From: an uncultured delta proteobacterium
Lineage (GTDB): Bacteria > Desulfobacterota > Syntrophia > Syntrophales > Smithellaceae
NCBI GenBank assembly: GCA_903907985.1
Contig: CAIVQG010000040.1
Location: forward strand, 1-57,669
Direction: 5' to 3'
Length of the DNA: 57,669 nucleotides
Shown here: positions 1 to 57,669 of the stretch, in pieces
Position numbering within the stretch: position 1 is the first letter of the stretch
How the letters are laid out: the number at the start of each line of letters is the position of its first letter
Notes under the pieces: model-generated
What the model was told of the DNA's origin: nothing
Databases searched by the model: none
The model's input: only the letters and a program-made list of their open reading frames with translations
Program-made: the position numbers and the translations under genes

Positions 1-1
1 T

Positions 2-172
2 ACAGACATGGCCAACCGTGTTGCCGACCGGTGCCTCCAACTTCACGGCGGATACGGATATTGCGAGGAGTATCCCATAGCCCGCGCCTGGCGGGACATC
101 CGTGTAACGCGGATTTTTGCCGGAACAAATGAAATCATGAAGGGAGTGGCGGCAAAGTTTATGGGATTATAA
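2..172 (+). CDS. Acyl-CoA dehydrogenase, C-terminal end (partial)
   Basis: The frame is open from the window edge and ends with TAA at 170-172, giving the last 56 residues. It carries the C-terminal signature of the acyl-CoA dehydrogenase family: a QLHGGYGY stretch, then EYPIARAWRD and the closing IFAGTNEIMKG segment that helps bind FAD and the partner subunit. Family members oxidise acyl-CoA to enoyl-CoA with FAD and pass electrons to ETF. The substrate cannot be judged from this fragment. It lies 59 bp upstream of an acyl-CoA ligase on the same strand, so it probably belongs to the same operon as the ligase, SDR and thiolase that follow. Confidence 0.93.
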   Translation, partial: TDMANRVADRCLQLHGGYGYCEEYPIARAWRDIRVTRIFAGTNEIMKGVAAKFMGL

Positions 173-231
173 GTATAACCATTATCAGAACAGCGGGCAC
201 TGGAAATAATTAGCGCAGGGAGGATTACACC

Positions 232-1866
232 ATGATGAATTATCCTTTGTTACTGACCAATTTCATGCAGCATGCGGCCAAATATTATCCGGGAAAGGAG
301 ATCGTTTCCGTTTACGGTAACGGCACTTTCCGCTATACTTATGCCGACTGGTACAAGCGCACAAGCCAACTGGCAGGAGCTCTGCGCTCTCTGGGCATCA
401 AAAAGGGTGACAGGGTTGCTTCATTTTCCCTGAACAATCATCGCCACTTGGAGCTTTACTTTGGCGTGCCCTGCATGGGTGCTGTTCTGCACACACTCAA
501 CATCCGTCTTTCCGCAGAGCATCTGGTTTACATCATTAATCACGCCGAAGACCGGATTCTTTTCATTGACGAAGATGTTTACTTCCTCATTGAGCCGATT
601 AAAGACCAACTCAAGACAGTTGAGAAATATGTCATCCTGTCCCAATCCGGTGTAATGCCGGCGACCACTCTCTCTCCTGTCGTCCTTTATGACGATCTGA
701 TTAAAGAATGTCCGGAAGCATATGAGTTCCCGGTGGATCGGGATGAAAATGAACCCTGCCTCATCTGTTACACTTCGGCAACAACTGGCGATCCCAAAGG
801 TGTTGTTTACAGCCATCGCGGCCTTGTACTTCACTCTTTTGCCTCCAGCGTCGCTCTTGGTGTTCAGGAAAAAGACTGTGCCCTGCATATCGTTCCGATG
901 TTTCATGCCAACGCCTGGGGAGTCCCCTTTGCCTGCACTATGCGCGGGATGAAACAGGTGCTGCCGGGGCGGCAAATTCTGGACATGGGGTCGCTGTGCC
1001 GTATTATCGCCGAAGAGAAGGTAGCCCTCTCCTTCGGTGTGCCGACTATCTGGATAATGCTCCATAATTATCTGGAAAATGGCGGTGAGCATGACTTTTC
1101 TTCCATCCGGCAGCTGTTCTCCGGCGGCTCGGCCATGCCCCGGCATCTCATCGAATCATTCGAAAAAAAATATGGTGTAATTATAGCACAGGGTTACGGC
1201 TCGACGGAAACATCTCCTCTCGTCACCGTGTCCGTTCCTAAAAGCTATATGGAAACAATGAGTGTTGATGAAAAAATTGATATCCGGACCACAGCGGGCA
1301 TGCCCGTAGCGGGACTCGATGTTAAGCTGATCAACATGGAAACGGGGAAAGAGGCACGAATGGATGGCAAGGAAATGGGAGAGGTTCTCGTGCGCGGGCC
1401 GTGGATTGCCTCCGAATACTACAAAGATCCCAAGCAAAGCGCCATTTCGTTCCGGGATGGCTGGTTTCATACGGGAGATATCGGAATAATGAGCAAGGAA
1501 GGTTATGTTTCCCTTGTTGACCGGACGAAGGACCTTATTAAGAGCGCCGGGGAGTGGATTTCTTCCATCGATCTGGAAAACGCCATCATGGGATTTCACA
1601 AGGTGATGGAGGCGGCGGTAATCGCCCTGCCGGATGATAAATGGCTGGAGCGGCCTCTGGCCTGCATTGTGCCGAAGCCGGATGCGGCGCAGACAATTAC
1701 CAAAGAGGAGATACAGGATTATCTGAAAGATAAAGTCGCCAAATGGTGGATTCCCGACGAAATCGTTTTTCTGGCGGAAATTCCCAAAACCAGCGTGGGC
1801 AAATTCAACAAGAAGAAACTCCGGGAAACGGTTATCTCGGATATTCTGCAGAAAAGGGGAAAGTAG
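232..1866 (+). CDS. AMP-forming fatty acyl-CoA ligase
   Basis: This 544-residue ANL-superfamily ligase activates a carboxylic acid to acyl-CoA through an acyl-adenylate in the cytoplasm. The ATP P-loop is at about 180-190 (YTSATTGDPKG), motif YGSTETSP at about 322-329, DGWFHTGD at about 409-416, and the C-terminal PKTSVGKF segment carries the adenylation lysine K524. The P-loop reads SATTG where most relatives have SGTTG. Length and order resemble medium/long-chain ligases of the AlkK type. The ATG follows a GGGAGGA ribosome site. The SDR and thiolase genes follow at 34 and 39 bp, which suggests an acyl-CoA degradation operon. The chain-length preference is unknown. Confidence 0.93.
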   Translation: MMNYPLLLTNFMQHAAKYYPGKEIVSVYGNGTFRYTYADWYKRTSQLAGALRSLGIKKGDRVASFSLNNHRHLELYFGVPCMGAVLHTLNIRLSAEHLVYIINHAEDRILFIDEDVYFLIEPIKDQLKTVEKYVILSQSGVMPATTLSPVVLYDDLIKECPEAYEFPVDRDENEPCLICYTSATTGDPKGVVYSHRGLVLHSFASSVALGVQEKDCALHIVPMFHANAWGVPFACTMRGMKQVLPGRQILDMGSLCRIIAEEKVALSFGVPTIWIMLHNYLENGGEHDFSSIRQLFSGGSAMPRHLIESFEKKYGVIIAQGYGSTETSPLVTVSVPKSYMETMSVDEKIDIRTTAGMPVAGLDVKLINMETGKEARMDGKEMGEVLVRGPWIASEYYKDPKQSAISFRDGWFHTGDIGIMSKEGYVSLVDRTKDLIKSAGEWISSIDLENAIMGFHKVMEAAVIALPDDKWLERPLACIVPKPDAAQTITKEEIQDYLKDKVAKWWIPDEIVFLAEIPKTSVGKFNKKKLRETVISDILQKRGK

Positions 1867-1900
1867 TGAACATGCATGATAAAAAGAAAGGAGAAGGAAA

Positions 1901-2668
1901 ATGTTAGTAAAAAATAGTGTAGCTGTTGTCACCGGAGGGGCATCGGGTCTGGGAGAAGCCTGTGTCCTGGCTTTGCATAAACTGGGAGCGAAGGTCGCCA
2001 TTTTTGATTTTGCGGCAGAAAGAGGGGAAAAATTTGCTGCCGAGTTGGGGAAAGACGTTATTTTTGCCCACACAGACGTTTCCGATGATGCCGGTGTCCA
2101 GGCTGCCATTAAAAAAACTATGGATGCCTTTGGCGCAATCCATATAGCAATCAACTGTGCGGGCGGCAGCGCACCCATGAAAGTATTGTCCAAGAAGGGG
2201 CCCATGCCTTTGGCGTCCTTCAATAGGACGATCCAGATAAATCTGGTCGGTACATTTAATGTGATTCGATTGGCCGTAGAACAGATGGTTAAAAACGAGC
2301 CCCAGGTCGACGGTGAAAAAGGTGTAATTATTAATACCGCTTCCGTAGCTGCTTTCGACGGCCAGACCGGTCAGGCGGATTATAGCGCCTCCAAGGGCGG
2401 TGTCGTAGGGATGACCCTGCCGATTGCCCGGGAATGCGCTGATTATGGGATTCGGGTCATGACCATTGCCCCCGGCTTATTCAATACCCCGTTACTGCAA
2501 AGCCTTCCGGCAGCGGCTCTGGAATCCTTGGGTAATATGGTTCCCTTCCCCCGGCGGTTAGGTTACCCCGAAGAGTATGCCCAGCTCGTCTTGCATATCA
2601 TTGAGAACAGAATGTTGAACGGAGAGGTCATCAGGCTCGATGGAGCAATCCGCATGGCCGCGAAATAA
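1901..2668 (+). CDS. SDR-family 3-hydroxyacyl-CoA dehydrogenase (type II-like)
   Basis: This 255-residue short-chain dehydrogenase has the NAD(P) Rossmann motif TGGASGLG at 11-18, an NCAGG turn near 85-89, and the catalytic set S148, Y161 and K165 (YSASK). Its overall shape, with an insert around residues 95-110 and the ending [12 protein letters not shown], matches the HSD17B10/3-hydroxyacyl-CoA dehydrogenase type II group, which oxidises 3-hydroxyacyl-CoA to 3-ketoacyl-CoA. A strong AAAGGAGAAGG ribosome site precedes the ATG. Its position between an acyl-CoA ligase and a thiolase fits a beta-oxidation step. The specific substrate is inferred, not visible. Confidence 0.88.
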
Positions 2669-2707
2669 TAAAATAATTATGATCGACAGAAAAGGAGATA
2701 TAAAAAA

Positions 2708-3928
2708 GTGGGCAAACAGGATGATATCGTAATTGTCAGTGCAGTGAGAACTCCTTTCAGCAAGTTCGATTCGGCCATGGCTGATATTGCCAGTATCGAC
2801 CTTGCGGTAATGGTGATGAAGGAAGTCATTAGCCGGGTTGGCGTGAAACCGGAGGAAGTGGACGAAATAAACTATGGCAGCTGTGTTATGGCGGAAATGG
2901 CCCTGGAGACGGATATCCCCGCACGTCAGGCTTCCCTGCTGGCCGGATTCCCGCCGGAAAATATTTCCGTGACTCTGGATCGGGCCTGCTGCTCATCTCT
3001 GACAGCGCTTCGTATGGGCTACCGGGCCATCAAAGCGGGAGATGCGACCTGCTGTATGGCCGTTGGTTCCGAAAACATGCCACGAACGCCGCATCTGGCA
3101 CCGGGGCTGAGAAAAGGCGTGCGACTTGGTCATATCAAGCTAATCGACGGCCTCTTTGAGCTTGGCTACTCGGCCAAAGGATTTTCCCCGGTTGCCGTGG
3201 ATGCCGGAGAAGTAGCCTTGGAGTATGGTATTTCGCGGGAGATGCAGGATCAATGGGCAGTACTGACGCAGGAGCGTTATGCAAAGGCCTTCGCCGAAGG
3301 AAAATTGAAAATCGGCGAAGAGCTAATGTCGGTTATTATAGCTCAAAAGAAAGGTGATCCGATCGTGATCGAACGTGATGAATCACCCCGCAAGACAACT
3401 CTGGAAGCCCTGGCTAAGCTCAAAACCATCTATGGCAGCCCCACGGTTACCGCGGGCAATGCACCTCCCATCAGTGCCGGCGCCAGCGCCATCCTCTATA
3501 TGACACGCAAACAGGCGGAAGAAAAGGGATTGAAGCCCCTAGCCACAATATTGACATCTATTGGCACGGCTACCAAACCGCGCGATATCGCTGTCATCCC
3601 GGCACTGACTATTGCACAGGCGCTGAAACGCGTGGGCATGACTATTGATCAAATGGACATCATCGAGATTAATGAAGCCTTTGCCGCCATGCCTCTGGTA
3701 TCGACAAAGATCCTTGCCGGTAATGATGAAAAAAGATGGAAAACACTCCAGGAGAGAACCAATGTCAATGGCGGGGCCATTGCTATCGGGCATCCTGTCG
3801 GAGCGAGCGCAGCCAGGATAACCATGCATCTGGCTTACGAATTGAAACGGCGGGGCGGCGGTTACGGCGTAGCTTCCATATGCGGCGGTCTCGCTCAAGG
3901 GGAAGCGGTGATACTGAAGGTAGAATAA
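2708..3928 (+). CDS. Thiolase (acetyl-CoA C-acyltransferase)
   Basis: This 406-residue thiolase cleaves 3-ketoacyl-CoA with CoA, or condenses two acyl-CoAs. The nucleophilic cysteine is C94 in LDRACCSSL. The second-half motifs INEAFAAMPL, NVNGGAIAIGHPVGASAAR (catalytic His) and ICGGLAQGEA (second catalytic Cys) are present. The GTG start follows AAAGGAGA. Odd points are a second cysteine, C95, next to the nucleophile, and NAPPISAGASA where classical thiolases have a NASGINDGAA-type loop. These suggest a thiolase subfamily with a different acyl pocket. It is the last gene of the ligase-SDR-thiolase group. Confidence 0.93.
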   Translation: MGKQDDIVIVSAVRTPFSKFDSAMADIASIDLAVMVMKEVISRVGVKPEEVDEINYGSCVMAEMALETDIPARQASLLAGFPPENISVTLDRACCSSLTALRMGYRAIKAGDATCCMAVGSENMPRTPHLAPGLRKGVRLGHIKLIDGLFELGYSAKGFSPVAVDAGEVALEYGISREMQDQWAVLTQERYAKAFAEGKLKIGEELMSVIIAQKKGDPIVIERDESPRKTTLEALAKLKTIYGSPTVTAGNAPPISAGASAILYMTRKQAEEKGLKPLATILTSIGTATKPRDIAVIPALTIAQALKRVGMTIDQMDIIEINEAFAAMPLVSTKILAGNDEKRWKTLQERTNVNGGAIAIGHPVGASAARITMHLAYELKRRGGGYGVASICGGLAQGEAVILKVE

Positions 3929-4149
3929 CCTGAAAGATACTCCATACCGTTCAGTATTCCGCAGCCTGTCGGCAGTATTGCTTCGCCAGAGTTTCCGCAA
4001 GTACGCAAAAGCGGGAAGTGCTGCTGGAGACTGGTTGCACGATGAAAGAAATTGCCGAATTTTAAAACCGGCCTGCTGGATTGATAAGACAAGGCATTGT
4101 TTTTTAACGCACGAAATAGCAGATAGGTGGGAAAACAATTAAATGCCGA

Positions 4150-5547
4150 TCAGGCTGATCGTCCGTCTATGTCGTTGACGATTGCTTTGAAAACATCGAC
4201 TAATGTGGGATCGAACATCTTGGCCTTTTGTGCTTCCAAAAACTGTATTGTCTGATTCGAGCTCCAGGCGCTACGGTAAGGTCTGTCTGCTGTCAGTGCG
4301 TCGTAAACATCCGCAAGGCAGATAATCCTGGCAAAGAGCGGGATGTTCTCTCCTTTGAGACCATCCGGGTATCCCGTGCCATCCCAGCGTTCGTGGTGAT
4401 GGATTATTCCGGCAAGGATCGGATCATAGGAAGGAATCGAGGAAATGATATCGGCGCCGGCGCGCGGATGCTTCCTGACGATATCAAATTCCTCGTCGGT
4501 GAGTTTTGCGGGTTTGTCAAGGATCTGTTCTGGGACAGCTATTTTGCCGATATCGTGGAGGATGGCGGAGATGCTGAGCACGCGCATCTGGTCATCATTC
4601 AGGCGAAGACCTCGGCCGATAGCCTCGGCAAACCGGGTGACGCGCTCACTGTGACCTGCCGTCCAGGGCGACTTGGCGTCAATCGTTCGGGTGAGGGCGA
4701 TCAGGATTCCGATCAGAATGTTTTCTCGCTCTCTCGTCCCGTCAATAATTCTGGATGCCATGTTATTCAATGCTTCTGCCAGCATCCCGATCTCGTCTTT
4801 GCGGCCTGTTGTAAATCGATGCTTATATTGGCCGGTAGCAATTGTCATAGCCTCATGAGCAAGTTGTTCAATCGGTCTGGCGAGCCGGATACTGAAGAGA
4901 TGGCCCAGGGTATGTGAAATCGTCAGCAGGACAAGAAAGAAAATAATACTCTTATAGAAGTTTTTTTGGATGACTGCAATTATGCCCTGCCGGTGGATAT
5001 CGAAGGCGAGAATGTACCTGTGGCGGTCATCCTTCCCGGTGATGTTGATTTTGACATTGACCTTATCCTGTGCCCCGTAAAAAAAAGGAAAAGACGACAT
5101 GATTCTTTCGTTCCTCACATTTTTTAACTCAGTGGCTAATGCGGCATTGTCGATGCGATGTGATTGGATTACTCCCTGGTCATCCAGATACATTTGCTGC
5201 CACTGGCCTTTGTCCTGAAAATATAGATCAAACTTCAGCTGGGGAAAGATGCCGTGCAGGACTAGGGCGGAGTTCGCGATATCTGTTCCACGCCGTTCCA
5301 GCAGCCGGAGGAGTTCGTCGCCTTTATCACTCTTGCCGCCATCGGAAATGGATGAGATGTATGTCCTGGCAGTATCTGAAGCCAGTCTTATAAAGGCATT
5401 GGTCCCGGAGATCGCGAGGAATATAAAGACAAAATAACCGATGACCAGGCCAAAGATTGTAAAAGATATGGTCAGCCGCCGCCCCAGAGAAGGTCTCCAG
5501 AAGGCGAGGAAGTTCCCCAGCAGCGAGGGCAATAGGCGTTTCGTCAT
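4150..5547 (-). CDS. Membrane HD-GYP domain protein with HAMP (c-di-GMP phosphodiesterase)
   Basis: With the ATG at 5547 the product is 465 residues. Membrane helices lie at about 27-47 and 197-217 and enclose a sensor region of about 150 residues facing the periplasm. A HAMP linker (about 218-271) and a C-terminal HD-GYP domain follow. Metal and signature residues are visible: H299 region, H331/D332 (ILHDIGK), HHERWDGTGYP at about 383-394, and LADVYDALTADRPYR. HD-GYP proteins hydrolyse cyclic di-GMP. The frame stays open 117 bp further upstream to a TTG, but the residues there do not look like a membrane-protein N terminus. The gene stands alone, convergent with the thiolase operon; its signal is unknown. 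Confidence 0.92.
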   Translation of the reverse strand: MTKRLLPSLLGNFLAFWRPSLGRRLTISFTIFGLVIGYFVFIFLAISGTNAFIRLASDTARTYISSISDGGKSDKGDELLRLLERRGTDIANSALVLHGIFPQLKFDLYFQDKGQWQQMYLDDQGVIQSHRIDNAALATELKNVRNERIMSSFPFFYGAQDKVNVKINITGKDDRHRYILAFDIHRQGIIAVIQKNFYKSIIFFLVLLTISHTLGHLFSIRLARPIEQLAHEAMTIATGQYKHRFTTGRKDEIGMLAEALNNMASRIIDGTRERENILIGILIALTRTIDAKSPWTAGHSERVTRFAEAIGRGLRLNDDQMRVLSISAILHDIGKIAVPEQILDKPAKLTDEEFDIVRKHPRAGADIISSIPSYDPILAGIIHHHERWDGTGYPDGLKGENIPLFARIICLADVYDALTADRPYRSAWSSNQTIQFLEAQKAKMFDPTLVDVFKAIVNDIDGRSA

Positions 5548-5785
5548 GATGGTCGGTCTTTCTCTTTTTACGGAAAGTACATTTCCGACCACTAATAGCA
5601 TGAATAATTTTTTATTAAAAAGTTTTTCTGAGATCATCCAGATTGTAAAAAATAAACTGGCCAATTTGCCAATGTTTAGAAAGCGCCCGCAAAAGAAACA
5701 TTTTGTTTCAGCGTAATAAAATATCTGATAAACTATGTCTTAATTCATTATATTTATTCTGATCTTTTACTAGAGAGGTGATTAT

Positions 5786-6349
5786 ATGGATTGTTCTTTC
5801 GAAAATGAAAATCATAACGAGTATTTTTTGTGGTTGGCTCCGTTTGCTCCACCTAAAGGTTTTACAAGTGTTCCTGCAGGCGGAATCTGTCTTTGTGTTT
5901 TTCTCTTTGCAAACCAGAAAGGCAAAATTATTCTTGGGAAATATCAAAAACATTCGGCCTGGGAAAAACATACAGGGATGGACATGAGACGTATTGAAAA
6001 CAACCAGTATGGGTTGACCATACCTGCCAGCCATCTGAAATTTGGTGAAGATCCGCTTGAAGCCGCGCGGCGCATTGGAGAAGAAATTCTGCTTCTTCCC
6101 AAAGAACTAACTTATTCGCATCTTTCCGTACAGACATTCTTCTATGAACCTGTAATAGCTCCGGGCAAAATGCATTTTGATGTCTTGCTTTTTTACGATG
6201 TTTTACTTCCAGAAGATTTAAAGATTCTCGTCCCTCCCTGGTATGCCTCGCTGGAATTGATTGATGAGGAGATACTATTAAATCAGAAATTTGCCCGTCA
6301 ACATGAAGATGTTGTTTCGGCCTGGATGAAAAAGAAGTTCGAGTGCTAA
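5786..6349 (+). CDS. Nudix-fold-like protein with degenerate catalytic box
   Basis: This 187-residue protein has a GAGAGGTGAT ribosome site before the ATG. Residues about 30-110 show the Nudix strand pattern (hydrophobic strand, then ILGKYQKHSAWEKH, then a glycine turn). FGEDPLEAARRIGEEIL lies where the Nudix helix would be. Compared with the GETPEQAVVRELQEE type of helix, RELQEE is replaced by RIGEEI, so the usual metal-binding glutamates are only partly kept. It may be a Nudix relative that binds rather than hydrolyses a nucleotide. No operon partner exists and the base composition is AT-rich. Family membership is inferred by eye and is not certain. Confidence 0.5.
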   Translation: MDCSFENENHNEYFLWLAPFAPPKGFTSVPAGGICLCVFLFANQKGKIILGKYQKHSAWEKHTGMDMRRIENNQYGLTIPASHLKFGEDPLEAARRIGEEILLLPKELTYSHLSVQTFFYEPVIAPGKMHFDVLLFYDVLLPEDLKILVPPWYASLELIDEEILLNQKFARQHEDVVSAWMKKKFEC

Positions 6350-6502
6350 TTCAGAATATGGTTCAATTGGTGAGCGATCATTCTTGTTTGGATAATATTT
6401 TTAGAAACAATAGTCACTTTTAAAAATAAAACAATTAAGGAAAGTGATAAACGTACTTTAAAACGATAAAGCAGAAGTCGTTAATCATATGCCATTTTTG
6501 GC

Positions 6503-6543
6503 GGGGCGGGACATTGCTTAATCCCTGAAAGAAATCCCGCCCC
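6503..6543 (-). terminator. GC-rich hairpin after the MarR/SDR operon
   Basis: Nine-base arms GGGGCGGGA (6503-6511) and TCCCGCCCC (6535-6543) are perfectly complementary across a 23-base loop. It lies about 90 bp past the stop of the minus-strand gene ending at 6636, so it could end that operon's transcript. There is no clean U-tract on either side, so a classical intrinsic terminator is not proven. The remainder of the 286-bp gap (6350-6635) is AT-rich and shows no gene. Confidence 0.4.
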
Positions 6544-6635
6544 GTGATTATTTAGAGAAGGAGCACGCACCGCGGGTAAGAGTGACGCGATCCCTCTGCC
6601 ACAAGTGACATCGTGATTGACTTTCCGAAAAACCG

Positions 6636-7283
6636 CTATTCCTTATCAGTTCCCATCCATTTTGTGGCGGGGCCAATGACAAGGAAGGGAGCTGGATTGA
6701 TCTTCCCTCCGCCTAGTGCCATATACCCGAGTCCAATAAACAGGTTGTCGTTGATCTTACGGAGTTCGTCCCGCATGGAATTAACCGTGCCTGAATTGTA
6801 GGCGCCGTAATTGAGTTTAAAGGCGGGCTTTCCGTCGTGGTCCGATAGTCCGATCTGGGTATCCATTTTGCGGGTCCGGTAAATCTTGCCGGTCGCGTCC
6901 TTGAAGATGTTATACCCATAGCCTTTGTTCTTTTCAAAAGGATAGAAGGCCTTGCCCTCCCATTTTCCCGGGCCGAAAAAGTGATGGGTATAATACCCTG
7001 CGCTCGTTGCCATGATCCCTACATCCACCGTCGCTGCGGTGTATTCACCGTTAAAATCCTGGAAAGAAGGAGCGGAAGCGGCATAATAGAGCTGGAAGAC
7101 TTCGGCCTTGCTCAGCTTCTTGATGTCATTGATGGTCGCTTTTTCCGGTGGAACGCCCAGTATCTTTTCCATGCTCCTTTCGTCGTACTTTCCTCCCTTT
7201 TGTAAAATGTTGATTCCGGTAAGGGCAAGCTGGGCAACGACCAGAACGGCTATAACAACAAGAACTATTTTCAATGCTTTCAT
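6636..7283 (-). CDS. Membrane-anchored conserved hypothetical protein
   Basis: The product has 215 residues with an N-terminal hydrophobic segment (about 4-24, VLVVIAVLVVAQLALTGI) acting as a signal anchor or uncleaved signal. The rest is soluble and probably periplasmic, with FFGPGKWEGKAFYPF, a YRTRKMDTQ strand and repeated glycine-rich turns such as GLGYMALGGGK. I do not recognise a named family with certainty. GGAGG lies 8 bases before the ATG. It is the last gene of a MarR-SDR-anchored-protein operon, 18 bp after the SDR, so a role in handling a lipid or ketone substrate of that SDR is possible but only inferred. Confidence 0.75.
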   Translation of the reverse strand: MKALKIVLVVIAVLVVAQLALTGINILQKGGKYDERSMEKILGVPPEKATINDIKKLSKAEVFQLYYAASAPSFQDFNGEYTAATVDVGIMATSAGYYTHHFFGPGKWEGKAFYPFEKNKGYGYNIFKDATGKIYRTRKMDTQIGLSDHDGKPAFKLNYGAYNSGTVNSMRDELRKINDNLFIGLGYMALGGGKINPAPFLVIGPATKWMGTDKE

Positions 7284-7301
7284 GAGATTTCCTCCAATAT
7301 G

Positions 7302-8117
7302 TTATTTACAATTTCTTCCTTTCCATGAGTCGTTGCATGTGGCCATACCCATGGTTTTATTTAACCAGTCCATTGCATTAATCGAGAAGAGAACCTTCGT
7401 GAGTGGCGTCAGTATTTTAACGGGAAAACTCGGCACCGCAACCATGGCTGTGTTGTTTTTGATCGCCTTGATCACCTTTTTGGTCACGTCGGAGGCGGCG
7501 AGCATCTTCGTGCCGGCGACCATTTTTGACCCGTCGAACATGCCGGTATTAACAGTATTCGGGCACACATAAGTGACACCGACATTCGATTTGTGCTTTT
7601 TCATTTCCTGCCGGAGGGCATCCGAGAAACCAATCACGCCGAACTTGCTGGCGCAATAGGCAGTAAGGTTAGGTATTGCCAATATGCCGCCCGCCGACGC
7701 GAAATTTACGATATGACCCGACTTGCGCGCCACCATGCCCGGCAGAAAAGCCTTGCATGTCCAGAACTGAGCGGTAAGATTGATGTTAATTGTTTTTTCA
7801 ATGGCGTCATCAGGGAGATCGAGAAGTTCCTGCGCTCTGACGATGCCGGCGTTGTTTACCAGGATATCGACCGGGCCTACTTCCTTTTCCACTTTATCTG
7901 CCAGTTCATAGACTGCCTTTCTATCGGAAATATCGCACACGTAATGCGAGCATTTCCCGATTTTTGCCAGTTCCTTCTTTGTTTTGGAAAGCTCCGCTTC
8001 GTTCACATCGACGAGAATCACACTGCATCCTTCCCTGAGGAGATCTTCTGACAGACTCCTGCCCATGCCCATCGCCGCCCCGGTCACAAGGGCAAACTTA
8101 CCTTTTAAATCCTTCAT
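7302..8117 (-). CDS. Short-chain dehydrogenase/reductase
   Basis: This 271-residue SDR has TGAAMGMGR at 12-20 for NAD(P) binding, NNAG at 88-91, S141, and the YCASK pair Y154/K158. The C terminus carries a hydrophobic patch (PVKILTPLTKVLFS) seen in SDRs that act on hydrophobic alcohols or ketones (retinol-dehydrogenase-like group), which suggests loose membrane association. The ATG follows CAGGAGGG. It lies 19 bp after the MarR gene and 18 bp before an anchored protein, so it is probably the regulated enzyme of this small operon. The substrate is unknown. Confidence 0.88.
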   Translation of the reverse strand: MKDLKGKFALVTGAAMGMGRSLSEDLLREGCSVILVDVNEAELSKTKKELAKIGKCSHYVCDISDRKAVYELADKVEKEVGPVDILVNNAGIVRAQELLDLPDDAIEKTININLTAQFWTCKAFLPGMVARKSGHIVNFASAGGILAIPNLTAYCASKFGVIGFSDALRQEMKKHKSNVGVTYVCPNTVNTGMFDGSKMVAGTKMLAASDVTKKVIKAIKNNTAMVAVPSFPVKILTPLTKVLFSINAMDWLNKTMGMATCNDSWKGRNCK

Positions 8118-8136
8118 TCTTTCCCTCCTGAATCAT

Positions 8137-8604
8137 TTACTTGAATTTGCTATCCTTACTTTTTTTAGGCCGCGTGCCGAGAATCCTGTCCAGACATTGC
8201 GCGGTTGTAATAAACGCATCAAGCTCATCTTCGGAAAAGTCTTTGAGGTTTGCGGAAAGGACGCCGAACGAGTGATCTTCCACTGCCCGGACAGTCTTTT
8301 CGCCGTAATCAGTCAAGGAGACGAGAATAGCTCTGCGGTCTGTCTCATCGGTTACCCTTTCCAGCAGTTGCATTCTTTCCATTCTTGCTACAATACGGGT
8401 CGTTGTGCTGATCGGCATCCCCATCCGGTAAGCAATTTCGCTCATTCTCGATGGCGACTGCCTCCGTAATAGCTGCAGGAGATAAATCTGCCCGTAAGAC
8501 AGCTCAAAGCGTTTAACCTTGTCCCTTTCAAAAGCATAAATGGCCGTAAGAGCATTAAAAAGCAGCCCATCGAGCTCCGGGCGAGTCATTTTGATATCCG
8601 ACAC
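8137..8604 (-). CDS. MarR-family transcriptional regulator
   Basis: The protein has about 155 residues with the winged-helix core of MarR proteins: LSYGQIYLLQLL, then SRMSEIAYRMGMPIST and the recognition helix TTRIVARMERMQLLERV, then the wing DRRAILVSLTDYG. The GTG at 8604 is chosen because GGGGGA lies 6 bases upstream; a TTG at 8610 and an ATG at 8589 in the same frame are badly spaced from it. MarR dimers usually repress their own operon and release DNA on binding small aromatic or lipid ligands. Here the downstream targets would be the SDR and the anchored protein. The short palindrome GTTGCAAC upstream could be part of an operator, but this is speculative. Confidence 0.9.
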   Translation of the reverse strand: MSDIKMTRPELDGLLFNALTAIYAFERDKVKRFELSYGQIYLLQLLRRQSPSRMSEIAYRMGMPISTTTRIVARMERMQLLERVTDETDRRAILVSLTDYGEKTVRAVEDHSFGVLSANLKDFSEDELDAFITTAQCLDRILGTRPKKSKDSKFK

Positions 8605-8715
8605 AGACAATCCCCCAATTCATCAAATTTGCACATCTTTGAACATAATTACTTCCATGTTGCAACTATTATTTAAAAAATATTTTATTCTACTCCAGAG
8701 CGCTAATGTTTATCA

Positions 8716-8744
8716 TTGACATACGAGGACGTCTTTCCTATAGT
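8716..8744 (+). promoter_or_regulatory. Consensus sigma-70 promoter for the ADP-forming acyl-CoA synthetase
   Basis: TTGACA (8716-8721), a 17-base spacer and TATAGT (8739-8744) give a nearly perfect housekeeping promoter on the plus strand. Transcription would begin near 8751 and reach the synthetase at 9116. It is one of the best promoter matches in the window. Confidence 0.7.
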
Positions 8745-9115
8745 CCCTTCCGTAAAAAGCTGGTTCTTATCAGGTCAGGTTTCCAGGGGAATGCCCTCTA
8801 ATTGAAGCAATGCCGGAGTCTCTACAGGCTATTCTGAAGCTTTCGCTGACCGATCATTAAGTCGATTTTTCAGCCGCCGTACTTGATGCAGTACTTTATA
8901 GAGATACCGGAATAAATGCCGCATGGATACAGTTGTTGGCCGATGCTTGTCATCGGGACAGCGCTGTTCAAAGTTGTTATGGTTCGTTTTCGGGCAAGCT
9001 CAAGATAAAGACAGATTACATTTTCCTCGTGTTTCGATATGCAGGAGCGTTTATAAAAATAGACAGGAATGGTTTGATGCCTTCCTGGCAAGAAAAAAGG
9101 AGTTTACGGTATAGC
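8745..9115 (+). other. Long untranslated leader before the acyl-CoA synthetase gene
   Basis: About 365 bases separate the predicted start of transcription from the ATG at 9116. The synthetase frame stays open upstream to 8933, but the residues there do not resemble the family, and the ribosome site (AAGGAG, 9097-9102) sits before 9116. No known riboswitch fold was recognised and no gene is supported. It could hold a regulatory RNA structure or remains of a decayed gene. Confidence 0.4.
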
Positions 9116-11212
9116 ATGAGCAGTATGGAAAAGTTCTTTTATCCGCGCAGTTTGGTAGTCATAGGTGCCTCGGTGACGAAGATGAATCTGGGGCAGATTA
9201 TTTTATTGAATAACAAAAATCATGAATTTGCAGGAAACCTTTACGGAGTGGGACGTGAAGAAGGAGATATCGCTGGTGTTCCTGTCTTTAACAGCGTCGA
9301 CAAAATCCCGGAGATACCCGATGTGGCAATCATCATCTCTCCGGCGGTAACGGTGCCAGACTTTATGGAAGCCTGCGGGAAAAAAGGTATTACCCATGTT
9401 GTCATCGAAGCGGGCGGCTTCAGCGAGTATTCCGAAGGAAAGCAGGCCCTCGAGGATAAGGTCCTGAAAATTGCCGATCGGTACGGAATCAGATTCATCG
9501 GTCCAAACTGCGTCGGAACGATTAATTTTGACATCAAGATGATGATGCCCTTCGGGTTCATCCCGGAAACGCCGCAAGGCGGCCGGGTCGCCGTTATTGC
9601 CCAGAGCGGCGGGGTTGGGGGGGCATATCTGCAAGAATTCGGCGATAATGCCATTGTCCCCGGCAAATTCGCCTCCGTCGGCAACAAGCTCCAGACGGAC
9701 GAAGTGGATATTCTCGAATACCTCATCAATGACGGAAATACGGATGTCATTGCCATGTATCTTGAAGGATTCAAGCGGGGCAGGGAATTCTTCGATGTGG
9801 CTGTCCGTTCCGGCAAGCCATTGATCGTTCAAAAATCCAACCGCTGCGACCTGAGCTCCAAAATTGCCCAGTCGCACACCACAGCCCTTTCCGCCGGTGA
9901 TGACTTGGTGGATGGCTGTTTCCGCCAGGCCGCGATCATCCGCGCAGATGATGACATCGATTTTATCAATGCCGTCAAGATAATTCGTCTTCCCCTGATG
10001 AAAAGCCGGCGGGTTGCAGTCCTCTCCCGGTCCGGCGGCCATGCCGTTCTGACAGCTGATGCCTGCGCCAAGTTCGGCTTCACTCTGGTCGATTTCCCGG
10101 TGGAATTCGTTGAAACCTTGAAGACCATCTACCATACCCGGGTTATTTCCCACCAGAATCCCCTCGATCTCGGTGAGATCTTCGATTATACCATCTTTAC
10201 GAAGATTCTGGAGGAGTCCATGAAACTCCCCGATGTGGACGGCATCCTCTTCAACCACATCTATACATCCAGTTACGAGGCTGAGATGTCCCGCACCTTC
10301 CTGGGGAATGTCGGCAGGCTGGTAAAGCAGTATCAAAAACCAGTCGCGATCGCCCTGATCACTGACGCCCGGGAACTTCTGGATATCTCTAAGAACCAGG
10401 GGTATCCCGTCTTCACGAGCCCCCTGATGGCGGCCAAGGCTCTACATGTGTCGGCCACTTATTATGAGGAGAAAGCGTTACGTGATAAGGGAGTCGACAG
10501 CATACCACATTCGGTTGATGCAGGAATGATCGCTGCGATCAGGGAACGCTGCCGGGAGGAGGAGCGTATTCCCTTAACTCATGAAGCGCTGACCATTGCC
10601 GCAGCCGCCGGAATCAAAGGTGTTGCCAGTGCTACCGTGAAATTGTCAGGTGAGGCAAAAGACCTTTACCTGAAGTTTCCCGTTGCTGTAAAGCTGCTCT
10701 CCCGTGATGCATCTCATAAATCAGATATCGGCGGCGTCCGGCTAAAGATAGGGAATAATGAGTTACTTGCCGAAACGATTGCTGACATGACCAATATTTT
10801 TGAAAGCTTTACGCCCCGGCCTTCCATCGACGGTTTCCTCGTGCAGGAGATGGCTGCGGAAGGTGTCGAATGCTTTGTCGGCGGCCGTCAGGACCCTGTC
10901 TTCGGTCCCATAGTGATTGCCGGACTGGGGGGCATCTTCCTCGAAATATTCAAGGACACCGCTATTCGCTTGGCCCCAGTGACAAAAGATGTGGCCATGG
11001 ATATGCTAAGACAGCTGAAGTCCTACCCCGTGCTTCAGGGGGCCAGAGGGAAGATGCCGGCAGACATGGATGCTCTGGCAGATATTATCTGTCGTGTGTC
11101 GCATCTCCTGGCCCAAGTGCCCTACATTGGAGAGATCGATCTGAATCCCCTGATCGTCCATGAGGCGGGAAAGGGTGTTTCCGCAGTCGATTGCCGGGTG
11201 TTCTTCAAGTAG
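9116..11212 (+). CDS. Acyl/acetyl-CoA synthetase, ADP-forming (fused alpha-beta)
   Basis: This 698-residue enzyme interconverts acyl-CoA + ADP + Pi and acid + CoA + ATP, so it can save energy from thioester cleavage. Order: CoA-binding Rossmann domain (FYPRSLVVIGAS, about 7-130), two succinyl-CoA-ligase-like domains with GPNCVG and the presumed phosphohistidine H254 in SHTTALSAGDD, and a C-terminal ATP-grasp domain (HKSDIGGVRL, VQEMAAEGVECFVGG, VIAGLGGIF). The ATG at 9116 is preferred over an upstream open frame because the length then matches the fused family and AAGGAG lies upstream. In syntrophs such enzymes are proposed to make ATP from acyl-CoA products. The substrate is unknown. Confidence 0.9.
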   Translation: MSSMEKFFYPRSLVVIGASVTKMNLGQIILLNNKNHEFAGNLYGVGREEGDIAGVPVFNSVDKIPEIPDVAIIISPAVTVPDFMEACGKKGITHVVIEAGGFSEYSEGKQALEDKVLKIADRYGIRFIGPNCVGTINFDIKMMMPFGFIPETPQGGRVAVIAQSGGVGGAYLQEFGDNAIVPGKFASVGNKLQTDEVDILEYLINDGNTDVIAMYLEGFKRGREFFDVAVRSGKPLIVQKSNRCDLSSKIAQSHTTALSAGDDLVDGCFRQAAIIRADDDIDFINAVKIIRLPLMKSRRVAVLSRSGGHAVLTADACAKFGFTLVDFPVEFVETLKTIYHTRVISHQNPLDLGEIFDYTIFTKILEESMKLPDVDGILFNHIYTSSYEAEMSRTFLGNVGRLVKQYQKPVAIALITDARELLDISKNQGYPVFTSPLMAAKALHVSATYYEEKALRDKGVDSIPHSVDAGMIAAIRERCREEERIPLTHEALTIAAAAGIKGVASATVKLSGEAKDLYLKFPVAVKLLSRDASHKSDIGGVRLKIGNNELLAETIADMTNIFESFTPRPSIDGFLVQEMAAEGVECFVGGRQDPVFGPIVIAGLGGIFLEIFKDTAIRLAPVTKDVAMDMLRQLKSYPVLQGARGKMPADMDALADIICRVSHLLAQVPYIGEIDLNPLIVHEAGKGVSAVDCRVFFK

Positions 11213-11263
11213 TCTTCAGAAATTTATGACTGGCATAGCTTAAGACCAGCGGTTTTTCTGTTC

Positions 11264-11316
11264 ATAAAAATGCTGCGGCGCGCTTCCTGTCGTTCAGGCA
11301 TCAAGCGCGCCGCAGC
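11264..11316 (-). terminator. Intrinsic terminator of the acyl-CoA ligase gene
   Basis: Perfect 14-base arms GCTGCGGCGCGCTT (11272-11285) and AAGCGCGCCGCAGC (11303-11316) form a GC-rich stem, with a small CCTG/CAGG inner stem. Read on the minus strand the stem is followed by ATTTTTATG, so it ends the transcript of the ligase that stops at 11342. The plus strand has no U-tract after the stem. Confidence 0.8.
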
Positions 11317-11341
11317 CGGGGGATGCTCTAATAATCCTTGG

Positions 11342-13033
11342 TCATATCTTGCCGCTCATCATTTTTTTGATTTCGCGCTTCAGGATTTTACCAACGCCGC
11401 TTGTTGGTAGTTCGTCCATGAACTCGATAACCTTCGGGACCTTATAAGGCGCGATATTTTCCTTGAGGAAAGCTCGGATTTTTTCTTTTTCCGCTTCGCT
11501 TTTTTCTATGCCGGGTCTGAGGACGATGGCGCAGGCAACTCGTTCCGAACCGGGGCGTTCCGGATCGGATATGCCCACTGATGCCGCTAACTGAATGTCC
11601 GGGTGCTTGGACAGGACATCATCCAACTCTTTTGTGAAGACCTTAAATCCGGAAACGATGACCATATCCTTTAGCCTGTCTACAATGTAGAAATAACCAT
11701 CTTCGTCCATGCGGGCAACGTCGCCGGTGTGCAGCCATCCGTCCCGGAGGGAGTTTGCCGTTTCTTCCGGTTTGTTGAAATAGCCATTCATGACTTGTGG
11801 CCCGCGTATTAATATCTCTCCCGGTTGACCTGGCTCTGCCAGTTGGCCGGTTTCCGGGTCAACGAGCTTGAATTCAGTGTCTGGCATAGGCATGCCGATG
11901 GAACTGGCCTTTTTCTTACCGTACCGTGGATTGCAGCAGGTAACCGGAGAGGTTTCAGTCATGCCGTACAGCTCGATGAAGTTTCCTTCGCCAATTGTAG
12001 ATTCGAGCTCTTTGATGCTTTCTGCCGGGAAGGGAGCGGCAGCGCTGAGGCACCACTTTGTGGAACTTAAATCCAGTTGTTTGAATTCCTGCTTCTTCAT
12101 GAGTTCAAAATAAACTGTTGGCACGTTGACCAGGAACGAGGGACGATATTTCTTCATGACACCAATTAGAAAATGGGAGTCCCGGGGATTGGGTACGCAG
12201 ATTTGGGTGGTTCCCTTGGTGATAGTAAATCCGCCCAGGGCGAGTCCCGCGATGTGAAAGAGAGGAAAGGCTGAAAGCGCTATGTGTTCGGCACGAATAT
12301 CAAGCCAGGTGAGTACCTGGAGCCGGTTATACATATAATTCTTTTGGGTGAGTAACGCCCCTTTGGCCGGACCGGTTGTTCCACCCGTATACATCATGAA
12401 TATCGGGTCATTCATCTTACGAGCTACCGCTACCGGAGTGGCGGGCATGTCCTTCAACACCTGGCCGAACCTGATTACAGTCTTCCCTTTGAGAGGAACA
12501 ACATTGCCTGTGGGTATTTTTTTTAGGAGTTTTCCCAGCACCTTTTTGATTCCGGGAAGAAAATCGGCTATCTCCGATACAACCACTGTACCGAAGGATG
12601 TCTTGTCCGCCACTTCAGCAATTTTATCGAAAAGTACGTCTACCGTGATAATCATTTTCGTGCCGGAATCGTTCAACTGGTGCACCATTTCAGTCGGCGT
12701 GAGCAGAGGGCTTAAGCCCGTCGAGATGCAACCGGCTTTCTGTACGGCGATTACGCCAAGATAATGGGCGGGTATGTTTGGCATGTGCAAACCGACGACA
12801 TCGTTCGGTTGGAGACCGCATTTTAGCAGATACTGTGCTAGTTTGTTGGAAAGAGCGTCAATTTCTTTGAAAGTCAGCTTCGTGTCCAGATAAATCAATG
12901 CGGTTTTATCAGGATACCGCTTCACAGTTTCCGCGAACATTTCCGCGAATGTCTTGTCCTCGTAAGATAATTGCGGCCCAACTTCCTTGTCGTAATTGCG
13001 AAGCCATGGTTTCTGAGAATAAATATCTGCCAT
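11342..13033 (-). CDS. Long-chain fatty acid-CoA ligase (FadD-like)
   Basis: This 563-residue AMP-forming ligase has P-loop MYTGGTTGPAKGA at about 214-226, the LYGMTETSP motif, DGWLHTGD, the hinge DRLKDMVIVSGFKVF and the C-terminal lysine in SGVGKILKRE. The overall match is to FadD-type long-chain acyl-CoA synthetases, which trap and activate fatty acids at the inner membrane face. An in-frame GTG two codons upstream is rejected because AGGGAGGG is only 3 bases from it but 9 from the ATG at 13033. It is a single-gene unit with its own promoter (13145-13173) and terminator (11264-11316). Confidence 0.93.
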   Translation of the reverse strand: MADIYSQKPWLRNYDKEVGPQLSYEDKTFAEMFAETVKRYPDKTALIYLDTKLTFKEIDALSNKLAQYLLKCGLQPNDVVGLHMPNIPAHYLGVIAVQKAGCISTGLSPLLTPTEMVHQLNDSGTKMIITVDVLFDKIAEVADKTSFGTVVVSEIADFLPGIKKVLGKLLKKIPTGNVVPLKGKTVIRFGQVLKDMPATPVAVARKMNDPIFMMYTGGTTGPAKGALLTQKNYMYNRLQVLTWLDIRAEHIALSAFPLFHIAGLALGGFTITKGTTQICVPNPRDSHFLIGVMKKYRPSFLVNVPTVYFELMKKQEFKQLDLSSTKWCLSAAAPFPAESIKELESTIGEGNFIELYGMTETSPVTCCNPRYGKKKASSIGMPMPDTEFKLVDPETGQLAEPGQPGEILIRGPQVMNGYFNKPEETANSLRDGWLHTGDVARMDEDGYFYIVDRLKDMVIVSGFKVFTKELDDVLSKHPDIQLAASVGISDPERPGSERVACAIVLRPGIEKSEAEKEKIRAFLKENIAPYKVPKVIEFMDELPTSGVGKILKREIKKMMSGKI

Positions 13034-13144
13034 AAGCACACACCCTCCCTTCTTTCTTTTGCCGGTTAAGGTTTCTTAAACTGCCATTATAGCCATCTCC
13101 TTCAAGTTTGGTTTTTGACAAGACACTGCCAGTTGACGCTTTGC

Positions 13145-13173
13145 AATATAGGTAAGTTTGTCTTGAATGTCAA
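13145..13173 (-). promoter_or_regulatory. Sigma-70 promoter for the FadD-like ligase
   Basis: On the minus strand TTGACA (13173-13168), a 17-base spacer and TATATT (13150-13145) make a strong promoter. The start would lie near 13138, giving a leader of about 105 bases before the ATG at 13033. Confidence 0.7.
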
Positions 13174-13326
13174 TTTCTTGTTGAATTAACATCAATAATA
13201 AAATCTGATTTTGTTAGGAAATAATGGGGAGGTTGTCCCTATTAGTTCCTGATTTTTTGTCATCGTTTTATATTTTCATTTTTTGTTAATTGGGGTAGAA
13301 TCGTGCAAAATTTAGGAGGAATGAAT

Positions 13327-14043
13327 ATGTTAAAAGCAGAGCTCAGGATTATTTTGGTTGTTGCTGTCTTGATGTTTTATGCGATTTTACCGGGCGCCGC
13401 ATCGGCTTTCTTAAATTTTGGTGTAAAGTGGGACGATAGTTACAGTTTCGATAAATCTAATACCTTTAAAATTGAATTTTACGCCAAGAACAATGAATTG
13501 ATGCGAACAATGAATTTAAAAACCTATTACCAATCAACTGGCGACAATTTTGTGACAAAAATGGAAGATGCTAAAGGAAACTACACAGAAACAGTGTTGG
13601 ATAAAAAGAATGAAGTAGCAATTCAAATTTTTGGTTCTGGTCGAGGTGCTGCACCGCTTTATAATGCCGGTGGCTTTAAATATCCAACTGAACAAGAATT
13701 AAAAAAACTTGATATTGTGCCAACGACCGAAACCAAACAAATAGCTGGCTTTATGTGCAAAAAATATACTTATTCATTTAAGAATATTTTCGGCGAAGTT
13801 TGGATTACTGATCAAATAAATTTGTCTAACGATTTGGGTGTTTTTCGAGCTGCTAAAATGGCCGCTAAGCATAATACCCTTTCGGTGGGCGGTTTTGTAA
13901 TGGAAATGACCACGGAAGACTCCGGCGGTGGAAAGACTCTAATGACTACCGTTTCACTGAAAAACAGCGAGAGCTATACGCTCGATTTTAAAGGTGCGAA
14001 AATGGGGACCGCTGTCAACAAAGTGAATTATTACACTTTCTAG
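13327..14043 (+). CDS. Exported DUF4412-like protein
   Basis: The product has 238 residues. AGGAGGA is followed by two ATGs; the one at 13327 has the better 7-base spacing. Residues 1-26 form a signal peptide ending in the cleavage site AASA. The mature part has the pattern of DUF4412/LolA-like proteins: long beta strands, then ETKQIAGFMCKKYTYSF and GEVWITDQI, a layout seen in periplasmic proteins that may bind lipids. The gene is AT-richer than its neighbours, with AAA, AAT and TTT codons common, which may hint at separate origin. Function is unknown and it has no operon partner. Confidence 0.7.
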   Translation: MLKAELRIILVVAVLMFYAILPGAASAFLNFGVKWDDSYSFDKSNTFKIEFYAKNNELMRTMNLKTYYQSTGDNFVTKMEDAKGNYTETVLDKKNEVAIQIFGSGRGAAPLYNAGGFKYPTEQELKKLDIVPTTETKQIAGFMCKKYTYSFKNIFGEVWITDQINLSNDLGVFRAAKMAAKHNTLSVGGFVMEMTTEDSGGGKTLMTTVSLKNSESYTLDFKGAKMGTAVNKVNYYTF

Positions 14044-14291
14044 GTACACTGTTAATAGGGGCCTCTGCCCCAAGGATGGACAGTGCATAGTGCACATCTA
14101 ATTCGCTAAGGGCTATAGTGATGACGGATGGTTATCATGAATTCCCAGTTATTAAGCCCAGTGTGACTTTGTAAATGAAAGAAAGGGTAGTTATTAAAGT
14201 GTATTTCCTCCCCAAATCCAAAAGCACTCTGGAGCCGGATGAAATATAAAAGAAAGCACTGCAGACAAATTGCCGGTGGTGCGTTTCTGCG

Positions 14292-14972
14292 TCATAGCTT
14301 GTCCATCTCTCTGGTCGCCTCGACCTCAAAGGCATCGGGGGCGGCAGGCAATTCCGGAAGTTCAGCGCTGAAAAAATGAGGATAGTATTTGCGCGCCTCC
14401 ATTATCATCAGTTCATAGGGAAAATCATCAAAGGGGCCGTAGTCATGAACGTATTCCATATGCCGTCGGCCGTTTTTATCGAATGGATGAAAAATGGAAT
14501 CGTTCTTTCCGTCAAACTCAAGCGGCAGCACCCCGAACTTTTCGCAAAGCGAAAGATTAAATGCCGGAGTTGCCTTCACCCATTGGCCTTCCAGATAAAA
14601 TTCCGTTAATCCATGGAAAACGAAAAGGTCTGTTTTCAAAATGTCCCTTAGCCGCTCGGTGACGAGATGGTTGATAACATTGGCAAAGCGTAGCCGGGCA
14701 GGAATCCCGGCGGCGCGCCCGGTGGCCGCCAGCAGGATAGCCTTTTGAACACACCAGCCGTTCCCCTTCGAGAGAATAACATCGGCATGGAAACTTTCTT
14801 TGTCCAAAGAAAACGAGTAAGGGTTATAGATAATTTTGTCCCGTACCGCATAATAAAGTTTTACAGCTTTTTCCAAATCTGACTGCGCGTCTCCTGTGGC
14901 AGCACTGGAAAACTCAACAATAGCAGGCGAGCTACTGGCGATAAAATATGTGTGGTTCCGTAGAGGGTCCAT
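14292..14972 (-). CDS. Transglutaminase-like (papain-fold) protein
   Basis: This 226-residue protein has the cysteine of the transglutaminase-like fold in GNGWCVQKA (C74) and the histidine in FVFHGLTEFYLEGQW (H120). Where the family usually has Asp after the tryptophan (a VDPT-like motif), this protein has WVKATPAF, so the third catalytic residue is missing or lies elsewhere. Family members cut or link peptides or act on small amides. The frame continues to a TTG at 14999, but the ATG at 14972 gives a more normal N terminus. No signal peptide is seen, so it is probably cytoplasmic. The substrate is unknown. Confidence 0.82.
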   Translation of the reverse strand: MDPLRNHTYFIASSSPAIVEFSSAATGDAQSDLEKAVKLYYAVRDKIIYNPYSFSLDKESFHADVILSKGNGWCVQKAILLAATGRAAGIPARLRFANVINHLVTERLRDILKTDLFVFHGLTEFYLEGQWVKATPAFNLSLCEKFGVLPLEFDGKNDSIFHPFDKNGRRHMEYVHDYGPFDDFPYELMIMEARKYYPHFFSAELPELPAAPDAFEVEATREMDKL

Positions 14973-15183
14973 TTTTTCTCGTATGCTGAAAGAACTCAAA
15001 CAAATTTGCTTTCTGTGGCTGCCATTTTTGGCAAAGCCTTCCTAGACACGGGCCGGTGTCAGCTTGTTCAACGCATCTACAATGCCTGGCTGACCGTGAC
15101 CTTCAGGTTATCGGGCGTCAAGTTATACCTCTCCGGTTCTTCCTTGTTGCCGAACTTTATGCTTTAAGCGGCGTCCAGATAAA

Positions 15184-16995
15184 TTATGGCAACTCTGATT
15201 CCTCACCGCTATACAGACCGGCAATCAGATCATTGTGCCGTTGGACGACAAAGCGCCGTTTGAGTTTCATGGTCTGAGTGAGCATTCCATTATCGACAGT
15301 GAAATCTTCATTAACGAAAACTATCTTTTTCGGGATTTCATAGCCTCCGTATTTTTTCTTCAGATGATTGGCGATTTCCATTGTTATCAAATTTTTCACT
15401 TCATTGTTGCTCGAGATGTCGGAGAGATCGATCGAGGGGTTTATCGCCCTGATGTGTTTTTCCAGGGCCGGGATGTTGGGGACAATCAGCGCTATGTTAT
15501 AGGGTTTCCCGTCGCCGGAAACCATGACATTCAGAATATAAGGAAGTAGTTTTATGTCTTCCTCAATATTACCGGGGAAGACATATTTGCCGTTGGACAA
15601 TTTGTATTCTTCTTTAAAGCGCCCCGTAATAAAAAGGAACCCGTCCGCATCGAGCTTTCCTCTGTCGCCGGTGCGGATGCCACCGTCAGGTGTCATTATT
15701 TCCGCCGTTTTCTCCGGTTTGTTATGATAACCCTGCATGACGTTCGGGCCATAGATGATAACTTCCCCTTCGCCGCTGTCGTCATCCACTTTTGATTTGT
15801 CAATAACGATATCCACGTTTTCCAGGGCCTTGCCCACTGAACCCGGGCGGTAACAGCTGGAATGGCTCATGGTTGCAGCCGGGCTTGTTTCCGTCATGCC
15901 GTAGCAATCATACACCGGGATGCCGATGGCAAAAAAGAACTCTGCGATTTCCGGATTCATTTTTGCGCTGGCGGTTAGCGCTCCCTGTAGCTTGCCGCCA
16001 AACTTCGCGCGGATTTTTTTCAGAACAATTTTATCGAGCAACATATATTTTAAACTTGATTTTCCAGTTCGATGTCTGGCCAGAGCTGCGTCCAGTGCCA
16101 CTCGGAAAAGTATCAGCTTCAATCCGCCTTCTTCCTGAACCGTTGTCATAACTTTTTCATATATTTTATTAAAGACCCGGGGAACGGAAATCAAATAGGT
16201 GGGTTCCACTTTGGACATATCTTCCGCCAGTTTATCGAGTGTATCCATGAAGGCGATTGCTCCGCCAAATTGAATCCAGTTATTCAATTCAGCGGATAAA
16301 CCGTAGCTGTGTGCCCAGGGCAGATGACAGAAGGAAACGGAATGTGACTGCAGTTCCGGGAAACGATGCCATCCTGCCCGGCTGCAACTGGTGCAGTTTC
16401 CATGAGAAAGCAGCGCGCCCTTGGGATCGCCTGTTGTTCCGCTGGTGTAAATCAAAACGGCAGTGTCGTTACAGGAAGGATGAATGGCGGGCACCGGCTC
16501 ATTCCTCCCTTGATTTTCCAGCGCCGTCAGGCTGTTTTCGCCTGTTCCTTCAATAAGGATAACATGCTTCAATGAAGAAATTTCCTGCGGAAGATTTTTC
16601 AGGCTTTCATAAAGTTCTTTTGTGGAGACAAAAAGAACTTTAATTGCGGCATCACGAATAATGTATGTCCAGACGGAATGGAGTTCCTTTTCATACATGG
16701 GAACAAAGTGTGCTCCGCGGCCGTAGGAAGCAAAAGCACAAACGACCCATTCCAACCTATTAGCGGCTATGATTCCCACTGCGTCATTCTTTTCCACGCC
16801 TAGCAAGGCCAACCCGGCCCTTGCGGCATTAATCCGTTCACCTACATACTTGTAGTCTACCCATTCATAAACGCCGGATTTATTTTTTGTGCCTAGAAAC
16901 TTGTTATCGGCAAATATCTTAACCGCGTTTTCAAACAATTCTACCAGATTATCCGGTTTGTCGTATTTACCGTCCCATGAGCGTTGAAAAACCAT
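15184..16995 (-). CDS. AMP-forming long-chain acyl-CoA synthetase (eukaryote-like FAA group)
   Basis: This 603-residue ligase is longer than the other two and has the insertions of the FAA1/ACSL type, including the segment that ends FITGRFKEEYKLSNGKYVFP and the C-terminal TMKLKRRF. The P-loop is IYTSGTTGDPKGALLSHGN at about 186-204, with CYGMTETSP and GIRTGDRGKLD following. It forms long-chain acyl-CoA via an adenylate. AAGGAGG precedes the ATG. It follows a D-aminoacylase-like lipoprotein gene by 46 bp on the same strand, so it may be read through from that operon. It is the third AMP-forming ligase in 17 kb. Confidence 0.92.
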   Translation of the reverse strand: MVFQRSWDGKYDKPDNLVELFENAVKIFADNKFLGTKNKSGVYEWVDYKYVGERINAARAGLALLGVEKNDAVGIIAANRLEWVVCAFASYGRGAHFVPMYEKELHSVWTYIIRDAAIKVLFVSTKELYESLKNLPQEISSLKHVILIEGTGENSLTALENQGRNEPVPAIHPSCNDTAVLIYTSGTTGDPKGALLSHGNCTSCSRAGWHRFPELQSHSVSFCHLPWAHSYGLSAELNNWIQFGGAIAFMDTLDKLAEDMSKVEPTYLISVPRVFNKIYEKVMTTVQEEGGLKLILFRVALDAALARHRTGKSSLKYMLLDKIVLKKIRAKFGGKLQGALTASAKMNPEIAEFFFAIGIPVYDCYGMTETSPAATMSHSSCYRPGSVGKALENVDIVIDKSKVDDDSGEGEVIIYGPNVMQGYHNKPEKTAEIMTPDGGIRTGDRGKLDADGFLFITGRFKEEYKLSNGKYVFPGNIEEDIKLLPYILNVMVSGDGKPYNIALIVPNIPALEKHIRAINPSIDLSDISSNNEVKNLITMEIANHLKKKYGGYEIPKKIVFVNEDFTVDNGMLTQTMKLKRRFVVQRHNDLIAGLYSGEESELP

Positions 16996-17041
16996 TTTCT
17001 GCCTCCTTAACTTGTTGCAGGTCTATGTAGGCACACTTTTA

Positions 17042-18679
17042 CTAAATTCTTTTTTGTGCCTTTCCGCCTTTTTTGCCGGTTATGTTTCCCTTTTCCAGGG
17101 AAACAATACCATTGACCACCAGATACTCCACACCTGCGGCGTATTGCTCCGGCTGCACGAAAGTGGCTTTATCCTTAATTTTTTTCAAGTCAATAATCGC
17201 AATATCGGCAAAGAAACCTACGGTAATTTGTCCGCGGCCCCGCAGTTTGAATTTTTCTGCCGGCAGTGAGGTCATGGAACGGATGGCATCTTGCAGCGGA
17301 ACAATTTTATCTTCCAGCGCATACTTACGCAGTTTGTGGGCAAATGCTCCCCAGTAACCGGGATGGGGTAGTGGACGGCCTTCAATATAAGATATTCCTT
17401 CTGATGCCGTAAAGATGAGTTGGCTGGGCATGATTGTTTTAGCGAACCGTTCGCTGTAACCTTCCAGGGCTACCATTGGCGCCTGTTCGGCCATAACCAT
17501 TTCCGAATAACACTGAGCAGGGGCTTTGCCTTCAAAGGTGGCAATACGGCTGATAGTTTTGCCTTCGTAAGATTTGTTTGCCGGATAAGAAATAATTAAA
17601 AACTTTTCCGGCCCCTGGCTCTGAAAAAGTTTATCAATGGCTTTGTTGATGATAATTTTACCTTCTGCAGTTGTGTATTCTCTGGCAATTTTATTGTTGG
17701 AGGTAATGTATTGGGCAGGCAGGAAACGCGTTAATACGTCAACATCCGCATCGTAAGGGGTTTGGTCGGCGGTAATATCGATACCGGCCTCGCGGGCACT
17801 GCGAATAATCGAGATGATCTGGCCGTAGCTGAAATTATTCTCTGGTGCCGCCAATTTTAGACTGGAAATTTGCAGCGGAGTTTGCGAGAGTCTGCCGATT
17901 TCCACAACTTCCTTCAATGAACTGACCAATGCGGAATTTCCTGTTGCATCTTGCTTCCCGGAATTGCTGCGCAAGTTGATGGCCATAACGCCGCCGTAAG
18001 GTTTAATGCTGCTGGCGATATCGGCCAGTTCATCCTGGGCCAACATCTGATCCGGGTTGGCAGAGAGGTCGCAGGAAATGCCAATGGCGCCGTTTTCCAT
18101 TTCCTTGGTGAGCCGTTTCTTTAAAATATTTCTTTGCGTTTCATCTAAGGGCTTTAGCGCTTTGATGCCGAAAATCTCCTCGCGAATTGCGGTGACGGGA
18201 GCAAGATGGTAAACGTTGGTGCCGAATTTGAGAGAATCAACCCAGCCCAGCCATTTGGCGGTATTGGCATAACCTCTAGAGCTGTTGCCGGTGATAATTG
18301 AAGTTACACCCTGGTAAAGATAATTGTGATTGCCATTGAGACTCGGCTTGATGTAAGCAATAACCCGCCCCATGCCTTTTTCTTTAAGAATAAGGTCTGT
18401 ATGGGAATGAACATCAATAAAACCGGGAGTTACTATTAATCCTTGGGCATTAATGGTTTTTGCTGCAATCCCGCTGAAACTGCCAATGGCAGCTATCTTG
18501 TCGCCTTTAATGCCGATATCCATAATGCGCGGTTTGGCGGTTGTTCCATCATAAACTCGGCCACCTTTAATTATCAAATCAAAAGTAGTTTCCTGTGCAG
18601 CTTGAAAGCAACCCTGAAGAAGAAGGATGGGGAAAATAATGAAAACAAAAAATGAGATTGCCGAGGCCTTTTTTTTCAT
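17042..18679 (-). CDS. Lipoprotein of the N-acyl-D-amino-acid deacylase (amidohydrolase) family
   Basis: The product has 545 residues. A lipoprotein signal ends in LLLQGC with the lipid cysteine at C24, so the enzyme should face the periplasm. The amidohydrolase metal motif is DVHSHTD (H91, H93), and the D-aminoacylase layout follows with a C-terminal beta domain (RGQITVGFFADIAIIDL). D-aminoacylases normally have GNCG, whose Cys binds zinc; this one reads ITGNSSRGYA, with serine at that place. Activity on N-acyl-D-amino acids is therefore uncertain. GGAGG lies before the ATG. It sits 53 bp after ettA and 46 bp before an acyl-CoA ligase. Confidence 0.85.
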   Translation of the reverse strand: MKKKASAISFFVFIIFPILLLQGCFQAAQETTFDLIIKGGRVYDGTTAKPRIMDIGIKGDKIAAIGSFSGIAAKTINAQGLIVTPGFIDVHSHTDLILKEKGMGRVIAYIKPSLNGNHNYLYQGVTSIITGNSSRGYANTAKWLGWVDSLKFGTNVYHLAPVTAIREEIFGIKALKPLDETQRNILKKRLTKEMENGAIGISCDLSANPDQMLAQDELADIASSIKPYGGVMAINLRSNSGKQDATGNSALVSSLKEVVEIGRLSQTPLQISSLKLAAPENNFSYGQIISIIRSAREAGIDITADQTPYDADVDVLTRFLPAQYITSNNKIAREYTTAEGKIIINKAIDKLFQSQGPEKFLIISYPANKSYEGKTISRIATFEGKAPAQCYSEMVMAEQAPMVALEGYSERFAKTIMPSQLIFTASEGISYIEGRPLPHPGYWGAFAHKLRKYALEDKIVPLQDAIRSMTSLPAEKFKLRGRGQITVGFFADIAIIDLKKIKDKATFVQPEQYAAGVEYLVVNGIVSLEKGNITGKKGGKAQKRI

Positions 18680-18732
18680 ATTGTACCTCCCCGGGACGGT
18701 GACCAGCGACAGAAACCCGTGCCCTTCCGTTG

Positions 18733-20418
18733 CTAGATTCTGGTTAACTGGCGATATTTGATCCGGTGGGGCTGATTCGCTGCCGCTCCCAGTCGTAGCT
18801 TGCGGTCTGCTTCGTATTCCGAATAGTTGCCGTCAAACCAGATGGTTTTGCTTTCTCCTTCGAAGGCCAGAATATGCGTGCAGATTCTATCTAAAAACCA
18901 GCGATCATGGCTGATAACCACGGCGCAGCCGGCAAAATTCTCCAGAGCATCTTCCAGTGCGCGCAGAGTATTGACGTCCAGATCGTTGGTCGGTTCGTCG
19001 AGCAGGATAACATTGGCGCTTTCTTTCAACATTCTGGCCAGATGGACGCGGTTGCGTTCCCCGCCGGAAAGCATGCCGACTTTCTTTTGCTGATCGGTAC
19101 CGGATAAATTAAAGCGGGAAACATAAGCGCGGGAATTTACCTGTCGGGCGCCGATGGCGATAATTTCCTGTCCGTCGGAAATCATCTCCCAAATAGTTTT
19201 ATTAGGATCAAGAGCATCGCGGCTTTGATCCACATAGGCCAGTTTCACCGTATCGCCTATGCGAAAAGTCCCTGAATCCGGTTTTTCCTGACTGGTAATC
19301 ATCTTGAAAAGTGTGCTTTTCCCGGCGCCGTTGGGACCGATAACGCCGACAATTCCCCCGGGCGGCAGGCTAAAGGACATGCAATCCATCAGTAATTTAT
19401 TGCCGAATCCTTTGCTTACATTTTGTGCTTCAATGACGAGATCACCCAGGCGGGGGCCGGGAGCTATGAAAATCTCATGTGTTTTGGATTCTTTTTCCTG
19501 ATTCTGTCCCAGCAGTTCCTCATAAGCATTAATGCGGGCTTTGGATTTGGCATGGCGTCCCTTGGGCGACATTTTGATCCATTCCAGTTCCCGTTCGAGT
19601 GTTTTAACTCTTTCGCCCTCAACTTTTTCTTCATTCTTCAGACGGTTTTGCTTTTGTTCGAGCCAGGAGGAATAGTTGCCCTGCCAGGGGATGCCCTGCC
19701 CACGGTCCAATTCCAGAATCCAGCCGGCGACATTATCGAGAAAATAGCGATCATGGGTTACAGCGATGACAGTGCCCGCATATTTTTGTAAATGATGTTC
19801 CAGCCAGGCCACAGATTCGGCATCCAGGTGGTTAGTCGGTTCGTCGAGCAGTAAAATGTCGGGATTCTGCAAAAGCAGACGGCACAAAGCGACGCGGCGT
19901 TTTTCACCACCGGAAAGGATTTGTACTTGTGTATCACCCGGCGGGCAGCGCAGGGCATCCATGGCCATTTCGAGCCGGGAATCGATATCCCAAGCATTAA
20001 GGTTATCCAGCTTTTCTTGTACGGCAGCCTGCCTGTCGCATAATTTGGCCATGGCATCGTCGTCCATAGGCTCGGAAAACTGTTCGTTGATTTTATTATA
20101 TTCGGCGATGAGATCGATAGTGCTTTGCACACCTTCCTCGACAATCTGCTTGACTGTCTTGGTGTCATCGAGCCTTGGTTCCTGTTCCAGGTAGCCTACG
20201 GTATATCCTGCGGAAGGCAGGGCCTGTCCAAGAAAATCCTTGTCTACGCCAGCCAGTATCTTGAGTAGAGAACTTTTGCCCGACCCGTTTAAACCCAGTA
20301 CGCCGATTTTGGCCCCATAGAAGTAAGATAAATATATGTCTTTGAGCACCGGTCTCTTGTCGTATATTTTGCTTACTCCGATCATGGAGTAAATAACTTT
20401 ATTTGCCTCATTAGCCAT
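18733..20418 (-). CDS. ettA: Energy-dependent translational throttle protein EttA (ABC-F ATPase)
   Basis: This 561-residue protein has two ABC ATPase domains and no membrane segment. Walker A motifs are [10 protein letters not shown] and [10 protein letters not shown]; signatures are [11 protein letters not shown] and [11 protein letters not shown]; Walker B/D-loop segments are [11 protein letters not shown] and [11 protein letters not shown]. The linker between the domains, with [20 protein letters not shown], is typical of EttA. EttA binds the ribosomal E site and gates the first peptide bond according to energy state. GGAGG lies upstream of the ATG. It is 34 bp after an MBL-fold gene in a long minus-strand run. 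Confidence 0.95.
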
Positions 20419-20452
20419 TAGTAATAATCCTCCAGCGGTAAAAGCCGCTGAT

Positions 20453-21118
20453 TTAAATATAGGGGAAAATGGTTTGAATTACGATATTATAATTTTTCTG
20501 GATTCTTTCCCTGCCGGTTACAATACCCATGTGTCCCGGAAAAAGCAACTCGCAATCCAGCTGAGAAAGCGCAAGAATGCTCTTTTTTAACAGGGAGCCA
20601 TTGCCGCCGGGAAAGTCGCTGCGGCCGACACTTTGGTCGAAAACAACGTCGCCGCAAAACAGGGCTTTTTGCTGGGGCCAGTAAAGCCCGATGGAACCGG
20701 GGGAATGGCCGGGGGCCAGGATGATCGTAAATTGCTGGTCGCCTAATGTGATGCTGCCTTCCGTAAGCGGGAAATTAATTGGTATTTGCGGAACTGTGAT
20801 TCCAAAGAGACCGTAGAGTTCGCCGCCGATTCCTTGTAAAAATTCCATCTCCTTCCCGTGCAGCGCGATCTGGACTGTCCCGGTGTCAAACAGCTCGGAG
20901 GCCTGGAAGTGGTCGGGGTGAGAATGGGTATTGATGATGTAAGAAATATCATCCTTCTTGATACCATCAGCGGACATCTGGTTTAGTAAGTCCGGCAGAT
21001 AACGGGATAGTCCCGGATCGATTAACGCTTTGACTTCACCGCCAATATAATAGCTATTGCAATTATTGTCGAAGTTGTTTGTCCATTCATAGACGTAAAT
21101 GTCATCCTTTAGCTTCAT
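20453..21118 (-). CDS. MBL-fold metal-dependent hydrolase
   Basis: This 221-residue metallo-beta-lactamase-fold protein has the metal motif THSHPDH (H65, H67, D69, H70), a later histidine in APGHSPGS, the bridging aspartate in LFCGDVVFD, and the final GH in LLFPGHMG. The layout is that of the glyoxalase-II-like hydrolases, which cut thioesters or other esters. AAAGGAT precedes the ATG. Only 3 bp separate it from the preceding alpha/beta hydrolase, so the two are almost certainly co-translated. With CoA-transferase and hydrolase neighbours a thioesterase role is possible but not shown. Confidence 0.9.
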
Positions 21119-21121
21119 GAT

Positions 21122-22003
21122 CTATCCTTTCTGTTTTCGCGCCAGACCGGCGACGTTTATTTTCAGCCAGTTAGCAATATCCTTTGCTGATTTTTCCCAT
21201 CCTGTCTCCAGCATAGGCAGATGGGCGAATTGTTCGTAAGAGATATAATCAGCCTGCAAAAATTCGGCTAATTTTTGTTCCATTGATTCCGGAGACATCG
21301 CGTCAAGCTTACAGCCGATGACTAGTTTGGGGCATTTTATTTCAGCCGGATCAACGAAAACGCCCTGGGCGATCTGATAGCCTACCATCAATGATTCGGC
21401 AACGAACATGCTGAAAATTTCTTCTCTTTCGGTTTCATCAATATTATTGAGGAATGTTTTTTCCGCCATAAAAGCCGATGTCGCCATAGGTGCAAAATTC
21501 ATCATATCCCATATGGATTTAATATCCCACAGTGATTTCATAATTGTTTCTGGATGAAGCAGATCGGCATGCATTTCCAGCGGAACACCGAAAGGCGGGG
21601 CGCTGGCGATAGTAATCAGTGCTTTGATGGATCTGAACTGCGCAGCAATTTTCTGGGCAATTAACCCCCCCATACTGTGTCCTATTAAAACGCAATTTTC
21701 AATCGATAAATCCGTCATTACCCGTTCTACATCTTCAACATAATCTTCAATTGTCATCTGTGCCAAAGTAGATTCCTGCTCAGAAGGATGATGGCCGCGC
21801 AGATTAATGGCGTAACTTTGCCATCCTGCTTTGGAAAAAAACTGCAGATAATTTTTTAAATACTCACTCGTGCCGCCGGCACCATGAATGAATAGCAAAG
21901 GATAAGAATATTTTGTAATCTTCGGTATGTGGTTATCGACAACCAGATTATCTATTTGAATCCGTGACACTTGTTTATGCCTTTTCTCCCCAGATATAGT
22001 CAT
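21122..22003 (-). CDS. Alpha/beta hydrolase
   Basis: This 293-residue alpha/beta-hydrolase has an oxyanion-hole segment FIHGAGG (about 39-45), nucleophile elbow GHSMGG with S110, the acid in CKLDAMSP, and histidine in EQFAHLPMLE. Family members cut esters, thioesters or lactones. The ATG at 22003 overlaps the stop of the PspC gene as ATGA, which fixes the start; an open frame upstream to 22162 only shadows the PspC gene. It is followed 3 bp later by an MBL-fold hydrolase. The substrate is unknown. Confidence 0.9.
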   Translation of the reverse strand: MTISGEKRHKQVSRIQIDNLVVDNHIPKITKYSYPLLFIHGAGGTSEYLKNYLQFFSKAGWQSYAINLRGHHPSEQESTLAQMTIEDYVEDVERVMTDLSIENCVLIGHSMGGLIAQKIAAQFRSIKALITIASAPPFGVPLEMHADLLHPETIMKSLWDIKSIWDMMNFAPMATSAFMAEKTFLNNIDETEREEIFSMFVAESLMVGYQIAQGVFVDPAEIKCPKLVIGCKLDAMSPESMEQKLAEFLQADYISYEQFAHLPMLETGWEKSAKDIANWLKINVAGLARKQKG

Positions 22004-22227
22004 ACTGGAAGTTGGGTGTCTTCGCTTTCCGGGTTTTCCGGAACAAATATCCAAAGAAGAATGTATAATAACAAACCCGTGCCCCCGAAAAGCAGAAATA
22101 ATGTAAATATCAGGCGCCATGTCCAAGACGGGACAGGTGTGAGTGCGCCCAAGCCGCCGCATACACCGCCAATCCAGCGGTCATTGCGTGATCTGGTAAA
22201 ATTTCGCAGCCAGTTTTTTGCAGTCAT
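22000..22227 (-). CDS. PspC domain membrane protein
   Basis: This 75-residue protein has a short basic N terminus, the PspC signature WIGGVCGGLGA (about 18-28), one long hydrophobic helix (about 37-60, FTLFLLFGGTGLLLYILLW) and the closing IFVPE. PspC-domain proteins sit in the inner membrane and take part in the phage-shock envelope stress response or similar sensing. AAAGGTGAT precedes the ATG. Its stop overlaps the next start (ATGA), so it is translationally coupled to the alpha/beta hydrolase. No other psp genes are nearby. Confidence 0.9.
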   Translation of the reverse strand: MTAKNWLRNFTRSRNDRWIGGVCGGLGALTPVPSWTWRLIFTLFLLFGGTGLLLYILLWIFVPENPESEDTQLPV

Positions 22228-22253
22228 AAATCACCTTTAAATTATACCCAATG

Positions 22254-23465
22254 TCAGTCTTTTATCACACCTGCTTTTTTTAGTCTTTCTATTTTTGCCG
22301 GTGGGTATCCCAGTATCTTGTCGAGTATCTCTCGTGAATGTTCACCTAAACTTGGCGCCGGTGCATAAATTTGTGCCGGTGTTGCGGACAGGCGAAAAGG
22401 AGAATTAGCCAGTTTAATTTTACCGACCAGTGGTTGATTGATTTCCTTGAGCATTCCCCTGTATCTGATGTGCTCATCTTCGCAAATATCTTTAATATTG
22501 TTGAGCGGGGAATAAGGAATACCTTCCTTTTCCAGCTTTTTTGACCAGACTGCCGCCGTCTTCTGGGCCAGTTCTTTTTGTATAATGATTGCCAGGGACT
22601 TTTTGTTTTTAGCGCGGTCAATATTGGTCGCAAAACGGCGGTCATTAATGAGGTCTCTTCTGTTCAACAACCGGCAGAATTTTTGCCAGAGCTTATCATT
22701 GCCGACCGCCACAATAATCCAGGCGTCATCTTTCGCTCGAAAAGCTTGAAAAGGGGCAATTGACGGATGGGCGCTGCCCAGTGGCCGGGCGATTTCACCG
22801 GTGCTCGTATAACGGACGATGGCATTTTCCAAAACCGAAAATAAGCCGTCCACCATTGAACCGTCATAGAATTGTCCGATATCTGTTTTTTCCCGATAAA
22901 AAAGGGCAGCCAGAATGGATACTGCGGCCTGATAACCGGAGAGGATATCGCCGATGGATGTTCCTACCCGGCAGGGCTCACCGCCTTCCGGCCCGGTCAT
23001 GCTCATAAGTCCGCTATATGCTTGAACAGCCGCATCATAAGCGGGGCGTCCAGCATATTGCGGCAGAGTATCCTGGCCAAATCCCGAAATAGAAGCATAT
23101 ATTAAACGGGTATTCATCTTATGTACTTCTTCCCAGCCGAACCCTAATTTTTGTAGAGCACCCGGCCGATGATTTTCGACTAAAACATCTGATTTTTTTA
23201 TCAATTGTTTTAAGATTGTTTGGCCTTCCTTCATTTTTAAGTTCAAAACGAGACTTTTTTTGTTGCGATTCAAGCTAATGAAATAAGAGCTTTTATTGAT
23301 ATCATTGCCCCCTATATGGGGCCCAAACTGGCGGGAGTCGTCTCCTGTTTCCGGTTCGATGTGAATTACTTCCGCACCGAGATCGGCCAGAAACATTGTC
23401 GCCGTAGGACCAGCCAGTACATGGGTTAAATCTACAACTCGAATTCCTTCCAGTGCTTTTTTCAT
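22254..23465 (-). CDS. CaiB/BaiF family (class III) CoA-transferase
   Basis: This 403-residue enzyme belongs to the family III CoA-transferases, which move CoA between acids through an aspartyl-CoA intermediate. The catalytic aspartate is D144 in GRPAYDAAVQAYSG; the N-terminal RVVDLTHVLAGP and VLVENHRPGALQKLGFG motifs are also typical. Length matches the family. The gene lies in a minus-strand run between a TlpA-like thioredoxin (66 bp) and PspC (26 bp). The acid pair it serves is not visible; in an acyl-CoA-rich genome it may activate a carboxylic acid without ATP. Confidence 0.92.
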   Translation of the reverse strand: MKKALEGIRVVDLTHVLAGPTATMFLADLGAEVIHIEPETGDDSRQFGPHIGGNDINKSSYFISLNRNKKSLVLNLKMKEGQTILKQLIKKSDVLVENHRPGALQKLGFGWEEVHKMNTRLIYASISGFGQDTLPQYAGRPAYDAAVQAYSGLMSMTGPEGGEPCRVGTSIGDILSGYQAAVSILAALFYREKTDIGQFYDGSMVDGLFSVLENAIVRYTSTGEIARPLGSAHPSIAPFQAFRAKDDAWIIVAVGNDKLWQKFCRLLNRRDLINDRRFATNIDRAKNKKSLAIIIQKELAQKTAAVWSKKLEKEGIPYSPLNNIKDICEDEHIRYRGMLKEINQPLVGKIKLANSPFRLSATPAQIYAPAPSLGEHSREILDKILGYPPAKIERLKKAGVIKD

Positions 23466-23531
23466 TAATTTTCTTATCGATAATAGGGTAAATTGGATAC
23501 TTTGCTACATCTTTAGGTTTAATCCACTCCG

Positions 23532-24041
23532 TTAATTGGCCGGGAAAAGTTTTTTTATCGGTAAATCCGCAGTCGAATGAGTTATCTTGATTATTTTCCC
23601 TTTCCTGTCAATTAAAACAAATGTCGGAACGCCGACAACTGCATAATCAGTGGAGACTTCACCGTCTTCGTCCATCAAGATTTTAAAGGGCAGTGCATTG
23701 GCTGTAACAAATTTGACTACTTTTCCCCGTGGTTCCATTATGTTAATGTAGATAACTTCCAGGCCGCGTTGGGCATAAGTTTCATATATTACTTTGTATA
23801 AAGGCAGTTCGCTGCGGCAGGAAGGGCACCAGGTAGTACCAAAAAAAATCAACACGGGCTTTCCCCGTTGCTTGCTTAGTTGAAAAAACTTGCCCTGCAG
23901 CTCTTTCAAAGAGAAATCAGGGGCGGAAACAGAGGCTGCCTTAAAGGGAGCATTGGGAATGAACTGCCCAAACGAGTAGTTTGCCGGAAGGAAAGCCAGC
24001 AAAGAGAAGGTAATGAGCGCTATATTAATTTTTTTCATCAT
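23532..24041 (-). CDS. Periplasmic TlpA/ResA-like thioredoxin
   Basis: The product has 169 residues with an N-terminal signal segment (about 4-24). The AhpC/TSA-thioredoxin fold has the redox pair C72/C75 in TTWCPSC and the cis-proline in VVGVPTFVLID. TlpA and ResA proteins reduce disulfides in the periplasm, often on apocytochrome c. It lies 12 bp after a CcdA-like membrane protein, which would pass electrons from the cytoplasm to this protein. The pair diverges from an operon for a DsbC-like protein and a cytochrome c, its likely targets. Confidence 0.9.
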   Translation of the reverse strand: MMKKINIALITFSLLAFLPANYSFGQFIPNAPFKAASVSAPDFSLKELQGKFFQLSKQRGKPVLIFFGTTWCPSCRSELPLYKVIYETYAQRGLEVIYINIMEPRGKVVKFVTANALPFKILMDEDGEVSTDYAVVGVPTFVLIDRKGKIIKITHSTADLPIKKLFPAN

Positions 24042-24053
24042 ATTTTAATCTTT

Positions 24054-24770
24054 TTAAGAGGCAAGTGTTCCGGCAGTATACAGAAAGTATTCACCAGCGC
24101 CAATCAATATCCAGCCAAAGATAAAATTTATTTTAGTCATCCATTTTCCTGAGCGTGGCAGGGCGGCAATCATTCCGGCAAAAGTCCCGGCAATAATCAG
24201 CAAAGTGCCCATGCCGAAAGCAAAAACAAAAAGCAGGCTCATACCCAGAAGCAAATTGGTGCGCAGAGCCACAAAACCCAGCAAAACACCCAATACCGGC
24301 GCTGTGCAAGGGCCGATAATTATGCCGGATGTGGCGCCGATTAAAAAACTGCCCAAAAATCCTTTTTTCTTATTTCCTCCTGTTAGTTTTACAAGCTTCT
24401 GCGGGACGGGGAGAGATATATTAAAGACATCCAGCATCGCCAGGCCCATAAAAATGCATAAGTTGGCCATGATAAAATATGTCCAAGGTGTTGTCTGCAT
24501 CTGCCCGAAAATTTTTCCGGACAAGACAGCCAGCGCACCCATGATAGAGTAAGTTGCGGCCAGACCGAATACATAAAACAACGAAAGAAAAAAACCGCGT
24601 AATTTGGAAGATGATCCCTGTGCTCCGATGAATCCGACTGTGATCGGAATTAAGGGGTACGTGCAGGGAGTAAATCCGACTAAAACACCACCAATATAGG
24701 CAGCCAGAAAGGCCAGAAGGATAGAACCTTGCAAATGTAAATGCAAATTGCCCAGCAGATTTTCAATCAT
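24054..24770 (-). CDS. CcdA/DsbD-type transmembrane thiol-electron carrier
   Basis: This 238-residue, six-helix membrane protein has the two family cysteine motifs GFTPCTYPLIP and IIGPCTAPVLG, on helices 1 and 4. These carry electrons from cytoplasmic thioredoxin to periplasmic partners. The PCTYP form resembles the central domain of DsbD more than plain CcdA; the periplasmic and thioredoxin domains of DsbD are absent here, and the separate TlpA-like protein downstream (12 bp) may take the latter's place. The promoter at 24800-24828 drives it. Confidence 0.92.
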   Translation of the reverse strand: MIENLLGNLHLHLQGSILLAFLAAYIGGVLVGFTPCTYPLIPITVGFIGAQGSSSKLRGFFLSLFYVFGLAATYSIMGALAVLSGKIFGQMQTTPWTYFIMANLCIFMGLAMLDVFNISLPVPQKLVKLTGGNKKKGFLGSFLIGATSGIIIGPCTAPVLGVLLGFVALRTNLLLGMSLLFVFAFGMGTLLIIAGTFAGMIAALPRSGKWMTKINFIFGWILIGAGEYFLYTAGTLAS

Positions 24771-24799
24771 CTATATACTCGAATAAATTAATTTTACCC

Positions 24800-24828
24800 A
24801 GAATAGGGAAATTGTGCATAGGCGTCAA
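24800..24828 (-). promoter_or_regulatory. Sigma-70 promoter for the ccdA-led minus-strand run
   Basis: On the minus strand TTGACG (24828-24823), a 17-base spacer and TATTCT (24805-24800) match the housekeeping consensus. It starts back to back with a plus-strand promoter 10 bp away, so the two redox operons may be regulated together. Confidence 0.6.
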
Positions 24829-24837
24829 GAAGAATTG

Positions 24838-24866
24838 TTAACATCATTAATATGTCAGGCTATACT
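24838..24866 (+). promoter_or_regulatory. Sigma-70 promoter for the small-protein/dsbC-like/cytochrome operon
   Basis: TTAACA (24838-24843), 17 bases, then TATACT (24861-24866). Transcription would start near 24873 and lead into the gene at 24934. Confidence 0.6.
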
Positions 24867-24933
24867 TTAATAATAAGATTTATGGTATGGAAAGTCATAA
24901 TGTTTTCTGCTAATGTATTACCCGGAAGAAGAA

Positions 24934-25242
24934 ATGAATATGAAAAAGATCAACATAGGACTTTTAATCGCTGCCTCTGTATTGGGGCTGATTCTTGTTT
25001 ATTATATATTTGAACAGGAAACTGTATCCGTGGGTAGATATAGTGTCCTTTATTATAAAAACATGAGCGATGTTGATCCCGCATCATTCCCGCAAGATAT
25101 GGAGTCGTTAAAAAAACTTCCCGGTCTTATTCGAATCACCTGGAGAGAAACAATCGGATCTGATATATATCAGGAATATTGCTATCTTCCCGAAAAAGGG
25201 GTTGAGAAGACCAGGATTATCAGGACTAAGCGACCCCAATAA
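24934..25242 (+). CDS. Small membrane-anchored hypothetical protein
   Basis: The product has about 102 residues with one N-terminal hydrophobic helix (about 8-26, GLLIAASVLGLILVYYIF), then a polar domain that should lie in the periplasm. The starts at 24934 and 24940 are both possible after GGAAGAAG; an upstream ATG at 24913 is less likely. No known domain is recognised. It is first in an operon with a DsbC-like protein (88 bp downstream) and a small cytochrome c, so it may assist periplasmic redox work, but this is only context. Confidence 0.65.
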   Translation: MNMKKINIGLLIAASVLGLILVYYIFEQETVSVGRYSVLYYKNMSDVDPASFPQDMESLKKLPGLIRITWRETIGSDIYQEYCYLPEKGVEKTRIIRTKRPQ

Positions 25243-25330
25243 ATATAAAATGTTTTGCCCCTTCTTTTGAGAAAACGGGGCGGCAAAGGACAAAAATTTT
25301 ATTATCAATGTTGTTAGAAGGAGGCTTTAA

Positions 25331-26029
25331 GTGAAACGATCATCTGTTCTCGTATTATTTTTCTTTTTAATTCTACCTGCATGTGTTGCGGCCAAAAGCT
25401 CCTCACCCGAAGAGATGTTTAAGAAAAGTTTTCCCGATAGAAGTTTTGAAAGCATCACCCCGACTTCTATAAAGGGAATTTATGAAGTATATACCGGTAA
25501 CCAGCTTTTTTATTTTGCCCCGGAAACAAATGTTTTAATTTACGGCAACATAGTTACCAAAGAAGGAATAAGCCTTACGCGCGAAAGTTATTTAAAGAAG
25601 ATGTCTCTCAAGATGGCGCAGCTTCCTTTGGATAGTGCATTAAAAATTGGCGAAGGGAAAAAAGTCATTGTTGAATTTTTAGACCCGGACTGTTTTCACT
25701 GCCGTGAATCCTATAAATTCTTTTCTCCCCGGAAGGACGTAACCGTTTATGTATTTTTTTATCCCCTGTCTCCACTCTCGGAAAAAAAGATCCGGCACAT
25801 TTTATGTTCGGCTGATCGAATAAAAACATATGAAGAAGTAATGTCGGGGAAATTTGATAATAATGCACAACTGAATGCCTGCACGGACACAAAAGTAGAA
25901 GAGATTCTAAAAACACATAAAAAACTGGCCGCCCAAATCGGCATCGCATCAACGCCGTTCTTCTATTTTAAAGGACAGGCTATCGGTGGTTTCGAGGCTC
26001 CGGTATTTGAGCAACTGTTAAAAGATTAG
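25331..26029 (+). CDS. DsbC/DsbG-like periplasmic disulfide isomerase
   Basis: This 232-residue protein has a signal region ending near ILPACVAA; C18 could also be a lipoprotein cysteine. A DsbC-type N-terminal dimerisation region (ITPTSIKGIYEVYTGNQL) is followed by a thioredoxin domain with the redox pair C121/C124 in DPDCFHC and the cis-proline in GIASTPFFYF. DsbC-type proteins repair wrong disulfides and must be kept reduced by a DsbD-like carrier; such a carrier is encoded divergently at 24054-24770. It uses a GTG start after AAGGAGG. Confidence 0.88.
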   Translation: MKRSSVLVLFFFLILPACVAAKSSSPEEMFKKSFPDRSFESITPTSIKGIYEVYTGNQLFYFAPETNVLIYGNIVTKEGISLTRESYLKKMSLKMAQLPLDSALKIGEGKKVIVEFLDPDCFHCRESYKFFSPRKDVTVYVFFYPLSPLSEKKIRHILCSADRIKTYEEVMSGKFDNNAQLNACTDTKVEEILKTHKKLAAQIGIASTPFFYFKGQAIGGFEAPVFEQLLKD

Positions 26030-26039
26030 GGAGGTGGGC

Positions 26040-26300
26040 ATGAAAAATTTTATTGTTTTTTTAGTAAGTTGCACTTTTTTATTTCTGCTGCTGATATCTC
26101 CTGCTTCGGCGCAACCGGAGGCTAAAGCTCTGGTCGAAAAAGAATGCTCCAAATGCCATGGGATCGCAAAAGTGAATAAGGCGAGTAAGGATGCAGCCGC
26201 CTGGGAAAAAACAGTCAACCGTATGATTAAAAAGGGAGCTGCGATTAAGCCGGAAGAAAAGGACGCGGTTATTAAGTATCTTAGCACATTGAATAAGTAA
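26040..26300 (+). CDS. Small periplasmic c-type cytochrome
   Basis: This 86-residue precursor has a signal peptide (1-24, ending ASA) and a single haem-binding motif ECSKCH (C36, C39, H40). A methionine, M51 or M56 region, could be the sixth ligand. The size fits a cytochrome c5/c-551-like monohaem protein carrying electrons in the periplasm. GGAGG lies 5 bases before the ATG at 26040; an in-frame GTG at 26034 is badly placed. It is the last gene of the dsbC-like operon and is followed by a strong terminator. Confidence 0.85.
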   Translation: MKNFIVFLVSCTFLFLLLISPASAQPEAKALVEKECSKCHGIAKVNKASKDAAAWEKTVNRMIKKGAAIKPEEKDAVIKYLSTLNK

Positions 26301-26336
26301 CAGAGGCTTATAGACTGAAGGTCCAAACTGAATAAT

Positions 26337-26370
26337 AAAACGCCCCCGCGGTTTTCCGCAGGGGCGTTTT
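26337..26370. terminator. Bidirectional intrinsic terminator between the cytochrome gene and metG
   Basis: AAAA, then arms CGCCCCCGCGG (26341-26351) and CCGCAGGGGCG (26356-26366) with a TTTT loop and one mismatch, then TTTT. The A- and T-tracts on the two sides let it end both the plus-strand cytochrome operon and minus-strand metG. Confidence 0.88.
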
Positions 26371-26400
26371 ATTTAGCCTAACAGCCTTCAGCCTAAATAC

Positions 26401-28299
26401 CTAGCGTATCTTTGCACCTGTTTTTGCATCACGGTCAAAAGCTAGAACGGTGAGGCCTTCGGCGGTGTCGGTCGCCAACAGCATGCCGCGCGACTCCACG
26501 CCCATCAGTTTTGCCGGTTTCAGGTTGGCAACAATCACAATTTTTTTCCCGATCAATTCTTCCGGTCTGTAATCTTTGCCAATGCCGGCGACAATTGTCC
26601 GCTCTTCGCCGATATCTACTTTCAGTTTGACAAGTTTAGTAGATTTAGGAACCATCTGCGCTTCTAAAATTGTGGCGACGCGCAAATCCGCCTTGGCGAA
26701 ATCCTCATAATCAATCTCCGGTTTCAAATCGATTACGGATTTATCTTTTAATGGTATCGTTTTTTCTTTATCCTTTTCAATGCGCGGGAATAATGATTCG
26801 CACCGGGTCAAAGAGCTGCCGGTTTTTAGCGATCCCCATTCCCGAACATCGGCTAAATTCAGTTTCTGATTTTCCGCGGCACCAATTTGCTGTAATATCT
26901 TCCCGGCAGTACCCGGCATAAAAGGAGAAATTAAAATAGCTATTGCCCGCAATGATATAAGTAGGTTGTACATAAGGGCCAGAAGTTTTTCCTGCTGGGC
27001 CGGATCTTTACCCAAAGTCCAGGGCTCATTTTCGACAATATATTTATTGGTAATATTGATGAATTCCCAGATTGCCATCAATGCCTTATGGAGGGCCATT
27101 TCTCCAAAGCACTTCTCCACTTCGCTAACGGTCCGCACCGCTGCCGTAAGCAGGAAATTATCATAATGTTCCGGATTTATTGCCGGCACTTTACCATCGC
27201 AATACTTGATTGCCATGGTAATCGTGCGGCTGACCAGATTTCCCAGATCATTGGCCAGATCGGAATTTAATCTCTGGACAAAAGCTTCTTCCGAAAAATT
27301 AGAATCCAGTCCGAACACCATATCCCGCAGCAGAAAATAGCGGAAAGCATCCAATCCATATTTATCCTTCAGATCCAAAGGTTTGACAACATTACCGAGG
27401 CTCTTGGACATTTTGCTGGAGTCGGAATTCCAGTAACCATGAACATTCAAATGACTGTAAGGTTCAATGCCCGCCGCCTTCAGCATGGTCGGCCAGTAAA
27501 TGCCGTGCGGCTTTACAATATCTTTAGCGATCAGGTGCTCGGCCACCGGCCAGAATTTTTTAAATTTTTCTCCTGCTGGATAATCCAAAGCCGTCACATA
27601 ATTAATTAAGGCATCAAACCAGACGTAAGTTACATAGTTTTCGTCAAAAGGTAAAGTAATGCCCCATTCCAGCCTTGCTTTGGGACGCGATATGCAGAGA
27701 TCTTCCAGGGGCTCACGTAAAAATGCCAATACTTCGTTTTTGTATCTTTCCGGACGAATGAAATCCGGATGTTCTCCGATGTAATCGATCAGCCAATTCT
27801 GATACTTGCTCATGCGGAAAAAATAATTGCTTTCTTTCCGGTGTTCCGGTTGAGTTTGATGGTCGGGACATTTTCCATCGATCAGTTCTTTCTCCATGTA
27901 AAAGCGTTCGCAACCGACACAGTAATATCCTTCATACTGGCCAAAATAAATATCGCCGGAAGCGTGGACCTTCTCTAAAATGTAGCGGACTGTTTCAATA
28001 TGGTTCTGATCCGTCGTGCGTATGAAATAATCATTGGTTATGGAAAGTTCGGGCCAGAGGTTGCGAAACTGAGCGCTTATATTATCGGCATATTCCTGTG
28101 GGGTAATACCTGCCTTTTGTGCTGCTTCTGCTATTTTATCGCCGTGTTCATCTGTCCCGGTAACAAAAAAAGTTTCGACACCAGCCATACGATGATACCT
28201 GGCCAGTACATCGGCAACTATTGTTGTGTAAGCATGGCCGATATGGGGCGATGCATTAACATAATAAATCGGTGTTGTAATATAAAACGCTTCGGGCAT
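26401..28299 (-). CDS. metG: Methionyl-tRNA synthetase
   Basis: This 632-residue class I synthetase charges tRNA-Met and initiator tRNA. The HIGH-type motif is PHIGHAY near residue 18, KMSKS occurs in SSKMSKSLGN near 300, and zinc-knuckle residues are in YCVGCERF and CPDHQ. The C-terminal 110 residues form an EMAP-II-like tRNA-binding domain (FAKADLRVATI to GMLLATD), which promotes dimerisation in many bacteria. It is last in the tmk-holB-ricT-metG order and ends at the terminator at 26337-26370. Confidence 0.97.
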   Translation of the reverse strand: MPEAFYITTPIYYVNASPHIGHAYTTIVADVLARYHRMAGVETFFVTGTDEHGDKIAEAAQKAGITPQEYADNISAQFRNLWPELSITNDYFIRTTDQNHIETVRYILEKVHASGDIYFGQYEGYYCVGCERFYMEKELIDGKCPDHQTQPEHRKESNYFFRMSKYQNWLIDYIGEHPDFIRPERYKNEVLAFLREPLEDLCISRPKARLEWGITLPFDENYVTYVWFDALINYVTALDYPAGEKFKKFWPVAEHLIAKDIVKPHGIYWPTMLKAAGIEPYSHLNVHGYWNSDSSKMSKSLGNVVKPLDLKDKYGLDAFRYFLLRDMVFGLDSNFSEEAFVQRLNSDLANDLGNLVSRTITMAIKYCDGKVPAINPEHYDNFLLTAAVRTVSEVEKCFGEMALHKALMAIWEFINITNKYIVENEPWTLGKDPAQQEKLLALMYNLLISLRAIAILISPFMPGTAGKILQQIGAAENQKLNLADVREWGSLKTGSSLTRCESLFPRIEKDKEKTIPLKDKSVIDLKPEIDYEDFAKADLRVATILEAQMVPKSTKLVKLKVDIGEERTIVAGIGKDYRPEELIGKKIVIVANLKPAKLMGVESRGMLLATDTAEGLTVLAFDRDAKTGAKIR

Positions 28300-28329
28300 G
28301 TCTAAGAAACCTTTCCGTTCAGTGTTTTG

Positions 28330-29106
28330 CTAACTCCGGGGAGAATTGGACTTTTTTTCTTCATCCTTTTTCTCCGGAGCAGTTATTTTTTTATCATCCG
28401 GTAAAGAATTACATGCGATACAATTGGCGGCAGGCTTAGCCGCCTTTGAACATTTTTTGGAACCGGCATAACCTTCATGCTCAAAAGCCAGACAGCACAT
28501 CAGACGGCCGCACAGACCGGAGATTTTTTCCGGATTGAGAGACATGCTCTGCTCTTTGGCCATCTTTACCGTCACGCGTTCCAGATTGAGCAGAATTCCT
28601 GCACAGCAAATTGTTCGGCCGCAAACGGCAATGCCTTTAATAATACTGGACTCCTGCCGTGCTCCAATCTGCTTGAGTTCTATACGCGTTTTGAATTTCT
28701 GCACGAGATCTTTGACCAGATCGCGAAAATCGACTCGAGTCTCGGCAGTAAAATAAAAGATGACTTTAGTCCGATCGAAAAGATAATCAACTGTGATCAA
28801 TTTCATCGGAAGTTGTCGGTCCTTGATTTTTCCCTGGCAATACTTTTTGGCTTCTTCTTCGAGTTGTTTGTTTTCATCTTTAATGCGTAAATCTTCCGCA
28901 GTAACCATCCGAACAACGTGTTTAAGATTGGGGGGCAGCGTCTCCGCATCCCGCCTCTTTACTTCGGTAACGATAACACCGAGAGCCAGGCCATTTTCCG
29001 TATTAACTATTACCTGATCATCTCTGTGCAGGATAAGATCGCCGGCATTGAAATTGTAAATCCTGCCTTCTTTTTTAAATTTGACTCCGATAATATTTAT
29101 TAACAA
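28330..29106 (-). CDS. PSP1 C-terminal domain protein (RicT/YaaT-like)
   Basis: This 258-residue protein has the PSP1 fold with ICCAGILLN and LCGRLMCCLAFEHEGY, which carry the conserved cysteines of the RicT (YaaT) family. In Bacillus, RicT forms a complex with RicA and RicF that holds Fe-S clusters and affects RNA processing. The C-terminal tail adds more cysteines (KKCSKAAKPAANCIAC) and a charged end. The start is TTG with GGAG 6 bases before it. It lies between holB (23 bp) and metG (30 bp), a conserved arrangement across many bacteria. The biochemical role here is not known. Confidence 0.9.
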   Translation of the reverse strand: MLINIIGVKFKKEGRIYNFNAGDLILHRDDQVIVNTENGLALGVIVTEVKRRDAETLPPNLKHVVRMVTAEDLRIKDENKQLEEEAKKYCQGKIKDRQLPMKLITVDYLFDRTKVIFYFTAETRVDFRDLVKDLVQKFKTRIELKQIGARQESSIIKGIAVCGRTICCAGILLNLERVTVKMAKEQSMSLNPEKISGLCGRLMCCLAFEHEGYAGSKKCSKAAKPAANCIACNSLPDDKKITAPEKKDEEKKSNSPRS

Positions 29107-29129
29107 ATTCTACTCCACTTGATCTGCAT

Positions 29130-30110
29130 TTAATAATTGAGTTTAAATGCCATTGTTTCCAATGTCAATGTTTTGTTGACATTGAGCTCTATTGTTTCCC
29201 ACGTCCTGGCTAGAAGAGATATGTTTTGGATAATATGCTCGGCCGATAATTTTTGGGCAAGCTGATTAATGAAGGGGAATTTATCTGAATTAATCAGTAT
29301 TTCATCTTTCCGGGTTTCCTTAAACACGAGAGCATCGCGAAAACAGGAGCTGATAATATCCAGTCCCTGTTTAATCTTCTTTTTGTCCTGGCCGAAATTA
29401 GATGCCAAATTCAGCAAGCTGATCGGGTCATCCTTTTTCGCATTCATCAACAGTTGCATAATCTCTGCACGGAAGGCTGTAATATCTTCCTGATCCAGTT
29501 CCAATGCACGGCCTATAGAACCTCCGGAAAGCCCCGCCAGCAGGCCGGATTTTTGCTCACCCATCCCTTTTTGTTCCACAAGATATCGGGTGACGGCGTT
29601 AGTCGTCAAAGGGTTAAAGCGCATGTGCCGACAGCGGGAAATAATTGTCGCCGGCAGGCTGTAAGGCCGCGAGCTAATCAGAATTAATATATTGGAAGCC
29701 GATGGTTCTTCCAGTGTTTTCAAAAGAGCATTAGCCGCGTGATCATTCATTTTATCGGCGTCGTCGATGATTACGGTCCGCCACCTTCCTTCGAGGGGCT
29801 TGAATTTCATTCGTTCCTGAATCTCACGGATGGCGTTGATCCGGATAAACTGACCGTCAGCTTCAATAAAAATCATGTCCACATGGCTTAAGTGCTGCGC
29901 TTTTTGGCAGGAAGAGCATTTTCCGCAGGCGTCGTGATGATTGTCTGCCTGCTCACAGTTAAGAGCCTTGGCAAACTCACCGGCCAGAGTTTTTTTGCCG
30001 GTAGCGTTGATCCCGGAAAAAAGGTAGGCATGACCTACTCGTTTTTGAGCGATAGTTTTTTGAAGAATTGCTATTTGCCTTTCGTGGCCATAAATATCAA
30101 GAAAAGACAT
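29130..30110 (-). CDS. holB: DNA polymerase III delta-prime subunit
   Basis: This 326-residue AAA+ clamp-loader subunit has a P-loop-like segment SGINATGKKT near 32-41, a zinc-binding group CGKCSSC near 62-68, Walker B-like VIIDDADKM, and the sensor/arginine segment NALLKTLEEPSASNILILIS. Delta-prime helps load the sliding clamp at replication forks. Synteny with tmk upstream and ricT/metG downstream supports holB rather than dnaX. Confidence 0.93.
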   Translation of the reverse strand: MSFLDIYGHERQIAILQKTIAQKRVGHAYLFSGINATGKKTLAGEFAKALNCEQADNHHDACGKCSSCQKAQHLSHVDMIFIEADGQFIRINAIREIQERMKFKPLEGRWRTVIIDDADKMNDHAANALLKTLEEPSASNILILISSRPYSLPATIISRCRHMRFNPLTTNAVTRYLVEQKGMGEQKSGLLAGLSGGSIGRALELDQEDITAFRAEIMQLLMNAKKDDPISLLNLASNFGQDKKKIKQGLDIISSCFRDALVFKETRKDEILINSDKFPFINQLAQKLSAEHIIQNISLLARTWETIELNVNKTLTLETMAFKLNY

Positions 30111-30297
30111 GATTTGTTATCCTTCGGGAAAAAAGCTGCCGAATTCCATTCCCAATTCCAGCGTCACCTTTGCCGACAAAGCTTCCCCCGGCGCACACCG
30201 GGGTCGACTTTCGCAGCGTATTAATAATACGTTTCGTCGCCTCCTCATTGCCGCTGTGTACCATCATTAAATTGAAAATGGAATAATTTCACCAAGC

Positions 30298-30939
30298 TTA
30301 CTTTTCGATAAATTCTATAATATGCCGTAGTACTTCCTGCTGGATTGTATCAACATCACGAGTCGCATCAATTAAGCGGAAACGCTCAGGCTCGCTCCTG
30401 AAAATATCCAGATAACCTTCGCGAACCTTGTTATGGAACTTGAGGCTCTCTCTTTCAAAACGATCGGTAAATGACGAGTCTTTAAGAAGATTATCCCGAT
30501 CTGCTGCCCTTTTCAATCCGATCTCCACTGGTAAATCAAACAGTAATGTTAAATTCGGTTTTAATCCCATCGCTGAATAGTCGTTGATTACTCTAATAAA
30601 GTCGGGATCGAGGCCGCGTGCCGCCCCCTGATAGGCATAGGTGGCATCGGAAAAACGATCGCATAAAACGGTTTTATTTTCTTTCAGTGCGGGCAGGATC
30701 ATTTCGCGGACGTGCTGTGCCCGCGCCGCGCAAAAGAGAAACGCTTCCGTCTCCGCGCACATGTAATAATGTCCGCGGTTAAAAAGAATACCGCCGATTT
30801 TCCGCCCGATGTCAGTTCCTGAAGGCTCCTGGGTAATTAAAAGCGGTATATTTTTCTCTATTAAATGCTGGCCGACCAGCCTCATTTGAGTCGATTTTCC
30901 CGAACCTTCAATACCTTCAAAGGTAATTAATTTATTCAT
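30298..30939 (-). CDS. tmk: Thymidylate kinase
   Basis: This 213-residue kinase phosphorylates dTMP to dTDP. The P-loop is FEGIEGSGKSTQ at 7-18, the DR motif is LCDRFSDATYAYQG, and the lid region is RAADRDNL. Length is normal. It is first in the tmk-holB-ricT-metG group. The 187 bp between it and holB (30111-30297) hold only a small GC-rich inverted repeat near 30187-30204 and no gene. Confidence 0.96.
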   Translation of the reverse strand: MNKLITFEGIEGSGKSTQMRLVGQHLIEKNIPLLITQEPSGTDIGRKIGGILFNRGHYYMCAETEAFLFCAARAQHVREMILPALKENKTVLCDRFSDATYAYQGAARGLDPDFIRVINDYSAMGLKPNLTLLFDLPVEIGLKRAADRDNLLKDSSFTDRFERESLKFHNKVREGYLDIFRSEPERFRLIDATRDVDTIQQEVLRHIIEFIEK

Positions 30940-31072
30940 ATATTACAATTCCTGCCTCTTATTCCGGGGAATCAGGTTTCAAGTCTAAAATATCCGGGAC
31001 GAATTTTGTTAAAAAGAAATTTTAATTTGTAGTGCGCAAGGGCGGTGTGTAATTATTAAGAGGGAAAACTTT

Positions 31073-31105
31073 GGATAAATCCGCCGTAAAACGGCGGATT
31101 TATCC
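31073..31105 (-). terminator. Perfect hairpin after the ferredoxin gene
   Basis: Fifteen-base arms GGATAAATCCGCCGT (31073-31087) and its exact complement (31091-31105) surround a three-base loop. It lies 17 bp past the ferredoxin stop on the minus strand, which is followed by AAAGTTTTCC. It probably ends the isoprenoid/Fe-S operon, though the U-tract is weak. Confidence 0.55.
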
Positions 31106-31121
31106 GCTGATTACACGTAAA

Positions 31122-31319
<198 letters not shown>

Positions 31320-31360
31320 TTATATAATAATTTTTCCCCAAAAAAGCTGTTACTCAGCGT

Positions 31361-31582
31361 TTAAACGGAAAGAACTTCTTTGATCTCAGGAACTTGCTTT
31401 TTAATTATCTTTTCTATGCCATTTTTTAAAGTCATCTGTGACATCGGGCAGCCGTGGCAGGCGCCGGTTAATTTTACTTTAACTACTCCATCCGCACTGA
31501 CATCGACAAGTTCTACATCACCGCCGTCAGCCTGCAGACTGGGACGAATTATATCTATTGCTTTTTGTACTTGTTCTTTCAT
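31361..31582 (-). CDS. NifU C-terminal-type Fe-S scaffold/carrier protein
   Basis: This 73-residue single-domain NifU-like protein has the cluster-binding pair in GACHGCPMSQMTL and the family start IRPSLQADGGDVELVDV. Such proteins carry [4Fe-4S] or [2Fe-2S] clusters to target enzymes. The ATG at 31582 is chosen because AAAGGA lies 6 bases before it; an ATG six codons upstream has no ribosome site. It lies 36 bp past a lipoprotein gene and 59 bp before a ferredoxin, in the operon with ispH. Confidence 0.92.
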   Translation of the reverse strand: MKEQVQKAIDIIRPSLQADGGDVELVDVSADGVVKVKLTGACHGCPMSQMTLKNGIEKIIKKQVPEIKEVLSV

Positions 31583-31618
31583 TGTTTTTCCTTTCTTCAT
31601 TGATAAAGTTTATTCTAA

Positions 31619-32212
31619 TCAATGAGGCATGTATTTAACCATCGCTTCAACCACATTGCGGGCTACTTTAGGCAAATCAGGTTTTATCAAGATGTAACTG
31701 TCTGCTATTTGATGACCTGCTTTCCACATTATCTTACCGGTTGAGGCTTCATATAATTTCATTCCCAAGCTGACTTTGGCTACTTTATCTCCCTTTTCGA
31801 CAGTATAATTCCAAGTATCAACGGTAATTAGCAAGAAGGCATCAATTTTGGCCAGTTCGCCCATTTTTTTGCTCAACTCCGGATCGGAAAAATTCACTGT
31901 GCGCAACTTCGAAAAGTAGTCAATCATTGTTTTACGTAATTCTTCGTTGGCTAAGAGTTGGCGGTTTAAACTCTCTGTATCAAGTATGTCGGGAAACCAT
32001 TTCTTTTCCGCCAGAACACCGGCCACAATCTGCTCGACAGATCCTCTTGCTTCTTCATTATTTCCCGCTATTTCCACCGGAAATATAGCTACTATTTGAG
32101 GATGAAAGTCTTTCGCCTCAGGGGTAACCTGGGAAAAACGCAATCCTCCGCAGGCTGTTAAAGACATTATTAATAAAATCAGAGAGCATCTCACGAAAAT
32201 TTTTCTTGTCAT
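31619..32212 (-). CDS. Lipoprotein, DUF799/CsgG-like
   Basis: The product has 197 residues. AAGGAGG is well placed before the ATG at 32212, and the signal segment ends in the lipobox SLTAC, so it is a lipoprotein. After that come IVAIFPVEIAG, a central helical part, and strands such as DAFLLITVDTWNYTV and KLYEASTGKIMWKAGHQ. This pattern resembles the GNA1162/DUF799 and CsgG-like envelope lipoproteins. The family assignment is by overall pattern only. It follows the ispH fusion gene by 41 bp. The longer open frame upstream overlaps ispH and is not needed. Confidence 0.72.
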   Translation of the reverse strand: MTRKIFVRCSLILLIMSLTACGGLRFSQVTPEAKDFHPQIVAIFPVEIAGNNEEARGSVEQIVAGVLAEKKWFPDILDTESLNRQLLANEELRKTMIDYFSKLRTVNFSDPELSKKMGELAKIDAFLLITVDTWNYTVEKGDKVAKVSLGMKLYEASTGKIMWKAGHQIADSYILIKPDLPKVARNVVEAMVKYMPH

Positions 32213-32253
32213 AATCCCAAAACCTCCTTTTCTCTTGAAGAGACTGTCGCCTT

Positions 32254-33981
32254 TTAGAGAACATACCACAGTAAAACACTAAACCCGGCAATAACATAGC
32301 TTGTTTCCAGAAGCCCTTCCATGAATGCTCCCGAAAGCCCCGACCTTCTATCACAAAGTTGAAAACAAATCCATATATATAATATGCACATAAGCAGCAT
32401 AAAACTCAAAGATGAAGTCCAGCCTAAAGGATACGAAATAAGAAGAATAATTAATAATATCAAAGATATAATTTTAAACAATGTTTTGGTTTGCGTTTTG
32501 CCGATCAATACGGGAATTGTCTCCCGTCCAATTAATTTATCGTTTTGAATCTCCAGAATATCCGAGATAGCCGAACGGATAAAAACCACTCCGAAGGTAA
32601 AAATAAAAGCAACTATCAATCCGGCATTAAAATGATGGTCTTTGCTCAGAGCCGGCAGAATTGCCGTCACGGTTCCCCAGGCTACCGCCATAAAAAGGTT
32701 CTTCGATCCCGGCAAATCTCTTAAACTTTGAAAACGCCACCCGGATGGAAGGATTTTCATATTATAAAGAACACCGCCTAGGGAAATAACAAACAAAATG
32801 CTGAAGGGAAGTAATCCCTGTTTAAAAGCTAAGAGCAGGGCGGCAATAATGGATAAAACTGCTGCCAGAAGATAAGTCTTTTCATGCTTTAAGTAAGTTT
32901 CCTCGCGGAATGAGCCTAAAAAACCACTCGGTTTCCGGCTGATTAACCTGTTTAAAACATGCATGCCATAAACAAAAAAAGAGGCCACGGCCAGATGTGA
33001 TATGCTGACCTGTATTCTTTGCAGAAGCATGCAAGCCAGACAAAGACAACCCGCACCGATTGCCGAATAAAGATCAGTCTTAACCGCCCAGAGCCAAAAA
33101 TTAAACAGTCTCCCTACTTTTTTTAATTTACGGCTTTGAGCCTGCGCAATCTTCTCCATTACCCGGTCGATAATCCAGTTAGGTGTGGAAGCGCCGGCAG
33201 AAACACCAATACGGTTGTAAGAAGCGACATTAATGCTATCCAATTCTTCGGCTGTTTCAATATGGAAAGCCTCGGTTCGCTGTTTTTGGGCGAGATCAGC
33301 AAGCCTTCTAGTGTTGGCACTGTTTTTCCCACCGACAATGAATATTGCATCCATTTCGCCGGCCAGAGTAATTATTTCGGCCTGCCGCTGCTCCGTGGAA
33401 GAACAAATCGTATTGAAGACAATTGTAGAGGGGAAACGTCCGATTATTTTTTCGACGATTTTGTTATAATCATCCAGACTTTGCGTTGTCTGGGCAACAA
33501 CGCAAACCAGATCCAGGTGAGGTAATTTTTCCACTTCTTCTGTGGCGGCTACCGTAATGCCACGGCCGTTGGTATAACCCAGAAGACCGTCAACTTCCGG
33601 ATGTTCCTTGTCGCCAACAATAATAACAGTATAATTAAGCGCAGCATGTTTTTTTATTATTGCCTGCACATAACCGACCTTTGGGCAGGTGGCATCAATA
33701 ATCTTTATGCCGCTGGCCTTGATCTTTCTTCTTTCGGACGGTGCAATACCGTGCGCCCGGATAATGAGGACGGCGTTTTGCGGGTCGATTATTTCTTCAA
33801 TGCTTTTGACCGGTGTTATCCCACGACTTTGCAGCAGCTCAATTGTTTGCGGATTGTGGATTAATGGTCCATAAGTATAAATACGGCGGCCGGTTTCATG
33901 CTGGGCGATTTCCAGGACAATATCCACTGCCCTGCGGACACCCATGCAAAATCCGGCAGTCCTGGCGAGTTTAATTTCCAT
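32254..33981 (-). CDS. ispH: Fusion of IspH (HMBPP reductase) with a UbiA-like membrane prenyltransferase domain
   Basis: This 575-residue fusion joins IspH (1-285) to a UbiA-like membrane domain (about 300-575). IspH reduces HMBPP to IPP and DMAPP with a [4Fe-4S] cluster; ligands C12, C99 and C193 and the substrate histidines H42, H77 and H127 are present. The membrane part has about eight hydrophobic helices and a UbiA-type aspartate motif, SDILEIQNDKLIGRETIP (D474, D481). The first aspartate motif of UbiA (NDxxD) is replaced by LNRLISR. The ATG at 33981 overlaps the tlyA stop by 11 bp. IspH normally ends near 300 residues, so the extension is a true second domain. Confidence 0.9.
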   Translation of the reverse strand: MEIKLARTAGFCMGVRRAVDIVLEIAQHETGRRIYTYGPLIHNPQTIELLQSRGITPVKSIEEIIDPQNAVLIIRAHGIAPSERRKIKASGIKIIDATCPKVGYVQAIIKKHAALNYTVIIVGDKEHPEVDGLLGYTNGRGITVAATEEVEKLPHLDLVCVVAQTTQSLDDYNKIVEKIIGRFPSTIVFNTICSSTEQRQAEIITLAGEMDAIFIVGGKNSANTRRLADLAQKQRTEAFHIETAEELDSINVASYNRIGVSAGASTPNWIIDRVMEKIAQAQSRKLKKVGRLFNFWLWAVKTDLYSAIGAGCLCLACMLLQRIQVSISHLAVASFFVYGMHVLNRLISRKPSGFLGSFREETYLKHEKTYLLAAVLSIIAALLLAFKQGLLPFSILFVISLGGVLYNMKILPSGWRFQSLRDLPGSKNLFMAVAWGTVTAILPALSKDHHFNAGLIVAFIFTFGVVFIRSAISDILEIQNDKLIGRETIPVLIGKTQTKTLFKIISLILLIILLISYPLGWTSSLSFMLLMCILYIWICFQLCDRRSGLSGAFMEGLLETSYVIAGFSVLLWYVL

Positions 33982-34726
33982 TGAAGTCAGTCTTTCTGGC
34001 AAAAACAAAAAATTCTTGATTGCCCTCAGGTCCCAAAAGAGGAGAGACACAGGTCCCCTCTGCCTGCAAGCCGGAGGAGTTAATGAAACTGACGATTTCT
34101 TCCACCACGCGCTCTCTAACCTGCATATCTTTTACGACACCATGTGGTCCCACTTCTTCCCTGCGGACTTCAAACTGCGGTTTAATCAGGGCCAGAATAA
34201 TTGCTTCCTTTGCCAGAAGCTGCAAAACAGCCGGTAGGACGCTTTTTAAAGAAATAAAAGAAACGTCAATTGTGGCGATATTCGGCAATTCCTCGAAATC
34301 GGCGCCCTCATAGTAACGGATATTGGTACGCTCGATGGTCACTACGCGCGAATCATTGCGTAGCTTCCAGGCCAGTTGCCCGTAGCCAACATCGAGGGCA
34401 TACACCTTACGAACTCCCGCCTGTAAAAGGCAATCGGTGAAGCCTCCGGTCGATGCTCCGACATCAAAGGCAATGAGGCCGTTAACATCCAGTGCAAAGG
34501 AAGCCAGCGCACCCTTAAGTTTTAAGCCGCCGCGGCTTACATAAGGATTGTCATCGCCTTTGAGGTGTATCTGCACATCATCCGCGATAAGAAAACCTGC
34601 CTGATCAGGATAGGCATCGCCCACCCTCACAGCTTTCGCCAGAATAAGAGCGCGGGCTTTTTCCAGTGTAGGCACAAGGCCGCGCGAAACGAGCATTTTA
34701 TCCAAACGAGTTTTTCCCGGGGGCAT
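33971..34726 (-). CDS. tlyA: TlyA-type rRNA methyltransferase with S4 domain
   Basis: The product has 251 residues. An N-terminal S4 RNA-binding domain (RLDKMLVSRGLVPT to VSRGGLKLKGAL) precedes a Rossmann methyltransferase (FDVGASTGGFTDCLLQAG as the SAM site, then ALDVGYGQLAWKLR). TlyA proteins 2'-O-methylate cytidines in rRNA, and some are linked to haemolysin activity. AGGAG lies 9 bases before the ATG at 34726; the open frame upstream runs through an imperfect palindrome and is not coding-like. It often sits beside dxs in bacteria, as here. Confidence 0.93.
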   Translation of the reverse strand: MPPGKTRLDKMLVSRGLVPTLEKARALILAKAVRVGDAYPDQAGFLIADDVQIHLKGDDNPYVSRGGLKLKGALASFALDVNGLIAFDVGASTGGFTDCLLQAGVRKVYALDVGYGQLAWKLRNDSRVVTIERTNIRYYEGADFEELPNIATIDVSFISLKSVLPAVLQLLAKEAIILALIKPQFEVRREEVGPHGVVKDMQVRERVVEEIVSFINSSGLQAEGTCVSPLLGPEGNQEFFVFARKTDFNGN

Positions 34727-34747
34727 AATGTATGACTCCTGATTGAT

Positions 34748-34850
34748 GACCTCGTAAAAACTTCCAGAGGTAAGGTTGGCGAGGCCGAAGAAGAGATGCT
34801 TGTTTCGCTGCCCTCGCGCCAACTTCAGGCGGTCAGGGTGTTTTACGAGG
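34748..34850. repeat. Long imperfect palindrome between dxs and tlyA
   Basis: CCTCGTAAAA (34750-34759) is exactly complementary to TTTTACGAGG (34841-34850). Inside, AAGGTTGGCGAGG (34772-34784) pairs with CCTCGCGCCAACTT (34812-34825) with one bulge. The RNA could fold into one extended hairpin of about 100 bases. It fills nearly the whole gap between the two genes. It could be a repetitive extragenic element or a processing/attenuation site. Confidence 0.6.
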
Positions 34851-34853
34851 GTG

Positions 34854-36752
34854 TCAGGTGAGCATCTCTCTTATTGCCCGGACAATGCCATCTTCATCCA
34901 GGCCGTATTTTTTTCGTAGTTCGGCCTGGGTGGCGTGTTCGACAAACTCATCGGGAATACCCAGACGTTTTACCTGAACACCAGTTATGTTTTTTTCCGC
35001 CAGCATCTCCAAAATCGCGCTGCCGAATCCGCCTTGCAGCATATTTTCTTCCACTGTGATAATCTTTTTTATTGCTGTTGCTGTTTGCGAGAGCAGTTCT
35101 GCATCCAGTGGTTTTACAAAACGGGCATTGATGACTTTAATGTTGATGCCTTCGGAGGCTAAGCGCTCTGCGGCGGCAAGTGCCGGATATACTGTGACGC
35201 CTATGGCGACAATCGCCAGATCAGTGCCTTCTCTTAAGACCTCGCCTTTACCGATTGCCAAAGTCTGTAAATCATGATCAAGGTTTACCCCTGTGCCCTT
35301 ACCACGCGGATAACGCACGGATACCGGCTGCCGGCAGTTCACGGCAGTTTTGAGCATGTGTTGAAGTTCGTTTTCGTCCTTGGGGGCCATGACAATAATG
35401 TTGGGAATGGAACGCAAATAGGCAAAATCAAATAGTCCCTGATGAGTTGCTCCGTCTTCTCCGACAATTCCCGCACGATCCAGAGCAAAGACAACCGGCA
35501 GATTCTGCAAACAAACATCATGCAATATTTGATCGTAAGACCGTTGTAAGAAAGTCGAGTAAATGGCCACAACCGGGATAAAACCTTCGACGGCCAAACT
35601 GGCGGCAAAAGTAACAGCATGCTGTTCGGCAATGCCCACATCATAAAAGCGCCCGGGAAATTCCTGACAGAACTGATCCAAACCCGTGCCGTCACACATG
35701 GCGGCGGTAATGGCAACAATACGGGAATCATTTTGCGCCAGCCTTACAATTGTCCTGCCGAATATATCCGTATAAGAGGGCAGTCCGGATGATGAAGTAA
35801 TAGGTTGACCGGTTTCAATATTGAAAGACGATATGCCGTGATAATTGAGTGGCTTTTCTTCCGCAAATTTGTAGCCTTTGCCTTTTTTGGTGATGATATG
35901 AACCAGCACCGGTCCGGATAAATCCCTGATGTTCTCAAAATTGGCAATGAGACGTTCCAGCGTATGGCCTTCCAACGGTCCCACGTAAGTGAAGCCCAGC
36001 TCTTCAAAAAGCGCTCCGGGAACAACAAAAGTTTTCACCGACTCTTCGATTTGCTGCGAAAATTTGACAATTTGATCGCCGATACCGGGAATGCTTTTGA
36101 GAAAATTTTTAATATCCGCCTTTAATTTAGTTACGGTGTGGCCCGTCATCATGCGATTTAAATAGGAAGACATTGCTCCGACATTAGGGGAAATGGACAT
36201 TTCATTATCATTTAAAACGATAATCAGGTCTTTGTTGCGATCGCCCGCCCAGTTGAGCCCCTCAAAGGCCATGCCGGTGGTCATGGAACCGTCACCGATA
36301 ACGGCAACAATTTTCCGGGGTATCCCCTTTAAAGAATTAGCTTCGGCAAATCCGGCAGCAACCGAGATGGAAGTTCCACTATGTCCGACATTGAAAGCAT
36401 CGTAGGGGCTTTCTTCCCGTCTGGGGAAGCCGCTGATGCCGCCTCTCTGGCGCAAAGTGGAAAACACATCTTTACGCCCCGTGATGATTTTATGGGTGTA
36501 AGCCTGATGGCCAACGTCCCAGACAATCTTGTCGAGCGGAGTATTAAAAACATAATGCAAGGCCAGAGTTAATTCCACAGTGCCCAGAGAGGAGGCCAAA
36601 TGCCCGCCGGAAGATGCTACCGTCGAAATAATCAACCTTCTTATTTCCTGGGCCAGTTTGCAAAGCTCGGCATTGTTGAGTTTGCGGATATCCGCTGGAT
36701 AATTTATATCGGCAAGGACGCTATAATCTGCTATTTCTTGGTGCTTGACCAC
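34854..36752 (-). CDS. dxs: 1-deoxy-D-xylulose-5-phosphate synthase
   Basis: This 632-residue thiamine-diphosphate enzyme condenses pyruvate and glyceraldehyde 3-phosphate at the head of the MEP isoprenoid pathway. Features: IVWDVGHQAYTHKIITGR, the TPP/Mg motif VIGDGSMTTGMAFEGLN through NDNEMSISPN, the catalytic-histidine region of the N-terminal domain, the pyrimidine-site glutamate in YDVGIAEQHAV, and a transketolase C-terminal domain. The GTG start sits 18 bp after ispA. It is part of the xseA-xseB-ispA-dxs-tlyA order common in Gram-negative bacteria, here extended by an ispH fusion. Confidence 0.97.
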   Translation of the reverse strand: MVKHQEIADYSVLADINYPADIRKLNNAELCKLAQEIRRLIISTVASSGGHLASSLGTVELTLALHYVFNTPLDKIVWDVGHQAYTHKIITGRKDVFSTLRQRGGISGFPRREESPYDAFNVGHSGTSISVAAGFAEANSLKGIPRKIVAVIGDGSMTTGMAFEGLNWAGDRNKDLIIVLNDNEMSISPNVGAMSSYLNRMMTGHTVTKLKADIKNFLKSIPGIGDQIVKFSQQIEESVKTFVVPGALFEELGFTYVGPLEGHTLERLIANFENIRDLSGPVLVHIITKKGKGYKFAEEKPLNYHGISSFNIETGQPITSSSGLPSYTDIFGRTIVRLAQNDSRIVAITAAMCDGTGLDQFCQEFPGRFYDVGIAEQHAVTFAASLAVEGFIPVVAIYSTFLQRSYDQILHDVCLQNLPVVFALDRAGIVGEDGATHQGLFDFAYLRSIPNIIVMAPKDENELQHMLKTAVNCRQPVSVRYPRGKGTGVNLDHDLQTLAIGKGEVLREGTDLAIVAIGVTVYPALAAAERLASEGINIKVINARFVKPLDAELLSQTATAIKKIITVEENMLQGGFGSAILEMLAEKNITGVQVKRLGIPDEFVEHATQAELRKKYGLDEDGIVRAIREMLT

Positions 36753-36770
36753 AATATCAACCTTCTTTAT

Positions 36771-37688
36771 TTATGATTTTCTTTCCATAATATAACGGGC
36801 AATAAGCCGCAAGGGTAATGCCCTCTTATCAAAGATAGTTAGACTGGCAATTGCCGCATCAATATGTTTTTGTAATTCTGCTTTAGCGTAATCCATCCCC
36901 ATTAATGACGGATACGTTACTTTACCGAGCGCGGTATCGCTGCCCGTTTCCTTTCCCATCAATTCGCGATTGCCTTCGACATTTAATATGTCATCGGCAA
37001 TCTGGAAAGCCATTCCTATGTTCAGGCCATAATCGGCCAACGCCTGAATTTTGTTTTCGCGGGCATTGGACATAATAGCACCAGATCTTACGGCCGCCTT
37101 AATCAGTGCTCCGGTTTTTCGCCTGTGTATTTCGTAGAGGACTTCCTGGTCGGGCCTTGATTTTTCGGAAAGCACATCAAGCGTCTGTCCGCCTACCATA
37201 CCGGCGATTCCTGCGGCCTGAGAGATTTCCTGGATGACGGCTAAACGTTTTTCCGCAGAAAATTTTAATTTTTCCGCCCGTGACAAAACAATAAATGCTT
37301 CGGTTAAAAGAGCATCACCGGCCAGGATGGCAATATTTTCACCAAAAACCTTGTGGCAGGTGGGCTTGCCGCGCCGGAAATCATCGTTATCCATGGAAGG
37401 CAGATCATCATGAATCAGTGAATATGTATGAATCAATTCCAGGGCGCAGGCAACCGGCATGGCCTGCGCCATATCGCCACCGGAAGCTTCCGTTGCCGCC
37501 AAGCAGAGAATAGGCCTGATCCGCTTACCTCCGGCAAAAACGCTATAGTGAATAGCTTTATAGATTTCCACCGGCGTATTATTTTCTGTCGGCAGATACC
37601 AGTGCAGAGCTTCTTCCACGATTTTCCGTCTGTCCTGCAGATAGGCGTCCAGAAATGAATCCTTATTTATAATCACTATCCTCTCCAT
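36771..37688 (-). CDS. ispA: Farnesyl/geranyl diphosphate synthase
   Basis: This 305-residue class I trans-prenyltransferase extends DMAPP with IPP. The first aspartate-rich motif is HDDLPSMDNDD with RRGKPT after it, and the second is QIADDILNVEG, where DDILN replaces the more usual DDILD. KRIRP near 55 and the KTGAL lysine region are present. The ATG at 37688 lies inside the end of xseB (26 bp overlap); a GTG at 37676 is another possible start. The product feeds quinone and undecaprenyl synthesis. Confidence 0.95.
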   Translation of the reverse strand: MERIVIINKDSFLDAYLQDRRKIVEEALHWYLPTENNTPVEIYKAIHYSVFAGGKRIRPILCLAATEASGGDMAQAMPVACALELIHTYSLIHDDLPSMDNDDFRRGKPTCHKVFGENIAILAGDALLTEAFIVLSRAEKLKFSAEKRLAVIQEISQAAGIAGMVGGQTLDVLSEKSRPDQEVLYEIHRRKTGALIKAAVRSGAIMSNARENKIQALADYGLNIGMAFQIADDILNVEGNRELMGKETGSDTALGKVTYPSLMGMDYAKAELQKHIDAAIASLTIFDKRALPLRLIARYIMERKS

Positions 37689-37899
37689 CGAATTGTTTTA
37701 CCCGCCCAGAATCATCTTTCCCTAAAAGTATCTCGACGCGACGCTGGGCCTCGTCCAATTTAGACTGACAAGAACGAATCAACTTGATCCCTTCCTCAAA
37801 GGATTTGAGTGCCTCTTCCAGAGGCAGATCGCCCGTTTCCATTTTTTTTACGATATCTTCTAGTTTTTCCAATGCATCTTCAAACTTTTCTTTGCCCAT
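37663..37899 (-). CDS. xseB: Exodeoxyribonuclease VII small subunit
   Basis: This 78-residue protein has the XseB signature FEDALEKLEDIVKKMETGDLPLEEALKSFEEG (written here as the opening two helices, about 5-36) and a coiled helix to the C terminus. It joins several copies to one XseA to make ExoVII, which digests single-stranded DNA. GGAG lies 8 bases before the ATG at 37899; the frame's upstream TTG has no ribosome site. It overlaps ispA by 26 bp. Confidence 0.94.
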   Translation of the reverse strand: MGKEKFEDALEKLEDIVKKMETGDLPLEEALKSFEEGIKLIRSCQSKLDEAQRRVEILLGKDDSGRVKQFDGEDSDYK

Positions 37900-38015
37900 A
37901 GCTTTTACTCCGTTAGAGAATGCCCCAAGCAAAATTGGGGGATAAAGTTCTGTATGACAGATAGCAGTTCCATTCCATTATGTAAATCGTAAAGCACCCG
38001 CTATGTAAACGGGAT

Positions 38016-39356
38016 TTACTCCCCGTATATTTTTTCCACCCGGGCGTAGAAGCCCCCCTTTGCCAATTGAATATTTACTTCTTCATTTGCCTTCAGCAAC
38101 CCCGCCTGCCTAATAAGTTCTCCTCCCGGATGCTTGCGCGTGATGCTGTAGCCTCTGGACAATACAGACAGGGGGCTTAGTGTGTCCAGCAGAACCGAAT
38201 TATTCCGCAGGCGCTCCAGGCGGGCTACCATATATATTCTCCAATAGGAAAGTGTATCCTTTTGTAAATTATTGAGCAACAGTCTTTTTTCCCGGACGTA
38301 CCTTGCCGGGCTTTGGTGCAGCAGAGCCATCTCCGTTTTCCGTAAGCTGTTATTGAGATTATCTCTTTGATGGAGCATGGCCCGTTGCATTCTTTCTCGC
38401 AAATCGTCCAGATGAATCTGCCAATCAACCAACAAGCGGCGCGGGTCCTGCAATCGCTTCTGCAACGATGCCAAGTGTTTTTGCCGATCGGCGAGATAGC
38501 GGCCATAACCGGCACGGGCCCTTTGTTGCAGATGAAGAATTTTGGTCAGTAATTCCGTTCTTGCGGGAACTACTAATTCCGCTGCGGCCGAGGGCGTCGG
38601 TGCGCGCAGATCGGCGACAAAATCACAGATTGTATAATCTGTTTCATGGCCTACTGCTGATATAACGGGAATCGGGGATTGGAAAATTTCTCTGGCCAAA
38701 TCTTCGCTATTGAAAGGCGCCATATCTTCCAGAGAACCGCCACCGCGGGCAATTATGATTACATCAACACCGCCTGCCGCCTGTAAGTTCCGTAAACCCT
38801 GAATAATTTCAGCAACCGCCTCTGTTCCCTGTACCCGGGAGGGTGCGATTAATATATCTACGGAAGGAAAACGGCGGCGGGTAATATGGAGAATATCTTT
38901 AATCACCACTCCGGTAGGCGAAGTTACTACACCGATTTTTCGGGGTAAAAAGGGGATGTTCTTTTTATAGCGTTCATCGAATAATCCTTCTAAAGCCAGT
39001 TTGGCTTTAAGCTGTTCGAAAGCCCTCTGCAGGGCGCCGATGCCACGCGGTTCCACAGTTTCCACAATTAATTGATATTCGCCGCGCGGATGATAGACGC
39101 TCAGGCGCGCGCGGCACAAAACACTTAAACCTTCTTCCAGTTCAAATTCGGCCGGCCGATTCTTTGACCAGCCGAATTGTTTGAAATAAACCGCCCGGAT
39201 CTGGCTTTTATCATCCTTCAGCGTAAAGTAAGTGTGGCCGGATTGGGGCTTCCGCAAATTGGATACTTCACCTTCAACCCAAACAAAACTGAACGCCTCT
39301 TCGAGCAGGTTTTTAATGGTATCGTTGAGTTGTGAAACTGTAAGAATTTCTTTCAT
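38016..39356 (-). CDS. xseA: Exodeoxyribonuclease VII large subunit
   Basis: This 446-residue nuclease subunit has an N-terminal OB domain (VSQLNDTIKNLLEE, FVWVEGEVSN, HTYFTLKD), then the catalytic core with PTGVVIKDIL, IIIARGGGSLEDM and AVGHETDYTI, then long coiled-coil helices and the closing LSRGYSI segment. ExoVII trims single-stranded DNA ends in repair. The ATG at 39356 aligns with known XseA starts; the open frame upstream is not protein-like. It is first in the operon running to the ferredoxin gene. A 117-bp gap separates it from xseB. Confidence 0.96.
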   Translation of the reverse strand: MKEILTVSQLNDTIKNLLEEAFSFVWVEGEVSNLRKPQSGHTYFTLKDDKSQIRAVYFKQFGWSKNRPAEFELEEGLSVLCRARLSVYHPRGEYQLIVETVEPRGIGALQRAFEQLKAKLALEGLFDERYKKNIPFLPRKIGVVTSPTGVVIKDILHITRRRFPSVDILIAPSRVQGTEAVAEIIQGLRNLQAAGGVDVIIIARGGGSLEDMAPFNSEDLAREIFQSPIPVISAVGHETDYTICDFVADLRAPTPSAAAELVVPARTELLTKILHLQQRARAGYGRYLADRQKHLASLQKRLQDPRRLLVDWQIHLDDLRERMQRAMLHQRDNLNNSLRKTEMALLHQSPARYVREKRLLLNNLQKDTLSYWRIYMVARLERLRNNSVLLDTLSPLSVLSRGYSITRKHPGGELIRQAGLLKANEEVNIQLAKGGFYARVEKIYGE

Positions 39357-39525
39357 ATGTGAGTTCCTGAGCTGTGGACTACCAGATATTGGCAGGTAAA
39401 ACAAGATTGAAATTATACCTTCGATTTGCAGGAACTTTGCAGGCAAAGTATCTACGCCGTAACTGGATATCCTTAGCCAGTGAAAGAGCATTAGATTTAT
39501 TCTTCAACGGTGCAAATTCAATAGA

Positions 39526-39554
39526 TTGACTTTTATCTGTCCATGATTTAAAAA
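39526..39554 (+). promoter_or_regulatory. Possible promoter for the DHS-family gene
   Basis: TTGACT (39526-39531), a 17-base spacer and TAAAAA (39549-39554) lie upstream of the ATG at 39596. The -35 box is good and the -10 box has four of six consensus bases. Confidence 0.35.
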
Positions 39555-39595
39555 GCTTGCTAATATTAATATTAATCAGGAGAGTGACAATTCCA

Positions 39596-40639
39596 ATGAA
39601 AAAGAAAGACTTACTGAATAAAAAAGTTGAGCACATTGACATCAAAACCATAAATTCTGTGGACATTATTAAAGCCATGAAAAAGATGTCTTTTTCCGCC
39701 CGTGATCTGGCCAATGCTGCCGACATTTATGACTCCATGCTAAAAGAAAAAAACTGCGCCGTGATCCTGACTCTGGCCGGTTCCACATCGGCCGCCGGCT
39801 GTATGCAGGTATATGTGGATATGGTGAAGAACAACATGATCGATGTTATTGTCGCCACCGGCGCTGCGATAGTGGATATGGATTTCTTTGAAGCCTTGGG
39901 TTTTCGCCACTATCAGGGGACTCCTTTTGTTGACGACAAGTTGCTGCGCAGCCTCTATATTGACCGCATATACGATACTTACATTGATGAAGAACAGCTT
40001 CAGGCCTGCGATAAAACCATCAAGACAATTGCCGATGCATTGCCTCCCCGTGCTTACTCTTCGCGGGAATTTATCTGGGAAATGGGAAAATATTTAAAGA
40101 AGCATGCCAAGAAAAAGGATTCTCTCATCCAGGCTGCCTACGAGCATAATGTCCCCATTTTTTGCCCGGCCTTCTCCGACAGTTCGGCGGGCTTCGGTCT
40201 CGTCCTGCACCAGCATGAATTTCCGGAAAACCATGTTTCCATAGATTCTGTGAAAGATTTCCGCGAGTTGACCATGATAAAAATTGAAGCGGGGAAAACC
40301 GGCTTATTGATCATCGGTGGCGGTGTGCCGAAAAATTTTGCCCAGGACACAGTGGTTTGTGCGGAAATATTGGGACATGAAGTACCCATGCATAAATATG
40401 CCGTGCAAATAACAGTTGCCGATGTGCGCGACGGAGCCTGCTCCAGTTCTACGCTCAAAGAAGCTAATTCCTGGGGAAAAGTGGATTCGTCCTGCGAGCA
40501 GATGGTTTATGCGGAAGCTACGACCGTCCTGCCGCTCCTGGCGAGTTACGCTTACCACAAGGGCAGTTGGAAAAAGCGTAAAAAATGGGAATTGGCGAAT
40601 ATATTTGATGTTCCGGGAAAAAGCGTTACGAAGAAGTAA
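39596..40639 (+). CDS. Deoxyhypusine synthase family protein (possible homospermidine synthase)
   Basis: This 347-residue NAD-dependent enzyme matches deoxyhypusine synthase across its length: LTLAGSTSAAG, IVATGAAIVDMD, PIFCPAFSDSSAGF, LLIIGGGVPKNFAQD, and the active-site lysine K295 in EANSWGKVDSS, which forms the enzyme-imine with the butylamine unit of spermidine. In archaea and eukaryotes DHS modifies aIF5A/eIF5A, which bacteria lack. Bacterial relatives have been linked to homospermidine or other polyamine synthesis. AGGAGAG lies upstream of the ATG, and a strong terminator follows. No polyamine gene is adjacent, so the role stays open. Confidence 0.9.
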   Translation: MKKKDLLNKKVEHIDIKTINSVDIIKAMKKMSFSARDLANAADIYDSMLKEKNCAVILTLAGSTSAAGCMQVYVDMVKNNMIDVIVATGAAIVDMDFFEALGFRHYQGTPFVDDKLLRSLYIDRIYDTYIDEEQLQACDKTIKTIADALPPRAYSSREFIWEMGKYLKKHAKKKDSLIQAAYEHNVPIFCPAFSDSSAGFGLVLHQHEFPENHVSIDSVKDFRELTMIKIEAGKTGLLIIGGGVPKNFAQDTVVCAEILGHEVPMHKYAVQITVADVRDGACSSSTLKEANSWGKVDSSCEQMVYAEATTVLPLLASYAYHKGSWKKRKKWELANIFDVPGKSVTKK

Positions 40640-40661
40640 GCTTGATTTGGTTGTATTGTTC

Positions 40662-40710
40662 CATTGCCTGTCTGCCCCTGTATGACCTGCGGCAGACAGG
40701 CAATGTTTTT
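40662..40710 (+). terminator. Intrinsic terminator of the DHS-family gene
   Basis: Perfect 15-base arms CATTGCCTGTCTGCC (40662-40676) and GGCAGACAGGCAATG (40691-40705) are followed by TTTTT (40706-40710) on the plus strand. The stem could also slow minus-strand transcription from the NifS-like gene, which ends 14 bp away. Confidence 0.9.
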
Positions 40711-40723
40711 GGCATCATGTTCC

Positions 40724-41878
40724 TTATTTGCCCATCTTCCTTAGTGCTTCGATGGCTGTAATTATCTGCTCTTCCGTATTGAAGTAACTGAAACTGAAGC
40801 GCACTGTACCCGCAGGGTAGGTGCCGATTGTTTTATGTGCGGCTGGTGCACAGTGCAACCCGGGCCGGGACATGATACCGAACCGTTCATCCAATTCCAG
40901 TGATACTGTTGCCGGATCCATGTCCCGGACGTTGAAGGAGACGACGGGTATCCGCCGGGCTGTATCCTTAATGCCGTAAATGGTGATGCCAGCAATATCT
41001 CCGATCCCCTGTAAAAAAAGTTCTGTCAGATGTTTTTCGTGAGCAGTGATGGCGTTCAATCCCCGGGACAAGATAAAGTCAATGCCGGCCGTCAATCCGG
41101 CATAACCGGCCGTATTTGGTGTCCCTGATTCAAATTTGTCCGGCAGGAAATCGGGTTGTTGCTCATACTCCGACCGGCTGCCCGTGCCGCCTCTCATCAG
41201 GGGAGAGATAACCTGTTCCAGACCCTTGCGGATATAAATCCCCCCCGTCCCCTGTGGTCCGAATAATGATTTGTGTCCTGTAAACACCAGCAGGTCAATA
41301 TCCGTTGCCCGGATATCAATCGGAAACGCCCCCGCCGTCTGGGCGGCATCGACACAAAACACAAGGCCGTGCTCCCGGGCAATTCTGCCAATATCGGCCA
41401 CAGGCATGATCGTACCCGTAACGTTGGAAGCGTGGGTCAGGAAAATGGCCTTCGTGTTCTTTTGAATTGCCGGCACAAAAGCTCCCGGATCAAGTTCGCC
41501 TTCGGCGGAACAGGGAAGAATCGTCAGCTCGATGCCTTTTTCTTCCATTGCCCGCAGGGGCCGCATGACAGAGTTGTGCTCCATGGACGAGGTAATCACA
41601 TGGTCACCGGGTTGCAAAAAACCAAAGACGACGATGTTGATAGCCTCTGTGGCATTCTTCGTCAGGATGATCCGCAACGGGTCGTCAATGGAGAAGAGTC
41701 GGGAGAGAGCATCGCGCGCGTTGAAGATGACGCGGCTTGCTTCGATAGACATGCCGTGTCCCGAACGCCCGGGGCTGCCGCCCGTTTCCCTCAGGCATGT
41801 CTCAACGGCCCGAATTGTTGCTTCCGGCTTCGGCCACGATGTGGCGGCATTGTCGAAGTAGATAATGTTCCTGTTCAT
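40724..41878 (-). CDS. NifS-like cysteine desulfurase family protein (class V aminotransferase)
   Basis: This 384-residue PLP enzyme has the PLP lysine K203 in FTGHKSLFGPQGTGG, the histidine in SSMEHNSVMRP, and a catalytic cysteine C343 in RPGLHCAPAAHKTIGT. That last motif marks a desulfurase subfamily distinct from IscS and SufS. These enzymes remove sulfur, or selenium, from cysteine or selenocysteine as a persulfide or selenide. Its place next to tRNA-Sec, a Se/S-carrier-like gene and yedF suggests selenium mobilisation. This is inference; activity on selenocysteine is not visible from the sequence. Confidence 0.9.
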   Translation of the reverse strand: MNRNIIYFDNAATSWPKPEATIRAVETCLRETGGSPGRSGHGMSIEASRVIFNARDALSRLFSIDDPLRIILTKNATEAINIVVFGFLQPGDHVITSSMEHNSVMRPLRAMEEKGIELTILPCSAEGELDPGAFVPAIQKNTKAIFLTHASNVTGTIMPVADIGRIAREHGLVFCVDAAQTAGAFPIDIRATDIDLLVFTGHKSLFGPQGTGGIYIRKGLEQVISPLMRGGTGSRSEYEQQPDFLPDKFESGTPNTAGYAGLTAGIDFILSRGLNAITAHEKHLTELFLQGIGDIAGITIYGIKDTARRIPVVSFNVRDMDPATVSLELDERFGIMSRPGLHCAPAAHKTIGTYPAGTVRFSFSYFNTEEQIITAIEALRKMGK

Positions 41879-42024
41879 ATTTTCGTTTTTCCCGGTGATG
41901 GGGTTGAATTATCCATACTGTCCTAGTTAGTGCTCCAAATTCATCCATCAAAGGATTTTTCCCGCTGTCATTCTCCATGTCTATTCTATTGACCATCAGT
42001 AGCAACATTCGTTGTTTTAGAATA

Positions 42025-42118
42025 AGGCCGGGCTTAGAATCGAACTAATCAGCAAACATTTCAGTGTTTGCCCGACGGGGTTGAAGCCCGCGGCCGGCGC
42101 CAGCCGACTCGCCCGGTC
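42025..42118 (-). tRNA. selC: Selenocysteine tRNA (anticodon UCA)
   Basis: The minus strand folds as tRNA-Sec: 8-bp acceptor (GACCGGGC with GCCCGGCC), a 6-bp D-stem GTCGGC/GCCGGC closed by a 4-base loop, 5-bp anticodon stem around CTTCAAC with anticodon TCA at 42084-42082, a long variable arm (GGCAAACA/TGTTTGCT), and a T-loop TTCGATT. The long D-stem, small D-loop and extended acceptor are hallmarks of bacterial tRNA-Sec. Odd points are an A-C mismatch at the second acceptor pair, an A-G pair at the top of the T-stem, T as discriminator, and no encoded CCA. It is flanked by selenium-related genes. Confidence 0.83.
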
Positions 42119-42143
42119 AACTTTTGATGCTTATTAACGGTCT

Positions 42144-42377
42144 TTAATTAGCCAGCTCCCTGATTTCTTCTATTTCCACTTTGTTTGCCAAAGCGGCTAC
42201 AATTTTACTTTGGATTGCCGGCTCAAAGCGCAAACAGATTCCGCAATCCGAACTTATGTGTTTGGGCACGGGAATCAGCTTATGCGGAAGTTCTTCCTGC
42301 TTGAGTATCTTTTCCGCCTTCAGAGCGTAACTCACTGATTTAAACAGCATCACAAAATATTGGGATTTTACGTTCAT
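42144..42377 (-). CDS. Putative Se/S carrier-like protein (DUF3343)
   Basis: This 77-residue protein has FKSVSYALKAEKILKQ at the N-terminal side and the paired cysteines C45/C48 in ISSDCGICLRF, as in the DUF3343 or Se/S-carrier-like family. Members are found in genomes that use selenium and are thought to hold or pass on selenium or sulfur as a perselenide/persulfide. Its ATG overlaps the stop of yedF as ATGA, so the two are coupled. tRNA-Sec follows 26 bp downstream on the same strand. The chemistry is inferred from the family. Confidence 0.85.
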   Translation of the reverse strand: MNVKSQYFVMLFKSVSYALKAEKILKQEELPHKLIPVPKHISSDCGICLRFEPAIQSKIVAALANKVEIEEIRELAN

Positions 42378-42988
42378 GGGGTGAGTAACCGCCCCGCACG
42401 GCTCATGGTTTGGGCAATGTCATACATATTCGATACAACGCCCACACCTAATTTGTCTTTTACTTCAAAATAACTCAGGCAAGTGCCGCAAATCAGCATT
42501 TCCACACCAGCAGCCGACAGCTCTTTTAAATCATCAAGAACTTCCGAATCAAACAAGGTAAGCTTCACCCCGGTATTATAAAAAAGCATGACATCGGGTT
42601 TCTCGGCCTGCGCGGCGATGGTATGAAGAAATGCTTTGATCAAAACATATCCCAGCTCATCACAGCCCCTTCCCATCTTGTCTTCGGCAATGACAATGAC
42701 AAAAGGCCCGGACTTTGCCGGCGTTGCGCTGCTCGACGGCATAAACTCTTCTTTTGAGGAAGCTGTGCCTGCCTTCCGGGTCAGATGAATTTCGTAAGTG
42801 TCATCACTTTTCTTTTCTGTTTTCACATCGCAGCCCAGCTTCGTCCCCAGGCGCTTTACGTTTTCCAGGGCGGTATCGTTATCGACAATAACCATAACCT
42901 GTTCATGAGATTCTATAGCCTTTTTAGCCAGGACAACCGGTTGCGGACAGTCTAATCCCCGAGCATTGACAATTTTAATTTCACCCAT
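42374..42988 (-). CDS. yedF: Sulfurtransferase-like selenium metabolism protein YedF
   Basis: This 204-residue protein has an N-terminal TusA/SirA domain with the CPQP motif (VNARGLDCPQPVVLAKK, C14) and a C-terminal DsrE-like domain with CGTC (C167, C170). This two-domain form is the YedF family tied to selenium metabolism by its distribution across genomes. It probably relays selenium or sulfur between the NifS-like enzyme and downstream acceptors. GGAGGTG lies 6 bases before the ATG at 42988. It is coupled by ATGA to the Se/S-carrier-like gene. Confidence 0.9.
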   Translation of the reverse strand: MGEIKIVNARGLDCPQPVVLAKKAIESHEQVMVIVDNDTALENVKRLGTKLGCDVKTEKKSDDTYEIHLTRKAGTASSKEEFMPSSSATPAKSGPFVIVIAEDKMGRGCDELGYVLIKAFLHTIAAQAEKPDVMLFYNTGVKLTLFDSEVLDDLKELSAAGVEMLICGTCLSYFEVKDKLGVGVVSNMYDIAQTMSRAGRLLTP

Positions 42989-43044
42989 CGAAACACCTCC
43001 CGGTAATAAATACACGCGGCCAATCGCGCTGATCATAAAAAAAT

Positions 43045-44211
43045 TTACTTTTGCGGTAGAATCTCCAACAGGGCTTCCACGCGCGTGCGAATCTGTCCCG
43101 TATCACTTTGCGAATAATCCGTTTCAATTTTTAAAAACGGCAGATGATGTTTGCTCGTTACATATTCCTTGACCCTGTGCGATTCAATATTATAGGAATG
43201 ACAGGCATGCAGGACCACGTCGATGACGACATCCGGTTTAAAACGCTCGATCATCTTATCGAGTTCCGTCAGACGGCGGTTGTTCGGCGTCATGCAGGAA
43301 CAGGGAAGATCCAGATACCGGCGCGCAACAGCCGCGTAAGGATCAGGCGTGTTTTCGGCAATCAGACTGGCAAACGGCTTCATACCGGTGCAAGAATCCA
43401 GAGTGACAATTACCGCTCCCGCCTCCTCAATAATTTTAAAAACTTTTGTCGCATCGCCACCCACCGGACAACCGGTTACCAGAACACGGGGAGAATCTTT
43501 CTTGCCGTGATAAATACCTTCAGCCACGCGCTTCTCCAGTTTGGCGACACAATCGTTGAGCAGAACAATCATGTCCTTCGTTGTCGCCGCCTGGGCCAGA
43601 TAAGTAAGATCATAAAGTTCCACCCAGCTCAGGGGCGTTGGTGTGAGCGCGGCAAAATCAAATACTTTATTCATCAACTTATTTTTGATGTTCGTCTCTT
43701 TGATTTCCTGTTCAACGTCGCGGTCGTCTATTTTGCGGTCAAAGGTCGTCTCCAGAAAACCTTTAAGTTTTTTGATCATGACCGTCCAGTTATCCAAGGC
43801 TTCCTTTTCATCAGGCAGTTGAGGCAGATCCATCACGTACGTTGGTTTAATGTGGGAGATCAGCTCAAACATTTTTTTCTTTCCGTCGCAGGTTGTTTCG
43901 GCAATGACCACTTCGGAAATGGAATAGAAAGGACAAGTATCTGTTTTAATAAAGCCGTAACTGGATTTAATGAGCGGACAGAGATTGGCCGGCAGTACGG
44001 TTTCCGCCACTTCTATCGTTTTATTGGCAAAGGCGCATAATACAGCCGGAACAGCACCCGCCGCCCGGATAACTTCCATCGGTGCGTAGCCGCAATAAAT
44101 ACCAACAACGTTCTTCCCTTTTTCCCGCTGGGATTGAATATAGCCTAAAGCGCGTTTAGCCGGTTCCCCGGCGAATCCATCATTAACTAATGGTTCAACT
44201 CCCGTTTCCAT
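43045..44211 (-). CDS. Double-cubane-cluster protein (2-hydroxyacyl-CoA dehydratase D-component family)
   Basis: This 388-residue protein resembles HgdB/BcrC-type components and most closely the double-cubane-cluster (YjiM-like) group. Cluster cysteines are visible at C40 (GIYCGYAP), C78 (PANLCPLIKSSYG), C93 (TDTCPFY) and C108 (ETTCDGKKKM), with more in the second half (SCTGMKP, LPCSCMTPN). Such proteins do low-potential two-electron reductions after electron transfer from an ATP-using activator. No activator gene (HgdC-like) is in view. AAGGAG precedes the ATG. It sits in the selenium gene cluster between yedF and a LysR gene. The substrate is unknown. Confidence 0.88.
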   Translation of the reverse strand: METGVEPLVNDGFAGEPAKRALGYIQSQREKGKNVVGIYCGYAPMEVIRAAGAVPAVLCAFANKTIEVAETVLPANLCPLIKSSYGFIKTDTCPFYSISEVVIAETTCDGKKKMFELISHIKPTYVMDLPQLPDEKEALDNWTVMIKKLKGFLETTFDRKIDDRDVEQEIKETNIKNKLMNKVFDFAALTPTPLSWVELYDLTYLAQAATTKDMIVLLNDCVAKLEKRVAEGIYHGKKDSPRVLVTGCPVGGDATKVFKIIEEAGAVIVTLDSCTGMKPFASLIAENTPDPYAAVARRYLDLPCSCMTPNNRRLTELDKMIERFKPDVVIDVVLHACHSYNIESHRVKEYVTSKHHLPFLKIETDYSQSDTGQIRTRVEALLEILPQK

Positions 44212-44252
44212 ATTGAGAACTCCTTCTGTGTAAGTTTATTGCAGTCAGTAGC

Positions 44253-44280
44253 CCTATATGATATCAGGGAATATATCCAA
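44253..44280 (-). promoter_or_regulatory. Possible promoter of the double-cubane/yedF operon
   Basis: On the minus strand TTGGAT (44280-44275), a 16-base spacer and TATAGG (44258-44253) lie between the palindrome at 44284-44320 and the ATG at 44211. Both boxes are imperfect, as expected for a promoter needing an activator. Confidence 0.4.
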
Positions 44281-44283
44281 TAG

Positions 44284-44320
44284 ATAATAGTTATAACCAT
44301 ATGGATATTATTACTATTAT
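44284..44320. promoter_or_regulatory. Large inverted repeat, likely LysR operator
   Basis: ATAATAGTTATAA (44284-44296) and TTATTACTATTAT (44308-44320) are inverted repeats with one mismatch in 13 and an 11-base spacer. The centre is about 55 bases before the predicted start of the double-cubane operon, the usual place for a LysR-type activator site. A LysR gene lies directly upstream. Confidence 0.55.
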
Positions 44321-44384
44321 TTATTCACAAAAGAATTATATCTAATGACATACAGTTGGGATTCAGAAGAAGAACTATTGAGGC

Positions 44385-45314
44385 TTAAAGCCCGCCGGGG
44401 ATGTAATACGTCAGAAAATTCATGAACGTTTTATGAAAAGGCAGGAAATCAAATTGGCGTTTATAAATTAAATAAAAGTTTCTTTCCATCGTAAGTCCCG
44501 AAATTGGAATTTCAAAAAGTAATCCCTGGGATAATTCCCGCTCCACGGCATGAATGGAAATCACAGAAACTCCCAGTCCGGCAATTACCGCTTCCTTAAT
44601 GGCCTCAGAGCTTCCTAACTCGCTGCAAATATTAAACTGCGAAAGACTTATTGATTTTGCTTCCTTCAAACATGATTCCAGTAATTCCCGCGTTGCTGAA
44701 CCTTTTTCTCTTATGACAAACTGTTCGTTCAATAATTCCGGCAACGTAATTGATTTCTTTTTGTACCAGGGGTGCAGTTTCGGAACAGCCAAGATAAGAC
44801 GATCCTTCCACATAGGTTCGGCCATCAGTTTTTTATTCAGAGGCTTCATACCGATAACGCCAATTTCCACCTCGTTATCCAAAACCATGTTCATGGCTTC
44901 ATTGCTGTCTGCCGTTTTGATATGTATCCGTATATCGGAATGTTTCTTTTTAAATTCACTCAGGGCGCGGGGCAGAATGTAGGTAGCGGGAATAGTACTG
45001 GCGCCGATGTAGATATTGCCGCCGGTATTTTCGTGAAGCTTAATAATTTTTGTTTTTGCTTCATCCCGCAGTTGAATCATCCGCAACGCGTAATCATAGA
45101 GAATTTTTCCTTCCGGCGTCAGTGAAATACCGGCATTATTGCGATTGACCACACTGACACCCAGAGAATCTTCCACATTCTTGATGTTTTTGGTTATTGC
45201 CGGTTGAGTCAGTGTCATCTTCCTGGCGGCAAGGCTGAAGCTTCCTTCTTCCACAAGTGAAATAAGAACTTCCATCTGTTGGAGAGTGATATTTATGAAG
45301 TGATCAGTAGTCAT
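44385..45314 (-). CDS. LysR-family transcriptional regulator
   Basis: This 309-residue regulator has an N-terminal winged helix-turn-helix (LQQMEVLISLVEEGSFSLAARKMTLTQPAITKNIKNVEDSLG, about 12-53, with the helix pair at AARKM and TQPAITKNI) and a C-terminal two-lobed ligand-binding domain of the CysB/CbbR type (NIYIGASTIPATYILP, VIREKGSATRELLE). LysR proteins activate a nearby operon on binding a small molecule. Here the operon is the double-cubane/yedF/Se-carrier set, which lies 173 bp downstream on the same strand; LysR regulators of this kind are known from selenium-associated loci. The inducer is unknown. Confidence 0.92.
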   Translation of the reverse strand: MTTDHFINITLQQMEVLISLVEEGSFSLAARKMTLTQPAITKNIKNVEDSLGVSVVNRNNAGISLTPEGKILYDYALRMIQLRDEAKTKIIKLHENTGGNIYIGASTIPATYILPRALSEFKKKHSDIRIHIKTADSNEAMNMVLDNEVEIGVIGMKPLNKKLMAEPMWKDRLILAVPKLHPWYKKKSITLPELLNEQFVIREKGSATRELLESCLKEAKSISLSQFNICSELGSSEAIKEAVIAGLGVSVISIHAVERELSQGLLFEIPISGLTMERNFYLIYKRQFDFLPFHKTFMNFLTYYIPGGL

Positions 45315-45437
45315 GCTTTACGCCTATCATAAATATTATTTATCGACAAAACATAATTGTAACTGGCGTCAGCAATATTTTTGGCAAATATGTCGAATAT
45401 GTTTTGTGCTTCTTGGGATTTTGTCGGATTTATCGAT

Positions 45438-45513
45438 TGGTGGAGATGAGGGGGATCGAACCCCTGGCCTCGGCATTGCGAACGCCGCGCTCTCCCAGCT
45501 GAGCTACATCCCC
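45438..45513 (-). tRNA. tRNA-Ala (anticodon CGC)
   Basis: A complete cloverleaf on the minus strand: acceptor GGGGATG with CATCTCC, D-arm AGCTCAGCTGGGAGAGC, anticodon loop TTCGCAA with anticodon CGC, T-arm around GGTTCGATCCC, discriminator A and encoded CCA (45440-45438). It decodes GCG alanine codons. Its encoded CCA contrasts with tRNA-Sec in the same window. Confidence 0.95.
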
Positions 45514-45756
45514 AACCTGGTAACTTTAAACAGTCCGTTACTGCGAAATGGTGCGCGAGCATATATTATTGTTCGTCTCAGTGTCAAGGATTTCTATTCT
45601 GTTAGCGTGGCTAAAAGGTAAAAAATTTACAATTAGCGACTGCCTCAAAAAATATCCTAATGCCCGGAGATGCAGCGTCAACATCACAGGAGAACCTAAA
45701 GTTCAGGAGGGTGACAAACAGCACATGATCTTTTTGCGCGGCCGCCTATTCTTGCC
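45514..45756. other. Intergenic region before pilT
   Basis: This stretch between tRNA-Ala and the pilT promoter has no supported gene. A 70-codon plus-strand open frame runs through it but lacks a good ribosome site and recognisable domains. The tRNA promoter must lie in its first 60 bases. Confidence 0.6.
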
Positions 45757-45786
45757 TTGACAAAATCATAGCCTTTTCCCTATACT
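45757..45786 (+). promoter_or_regulatory. Sigma-70 promoter for the pilT operon
   Basis: TTGACA (45757-45762), an 18-base spacer and TATACT (45781-45786). The start would be near 45793, about 100 bases before the pilT ATG. Confidence 0.68.
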
Positions 45787-45891
45787 CACCAGTAATTTTA
45801 GAGGGGAAAGGCCGAAGTTCTCTCTAATTGCGGTCTGTGCATTAGTTAAGTAGCTAAATTTCCAACAATTTACCTCTGGGGGATAATAATC

Positions 45892-46974
45892 ATGGCGAAA
45901 ATTGATGCTTTTTTTCAACTCTTGAATGAACAGGGCGCATCCGACCTTCACCTGGTGACAGGTCAGCAGCCGGCAATGAGAGTTCGAGGGGAAATCGAGC
46001 GTATCAAATACGACATTCTGGAGAATGATTCACTCAAGGCAATGCTCTACGAGATTGCTCCGGAATATAAAATCAAACAATTTGAAGAAACGGGTGACGT
46101 CGATTTTGCTTACGAAATACCAGGTCTTGCCCGCTACCGGGCCAACTTTTTCCAGCAAAAATGGGGTGTCGCAGCAGTTTTTCGTGAAATACCGAGCAAA
46201 ATACTTTCCTGTCAGGATTTAGCTCTTCCCGATGTAATCTCTAAGCTGGCTCTGCTGCCCAGAGGGTTGGTGCTGGTAACGGGGCCTACGGGCAGTGGTA
46301 AATCCACAACGCTCGCGGCCATCATCAATGAATCGAACAGGCTGCGCAAAGATCACATCATTACTATTGAAGATCCCATTGAGTTTGTTCATCAGAGTCA
46401 GGGTTGTATTGTTAACCATCGAGAAGTCGGCATGCACACCAAGACTTTTACTTCAGCTTTGCGCGGCGCTCTGCGCGAAGATCCGGATATCATTCTTGTG
46501 GGTGAAATGCGGGATTTGGAAACAATTTCTCTGGCCATAGAGGCCGCCTCCACAGGCCATCTTGTTTTTGGTACTCTGCACACAACGAGCGCGGCAAAAA
46601 CGGTGGACAGGATAATTGAAGTTTTCCCATCCAATCAGCAGGCACAGATTAGATCGACGTTAGCCGACGGCATCCGTGCCGTCATTTCTCAGACGCTCTT
46701 TAAACGCGTGGACAAGAAGGGACGTTGTGCCGCCCTCGAAATACTCATTGCCACCGCGGCTGTGCGTAATCTCATCCGTGAATCTAAAACATTCCAGATT
46801 CCCTCGACGATTCAGACCGGTAAAAAGTACGGGATGCAGCTTCTTGATGATGCCATCTTTGAACTTATCAGCAAAGGTTGGATCGGCGGAGATGATGCTT
46901 ATGCCAAATGTAATGATAAGACTCGTTTCCGGCAATTCCTGAAAGGTGTGCCGGCAGATTTTACAGAAGTATAA
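45892..46974 (+). CDS. pilT: Twitching motility ATPase PilT
   Basis: This 360-residue hexameric ATPase powers type IV pilus retraction. Walker A is GPTGSGKSTT at 131-140; the Asp box is IITIEDPIEFVH, Walker B is DIILVGEMRDLET, and the His box is GHLVFGTLHTTSAAKTVDRI. The N-terminal domain begins ASDLHLVTGQQPAMRVRGE. GGGGGAT precedes the ATG. A second PilT-type gene follows 66 bp later. No pilin, PilM-Q or PilB genes are in the window, so the structural pilus genes must lie elsewhere. Confidence 0.94.
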   Translation: MAKIDAFFQLLNEQGASDLHLVTGQQPAMRVRGEIERIKYDILENDSLKAMLYEIAPEYKIKQFEETGDVDFAYEIPGLARYRANFFQQKWGVAAVFREIPSKILSCQDLALPDVISKLALLPRGLVLVTGPTGSGKSTTLAAIINESNRLRKDHIITIEDPIEFVHQSQGCIVNHREVGMHTKTFTSALRGALREDPDIILVGEMRDLETISLAIEAASTGHLVFGTLHTTSAAKTVDRIIEVFPSNQQAQIRSTLADGIRAVISQTLFKRVDKKGRCAALEILIATAAVRNLIRESKTFQIPSTIQTGKKYGMQLLDDAIFELISKGWIGGDDAYAKCNDKTRFRQFLKGVPADFTEV

Positions 46975-47040
46975 TGCTGGCCAAGAGGTTGGAGAGGCGA
47001 TGCTTTCCCCTAAAAACATTTTTATAACCGGGAGTATGTT

Positions 47041-48219
47041 ATGAAAAAGCAGGAAATTGATTATATTCTGGGTAAAATGCTGGATTCCAACAAAAATGTT
47101 TCCGATTTGAACATCACAGTGGGCAAGCCTTTCCAGGTGGAAAGTTCGGGACAGTTGACAGCTGTTGATCTTGATCCACCCTTGGAAAAGCTTACACCAT
47201 TTCAGACGGAAATATTTGCGCTAAACCTGATCAATTATGACCGGCGGCTTACCGAAATCCTTCTTGCCCAGGGGTCCTGTGATTCCTCTTATGAACTGCC
47301 CGGCAAGGCGCGTTTCCGCGTTAACATCTTTTCCCAGCGCAGTAATTATTCCATCGTTTTAAGAAAACTGGAAACAAAGATACCGACTATAGAAGAGTTG
47401 AATCTTCCCGAACCCTTTAAAAAGATGGCGGAAGAAAAAAACGGGATTATTCTGGTCACCGGCGCCACCGGCAGCGGAAAGTCCACATCTCTGGCCGGTG
47501 TGCTCAATGCCATCAACGAAACGAAAGCCTGCCATATCATTACACTGGAAGATCCGGTGGAATACGGCCATCCGCATAAAAAAGCCACCTTTAACCAGCG
47601 GGAAATGGGACAGGATTTTGATACATTTGCCAGTGGCTTGCGCGCCGCGCTGAGACAGGCGCCAAAGGTTATCCTCGTGGGAGAAATGCGCGATCGGGAA
47701 ACTGTGGAAATCGGCATGTCGGCTGCAGAAACCGGCCATCTTGTCGTCAGTACTCTGCATACAGTAGATGCCGGGCAGACTATTAACCGTATTCTCGGTA
47801 TGTTTACTATCGAGGAGGAAAAGCAGATACGGATTCGCCTTGCCGATACGGTGCGCTGGATTGTCTGCCAGAGGTTGTTGCCGAAGGAAGGAGGGGGTAG
47901 GATTGCCGCCTTTGAAATCATGGGCACAAATATGCGGGTCAAAGATACGATTCTGAATGGTGAGTCGGAAGGCAAGACATTCTATGAAATCATCTCGGCA
48001 TCCAAAGCCTATGGATGGACGACCTTTGATGACTATATAATTGATTTATATAAGCAGGGCCTGATCAGCGAAGATACAGCCAAAGCCTATGCCTCCAATA
48101 AGGGCATCGTCGGCCGGGGAATTGATTCGGTAAAGAGTTCGCGCGGTGAAAAGACAACTGATCTGCTCGGAAAACTGCAAGTCGATTCGGACTACGGCAA
48201 AGAGAAAAAACCATGGTGA
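47041..48219 (+). CDS. PilT/PilU-type retraction ATPase
   Basis: This 392-residue ATPase is a paralogue of the preceding PilT. Walker A is GATGSGKSTS at 141-150, the Asp box is HIITLEDPVEYGH, Walker B is KVILVGEMRDRET, and the His box is GHLVVSTLHTVDAGQTINRI. It lacks the AIRNLIRE motif typical of PilT and has a longer polar C terminus, as PilU proteins do, which assist PilT under load. GGGAG precedes the ATG. It lies between pilT and a receiver-like gene in one operon. Confidence 0.9.
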   Translation: MKKQEIDYILGKMLDSNKNVSDLNITVGKPFQVESSGQLTAVDLDPPLEKLTPFQTEIFALNLINYDRRLTEILLAQGSCDSSYELPGKARFRVNIFSQRSNYSIVLRKLETKIPTIEELNLPEPFKKMAEEKNGIILVTGATGSGKSTSLAGVLNAINETKACHIITLEDPVEYGHPHKKATFNQREMGQDFDTFASGLRAALRQAPKVILVGEMRDRETVEIGMSAAETGHLVVSTLHTVDAGQTINRILGMFTIEEEKQIRIRLADTVRWIVCQRLLPKEGGGRIAAFEIMGTNMRVKDTILNGESEGKTFYEIISASKAYGWTTFDDYIIDLYKQGLISEDTAKAYASNKGIVGRGIDSVKSSRGEKTTDLLGKLQVDSDYGKEKKPW

Positions 48220-48235
48220 CAGGAGGATTTTATTG

Positions 48236-48757
48236 ATGGAAGAGGAGAAGAAATCGCTTGCCAATGAAGTCGCTTCCGCAGGATATGATGCCGCAGAGAA
48301 GCCGTTTGACTTTATAAGCACGAACAGTGAAACTGCTTTGGTCTGCGAAACGGACCCGGAAATAAAGGAGAAAGTCACAAAAACATTAGTAAATATGGGC
48401 TACCATGTTACAGAGCCGGTCGCCGGGCGGGAAGCCTTGAAGAGCATGCGGTTTCATGCCTATGATCTGGTTGTTGTAAATGAAAATTTCGATGTGGCAG
48501 ATGCACAGAGCAGCAATGAAGTATTAATTTATCTGCAAAACATGGCCGCGGCAGCGAGAAGAAATATATTTGTCGCGTTGCTTTCGGACAATTACCGCAC
48601 TACGGATAACATGATGGCCTTCAACAAAAGCGTTAATCTGGTAATCAATAAAAAAAATATTGATGATTTTGCGACCATCATAAAACAAGGACTGGAAGAC
48701 AATAAAACCTTTTACGGTATTTTTAAAGAATCTTTAAAGAAACTGGGAAGGGTTTAA
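48236..48757 (+). CDS. Degenerate response-regulator receiver-like protein
   Basis: This 173-residue protein has AGGAGG 8 bases before the ATG at 48236. Residues about 35-150 follow the CheY fold: ALVCETDPEIKEKVTKTL, a GYHV strand, ALKSMRFHAYDLVVVNE, and NIFVALLSDNYRTTDN. The usual phosphorylated aspartate (in DLVLLD-type motifs) is replaced in DLVVVNENFD, so it probably cannot be phosphorylated normally. It is 16 bp after the PilU-like gene and may adjust pilus retraction through protein contact. Function is inferred from fold and neighbours only. Confidence 0.65.
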   Translation: MEEEKKSLANEVASAGYDAAEKPFDFISTNSETALVCETDPEIKEKVTKTLVNMGYHVTEPVAGREALKSMRFHAYDLVVVNENFDVADAQSSNEVLIYLQNMAAAARRNIFVALLSDNYRTTDNMMAFNKSVNLVINKKNIDDFATIIKQGLEDNKTFYGIFKESLKKLGRV

Positions 48758-49011
48758 TGCTATTTCCCGTATTTTGCTACCTTCGTTGGGTTTCCTCGAC
48801 GTAGACGTATAAGATGACCACCTGAAGGTGGTTCGAGTCCGATCAAGGTCAGCGGTGTATGATCCGCCTCTTCCTAGCCACAGCTAGTGCAGGGTAGTTC
48901 AACTTACCAATTCCGCTATACTTCGCTTTCGGAAGTGGAGATTCACTACCGCCATGTTATCATCTTCCATTTTAAACGGAATAACAATAATTTCTGCCCG
49001 GCAATTGATTA
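48758..49011. repeat. Hairpin-rich intergenic region with shared palindrome
   Basis: The 254-bp gap between convergent genes contains several small inverted repeats. CCACCTGAAGGTGG at 48818-48831 is a perfect 14-base palindrome-like hairpin that occurs again at 54480-54493. Short complementary runs near 48870-48940 (for example CTTCG/CGGAAG) suggest more structure. A TTCGAGTCC run resembles a tRNA T-loop, but no cloverleaf can be drawn. Confidence 0.45.
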
Positions 49012-49917
49012 TTATTGGAGATTATTTACATCATCCATTAATCCCAGGGCTTTATAGGAAAGGGCAAGATGCCTCAGATAAAACGGATTATCCGGCTCTA
49101 TTTTCAATGCTCTGCGGAAGGCCTCCACTGCCTCGGAATGGTAATTTGCCCGGGCCAGCATATTGCCGAAACGGTTGAAGTAGGCACCGGCGCTGGAGTT
49201 GTCGTAATGTGCGGCATATTCGTATTGAGCATGTGCTTCTGAAACCCGTCCCAAACCAACTAAAACATCACCTAAACAACAACGATACAGGGGTTTAGTC
49301 GGATTGGCCGCAATACAAGCTGTAAGCAACCTTTTTGCTTCTTCGTAACTCCCGCTATTAGCGAACAAATCAGACATTTTAAAATAATAATGGTCAACTT
49401 GCTCCGGATCAATTTCTGCGGCCCGCAAATAAGCAGCTTCGCTATCGGAGGACAGACCTGCGGCAAACAGAGCATCTCCCCAAAGGCAGTGAAAAACAGG
49501 ATTATCGTTTTCCAGCCCAACTAATTTTTCAAAAATGTCACAGGCTTCCGGGGCGCGACCAGCCAGAAGATAGGCATTACCCAGTTCATGGAGCAGGCCG
49601 GTATCGGCGGGTTGAGCATCCACGGCACTTGTACATATTTCCACAAGTTTGTTGAAATTTTTCTCCTGCTTATAAATGCGCACCAGTTCATCAAAAGCAA
49701 ATCCGGTAAATATTTTTCTTTGCAGTTCCCGTTTCAGCAGGATTTCCAGGTAGGCAATAGCTTTTGCCGTAGTCCCGCTGTCGTGATAAGCCCAGGCCAG
49801 CATCAACAATACGGATTCTTCTTCGGGATAAGCCTGATAAATTTCTTCTAAGAGCACTATGGCTTCCGAATATTTTCCCTGCTTTAGAAGCTGATCTGCA
49901 GTATCCAGTTTTTCCAT
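49012..49917 (-). CDS. Tetratricopeptide repeat protein
   Basis: This 301-residue protein is built from about eight TPR units, each with the W/L-G-Y-A-P pattern (for example LLKQGKYSEAIVLLEEIYQAYP, LGNAYLLAGRAPEACDIFEKL, FGNMLARANYHSEAVEAFRRALKIEPDN; the listed segments lie near 10-31, 111-131 and 258-285). TPRs bind protein partners. There is no signal peptide, so it should be cytoplasmic. AAGGGA precedes the ATG at 49917. It is convergent with the pil operon and 109 bp after the selenoprotein gene on the same strand, but a terminator separates them. The partner is unknown. Confidence 0.88.
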   Translation of the reverse strand: MEKLDTADQLLKQGKYSEAIVLLEEIYQAYPEEESVLLMLAWAYHDSGTTAKAIAYLEILLKRELQRKIFTGFAFDELVRIYKQEKNFNKLVEICTSAVDAQPADTGLLHELGNAYLLAGRAPEACDIFEKLVGLENDNPVFHCLWGDALFAAGLSSDSEAAYLRAAEIDPEQVDHYYFKMSDLFANSGSYEEAKRLLTACIAANPTKPLYRCCLGDVLVGLGRVSEAHAQYEYAAHYDNSSAGAYFNRFGNMLARANYHSEAVEAFRRALKIEPDNPFYLRHLALSYKALGLMDDVNNLQ

Positions 49918-49988
49918 TATTTCCCTTGAGACCAATTTATATGGAGGTTTGAACTTTGGATGCGAAACGGTGGATGAAAACAGCTGGT

Positions 49989-50019
49989 TAAAAAATAAGG
50001 GGGAGAAAAAATCTCCCCC
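49989..50019 (-). terminator. Intrinsic terminator of the HesB-like selenoprotein gene
   Basis: Arms GGGGGAG (49999-50005) and CTCCCCC (50013-50019) lie just past the stop at 50026. On the minus strand the stem is followed by TTATTTTTTAA, a clear U-tract. Confidence 0.88.
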
Positions 50020-50025
50020 GAAATT

Positions 50026-50343
50026 TCAGCAACCTGAGCACGAGGATACACAACCGCCTTCCGGTGCAGCAAGTCCGGAAGTCAATTTAAATCCCGCACC
50101 ACGGGCTGTTTCAATGAAATCAACGTTAATCGGTTTCGCCTGATTAAGGAGGTCTTTATCAATAATAAATTTCGTTCCTTTCTCATCAAACACTTCATCT
50201 TCATTTTTAGGCTCGTCCAGAGCCATGCCCAAAGAGGGCCCGGATCAACCAATCGACATTGTAATCCGGATCGCGGAATTTTCATTCTTATCTTTGAGAA
50301 AATCCTTGATTACTTCGGAGGCCTTATCTGTAACTGTAAACAT
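50026..50343 (-). CDS. HesB/IscA-like selenoprotein (Sec33 at an in-frame TGA)
   Basis: Reading from the ATG at 50343, one in-frame TGA (50247-50245) lies at codon 33 in the context RITMSIG-U-SGPSLGMAL; the frame then continues to TGA at 50028-50026, for 105 residues. The sequence is a HesB/IscA-family domain with a C-terminal cysteine group GGCVSSCSGC. Sec-containing HesB-like proteins with U at this place are a described selenoprotein family. A standard gene caller would give only a 68-residue fragment from 50232. IscA-type proteins bind Fe-S clusters; the function with Sec is unknown. A candidate SECIS (50210-50224), promoter and terminator support a real gene. AAAGGGG precedes the ATG. 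Confidence 0.9.
50210..50224 (-). promoter_or_regulatory. Candidate bacterial SECIS element (HesB-like gene)
   Basis: On the minus strand GGCTC-TGGAC-GAGCC forms a perfect 5-bp stem with a 5-base loop containing GG. The loop begins 25 bases after the TGA, within the range known for bacterial SECIS apical loops. It lies in the coding sequence, as bacterial SECIS elements do. Confidence 0.6.
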
Positions 50344-50391
50344 TAAATTATCCCCTTTCTGCGATGGACTTTTGCCATCTATATTGGAGAT

Positions 50392-50419
50392 AATTTATCC
50401 ATAATCAAAGTATTGTCAA
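50392..50419 (-). promoter_or_regulatory. Possible promoter of the HesB-like selenoprotein gene
   Basis: On the minus strand TTGACA (50419-50414), a 16-base spacer and TAAATT (50397-50392) lie about 50 bases before the ATG at 50343. Confidence 0.45.
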
Positions 50420-50581
50420 TTATATTTTTCGGCAAAGCTGTAACAAGCTGATTATTTATGGACATTGATTTAATCTTGACAGAAATTTTAGAATAGATAA
50501 GTATAAAGTTCGTAGATTTAGTGCTTTGTTTTTTAATATTTGACCATTTTATTTTCAGTTTCGGGAAAGTGAGGAAAAAAC

Positions 50582-50974
50582 ATGAATATAGTTTTTGCCG
50601 TTGATGGTTCCGATTCAGCGAAAAGAGCACTAGGGTTGACACAGAAATTTGCCAAAGACGTCAACGCAAAGGTATACATTGTTACATCTCTTATTGGAGG
50701 GCGTACCTCTAACGCAGATTCAATTGATGAAGCAAATAAACGATTGGATTCTGCCGAGCAAACATTGGAGAAGGAAGGAATTCTTTGTGAGAAACATTTG
50801 CTTGTGCGCGGCCTCGAACCGGGAGAAGACATTGTTGATTTTGCTAAGGAAGTTCATGCTGATTTTATTGTCATAGGAATTGTCAAAACATCCCGCGTTG
50901 AAAAAGCAATAATGGGTTCAACAGCTCAGCACGTAATATTGGAAGCTCCCTGCCCTGTAATATCCGTCAAATAG
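50582..50974 (+). CDS. Universal stress protein (UspA family)
   Basis: This 130-residue protein is a single UspA domain: NIVFAVDGSDSAKRAL at the start, then VRGLEPGEDIVDFAKEVHADFIVIG and the ATP-binding-type ending VEKAIMGSTAQHVILEAPCPVISVK (motif G-2x-G-9x-G(S/T): the GIVKTSRVEKAIMGSTAQ part is close but has one glycine fewer). UspA proteins bind ATP or act as dimers under stress. GTGAGG lies before the ATG. It stands alone between the HesB-like gene (divergent) and a convergent inhibitor gene. Confidence 0.9.
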   Translation: MNIVFAVDGSDSAKRALGLTQKFAKDVNAKVYIVTSLIGGRTSNADSIDEANKRLDSAEQTLEKEGILCEKHLLVRGLEPGEDIVDFAKEVHADFIVIGIVKTSRVEKAIMGSTAQHVILEAPCPVISVK

Positions 50975-50997
50975 CGACAATTTATCATATAACGGGT

Positions 50998-51024
50998 ACT
51001 TGCCGGTAATTGTAGCCGGCAAGT
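50998..51024. terminator. Hairpin between convergent genes
   Basis: ACTTGCCGG (50998-51006) and CCGGCAAGT (51016-51024) are perfect arms with a nine-base loop between the UspA gene and the chagasin-like gene. No U-tract follows on either strand, so its terminator strength is uncertain. Confidence 0.45.
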
Positions 51025-51030
51025 CTCAAT

Positions 51031-51459
51031 TCATTCAACAATGACCATTATTTCAAATGCTTTAACAGGAGCGATATTTTTTTCAAATGTCCTGTGGTAA
51101 ATAAGACGCAGCCTTGTTTTACCTGTGGCGGTTCCCAGGAAGGTAAAGGCAAATTTGCCACCGGAACCAACCAGTAATGGCTCGGCCGGTGTATATTTAT
51201 AGTCGCCCTGCGGGGACAATATGGCATTATCACCTTCCACCTTTTCCCAGATATAGCCGGTAGTCGGATTGCCCTCCAGGGCAATCTCCAGTCGGTCGCC
51301 GGCATTCATCTTTATGTTACGCTGATGAGCTGATTGAGTTAAACGAATTTTCCCCGCATACGCAGGAAAGATTAAAGCCCCGCACACTGTTATGGCAATT
51401 ACGCCTGATAACAAAGTCTTATTTTTCATAATTCTACAAATATAATTAATTATTTTCAT
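51031..51459 (-). CDS. Exported chagasin-type (I42) cysteine protease inhibitor
   Basis: This 142-residue precursor has a signal peptide with a long basic start (hydrophobic part about 15-34, end FPAYAG). The mature part carries the chagasin loops: GNPTTGYIWE (NPTTGY motif), VGSGGKFAFTF, and RLIYHRTFEK. Chagasin-family proteins bind papain-type cysteine proteases with these three loops. AAGGA precedes the ATG at 51459. It is a single gene, convergent with uspA; the target protease is not in view. It may protect against host or competitor enzymes, but that is inference. Confidence 0.88.
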   Translation of the reverse strand: MKIINYICRIMKNKTLLSGVIAITVCGALIFPAYAGKIRLTQSAHQRNIKMNAGDRLEIALEGNPTTGYIWEKVEGDNAILSPQGDYKYTPAEPLLVGSGGKFAFTFLGTATGKTRLRLIYHRTFEKNIAPVKAFEIMVIVE

Positions 51460-51500
51460 ATCACTTCCTTGAAAAAAATATTAATATAGCAGAGCAAACC

Positions 51501-51528
51501 TTTACAAATTGGCAATGGAACATATATT
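51501..51528 (+). promoter_or_regulatory. Possible promoter of hsp20-lon
   Basis: TTTACA (51501-51506), a 16-base spacer and TATATT (51523-51528) precede the hsp20 ATG by about 50 bases. It fits sigma-70 better than the heat-shock sigma-32 consensus. Confidence 0.45.
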
Positions 51529-51579
51529 TTGTAACATGGCCGTAAACATTTTTACAATCCCAATTCATAGGTGACAAAG

Positions 51580-52020
51580 ATGAACTTCATTAAAATCAAG
51601 TTTGACAACAATTTTGAGGAAGAATTTCAAAAGGCCGTTGATGAAGTCTTTCACTTAGTTAGCCCGGCATTCCGGCAACATGAGTGCATTTGGATGCCGC
51701 ACATTGATGTTTATGAATCACCGGATGAAATCATTATTCTGGCCGATCTTGCCGGCATCAATAAGGAAGAACTTCATATTGAATTGAACCGGAAAAAAAT
51801 TAAGATCGCCGGAGTGCGCAAAATGATTTCTGTGATTAAAAATGCCCGGTTTTGTCTGGCAGAGATTCCTCACGGCTATTTTGCCAGAAATGTTGTTTTA
51901 CCGTCAGCGGTGGATGCAGAATCGGCGATGGCCTCTTATGCCGATGGAATCCTCATGATCAGGATTAATAAACTGCCCAATCACAAAACGCATCGCATTC
52001 ACATTATGACAACCGAATAA
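51580..52020 (+). CDS. Small heat-shock protein (Hsp20/alpha-crystallin)
   Basis: This 146-residue protein has an alpha-crystallin domain at about 45-140: PHIDVYESPDEIIILADLAGINKEELHIEL and the closing YADGILMIRINK (motif ADGIL, as A-x-x-GxL). Hsp20 proteins hold unfolding proteins as oligomers. AGGTGA lies 5 bases before the ATG at 51580. The lon protease gene follows 45 bp later, so chaperone and protease are probably co-expressed under stress. Confidence 0.92.
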   Translation: MNFIKIKFDNNFEEEFQKAVDEVFHLVSPAFRQHECIWMPHIDVYESPDEIIILADLAGINKEELHIELNRKKIKIAGVRKMISVIKNARFCLAEIPHGYFARNVVLPSAVDAESAMASYADGILMIRINKLPNHKTHRIHIMTTE

Positions 52021-52065
52021 CTAACGTGAATAAATTTCTTTGCGATAAAGAAACCGGAGGGTTTA

Positions 52066-54450
52066 ATGACTGAGCAAAATACTTTTGAAGAAAATAAAAA
52101 AATTTCCATACCGGAAGTGCTTCCCATTCTTCCTCTGCATAATGTTCTGTTATTTCCTAAAATGATGATCCCGATGGAAGTAATAGGCGAGAATTCCATC
52201 CAGTTAGTCGATGATTCTATGGTTAAAGACCGGCTAATTGGCCTGATTATGGCAAAAAAAGAACCCGATACCCCTGATTACCAATACAAGCTGGAAGATT
52301 TGTACTCTGTGGGCACTTTTGCCACTATCGTCCGTATGGCCAAAGTTTCAGACAACAGGACGCAAATACTACTACAGGGAATAAGCCGTTATCAGATAGT
52401 AGAATTGATTTCCGGTAAACCATATCAGCAGGCCCGCATTAAAATTCTGGAAGATATGGAAGTCAACGATATAGAAACGGAAGCGCTCATGGCTAATTTG
52501 ATCGTTCTCTTTGACCGTATTCTGAAACTTTCGCCATTTTTGCCGCCGGAATTCGGACCAATGGCTAAATCGATCACCGAAGCCGGCACTCTGGCAGACA
52601 TGATCGCTTCAATTATCAACGCGCCCGCCGAAGAAAAACAAAAGATACTGGATATTGCCGACTCCAATCAGCGCCTGAGGGAGTTAACGCGCCTGGTGAA
52701 TCATCAAATGGAAGTTCTGGAGCTGGGCAATAAAATCCAGACAAAAGTCAAGAGCGATATTGATAAGAGCCAGCGCGATTATTATTTGAGACAGCAATTA
52801 AAGGCTATCCAGCAGGAGCTGGGAGAGTCGGAAGACTCTAGTGTCGAGACAGAAGAATACCGCAAGAAAATTGAAGACAAGAAGCTCCCGCCGGAAGCAG
52901 CAAAAGAAGCTCAGCGCGAGTTGGAGCGCCTCGCCCGCATGCATCCGTCTTCAGCGGAATATACAGTCGCTTCCACTTATCTGGATTGGATTACCGCTCT
53001 GCCGTGGAATGAATCAACTCCGGATAACCTGGATGTCAAGAAAGCCAGACAAGTACTGGATGAAGATCATTACGGCCTGAGCAAGGCCAAAAAACGTATT
53101 CTCGAATATCTGGCCGTACGCAAATTAAAGCCGGATTCCAAAGGGCCGATTTTGTGTCTGGTGGGCCCTCCGGGAACGGGCAAGACCTCGCTGGGACATT
53201 CTGTTGCCCGAGCGCTGGGCCGCAAATTTGTGCGGATTTCTTTAGGCGGCGTGCGCGATGAGGCCGAGATTCGCGGTCATCGCCGAACTTATATCGGCGC
53301 CTTGCCTGGCCGGATCATTCAAAGTCTGCGGCGCGCGGAATCGAACAATCCTGTTTTTATGCTGGATGAAATAGATAAAATCGGCAGCGATTACCGCGGA
53401 GATCCCTCTTCGGCGCTCCTGGAAGTGTTGGATCCGCAGCAGAACAATACTTTTTCTGATCATTATCTGGATGTGCCGTTTGACCTTTCTCATGTCATGT
53501 TTATAACGACGGCTAACCTTCTGGACACAATACCGCCGGCACTGCTCGACCGATTGGAAGTAATTGAACTGCCCGGCTACACCCAGGAGGAAAAGACGAA
53601 AATCGCCGAGCGTTACTTGATCCCGCGGCAATTATCCGAAAACGGTTTAACTGCCTCGCAATTAAGAATTACACCTAAGGCGCTCACAAGTGTGATCTCC
53701 GGTTATACCAGGGAGGCCGGCGTACGCAATCTGGAACGCGAGATAGCCAATATTTGCCGGGGCGTAGCTGCGCAGATAGCCGAAGGTGAGACCAACACCA
53801 AAGTAATAACCGTTAAAGATGTTGCCAAGTATCTGGGCCAGATCCGCATCATGACCGACATCGATTCGCGCATTGCCAAGCCCGGTGTGGCCATAGGCCT
53901 GGCCTGGACTGCTGCCGGCGGTGATATGCTGTTCATCGAAGCAACAGCCATGAAGGGCAAAAATGGTCTGACTCTGACCGGCCAGCTGGGGGATGTAATG
54001 AAGGAGTCAGCCACTGCGGCGTTGAGCTTCATTCGCAGCAATGCTGCCGCCTTGAGTGTTGCAGAAGATTTTTATGAAAACATGGATATACACATCCATG
54101 TACCGGCTGGCGCCATTCCTAAAGACGGGCCTTCCGCCGGTGTAACCATGCTCACGGCTTTGACATCGCTCTTGACGGGCCGTAAAGTCAAAAAAGATTT
54201 GGCGATGACCGGCGAAATCACACTGCGCGGAACCGTTTTGCCTGTGGGCGGAATTAAAGAAAAAGTACTGGCCGCTTACCGCGCCGGCATTAAAACCATT
54301 ATTCTCCCCAACTGGAACCGCAAGGACATGGAAGACATTCCGGCCAATGTGCAGAAGGCAATAAAATTCCATTTTGTCGGTGATATGCAGGAAGTCCTGA
54401 AACTGGCGCTGGAGAATGGTGGAAACGGCCAAGCCGCCCAGCAAAAATAA
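52066..54450 (+). CDS. lon: Lon protease
   Basis: This 794-residue ATP-dependent serine protease degrades damaged and regulatory proteins in the cytoplasm. The N-terminal substrate domain starts [21 protein letters not shown]; Walker A is GPPGTGKTS (367-375); Walker B is [11 protein letters not shown]; the proteolytic domain has the catalytic dyad S690 ([10 protein letters not shown]) and K733 (GGIKEK). GGAGGG precedes the ATG. It is downstream of hsp20. The last residues are polar and short. Confidence 0.97.
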
Positions 54451-54479
54451 CTTGGTCTCGCCATAACCTGATAACCTAA

Positions 54480-54616
54480 CCACCTGAAGGTGGCGCGAGG
54501 TCACAAGACCCGCACGGGTGGTCAAATAAATGCTGCACCCGGCATAAAGAGCCGTAACGAAATACAGAAAATGAACAAGGCTTGCCACCTACAGGGTGGT
54601 TATTTCGTAACGGCTC
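54480..54616. repeat. Structured intergenic region with two inverted repeats
   Basis: CCACCTGAAGGTGG at 54480-54493 is the same 14-mer as at 48818-48831. Further on, GAGCCGTAACGAAATA (54549-54564) and TATTTCGTAACGGCTC (54601-54616) are perfect 16-base inverted repeats with a 36-base loop that holds a nested CCACC/GGTGG hairpin. There is no U-tract and no gene. It lies after lon and may act as an RNA end-protection or termination structure. Confidence 0.6.
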
Positions 54617-54683
54617 CTAACATTAATCCGCTGATAGACGGCGGCAAGATGTTATCAGCTTATTCATAAGGGAACATATTCTA

Positions 54684-55925
54684 TTGGACAGCGGAACAAA
54701 TGTATTTCACTATATAGTGCTTTTCGCGCTGTATTCCTTCATGGGCTGGATGATCGAGGTTATATACCGCTCCATAACGCAACGACAATTTGTCAATGCC
54801 GGGTTTGTGTTCGGACCTTTCCTTCCCATTTATGGTTTTGGTGCTGCGGCAGCAATTCTTCTGGAATATTTTTTATCCGACTGGCATCTTATACCGCGTT
54901 TTATCATCTTGGGTCTGGTAATTACCACCATTGAATATCTGGTCGGTTTTTTTGCCGAAAAAATATTTAAACTGACGCTCTGGGATTATTCGGAAAACAA
55001 ACTGAATCTGCATGGTCGCGTGTGCCTTCATTTTTCTCTCATCTGGACAGTTCTCGCCCTGCTCTTCGTGACGTTTATTCATCCGGTAGTGCTCAACACT
55101 ATCAGCCGGCCGGATGATGCTTACATCAAAACCGCAGCTATATTATTTATGATTTATTTTACCGTCGACTATTCCTTTTCTGTGGCATCGATTTCCGCTT
55201 TCCGCAGAAGAATCGCTTTCCTCTATACCGAATACCTTAATCTGGACAATGTGGAAATTGAAAAGATATTAACGTCCTTTCAGCGGCTCCGTAATGCCTT
55301 CCCGGCTTTAAACAGGTATGTCGACAGCAATATCAACAGTAACATTAAAAATAGAATTAGTGCTTTTCTCAAACCGATTTCCGACAAGATCATTCTGGAA
55401 ATGCAGGGCAGAATGTCCTTTGAACCTGAATACTATGAGATAATCCGGGAGATAGACGAGCACGAAGAATTTCTGAAGCTCAAGGAATACTTTCATCATA
55501 ATTCTTCGATCTACATCCACGTGCAGGAAGTGGCGTATTTATCTTACCGGATATGCAAATTATTAAAACTGGATCACCATTCCGCCGCACGCGGTGCGCT
55601 GCTTCATGATTTCTTTCTGTATGACTGGCGCAATCATGATGTGCCTGATCTTCCCCGCCATAAATATCACGGAATCGAACACCCGGCCATTGCGCTTACC
55701 AATGCCCGCAAACATTTTTCAATCAATGAAATTGAAGCGGATATTATCCGGAAACACATGTGGCCGTTGACGCTGGTTCCGCCAAAATACAAAGAATCAT
55801 TTATCGTTTCTTTTGCCGATAAATATCTTTCTTCCAAGGAATTTATCAGTGAATACAAGAAAAGAATAAAACGGCAGCGCAAACAAAAGGCGCACAACCG
55901 GCAGAAGAACCGCCGCGTTCATTGA
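54684..55925 (+). CDS. CmpB-type (DUF1113/ABC permease-like) membrane domain fused to an HD domain
   Basis: This 413-residue protein has about five membrane helices in residues 8-170 with features of the CmpB-like putative ABC permease family: FMGWMIEVIYRS, LWDYSENKLNLHGRVCLHFSLIW. A linker with helices (180-270) leads to an HD phosphohydrolase-like domain: IHVQEVAYLSYRI (H279), GALLHDFFLYDW (H308, D309), KYHGIEHPAIA and SFADKYLSS. HD domains cut phosphate esters such as nucleotides. The C terminus is very basic (KRIKRQRKQKAHNRQKNRR). It uses a TTG start after AGGGAAC. It has no ABC ATPase partner nearby. Function is unknown. Confidence 0.78.
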   Translation: MDSGTNVFHYIVLFALYSFMGWMIEVIYRSITQRQFVNAGFVFGPFLPIYGFGAAAAILLEYFLSDWHLIPRFIILGLVITTIEYLVGFFAEKIFKLTLWDYSENKLNLHGRVCLHFSLIWTVLALLFVTFIHPVVLNTISRPDDAYIKTAAILFMIYFTVDYSFSVASISAFRRRIAFLYTEYLNLDNVEIEKILTSFQRLRNAFPALNRYVDSNINSNIKNRISAFLKPISDKIILEMQGRMSFEPEYYEIIREIDEHEEFLKLKEYFHHNSSIYIHVQEVAYLSYRICKLLKLDHHSAARGALLHDFFLYDWRNHDVPDLPRHKYHGIEHPAIALTNARKHFSINEIEADIIRKHMWPLTLVPPKYKESFIVSFADKYLSSKEFISEYKKRIKRQRKQKAHNRQKNRRVH

Positions 55926-56777
55926 TTATTCCATCTTAGAGTTTTCAACAATTGAAGAAATAAGATTCATCCCATTTTCGTAAAATACCTTCTCATAAAA
56001 CTCCGGCGAAAGTTCATAGGCAAGAAGAGTTTCCATCTCGGATTCGCGCGGCAGGATAAGATTGGGAAAATCTGATCCGTACAGGATACGGTCCTTATGC
56101 TTTTCCAGCGGTTCGTTACCGAGATCAAACCCACCCTTGCCCTGCATATCTCTAAAGAATGAGTAAGCCGTATCCAAATAAACGCCGGGATGATCGTCTA
56201 AAAGATCCATGAAACCCTGGTACTCTAATGCCCCCATGTGGGCTACATTGGCCGACAGCTCCGGATAACGCAAGAGAAGTTTTTTAAAGTGTTCCAGCCC
56301 GACATATTCATTACCGACGGGGCCGGTGCCCACATGAAAAAGGATACGCTTGCCTCGATCCGCCACCAGATCGTACATCGGGAAAAGGCGCTCGTCATGG
56401 GGGAAGAAACGCTGAACGAGCAATTGCATCTTAAAGCCGAGCACCCGCGGGTGCTTTAATATTTTTTCGGCGTATTCAAGTGCATTGGCATCGCCGGGAT
56501 GATATGCCGCAAAGCAGTAAAGGTCGGGATTATCATCCAGTATTTTCAGATTCCATTCATTGAGGCCGGAGGCTATGCCTGCCCGATGAGCATAATTGGA
56601 ATAGACGATCTTCTCCACACCGCGTTCTCGCAGGTACTCAATGCATTCGCGATAGTAGAGTCTATGGATGACGTTCCACTGATATCCTTTGGCAAAGAAA
56701 TCCCAAATGGCATCAAACATCTTGTCCGGGAAAAGATGAACGTGAAAATCAACAATGCGGACGGGTATTTTCTGCAT
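55926..56777 (-). CDS. Amidohydrolase-2 family metal hydrolase
   Basis: This 283-residue TIM-barrel protein of the amidohydrolase-2 type has the N-terminal metal motif VDFHVHLFPD (H12, H14), a histidine in ILFHVGTGP, a further one in VAHMGALEY, and the metal aspartate in ILYGSDFPNLI. Such enzymes do hydrolysis or decarboxylation of small ring or carboxylic compounds. Its stop abuts the stop of the CmpB-HD gene with no gap, so no terminator lies between them. It begins 68 bp after the ArsC-like selenoprotein gene on the same strand and may be in its operon. The substrate is unknown. Confidence 0.88.
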   Translation of the reverse strand: MQKIPVRIVDFHVHLFPDKMFDAIWDFFAKGYQWNVIHRLYYRECIEYLRERGVEKIVYSNYAHRAGIASGLNEWNLKILDDNPDLYCFAAYHPGDANALEYAEKILKHPRVLGFKMQLLVQRFFPHDERLFPMYDLVADRGKRILFHVGTGPVGNEYVGLEHFKKLLLRYPELSANVAHMGALEYQGFMDLLDDHPGVYLDTAYSFFRDMQGKGGFDLGNEPLEKHKDRILYGSDFPNLILPRESEMETLLAYELSPEFYEKVFYENGMNLISSIVENSKME

Positions 56778-56844
56778 ATTAAAAAACTCCAGAATACATT
56801 TGCCGGTGATTTTTAATCAGGGGATATCACCAATAAGGAACATT

Positions 56845-57192
56845 TTAGAATTCTATTATTTTCGCCATGTTTTCCGCCGATGCAGCAAAGTAAACATTCG
56901 GGCCAATTTTCACTATAGGACGTCGTATAAGACGAGGCTCTTTGAGCATCAACCCAATCAAATCATCACCGCTGAGTTTTTCTCGATCCAGCCCCAGTTT
57001 CGAGAAGCTGGGACTGCGGAAATTGAATATCTCGGAAGGGTTACTTCCCTGTAGCAGCGCCACAATCTCATCCGAGGTAAAGGGATTTTTAAAAAAAACG
57101 CGGTCGACTAATTCGACCTTCTTTTGCGAAAGAAACTCCCTCGCCTTCCGACAGGTTGTTCATTTGTTCCAGCAATAGAATTCAACTTTCAT
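56845..57192 (-). CDS. ArsC/Spx-family selenoprotein (Sec11 in a UxxC motif)
   Basis: From the ATG at 57192, with GGGAGG 10 bases upstream, the frame meets one TGA (57162-57160) at codon 11 in FYCWNK-U-TTCRKAREFL, then runs to TAA at 56847-56845, for 115 residues. The ArsC/Spx thioredoxin fold is clear: normal family members have CxxC followed by RKA, here UTTCRKA, then the ending LMLKEPRLIRRPIVKIGPNVYF (arsenate-reductase-like helix and strand, about 81-102). A plain gene call would start at 57063 and lose the redox site. Sec in place of the first Cys should make a more reactive thiol/selenol reductase. The substrate, arsenate or a disulfide, is unknown. Confidence 0.88.
57126..57144 (-). 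promoter_or_regulatory. Candidate bacterial SECIS element (ArsC-like gene)
   Basis: On the minus strand GCGAGGG-AGTTT-CTTTCGC forms a 7-bp stem, including two G-U pairs, with a 5-base loop containing G. The loop starts 22 bases past the TGA, within the usual range. A closer alternative, CCTGTC-GGAA-GGCGAGG, is nearer to the TGA than normal. Confidence 0.5.
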
Positions 57193-57410
57193 ATGGACAC
57201 GACCTCCCTCAAAACAAAGGATAATGTTTCTTTTGCCGTCACTTTAATACATCAAAGAAATTTGTACAAATAATAATTTACACAGTGATCATAAACAAAA
57301 ATTGTTAGCCGGCTTTTGTAGCCAATGTTATGTGCATTTCAGAATAATTTTTTTCCACAAGACGGTAATTCATATTGACAAAAATTCTTCTTGACATTTT
57401 CCGCCAAATA

Positions 57411-57428
57411 TTTAACCGTACGGTTAAA
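57411..57428. promoter_or_regulatory. Palindromic operator upstream of the TolC-like gene
   Basis: TTTAACCGTACGGTTAAA is a perfect 18-base palindrome, the form of many TetR-family operators that control efflux operons. TTGACA boxes occur at 57375-57380 and 57391-57396, so a bound repressor would cover the promoter or start of transcription. No tetR gene is in the window. The 271-bp region 57193-57463 holds no gene. Confidence 0.65.
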
Positions 57429-57463
57429 CCAGCTGGTTGATTTATCATCCATAGAGGTGAAAA

Positions 57464-57669
57464 ATGAACACTAAATCATTGTGGATACCGATATTGGTCA
57501 CTGTTGTGCTGGGGCCTTTTACAGCGATTGCCGCAGAGCTATTGACCTTAGAAGCAAGCATTGATATTGCGTTGAAGAACAGTTTGACCATTCATTCCGC
57601 GAAGGAAGGCGTGAAAGCTGCCACTGCGCAGACAAGAGAAGCCATTACCGGCTTTTTGCCGAAGTTTAA
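57464..57669 (+). CDS. TolC-like outer membrane efflux protein, N-terminal part (partial)
   Basis: Only the first 68 residues fall in the window. A signal peptide (1-24, ending TAIAAE) is followed by LTLEASIDIALKNSLTIHSAKEGVKAATAQTREAITGFLPKF: this is the first helical repeat of TolC-type proteins, with the LxxAIxxALxNN-like start near 29-40 and the turn before FLP. TolC-like proteins form the outer membrane channel for RND, ABC or MFS pumps. GAGGTGA lies 6 bases before the ATG. The palindrome at 57411-57428 suggests drug-responsive control. Confidence 0.85.
   Translation, partial: MNTKSLWIPILVTVVLGPFTAIAAELLTLEASIDIALKNSLTIHSAKEGVKAATAQTREAITGFLPKF

Follow-up and report, generated by a model that had tools for sequence, protein, structure and literature searches.

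A HesB/IscA-like gene with an in-frame UGA from an uncultured deltaproteobacterium: a probable selenoprotein of a known family

A minus-strand gene in the 57,669-nucleotide stretch of DNA analyzed here (the window) very probably encodes a genuine HesB/IscA-like selenoprotein, with selenocysteine (Sec) at an in-frame UGA. We put the probability of this reading at roughly 95%, with actual Sec insertion inferred from sequence. The assessment draws on computed evidence, comprising the gene itself, its family membership, the Sec/Cys site, the conservation of a hairpin beyond the UGA, the Sec gene set of the genome, and the predicted fold. The gene is an ordinary member of an already described family (NF038090, the HesB-like selenoproteins), which has been known for about 20 years and was listed by 2005–2006. 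As this family, Syntrophus included, is already in the literature, the gene is a further member in a lineage already listed. Ordinary gene finders would split or drop such a gene, which matters for annotation.

Gene layout and family membership

The coordinates originally predicted for the gene, 50026-50343, were correct and hold 105 codons with a single internal TGA at codon 33 (50247-50245). The strand had been left out of that prediction; the gene lies on the minus strand and reads from 50343 to 50026. A start and ribosome site before the gene and a terminator after it had also been predicted, and both were located (Table 1).

Table 1. Positions of the selenoprotein gene, its signals, and selenium-related genes in the window
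Feature	Position	Strand	Basis
HesB/IscA-like selenoprotein CDS, 105 residues, U33	50029..50343	-	reading frame; NF038090 and PF01521 scores
In-frame TGA, codon 33, selenocysteine (predicted)	50245..50247	-	TGA or Cys in relatives; aligns with the Cys of the IscA GCSG motif
Final stop TGA	50026..50028	-	stop codons of relatives
SECIS-like hairpin GGCTC-TGGAC-GAGCC, 20 nt past TGA	50210..50224	-	conserved pairs and loop; codon constraint
Ribosome binding site AGGGG and spacer, before ATG	50344..50356	-	read from sequence
Intrinsic terminator, 8-pair stem GGGGGAGA/TCTCCCCC, T-rich tail	49999..50019	-	3' of the selenoprotein gene
tRNA-Sec, UCA anticodon	42025..42114 (42026..42118 in a second scan)	-	in window
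Cysteine desulfurase family protein TIGR01977	40724..41878	-	below cut-off of the selenocysteine lyase SclA model
YedF, sulfurtransferase-like selenium metabolism protein	42374..43036	-	family model match
Selenium metabolism-associated LysR regulator NF040786	44385..45314	-	family model match

The protein scored 115.8 bits against NF038090 (IscA_HesB_Se; cut-off 85) when U33 was entered as the letter for Cys, with residues 1-99 aligned to model positions 1-100 of 101 and both halves of the frame covered. It also matched PF01521 (Fe-S_biosyn) at 36.6 bits, against a gathering cut-off of 26.3, and the HesB/IscA-type domain originally recognized in the sequence is confirmed by these two models. 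Two further models fell short of their cut-offs. For TIGR01911 (HesB_rel_seleno), the score was 55.7 bits against 66.35, and we therefore do not file the protein under that model; for TIGR00049 (iron-sulfur cluster assembly accessory protein), it was 55.9 bits against 58.8.

The search for a conserved gene partner returned only a TPR-repeat gene (49012-49935, minus strand), which recurred downstream on the strand of the selenoprotein gene in 19 of the 23 flanks searched. A partner was rejected, and because the terminator separates the two genes in the window, we claim no functional link. Elsewhere in the window, a chagasin-family (I42) peptidase inhibitor gene (51031-51459, minus strand) adjoins Hsp20 and Lon genes, and a homologue of deoxyhypusine synthase of the 1,9-bis(guanidino)-5-aza-nonane synthase type (39557-40639, plus strand) scored above its curated cut-off.

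Codon 33 in relatives

Relatives were collected from 85 loci (L003-L087), 25 from one genome set, 30 from phylum genomes, and 30 from order genomes. They were gathered with the family model and the window protein, and the search pattern fixes the residues next to the site; copies that have diverged strongly may therefore have escaped detection. Across the resulting 77 distinct copies, with identical genes merged, the window gene counted among them, and the residue itself left free, codon 33 was TGA in 68 and Cys in nine. No copy had a sense codon other than Cys (0 of 77). Four more copies that the pattern missed were read by eye, and these had TGA (L030 and L085) or Cys (L080 and L057), again in keeping with the selenocysteine originally proposed at this codon. 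Weak TGA-free relatives also occur in some kin, outside the 77.

Eleven of the 85 loci have no row of their own in the codon count. L069, L070, L072, L075, and L078 were treated as duplicates of other rows: the readings of L069, L072, and L075 agree with those of L039, L033, and L041, respectively, L078 is the window gene, and the identity of L070 was deduced from the merging. L055 and L056 are fragments lacking the codon-33 site, and the truncated copy L050 was excluded from the alignment and tree. At the genome level, NF038090 matched in 127 of 155 genomes of the order and in 220 of 395 genomes of the phylum sample. A hand count of the matches listed for the order gave 140 copies over the cut-off, 125 with one in-frame TGA and 15 with none, in a listing that gives no stop position.

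With the NF038090 score running across both halves and the TGA site kept in 68 of 77 copies, the frame and its TGA are beyond chance. The true stop of the 67 complete TGA-type relatives was TGA in 36, TAA in 20, and TAG in 11. A second Sec at the C-terminal TGA was rejected on this count; a terminator follows that codon in the window.

A conserved hairpin follows the UGA

Bacterial selenoprotein genes carry a SECIS stem-loop shortly after the UGA, with a G in the first loop positions. The GGCTC-TGGAC-GAGCC hairpin originally noticed 20 bases past the UGA was found again at 50224-50210, and all 68 TGA copies keep its five pairs at this distance together with a loop that starts with UG. Among the nine Cys copies, five pairs can form in two, four in three, three in three, and two in one. 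Stem variation in the TGA copies is confined to one pair that is G-C in 51, G-U in 14, and U-G in three, and another that is C-G in 67 and U-G in one; the remaining three are invariant.

Codon choice in the stem and loop was compared with that elsewhere in the same genes. GAG is used in 68/68 copies (158/493 Glu codons elsewhere), CTG in 68/68 (122/368 Leu codons elsewhere), and GCT in all 64 copies with Ala at that position (57/353 elsewhere). The fixation persists in 21 representatives below 70% identity (GAG 21/21, CTG 21/21, GCT 20/20). Stem and loop codons are fixed beyond the need of the protein. Conservation of a G in the apical loop of bacterial SECIS elements is named in PMC1794560.

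Folding of 60 nt was not clearly more stable than that of shuffled sequences (z = -1.08; 34 of 200 as stable), and in the window copy the lowest-energy 60-nt structure differed from the named hairpin. Scored as present when at least four of its five pairs formed in the minimum fold, the hairpin appeared in 48, 64, 62, and 67 of the 68 TGA copies when folding started at the TGA itself, +12, +15, and +20, respectively, and in one, two, two, and two of the nine Cys copies. For the window copy, the minimum fold of 50 nt starting at the TGA contained the hairpin, and folding from +15 gave another structure. Support for the hairpin comes from conservation and not from energy. Scanning the gene with Rfam for named RNA families, SECIS included, returned no match at the gathering score; the best weak match, to DapZ (23.7 bits; cut-off 56), spans the gene end and terminator at 49991-50051.

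Selenium genes in the window and genome

SelA, SelB, and SelD of the source genome all scored above their model cut-offs, and the SelD gene, on contig C66, carries an in-frame TGA of its own. Together with tRNA-Sec, the genome thus holds a full Sec gene set. The window had been predicted to contain tRNA-Sec and selenium genes, and we found there the tRNA, YedF, and the selenium-associated LysR regulator. These lie in a selenium cluster at 40724-45314, entirely on the minus strand, which also includes the cysteine desulfurase family protein and a double-cubane-cluster reductase.

Sec and Cys copies in the tree, and twin genes

A tree built from 84 copies placed the window gene in a set of 23 rows (support 100/99); the named members of this set are Smithella, Smithellaceae, Syntrophaceae, and unclassified Deltaproteobacteria. 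Cys copies occur at scattered points among those with Sec, in keeping with repeated changes between Sec and Cys. The tree is rooted at its midpoint only and many forks are unresolved, so the direction of change rests on remnant hairpins. L115 (the gene of L058) has a Cys codon, yet keeps the five pairs and UG loop, and L114, also with a Cys codon, keeps the stem pairs and has lost the G at the second loop position; both look as if changed from Sec to Cys. A remnant hairpin of like kind is described for the HesB-like gene of Desulfitobacterium hafniense (PMC1794560).

Tandem twins, with a Sec copy beside a Cys copy, were seen in eight of 11 candidate pairs fetched (L102-L112), namely L103 and L105-L111 from phylum families f20 and f45. 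The other three loci, L102, L104, and L112, gave no pattern match. All five hairpin pairs are present in the Sec twin in 8/8 pairs and in the Cys twin in 0/8. The Sec gene comes first in the f20 loci and in L103, and the Cys gene comes first in L107-L109. As f20 and f45 lie in different parts of the tree, the twin arrangement probably arose at least twice.

Predicted fold and cysteine tail

An AlphaFold2 model built from 22 sequences had a pLDDT of 84.7 and a pTM of 0.70, with pLDDT below 50 in the tail at residues 99-105. The best solved folds found by Foldseek were those of Escherichia coli IscA (1r94_A, E = 3.6e-7; 1s98_A, TM score 0.74 of the query), followed by IscA with a [2Fe-2S] cluster (1x0g) and SufA (2d2a). 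The window protein is thus predicted to fold like IscA/SufA. In a profile alignment to 1s98 and 1r94, U33 fell on the GCSG-motif Cys of E. coli IscA, which is Cys35 of that protein.

A-type carriers have three conserved Cys residues, including a C-terminal C-x-C. In the window protein, the first of these is Sec, and the tail reads C98-x3-C102-x2-C105, with Cys98, Cys102, and Cys105 invariant in the 22 aligned sequences. As the tail is the unreliable part of the model, any cluster geometry would be tentative.

A-type carriers in the source genome and its order

No gene besides the window gene matched TIGR00049 or NF038090 in the source genome, both searched at E up to 10, and TIGR01911 at E up to 1 returned the window gene and one match of 12.6 bits. 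By these three family models, a further convincing A-type carrier appears to be lacking in the source genome, although distant ones may have escaped the searches. A genome search with PF01521 gave no match and missed the window gene itself, and so is not counted as evidence of absence. Scaffold-type proteins are represented in the genome by one SufB/D-core match and one NifU_N match.

Across the order, where some genomes are incomplete, a hand count gave exactly one NF038090 match in 93 of the 127 matching genomes and more in 34. Within these 93, the match is listed with TGA in 86 and without it in four, and three are not among the matches listed. TIGR00049 matched in 125 of 155 genomes, only six of them above the cut-off; its 103 single-match genomes (hand count) had TGA in 96 and none in five, with two not among the matches listed. 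More genomes have several copies by NF038090 than by TIGR00049.

Among three other genomes of the same genus, G420 gave a single match. G418 gave three, two of them being additional TGA-bearing pieces (59.5 and 29.4 bits) that share one contig, and G419 adds to its first match a weak TGA-bearing one (26.4 bits) and one of 8.6 bits. A second relative, free of TGA and scoring 56 to 58 bits, occurs in several kin in the order, G445, G453, G456, and G429 among them. A sole carrier is therefore frequent in the order but does not hold for every genome. In four same-family genomes (L129, L130, L131, and L132), a TGA-free relative of 111-133 amino acids scores about 57 bits to NF038090, with the usual TGA copy elsewhere; such relatives may form a distinct subfamily.

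Discussion

Homology and conservation suggest that SelB, with Sec-tRNA, would read the in-frame UGA owing to the hairpin 20 nt downstream. The resulting Sec33 would replace the Cys that comes first among those conserved in A-type Fe-S carriers, and Cys98, Cys102, and Cys105 in the flexible tail are predicted to give the remaining ligands. The product would then bind iron or an Fe-S cluster and hand it on. No other A-type carrier was detected in this cell, which is probably anaerobic by kinship. Compared with Cys, Sec would be a softer ligand and easier to release, which may be its advantage here. As to function, we put carriage of iron or an Fe-S cluster first and lean towards it by a modest degree.

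We rank second, as a credible though less probable account, that this is a selenoprotein of IscA fold and not a cluster carrier, with Sec33 and the C-terminal Cys residues forming a selenenylsulfide redox centre or a centre handling sulfur, selenium, or metal. The tail is unlike the IscA C-x-C, with three Cys residues after residue 85 in 58 of the 67 complete TGA copies and four in the other nine. A 2026 review (PMC13188914) lists the HesB-like family by its motif UxGP and considers uncharacterized selenoproteins mostly likely to be redox in function. According to PMC11097638, mutagenesis together with 75Se labelling identified a HesB-like protein of Methanococcus maripaludis as a selenoprotein; the paper calls its function not clear and cites an unpublished observation that nitrogen fixation is unimpaired in a disruption mutant. 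These points favor a redox or handling centre, but the fold and the position of Sec match A-type carriers, and the genome has scaffold-type proteins with no other detected A-type carrier; carriage of iron or an Fe-S cluster stays our preferred function.

Turning to the UGA itself, ordinary readthrough or decoding as another residue, such as Trp, is highly improbable. We found no supporting point for it, only Cys replaces TGA among the copies seen, the genome has its own SelA, SelB, SelD, and tRNA-Sec, and the hairpin is complete in all TGA copies and in few Cys copies. Least probable of all, to the point of being negligible, is that the TGA is a real stop in a dead or misread gene: a single wrong base is possible in a draft genome of 83 contigs, but we reject both pseudogene and sequencing error because TGA is common to 68 of 77 relatives, including copies from other assemblies, with the hairpin in all 68, constrained codons, and Cys as the sole alternative seen.

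In the order of the source genome, Fe-S delivery may rest on a selenoprotein, if the role proposed here is correct. It is a speculative and rather doubtful extension that in many members of the order the single A-type carrier is a selenoprotein and Fe-S delivery is selenium-dependent, with buffering by an adjoining Cys twin in some other families of the phylum; if true, the supply of selenium would limit Fe-S enzyme maturation. A survey from 2009 (PMC2682760) reported A-type carriers as absent from many Deltaproteobacteria, and some of the gaps that it reports may correspond to UGA-interrupted genes. The role of Sec in an IscA-type fold should be easier to test where the selenoprotein seems to be the only copy. 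Our literature search found no title or abstract opening that joins an A-type carrier with a selenoprotein, but a published account of the sole-carrier point may still exist.

The family has a published record. HesB appears among known selenoproteins in 2005 (PMC1242214), and 11 HesB-like selenoproteins, including those of Syntrophus aciditrophicus, Syntrophobacter fumaroxidans, and Desulfovibrio, are given in 2006 (PMC1794560). HesB-like selenoproteins are also found in PMC1914089, including DVU_1382 of Desulfovibrio vulgaris, and PMC5029168 counts 90 members.

Compared with these known systems, the window protein differs little from the NF038090 family, of which it is a near whole-length match and whose members share the Sec site and Cys-rich tail. 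Its residue 99 (50047-50049, minus strand), which follows the first Cys of the tail, is Val; Gly occupies this position in at least 90% of the 76 copies aligned. By their descriptions, the proteins of S. aciditrophicus, S. fumaroxidans, and D. vulgaris belong to the same named family, come from anaerobic Deltaproteobacteria, and have UGA in a HesB-type protein. M. maripaludis MMJJ_08070, likewise compared by description, is a HesB-type selenoprotein like that of the window, but archaeal; archaeal SECIS elements lie outside the coding region. The A-type carriers of E. coli are ErpA, IscA, and SufA (PMC2682760). Its IscA (1s98, 1r94, 1x0g) and SufA (2d2a) share with the window protein the fold and the site of the first conserved Cys, and differ from it in combining Cys with a C-x-C tail, whereas the window protein combines Sec with a C-x3-C-x2-C tail.
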